Shown here: positions 1 to 8,662 of the stretch, piece after piece
Layout of the letters: every line of letters starts with the position of its first letter
How positions within the stretch are numbered: position 1 is the stretch's first letter
DNA from: an uncultured Haloferula sp.
Lineage (GTDB): Bacteria; Verrucomicrobiota; Verrucomicrobiae; Verrucomicrobiales; Akkermansiaceae
Assembly: GCA_946885645.1 (NCBI GenBank)
Contig: CAMPGU010000177.1
Span: 1-8,662, forward strand
DNA: 8,662 nt
Reading direction: 5' to 3'
Notes under the pieces: generated by a model
The model's input: only the letters and a program-made list of their open reading frames with translations
Databases searched by the model: none
What the model was told of the DNA's origin: nothing
Program-made: the position numbers and the translations under genes

Positions 1-7
1 CGACCAT

Positions 8-1978
8 TCAAATGCGGTCGGCATAGCGGGAAATCGCGAGGGCATCGCTGGCCGCGAGGACGGGCGGGCTATCGATCACCACGGCGTCGAACCACCGGTA
101 GGCATCCTCCAGCAGCACCGGAAAACGGGTGCCGGAAAGGAGTTCCGCCGCATCGTTCCGCATCGGGCCGGAGGACAGGAGATAGAGGTTCGGCAGCGAG
201 GTGGGATAACAGGCGCTGGCGGGGTCCGCCTTCCCCTCCAGATAATCGCCGAGGCCCCCGGAGGTCCCGTTCACGTGCTTCCGGCTGAGGCCGGGGCGGC
301 GCATGTCCGCGTCGAGCAGGAGGGTGCGCTGCCCCTGCACGGCCAAGGAGGCGGCATAGTTGACGGCACAGAGCGAGCGACCTTCACCGGGGCCGGCGCT
401 CACGAAAAGGACGGTACGGGCGTCGGGCTTCGCCGGCGAAGGCGAGAGGACGGCCCGCAGGCGGCGGAAGGCCTCCGCCACCGGCGAGGCCGGATCGGAA
501 AGCAGCACCATGTCCCCCTCCCGGCCGGAAGCCAGGACGGGCAGGCTGGCAAGCAAAGGGGTGCCGGTCGCGCGGGCGGCGGCGGCGGAATCCCGCACGC
601 GTCCATCCGCGAGCTCCAGACCCACCAGCAGGAAGCCTCCCATCAGCGCCCCGGCAAACGCGGCCACGGGCAGGAGCACCTTCTTGTTGGGCTTGGAAGC
701 CTTTTCGGGAACGAAGGGCGGTTCCGCCCACGACACCGAGGAAGCAGCCACGGCGCTCGCGAGCGTGGTTTCCCGCAGGCGCTTGTCCACGGTGGCATGC
801 AGCTCCCGGGCCGCTTCGGCTTCGCGTTTCAGAACGTCGAAACGCGCGCGGATACCCTCCACGCCGACCGCCACGGTGCGAGCCTGGTTTACCTCTCCCT
901 GGAGTTTCGCCTCGTTTTCGAGCGCGACATGGTAGCTCTTTTCCAGTGCTTGTCCGGCGGAGTTCACCGCATCGGCCAGGTTGCCCTTCAGGCTGGCGAC
1001 CTCCTGCTCGGTCTCCTTGTAAACCGGGTGTTTCGGTCCGTAGCGCTCCTTCAGCCGGGCGAATTCCAGCTCCTTGACCTGAAGCGAGCGGATGCTCGAA
1101 AGCACTTCATCGGCGCGCGTGCTGCGGCCGATCCCGGCCAAGGCGTCCGGATCCTCGGGATCGAATTTCTTGAACGCCTCGTACTCCGCCTCCAAACGCA
1201 GGCGCTCCGACTTCGCTTGGGAAAGCTGGGTGTTCAGATTCCCGAGCTGGTTGGCACCGGAGCTGGCGGAATCGCGCTCGTCGAGACCGGGGATCGGATG
1301 TTCCTCGCGGAAAGCCTGCAGGCGGTCGGCCGCGGCATCCATATCGGCGCGCAGTTTCGCCTCCTCCTTCGCGAGCCCCTCGCCCGCCTGCCGTGCGAGG
1401 GTCTCCCGCCGTTCCTTGATCCAAAGGTCGTACTCCGCCACCAGCGACTCGACGAGACGCTTGGCCCGCTGCGGGTCCGTGTCTTCGACATGGAGCACCA
1501 CCACGCGGGTGCCGCGGTCGAGCTCCACCCTCACCCGCCTGGCGAGCAAGCCGAGCAGCCCCTGCTCGGTCGTCCCCGGGGGGGCGAAATCCGGAGCGGC
1601 CGCGAGCCCGTTCGCCCTGACGACACGCAGCAGCAGCGCCGTCGAGCGCATGTTCCGCTCGATCGTGCGGAGCTGCTCCAGATCCTTCTGATCTTCCGGC
1701 GAAAGCCCGTCGATGTTCAGGACCCGCGGAGCATGGCTGCTGACCTCCACCGAACCGGTGGCGACATAAACCTTCGGCACCGTTTTCAAATAAGCCCACA
1801 TGGCGGCGACCGCCACGGCCATGCCGAGCCCGACCATCCAACCGCGGCGGAGGACGATGCCGATCAGGCGGCCGGGCTCCACCTTCGGCAGGTACAGCGT
1901 GGGCGAGACGGTCGCCAGTTCCGCCGTACGCGGGGACGAATTCGTGAGATGATATTCCGGTTTGCGGGGGGCGGCCAT
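8..1978 (-). CDS. Wzz/Wzc-type polysaccharide co-polymerase with degenerate, C-terminally truncated BY-kinase domain
   Basis: Inner-membrane polysaccharide co-polymerase of the Wzc/GumC class, expected to control chain length and export of an exopolysaccharide. TM1 lies about residues 47-64, followed by a Wzz-type start (VYVATGSVEV, 70-79). Long charged helical, probably coiled-coil stretches fill about 185-405. A proline-containing segment (420-430) leads into TM2 at about 434-454. A cytoplasmic CpsD-like ATPase domain follows from about 490: P-loop region SAGPGEGRS (527-535), Walker A' DAD at 556-558, Walker B-like VVIDSPPVL with D636. Two oddities stand out. The invariant P-loop lysine is arginine (R534). 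The frame also ends in TGA at 8-10 after ...SRYADRI, some 80-100 residues before BY-kinases normally end, so the tyrosine-rich tail is missing. It is the last of three same-strand genes, 18 bp after the SLBB gene. The ATG at 1978 gives a sensible short cytoplasmic N-terminus; no Shine-Dalgarno is visible. Family call is firm; whether the gene is functional is open. Confidence 0.9.
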   Translation of the reverse strand: MAAPRKPEYHLTNSSPRTAELATVSPTLYLPKVEPGRLIGIVLRRGWMVGLGMAVAVAAMWAYLKTVPKVYVATGSVEVSSHAPRVLNIDGLSPEDQKDLEQLRTIERNMRSTALLLRVVRANGLAAAPDFAPPGTTEQGLLGLLARRVRVELDRGTRVVVLHVEDTDPQRAKRLVESLVAEYDLWIKERRETLARQAGEGLAKEEAKLRADMDAAADRLQAFREEHPIPGLDERDSASSGANQLGNLNTQLSQAKSERLRLEAEYEAFKKFDPEDPDALAGIGRSTRADEVLSSIRSLQVKELEFARLKERYGPKHPVYKETEQEVASLKGNLADAVNSAGQALEKSYHVALENEAKLQGEVNQARTVAVGVEGIRARFDVLKREAEAARELHATVDKRLRETTLASAVAASSVSWAEPPFVPEKASKPNKKVLLPVAAFAGALMGGFLLVGLELADGRVRDSAAAARATGTPLLASLPVLASGREGDMVLLSDPASPVAEAFRRLRAVLSPSPAKPDARTVLFVSAGPGEGRSLCAVNYAASLAVQGQRTLLLDADMRRPGLSRKHVNGTSGGLGDYLEGKADPASACYPTSLPNLYLLSSGPMRNDAAELLSGTRFPVLLEDAYRWFDAVVIDSPPVLAASDALAISRYADRI

Positions 1979-1996
1979 CGGGACAGGGGGAAAGGA

Positions 1997-2581
1997 TCAG
2001 AACAAGCTTTCGGGAATCGTCAATACGTCGCCGTCACGCAGCGGGATATCGGCCACCTTTCCGGAAGTGATGTCCTTGAGGTTGAGGTGGAGAAGCTGTG
2101 CCTTTCCCCCCTGGCTGCGCTTGAGGGTCATTTTTTTGGTATTCGCAATCCGGGTGGCACCGCCCGCCATGCCGATGGCCTCCACCACGGTGAGCTTGCG
2201 GTCGGCCGGGAGTTCGAAGACCCCGGGATTCTGCGCCTGTCCGAGCACCGTCACCGTCCGCCGGACGCGAGCTTCGATGGAGACGCTCACCTGCGGGTTC
2301 ACCAGATACCCGTCCTTCAGCTTCGCCTTGATCGAGGCGGCGGCCTGATCGGTGGACAACCCGGCGATCTTCACCGGGCCGATCAGGGGCATCGTGATGG
2401 TGCCGTCCGCGGAAAGCTGTCCCGTGGTAGTCAGGTCGTCCTCCCGGAAGACGCGGATCTCCACGGTGTCCATCTTTCCGATGATGCCGGCAGAGCGGCC
2501 TGCGGCAGGCGATTGGCCGTAGGTGATGGCCAGCAGCGCGCCCAGGAGGGTGCACAGGAGGAGGAACAGTTTCACATTCAT
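1997..2581 (-). CDS. Polysaccharide biosynthesis/export protein (Poly_export + SLBB)
   Basis: Small 194-residue member of the Wza-like export family, expected in the periplasm or at the outer membrane, linking the inner-membrane co-polymerase to an outer-membrane exit. An N-terminal hydrophobic segment (residues about 3-20) looks like a type I signal peptide. The only cysteine in it (C10) sits inside the hydrophobic core and has no lipobox, so this is probably not a lipoprotein, unlike E. coli Wza. A Poly_export domain follows (about 35-105, with VEIRVFREDDL and the pattern GTITMPLIGPVKIAGLS). A single SLBB domain covers about 108-194 (VTVLGQAQNPGVFELP, ending RDGDVLTIPESLF). At about half the length of Wza it lacks the extra SLBB repeats and the C-terminal amphipathic helix that forms the Wza outer-membrane pore. 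The beta-barrel protein encoded immediately upstream may therefore supply the pore (inference). It lies 18 bp after that gene and 18 bp before the co-polymerase gene, so cotranscription is likely. Confidence 0.93.
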   Translation of the reverse strand: MNVKLFLLLCTLLGALLAITYGQSPAAGRSAGIIGKMDTVEIRVFREDDLTTTGQLSADGTITMPLIGPVKIAGLSTDQAAASIKAKLKDGYLVNPQVSVSIEARVRRTVTVLGQAQNPGVFELPADRKLTVVEAIGMAGGATRIANTKKMTLKRSQGGKAQLLHLNLKDITSGKVADIPLRDGDVLTIPESLF

Positions 2582-2599
2582 GGCGGGGGCAAGTGTGGT

Positions 2600-3847
2600 T
2601 CAGAAGCGGTAGCCCACCTCGGCACCGGCGGTGTGATTTTCGTAGCCGAAGGCGGCGCGGTTCGAGCGGTTCTCCGAATAGCGGTAGAAGAAGCCCATGC
2701 TGAAATCGTCGGTGAAACGGTATTCCAGCGCGGGGCGGATGAAATGGATCTTATCGACACGGCCGGCGGCTCCGGCGCCCGATACCTGGGTGTAGGAAGC
2801 GCGCTCCAAGCCGCCTTCCAGGCGTGCCACCCACTTTTCGCCGAGGCGTTGGGAGATCCCCAGGGCCGCTCCGCTCTGGGTGTAATTTTGTCCGGGCAGG
2901 AAGGCGGACGCGCGCTCGCGCCGGTAGCCGGTGAGGTAAAGCTCGGTGTTCTCGCGGGGCTTCCAGCCGACCCGGGCCTCCACGACCGGCGTGGTATCCG
3001 AGCCGTTGTCAAAGCTGCGGTGTTCGGCACCCGCTTCCAGATCCACGGCGATTTTTTCGGTGGGGTTCCACTCGATGCGACCGGTCGTCCGGTGCACGGT
3101 CTGTTCCCCGGCACCGTCCACCTCGAAGCGCCCGCCCTTGTAGGCGAGGCCCAGCCGGGTCTTCGGCGAGTAGGCGTAGCGCAGCGCGATTTCCCCGTAG
3201 GTAAGGTCCGAATCGGCGAAAGCCCCGGACTCGTAGTCGGTGGACTCTTGTCCCGCCGCCACTTCCACGGACACCTTTTCGCGCAGGGACCAGGCGATCC
3301 TCGCCTCGTTCGCGAGCTCGCTGCGCTCGGTCAGCGTGCCGGTGTCGGCAGTCGCATCGCCGAGGCGGCCGAAGGCACCGCTGTAGGCGAGGGTGATCGC
3401 CTTGCCGCGCCAGCCGGCTTCCCAGGCGGCCTGATGATCGATGCGGTTGTTGTCGCTGTGATCGGCGTAGGCGATGACGGCGGGCTTGTAGGCGAGCGCG
3501 AGATAGCCGCCTTCACCGGTGGCCTTGTCGCCCTTCCGGTAAGCCACCGAAGGAGCGACCTTCACGACGAAGTCCGCTTTGGGGGCGGTGGCGCTGAGAA
3601 AGATATTGTCGTCGTACGCGGCCGAGATCGCGATGCCCATCTCCAGCTCTTCCTGCCGCGTCTGGCCGACTCCGGGATCACGCCGGACCGCGCTGCGGGG
3701 AAGAATACGGCCGTCCACTTCCCCTTCCAAGCGGCCGGGAGCCGTGGATAGGAGTTCTTCTCCCCATGACGGTACCAAAGAGCCCGCCAGAACGGCGGAA
3801 AGCATCAGAGGGACCACCCGGGGGGCGCGTGGCACTCGGTGGGACAT
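2600..3847 (-). CDS. Outer-membrane beta-barrel protein of an EPS export operon (BBP2-like)
   Basis: 415-residue predicted outer-membrane beta-barrel. An Arg-rich N-terminus and hydrophobic core (residues about 12-27) form a signal peptide, probably cleaved near VPSWG/EE. The motif AYDDNIFLS (77-85) at the start of the barrel is typical of the BBP2-type beta-barrel proteins found in exopolysaccharide clusters. The rest alternates short amphipathic strands rich in Tyr, Trp, Arg and Gly with polar turns, contains no cysteine, and ends in ...GAEVGYRF, the aromatic C-terminal residue expected of a Bam-inserted barrel. First gene of the three-gene minus-strand operon, directly followed by the SLBB export gene. 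A role as the outer-membrane exit or a scaffold for the polymer is an inference from context. The ATG at 3847 is chosen because it gives a basic n-region before the hydrophobic core; the internal Met15 would cut into the signal peptide. No Shine-Dalgarno is seen. Confidence 0.85.
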   Translation of the reverse strand: MSHRVPRAPRVVPLMLSAVLAGSLVPSWGEELLSTAPGRLEGEVDGRILPRSAVRRDPGVGQTRQEELEMGIAISAAYDDNIFLSATAPKADFVVKVAPSVAYRKGDKATGEGGYLALAYKPAVIAYADHSDNNRIDHQAAWEAGWRGKAITLAYSGAFGRLGDATADTGTLTERSELANEARIAWSLREKVSVEVAAGQESTDYESGAFADSDLTYGEIALRYAYSPKTRLGLAYKGGRFEVDGAGEQTVHRTTGRIEWNPTEKIAVDLEAGAEHRSFDNGSDTTPVVEARVGWKPRENTELYLTGYRRERASAFLPGQNYTQSGAALGISQRLGEKWVARLEGGLERASYTQVSGAGAAGRVDKIHFIRPALEYRFTDDFSMGFFYRYSENRSNRAAFGYENHTAGAEVGYRF

Positions 3848-3875
3848 GCAGGAGTCAGCGCCCCGAGGCTAAAAA

Positions 3876-3904
3876 ATAAAAAGACGCAGGACAAGGAATT
3901 TCAA
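3876..3904 (-). promoter_or_regulatory. Candidate sigma70-type promoter of the EPS export operon
   Basis: On the minus strand, TTGAAA (plus positions 3899-3904, five of six matches to the -35 consensus) is followed by a 17-bp spacer and TTTTAT (3876-3881, four of six matches to the -10 consensus). Transcription would start near 3869, giving a leader of about 20 nt before the ATG at 3847. Spacing is ideal but the -10 box lies in an A/T run, so chance matches are easy. Confidence 0.45.
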
Positions 3905-3915
3905 AATCATGAACC

Positions 3916-3931
3916 TTACGAGATCACGTAA
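3916..3931. promoter_or_regulatory. 16-bp near-perfect palindrome, candidate operator
   Basis: TTACGAGATCACGTAA has 5-bp perfect outer arms TTACG/CGTAA around a GATC centre; only the A/A pair at positions 6 and 11 breaks the symmetry. It sits about 12 bp upstream of the candidate -35 box of the EPS promoter (about -47 to -62 from the inferred start), a place typical for an activator site. It is also about 120 bp upstream of the NRPS promoter candidate. The binding protein is unknown. Confidence 0.4.
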
Positions 3932-3971
3932 TGCCAGCCTTCTCTCTTTCTGATAGGAAGGGCTGCGGCGA

Positions 3972-4005
3972 TAAACAAGGCGGCATAACCTGCGTAAACC
4001 AAGGC
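3972..4005. repeat. Imperfect direct repeat in divergent promoter region
   Basis: TAAACAAGGC at 3972-3981 recurs as TAAACCAAGGC at 3995-4005, differing by one inserted C, with starts 23 bp apart (about two helical turns). Both copies are followed by CAT within a few bases (GGCAT in the first, AT in the second). It lies upstream of the NRPS promoter candidate and could be a tandem regulator site, or chance. Confidence 0.3.
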
Positions 4006-4049
4006 ATCGCCGGTCCCCGCCCCGCTTGATGTCCTCTAGCAGCCGACTA

Positions 4050-4077
4050 TTGACCTATCTGAAATTTTTTAGATTAT
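4050..4077 (+). promoter_or_regulatory. Candidate sigma70-type promoter of the NRPS-PKS operon
   Basis: TTGACC at 4050-4055 (five of six matches to the -35 consensus) is followed by a 16-bp A/T-rich spacer and GATTAT at 4072-4077 (four of six, including the key second A and last T). Transcription would begin near 4084, leaving a leader of about 27 nt before the ATG at 4111. The spacer includes an imperfect palindrome (4058-4073, TCTGAAATTTTTTAGA) that could be an operator overlapping the promoter. Confidence 0.45.
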
Positions 4078-4110
4078 CGGCGCGGATCGCCAGTTTTACC
4101 CCCCAGCCGC

Positions 4111-5945
<1,835 letters not shown>

Positions 5946-5949
<4 letters not shown>

Positions 5950-8662
5950 ACGAAGAACTTCCCCCGCCCGAAGCCGTTGCCGTGATCGGCATGGCAGGCC
6001 GCTTTCCCGGCGCCGCGAATCCCGACGAGTTCTGGCAGAACCTCATCGAGGGAAAGGATTGCATCACCCGCTTTGAAAGCCGCACGGGCGAGGACGGCCG
6101 GGAATATGTCGGGGCCCGCAGCATGATCGAGCGGCCGGATCTTTTCGACGCCTCCTTCTTCGGAATCTACCCGAAGGAAGCGGAACTGATGGATCCGCAG
6201 CACCGCATATTCCTGGAGTGCGCGTGGGAAGCCATCGAGCACGCCGGCTACGACCCGGGCGCATACCCCGGCATGATCGGCGTCTATGCCGGGCTGGGCT
6301 TGAACACCTACCTGCTCCACAACCTCGGCAAGGCGAAGGAGCTGGCGAGGAATTATCAAGTGGGCGAGTACCAGACCATGCTCGGCAACGACAAGGACTT
6401 CCTGCCGGTCCGCGTCTCCTACAAGCTGAACCTGCGTGGCCCGAGCATGACCATCCAGACGGCGTGCTCCACCTCGCTGGTGGCAATTTGCCAGGCCGCC
6501 ACCTCGCTGCTGACCTACCAGTGCGACATGGCGCTGGCCGGCGGCGTTTCCCTTAGCTTCCCCCAGCAGCGGCACTACCTCTACACCGAGGAAGGCATGG
6601 TCTCCGGCGATGGCACCGTGCGGGCCTTCGACGAAAATGCGGCGGGCACGGTCTTCGGCCACGGCTGCGGCGTGGTGCTGCTGAAGCGCCTGAGCGAAGC
6701 GATTTCCGACCGCGATCCGATCCTGGCGGTCATCAAAGGCTGGGCGGTCAACAACGACGGCTCCGACAAGATCGGCTTCGCCGCCCCCGGCCTGAATGCC
6801 CAAGCGGACGTGGTCGCGCTGGCGCAGGCCTCCGCAGGCGTACATCCCTCGGAAGTCTCTTACATCGAAGCGCACGGCACCGGCACGCCGCTAGGCGATC
6901 CGATCGAGGTCGCGGCTCTCACGAAGGCCTTCCGCGAGGGCGGTGCGGCCGGAAACGGCTACTGCACGCTCGGCACCGGCAAGACCCACATCGGCCACCT
7001 CGACGTGGCCGCGGGCGTCACCGGCCTGATCAAGACGATCCAGCAATTCCGCCACGGCAAGATCCCGGCACTGCTGCATTTCCAAGCGCCCAACCCGCGC
7101 ATCGACTTCGCCAACAGCCCCTTCGCACCGGCCTCGGAAACCACCGCGTGGAGCAGGAACGGGGCACCGAGGATCGCGGGCGTGAGCGCCTTCGGCGTGG
7201 GCGGCACGAATGCCCACGTGGTGATGGAAGAAGCGCCCGCGAGCGCTCCGGCGGCACCGGGCCGGAAGCAGCAACTGCTGGTGCTGTCTGCGAAGACGGC
7301 GTCCGCGCTGGATGCGATGGCGGAGAATCTGGCGAGACATATGGAGCAGGGACATTCCTGTCCCTGTTCTTCCAGCGACAAGAATGTCGCTGCTCCTTAT
7401 CTCCCTGATGTCGCGTTCACCCTGGCCACCGGCCGGCGCGCCTTCCCTTTCCGCCGCCATGTCGTGGCCACAAGCACGGAAGAAGCCGTCGCCAAGCTCC
7501 GCGAAGCCGCGAAGAGCAGCGCGGCGGGAAAGAGCGCGAAGATCGCCTTCCTCTTCCCCGGCCAAGGGTCGCAGTACTTGGACATGGGCCGGGAACTCTA
7601 CGACGCCGAACCGGTCTTCCGCAGCGCTGTCGATGACTGCGCCGCGCACCTGCAGCGCCACCTCGGCGTCGATGTCCGCGCGACGCTCCATCCTACCGGG
7701 GAAGACCGAAGCGCCGCGGAAGAACGGATCCATCAGACCTGGCTCACCCAGCCTTGCATCTTCGTGGTGGAGTATGCCCTGGCGAAGCTCTGGATGTCAT
7801 GGGGCGTGCGGCCTTCCCTCCTCATCGGCCACAGCATCGGCGAATACGTCGCCGCGGTTCTTGCCGGGACCTTCAGCCTCGCGGATGCGCTCGGCTTGCT
7901 CGCCACGCGCGCCCGCCTGATGCAGGAGCTCCCCTCCGGAGCGATGCTCGCCGTGAGGCAGGGTGCCGAGGAGTTGACGCTGCCGCCGGGCATCGACCTC
8001 GCCGCGATCAATAGCCCTAAGCTCTGCACGGTATCCGGCAGCCATGAGGCGATTGCTGCTTTCCAGCTCGACCTCGAGGCGCGGAAGATCGCGTGCCGCC
8101 CGCTGCAGACCTCGCACGCTTTCCATTCCGCGATGATGGAGCCGCTTGTAGCACCTTTCACGGCGGAAGCGGCGAAGGTCCGGGCAAACGCCCCGCAGAT
8201 CCCGTGGATCTCGACTTGCACCGGCAAAGCAATGGACGCCGCGACGCTGGCGGATCCGGGCTATTGGGCGCGGCAACTGCGCCATGAGGTGCGCTTCACC
8301 GACGCCCTTGCATCCGCCTTTTCCGAAGAGGACGTGATCCTGCTCGAGGTCGGCCCCGGGCAAGCGCTGGCCCCCTTCGCGCGCCAGCACCCGGGCCGAG
8401 GCTCTGCCACGGTGCTTTCCACCCTGCCATCCGCCTCCGGCGACCTCGCGGATCTGCTCCAGGCAGCGGGCGAGCTCTGGAAACGGGGTGTCGCCCTCGA
8501 TTGGCCCGCATTCTTCGCCGGCCAGGATCGCTCCCGCGTCCATCTTCCCACCTATCCCTTCGAGCGCCAGAGCTACTGGATCGATGCCTCCGGGGAAGAT
8601 CCCGCGGCGACTCCTGCGCCCCGCTCCGCCGCGCCGCTACCGCTCACCCCTGCCCTCACCCC
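5946..8662 (+). CDS. Type I polyketide synthase, KS-AT module (3' end outside window)
   Basis: Open from the ATG at 5946 to the window edge: 905 complete codons and no stop, so partial at the C-terminus. A ketosynthase spans about residues 9-430: [11 protein letters not shown] start, active-site C174 in QTACSTSL, H310 in EAHGTGT, and K346/H351 in KTHIGH (family norm KTNIGH), so the Cys-His-His triad is intact. A KS-AT linker follows (about 431-535) that contains a REP-like 54-bp insert. The acyltransferase (about 536-830) shows GQGSQ (539-543), S630 in GHSIGE, R655 as the likely carboxylate-binding arginine, and HAFH (724-727), the signature of malonyl-CoA rather than methylmalonyl-CoA ATs. 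The post-AT motif [12 protein letters not shown] (867-878) is present. A Pro/Ala-rich linker then runs off the end; reductive and carrier domains cannot be seen. Together with the upstream loading protein it should elongate an aminoacyl starter with malonyl-CoA. Confidence 0.95.
7343..7396. repeat. BIME-like pair of inverted REP-type hairpins inside the PKS coding sequence
   Basis: The 54-bp element is GGAG (7343-7346), hairpin 1 CAGGGACATTCCTGTCCCTG (7347-7366, 8-bp perfect stem, 4-nt loop), linker TTCTTC (7367-7372), hairpin 2 CAGCGACAAGAATGTCGCTG (7373-7392, 8-bp perfect stem, 4-nt loop), CTCC (7393-7396). Read on opposite strands, the two units are copies of one another: GGAG, stem, loop TTCC or TTCT. 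They differ in the stem by a matched pair (GGG/CCC versus GCG/CGC) that keeps the pairing. A GTAG or GGAG tetranucleotide before a hairpin is the hallmark of REP sequences mobilised by RAYT (TnpA-REP) transposases, and two inverted REPs make a BIME. It is translated as about 18 codons (467-484) in the KS-AT linker. No RAYT gene is in the window. Confidence 0.8.

Follow-up and report, generated by a model that had tools for sequence, protein, structure and literature searches.

A 54-bp element inside a type I polyketide synthase (PKS) gene of an uncultured Haloferula sp. appears to be a mobile hairpin repeat that now encodes part of the protein. In Verrucomicrobiota, units of the class that makes up this element are multi-copy in related genomes and flank the genes of a clade of REP-associated tyrosine transposases (RAYTs), and the PKS segment is in frame and missing from most close orthologues. 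The explanation we favor as a whole, at a probability of roughly 0.9, is that the element is a non-autonomous REP-type dimer of a TAAGG[AG]G class that was placed by a RAYT in the KS-AT linker of the PKS, where it is tolerated as a disordered loop at a site that has been reused. The analysis started from a window of 8,662 nucleotides, by which we mean the whole stretch of DNA examined; the coordinates of its features are collected in Table 1.

Table 1. Coordinates of the repeat element, its parts and its host genes in the window.
Feature	Position	Strand	Remark
Left REP unit, GGAG plus 8-bp hairpin CAGGGACA-TTCC-TGTCCCTG	7343..7366	+	Identical 24-mer in contigs of Roseibacillus, Haloferula and Opitutales
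Spacer TTCTTC between the inverted units	7367..7372	.	
Right REP unit, inverted, GGAG plus CAGCGACA-TTCT-TGTCGCTG	7373..7396	-	
TTA, the TAA preceding GGAG of the right unit	7397..7399	-	Extended tag TAAGGAG (window reads CTCCTTA)
TAT preceding GGAG of the left unit (TATGGAG, 7340-7346)	7340..7342	+	Departs from TAA; TAT also in the PKS copies of G310 and Haloferula
Codons 467-484, the translated element	7344..7397	+	Residues 470-483 predicted disordered
Insert-bearing type I PKS gene, continuing past the window end (KS, KS-AT linker, AT)	5946..8660	+	Pfam and fold match
NRPS-like gene (AMP-binding and carrier domain), 4-base overlap with the PKS start	4111..5949	+	Pfam

The element fills positions 7343-7396 (54 bases). 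Each of its two 24-base units carries a GGAG tag directly 5' of an 8-bp stem with a 4-nt loop; the units are inverted with their tags outward, and a compensated change separates their stems (GGGACA/TGTCCC versus GCGACA/TGTCGC). With up to three mismatches allowed, the hairpin pattern matches four times in the window (two hairpins on both strands) against 0.20 expected, a number that none of 200 shuffles reached. Folded as DNA, the strand has an energy of -19.4 kcal/mol versus -6.4 ± 2.1 kcal/mol for shuffled sequence (z -6.2; 0 of 200 as good). The sequence, the shuffles and the fold thus confirm the pair of inverted GGAG hairpins described in a first-pass annotation of this DNA. The repeat reaches three bases past the 54 bp on the side of the right unit, where the family tag reads TAAGGAG. 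It has the general build of REP-type repeats, in which the tag immediately precedes a short-looped stem of 6-13 bp, and the inverted-dimer arrangement of BIMEs and REPINs (HH), which also occurs in L121, L130, L132 and L304.

We regard a chance palindrome or an assembly artefact in a variable linker as having a negligible probability. Linker length does vary among distant PKSs (16-26 residues in homologues below 66% identity), but this reading must contend with the shuffles, with the identical 24-mer in other genera, and with the G310 and Haloferula assemblies, where elements of this type occupy the identical nucleotide. In viral contigs, a loose, untagged hairpin pattern matched at least 120 stretches, and among the matches listed five have GGAG at most 8 bases upstream and were treated as chance. 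In one of these five (L102), GGAG lies directly before the hairpin, but the stem is mismatched and the following 60 bases contain no further unit. A stricter, tagged pattern gave no match in viral contigs.

The window PKS is 80-84% identical to those of Haloferula and its kin and contains the Pfam domains ketoacyl-synt (residues 9-252), Ketoacyl-synt_C (260-379), CurL-like_PKS_C (443-518) and Acyl_transf_1 (535-807). Upstream, at 8-3847 on the minus strand, polysaccharide-export genes (Wzz/AAA-like, Poly_export-SLBB and beta-barrel porin) adjoin the plus-strand NRPS/PKS genes. The element is in frame with the PKS open reading frame: its first base is the third of codon 466, and it ends on the second base of codon 484. 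The first-pass annotation had also stressed that its length is divisible by three and that it is free of stops in the PKS frame; the repeat is indeed in frame, but the 54-mer lacks stops in all six frames, so an open PKS frame says little. The CPC motif, earlier thought unusual for a linker, is simply the reading of TGTCCCTG and leaves no motif to explain.

A structure model of the PKS built from 36 sequences (mean pLDDT 88.5, with 658 of 905 residues at 90 or above) matches the KS-AT didomains of ClbI (8xjy) and CurL (4mz0), which thus resemble the host protein in fold; in a phmmer alignment, ClbI has a 9-residue gap opposite the insert of the window PKS. In the model, residues 470-483 inside the insert have pLDDT below 50 and lie between helices 452-471 and 486-496. 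Because residues 1-5, 136-149 and 884-905 also fall below 50, the insert is not alone in having low pLDDT. The prediction fits a translated segment that forms a loop without structure of its own.

We found PKS homologues in 37 of 387 genomes of a phylum sample, 21 of 386 of an order sample and 20 of 260 of a family set, with E-value limits applied. Counted from LA to TL, the linker is 32 residues long in the window and 17-20 in 18 of the 20 homologues with at least 66% identity, the exceptions being G310 (23 residues) and G003, which is Haloferula sp. BvORR071 (54 residues). The open reading frame and these linker lengths support the earlier placement of the element, in frame, in a tolerant KS-AT linker, and aligning the homologous linkers, as had been proposed, shows the added residues to be absent from 18 of 20 close homologues. 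The number of residues added had been put at 18, which does not hold: with 32 residues here versus 17-20 in those homologues, the net gain is 12-15. An 18-codon element that yields this gain must have replaced residues as well as added them, so a clean insertion fails to explain the junction. The bases after GGAG in the element number 50, which is not divisible by three.

The two exceptional linkers contain repeats of other types. That of G310 holds a C-type single unit, GGAG-GAGGGACA-CTCC-TGTCCCTC, a form that recurs three times in G257 and is present in G310 only at the PKS. The Haloferula G003 linker holds a 118-bp B-type dimer of a different family (GGAGTGCGGTG..). Units of the GGAGTGCGGTG type are abundant in this genome (34 exact matches; e.g. 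L240-L254), and among the 12 dimers of this type measured there, 10 span 177-181 bp, one 235 bp and the PKS copy 118 bp. The window, G310 and Haloferula elements begin at the identical nucleotide, with GGAG following CATAT; the start CATATGGAG is the same in all three, and the peptides they encode differ. With this nucleotide occupied by a C-type single unit in G310 but by a B-type dimer in Haloferula, the linker site is used repeatedly.

Further inserts were seen in this gene family. The longer linker of G330, a distant homologue (61% identity; L195), has a GGAG..CTCC palindrome, GGAGCGGCAA..TTGCCGGGACTCC, at this same CTGGAG codon; with one match in its genome, it was not counted as a REP. 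In-frame, low-complexity inserts occur after the AT domain in the G310 PKS (LDVESL and QSPIVNRQ; L291) and late in the protein in the G703 PKS (LSLRLSTFDVQ; L297). When 81 units (41 of type A, 36 of type B and 4 of type C) were surveyed for in-gene positions, five had a frame open for at least 100 codons on both sides. Three of these are PKS copies (one in G310, two in Haloferula); the open reading frames around the other two, in L237 and L240, were judged doubtful.

When the linker is left out of the PKS trees, G310 groups with the empty G491 (91/83) and G003 with the empty G182 (99/96), and the window sits near those pairs and the empty G254, where the branching order lacks resolution. The three carriers need at least three changes on the tree, and a single clade of carriers is rejected (p-AU 2.5e-54), the tested group having been set by the insert after an earlier tree had been seen. 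A single ancestral insertion, later overwritten by each genome's REP families and lost in at least four lineages, with CATATGGAG inherited, is a possible account that we rate as less probable but worth serious weight. It would explain why CATATGGAG is identical in the three carriers when TAAGGAG is the form in 12 of 13 A/C-type copies, and it has a parallel in the urea carboxylase described below, with its near-constant loop, half-decayed units, and differing L330 and L332. Its cost, read off the trees, is one gain, at least four losses and two replacements versus three gains, and no element remnant was seen in the linkers of empty PKS orthologues. Either three separate insertions, which would require the fewest changes in the PKS, or one old insertion with turnover, which the shared CATATGGAG and the urea carboxylase parallel would fit, may account for the copies.

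In another idea, GGAG itself would be a pre-existing target, in the manner of IS608. Some empty homologues (L258, L198 and L202) do have CTGGAG here, but the closest four empty sites have CTCGAA, CTGAAT, TTGGAA and CTGGAA (L189, L188, L255 and L256, respectively), and studied RAYTs are thought, according to excerpts of PMC8266576, to use the tag as a guide, cleaving at CT or CA. On this guide model, cuts would be predicted at CT for GGAG and at CC for GGGG.

A second enzyme holds units at a fixed position. Among 28 further units, the clear in-gene case is the urea carboxylase of G597 (L319, minus strand 1-3021), in which a unit lies in frame in the loop after VLGI; open reading frames also span units in L304, L325 and L326. 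A family-wide search found urea carboxylase orthologues in 38 of 260 genomes, and the best 30 loci (L328-L357) were read with a fixed unit rule (GG[AG]G, a perfect stem of at least 7 and a loop of 3-5). The same loop carries units in nine of these best 30 loci, and the rule gives 16 matches, which represent 15 units because one is counted twice, in the 2,928 bp of loop sequence versus none in 86,286 bp of gene remainder. Applied to the PKS sets, it finds one unit in 60,882 bp and one in 54,711 bp of gene remainder, and in the linker one unit of G310 and the two of the window; the Haloferula type escapes the rule.

In all nine urea carboxylase carriers the tag starts at loop base 10. The carriers differ in stem type, with TGGGGACA, CGGGGACG, GTCGACC, GTCGACG and CGGCGACA among those present; unit presence needs at least six changes on the tree, and the sister sequences L330 and L332 differ in both stem type and loop type. 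The loop measures 30-34 residues in 27 of 30 orthologues, with or without units, and half-units were recognized by eye in the loops of L337, L339 and L348. The near-constant length tells against simple insertion: either units replaced loop sequence rather than lengthening it, or the loop is an old REP that has decayed in some lineages, as the half-units also indicate. This suggests an old occupancy with turnover. AATC-type repeats lie in the urea carboxylase loops of L343, L345, L347, L354 and L357. With these AATC-type repeats and the low-complexity PKS inserts, a different kind of genomic repeat seems to use the same loops. We put forward, tentatively and at slightly less than even odds, the more general proposal that a few protein loops in Verrucomicrobiota, the PKS KS-AT linker and the urea carboxylase loop among them, may be long-lived REP slots. 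TAAGG[AG]G dimers with their own RAYT clade would occupy an identical nucleotide of such a gene across many species, with the family being exchanged and the peptide following the genome's current REPs.

A scan of GTDB genome contigs for the strict unit gave 16 stretches, all in Verrucomicrobiota records: nine in Roseibacillus persicicus, four in Haloferula sp. BvORR071 and three in Opitutales MAGs. A slightly wider pattern matched 27 (G002), 5, 5 and 1 times in those four genomes, with no match of the reversed control in any of them, and a further widened pattern was present in 38 of the 386 genomes examined from the order that includes Haloferula G003, compared with 2 of 386 (G409 and G457) for the reversed pattern. 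Among the matches listed, the free stem position pairs in 130 of 132 places (99 G-C and 31 C-G), so compensated changes have kept the hairpin. With the inner stem alone fixed (TAAGGRG..GAC..GTC), we counted 369 places in 14 genomes, 13 of which matched, and 4 for the reversed control; single genomes range widely (108 in G491, 89 in G310 and 0 in G254).

TAA precedes GGAG in 12 of the 13 A/C-type copies, the exception being the G310 PKS copy, and in 18 of 28 in the further unit set; it is found in 8 of 9 non-Roseibacillus rows versus 0 of 17 Roseibacillus rows. We take the extended tag TAAGGAG to be a strong Shine-Dalgarno sequence. At 1501-1526 of L322 (G537), a biotin carboxylase gene takes its stop codon from the TAA of the tag, and the unit lies just past the end of the open reading frame; in this it is like GTAG REPs, which are reported to supply stop codons.

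The units also lie next to candidate transposase genes. In Roseibacillus and an Opitutales MAG, they occur on both sides of a Y1_Tnp gene, and the G002 and G004 genes in question pass the Pfam cut-off for Y1_Tnp. Searching ten genomes with the Roseibacillus protein returned relatives in all ten. We scanned 20 RAYT loci for tagged hairpins, at positions 1000-2700 only, and assigned flank labels by hand: eight loci were labeled GG[AG]G (L287 on one side only), four GTAG (L285 on one side only) and eight neither, this last set including single GGAG hairpins judged weak (L279 and L289) and GCAG hairpins (L277). Five loci, L270-L274 (Roseibacillus, the Opitutales MAG, G257, G219 and G310), form one group (SH-aLRT 99) with units flanking both sides, the flanking tag in G310 being GGGG; L275, L282 and L287, also labeled GG[AG]G, fall outside it.

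MPNHVH (HUH) and the YI..NP tyrosine, presumably the catalytic Tyr, are kept in all 20 aligned RAYT rows. The best NCBIfam model, REP_Tyr_transpos, scored 52.2, 59, 66.7 and 56.8 bits for the four proteins tested (L273 not among them), and all four missed its cut-off of 80. By sequence, L270-L274 is a divergent RAYT group. In L146 of Roseibacillus, at 1486-2193, the RAYT frame ends inside a REP unit (..SLEQGHSCL), so that the repeat supplies C-terminal codons. The search for more copies and for a RAYT that had been suggested for the genome, run here in relatives, thus found both, with the RAYT genes adjacent, and multi-copy units next to RAYTs support the assignment to a REP/BIME-type dimer. 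A palindrome of another transposon type, either a MITE or the terminal inverted repeat of another transposase, is very improbable in our judgment: the tag is non-canonical and excerpts of PMC3733652 include TIR-flanked RAYT relatives, but the units here are 24-nt tag-hairpins, single or in dimers, that directly flank RAYT genes.

We infer that a RAYT, as an HUH enzyme acting on single strands, moved or copied the dimer into a short PKS loop, the probable target lying between the last KS-associated helix (..LARHME) and the next helix (LPDVAFTL). As to mobility, what is observed is the presence or absence of the element between species. A frame-keeping insertion in the KS-AT loop would do little harm, consistent with neutral tolerance, and the translated element would now form a disordered loop that has no specific function and is tolerated without having been domesticated. 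The first-pass annotation had called it domesticated, but none of the results indicates a protein function for the segment, which is predicted to be disordered. Domestication, in which the loop or an mRNA hairpin would be selected, for example to slow translation between KS and AT, is unlikely. Intact hairpins, the compensated difference between the units and the retained frame are what it would lead one to expect, but intact hairpins are equally expected after a recent insertion, 18 of 20 close homologues are without the segment, and the peptides of the carriers differ.

Taken as RAYT-placed, tolerated repeats, these mobile hairpins would write segments of protein at set positions in two unrelated enzymes of different species. 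They also point to a class of REPs that has a tag other than GTAG and a transposase clade of its own. Two questions become testable: by what means RAYTs select their targets, and whether the genomic pool renews the REPs that lie inside genes.

The window element shares with GTAG REPs, BIMEs and REPINs, as excerpts of PMC3733652, PMC2817692 and PMC6006769 present them, a tag with a short hairpin, HH dimers, a multi-copy state and a link to Y1/HUH proteins. The excerpted text of PMC3733652 describes GTAG and CGTC REPs, HH dimers and links to RAYTs. The described REPs have the tag GTAG with GTGG and GYRG variants, whereas the class found here has (TAA)GG[AG]G; because both window units carry GGAG and the relatives GG[AG]G, we do not file the element in the GTAG superfamily (GTAG, GTRG, GYAG, GYRG, GTMG and GTGG). 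The four RAYTs tested here likewise differ from GTAG-type RAYTs in scoring under the NCBIfam RAYT cut-off. For the TnpA-REP systems of E. coli, Stenotrophomonas and Marinomonas, excerpts of PMC8266576 report that the tag acts in cleavage and that the HUH transposase cuts single-stranded REPs; those REPtrons are GTAG-type, while the window tag is GGAG. GGAG as the start of a word is absent from the main texts of PMC3733652, PMC6006769 and PMC8266576. In the literature searched, which left preprints and supplements outside its scope, we found neither a paper containing both RAYT and GGAG as whole words nor a description of a GG[AG]G REP class.

Repeats inside genes have precedents. According to excerpts of PMC3733652, in-gene REPs are known, most of them in Opitutus terrae, also of the Verrucomicrobia, and more than half of the in-gene inserts are dimers or groups that encode 20-30 residues; the words polyketide and urea are absent from its main text. 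Different REPs occupy about the same recB site in X. campestris and X. oryzae, and this Xanthomonas recB case is the only one in the excerpted text similar to what we see here, where the same in-gene nucleotide is occupied by different families across species. Rickettsia palindromic elements, as covered in excerpts of the review PMC10969869, resemble the window element in being palindromes in frame inside protein genes, which are unrelated to one another. Those elements are about 150 bp long, whereas the repeats described here are tag-hairpin units of 54-60 bp found only in Verrucomicrobiota among the genome contigs scanned, and the word RAYT is absent from the text of that review; the window element is therefore not one of them. 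Given the in-gene and in-frame cases in Opitutus and Rickettsia, REP insertion into a gene is an event of a known kind; the new part is the tag class with its RAYT clade, together with in-gene slots used repeatedly at the same nucleotide.
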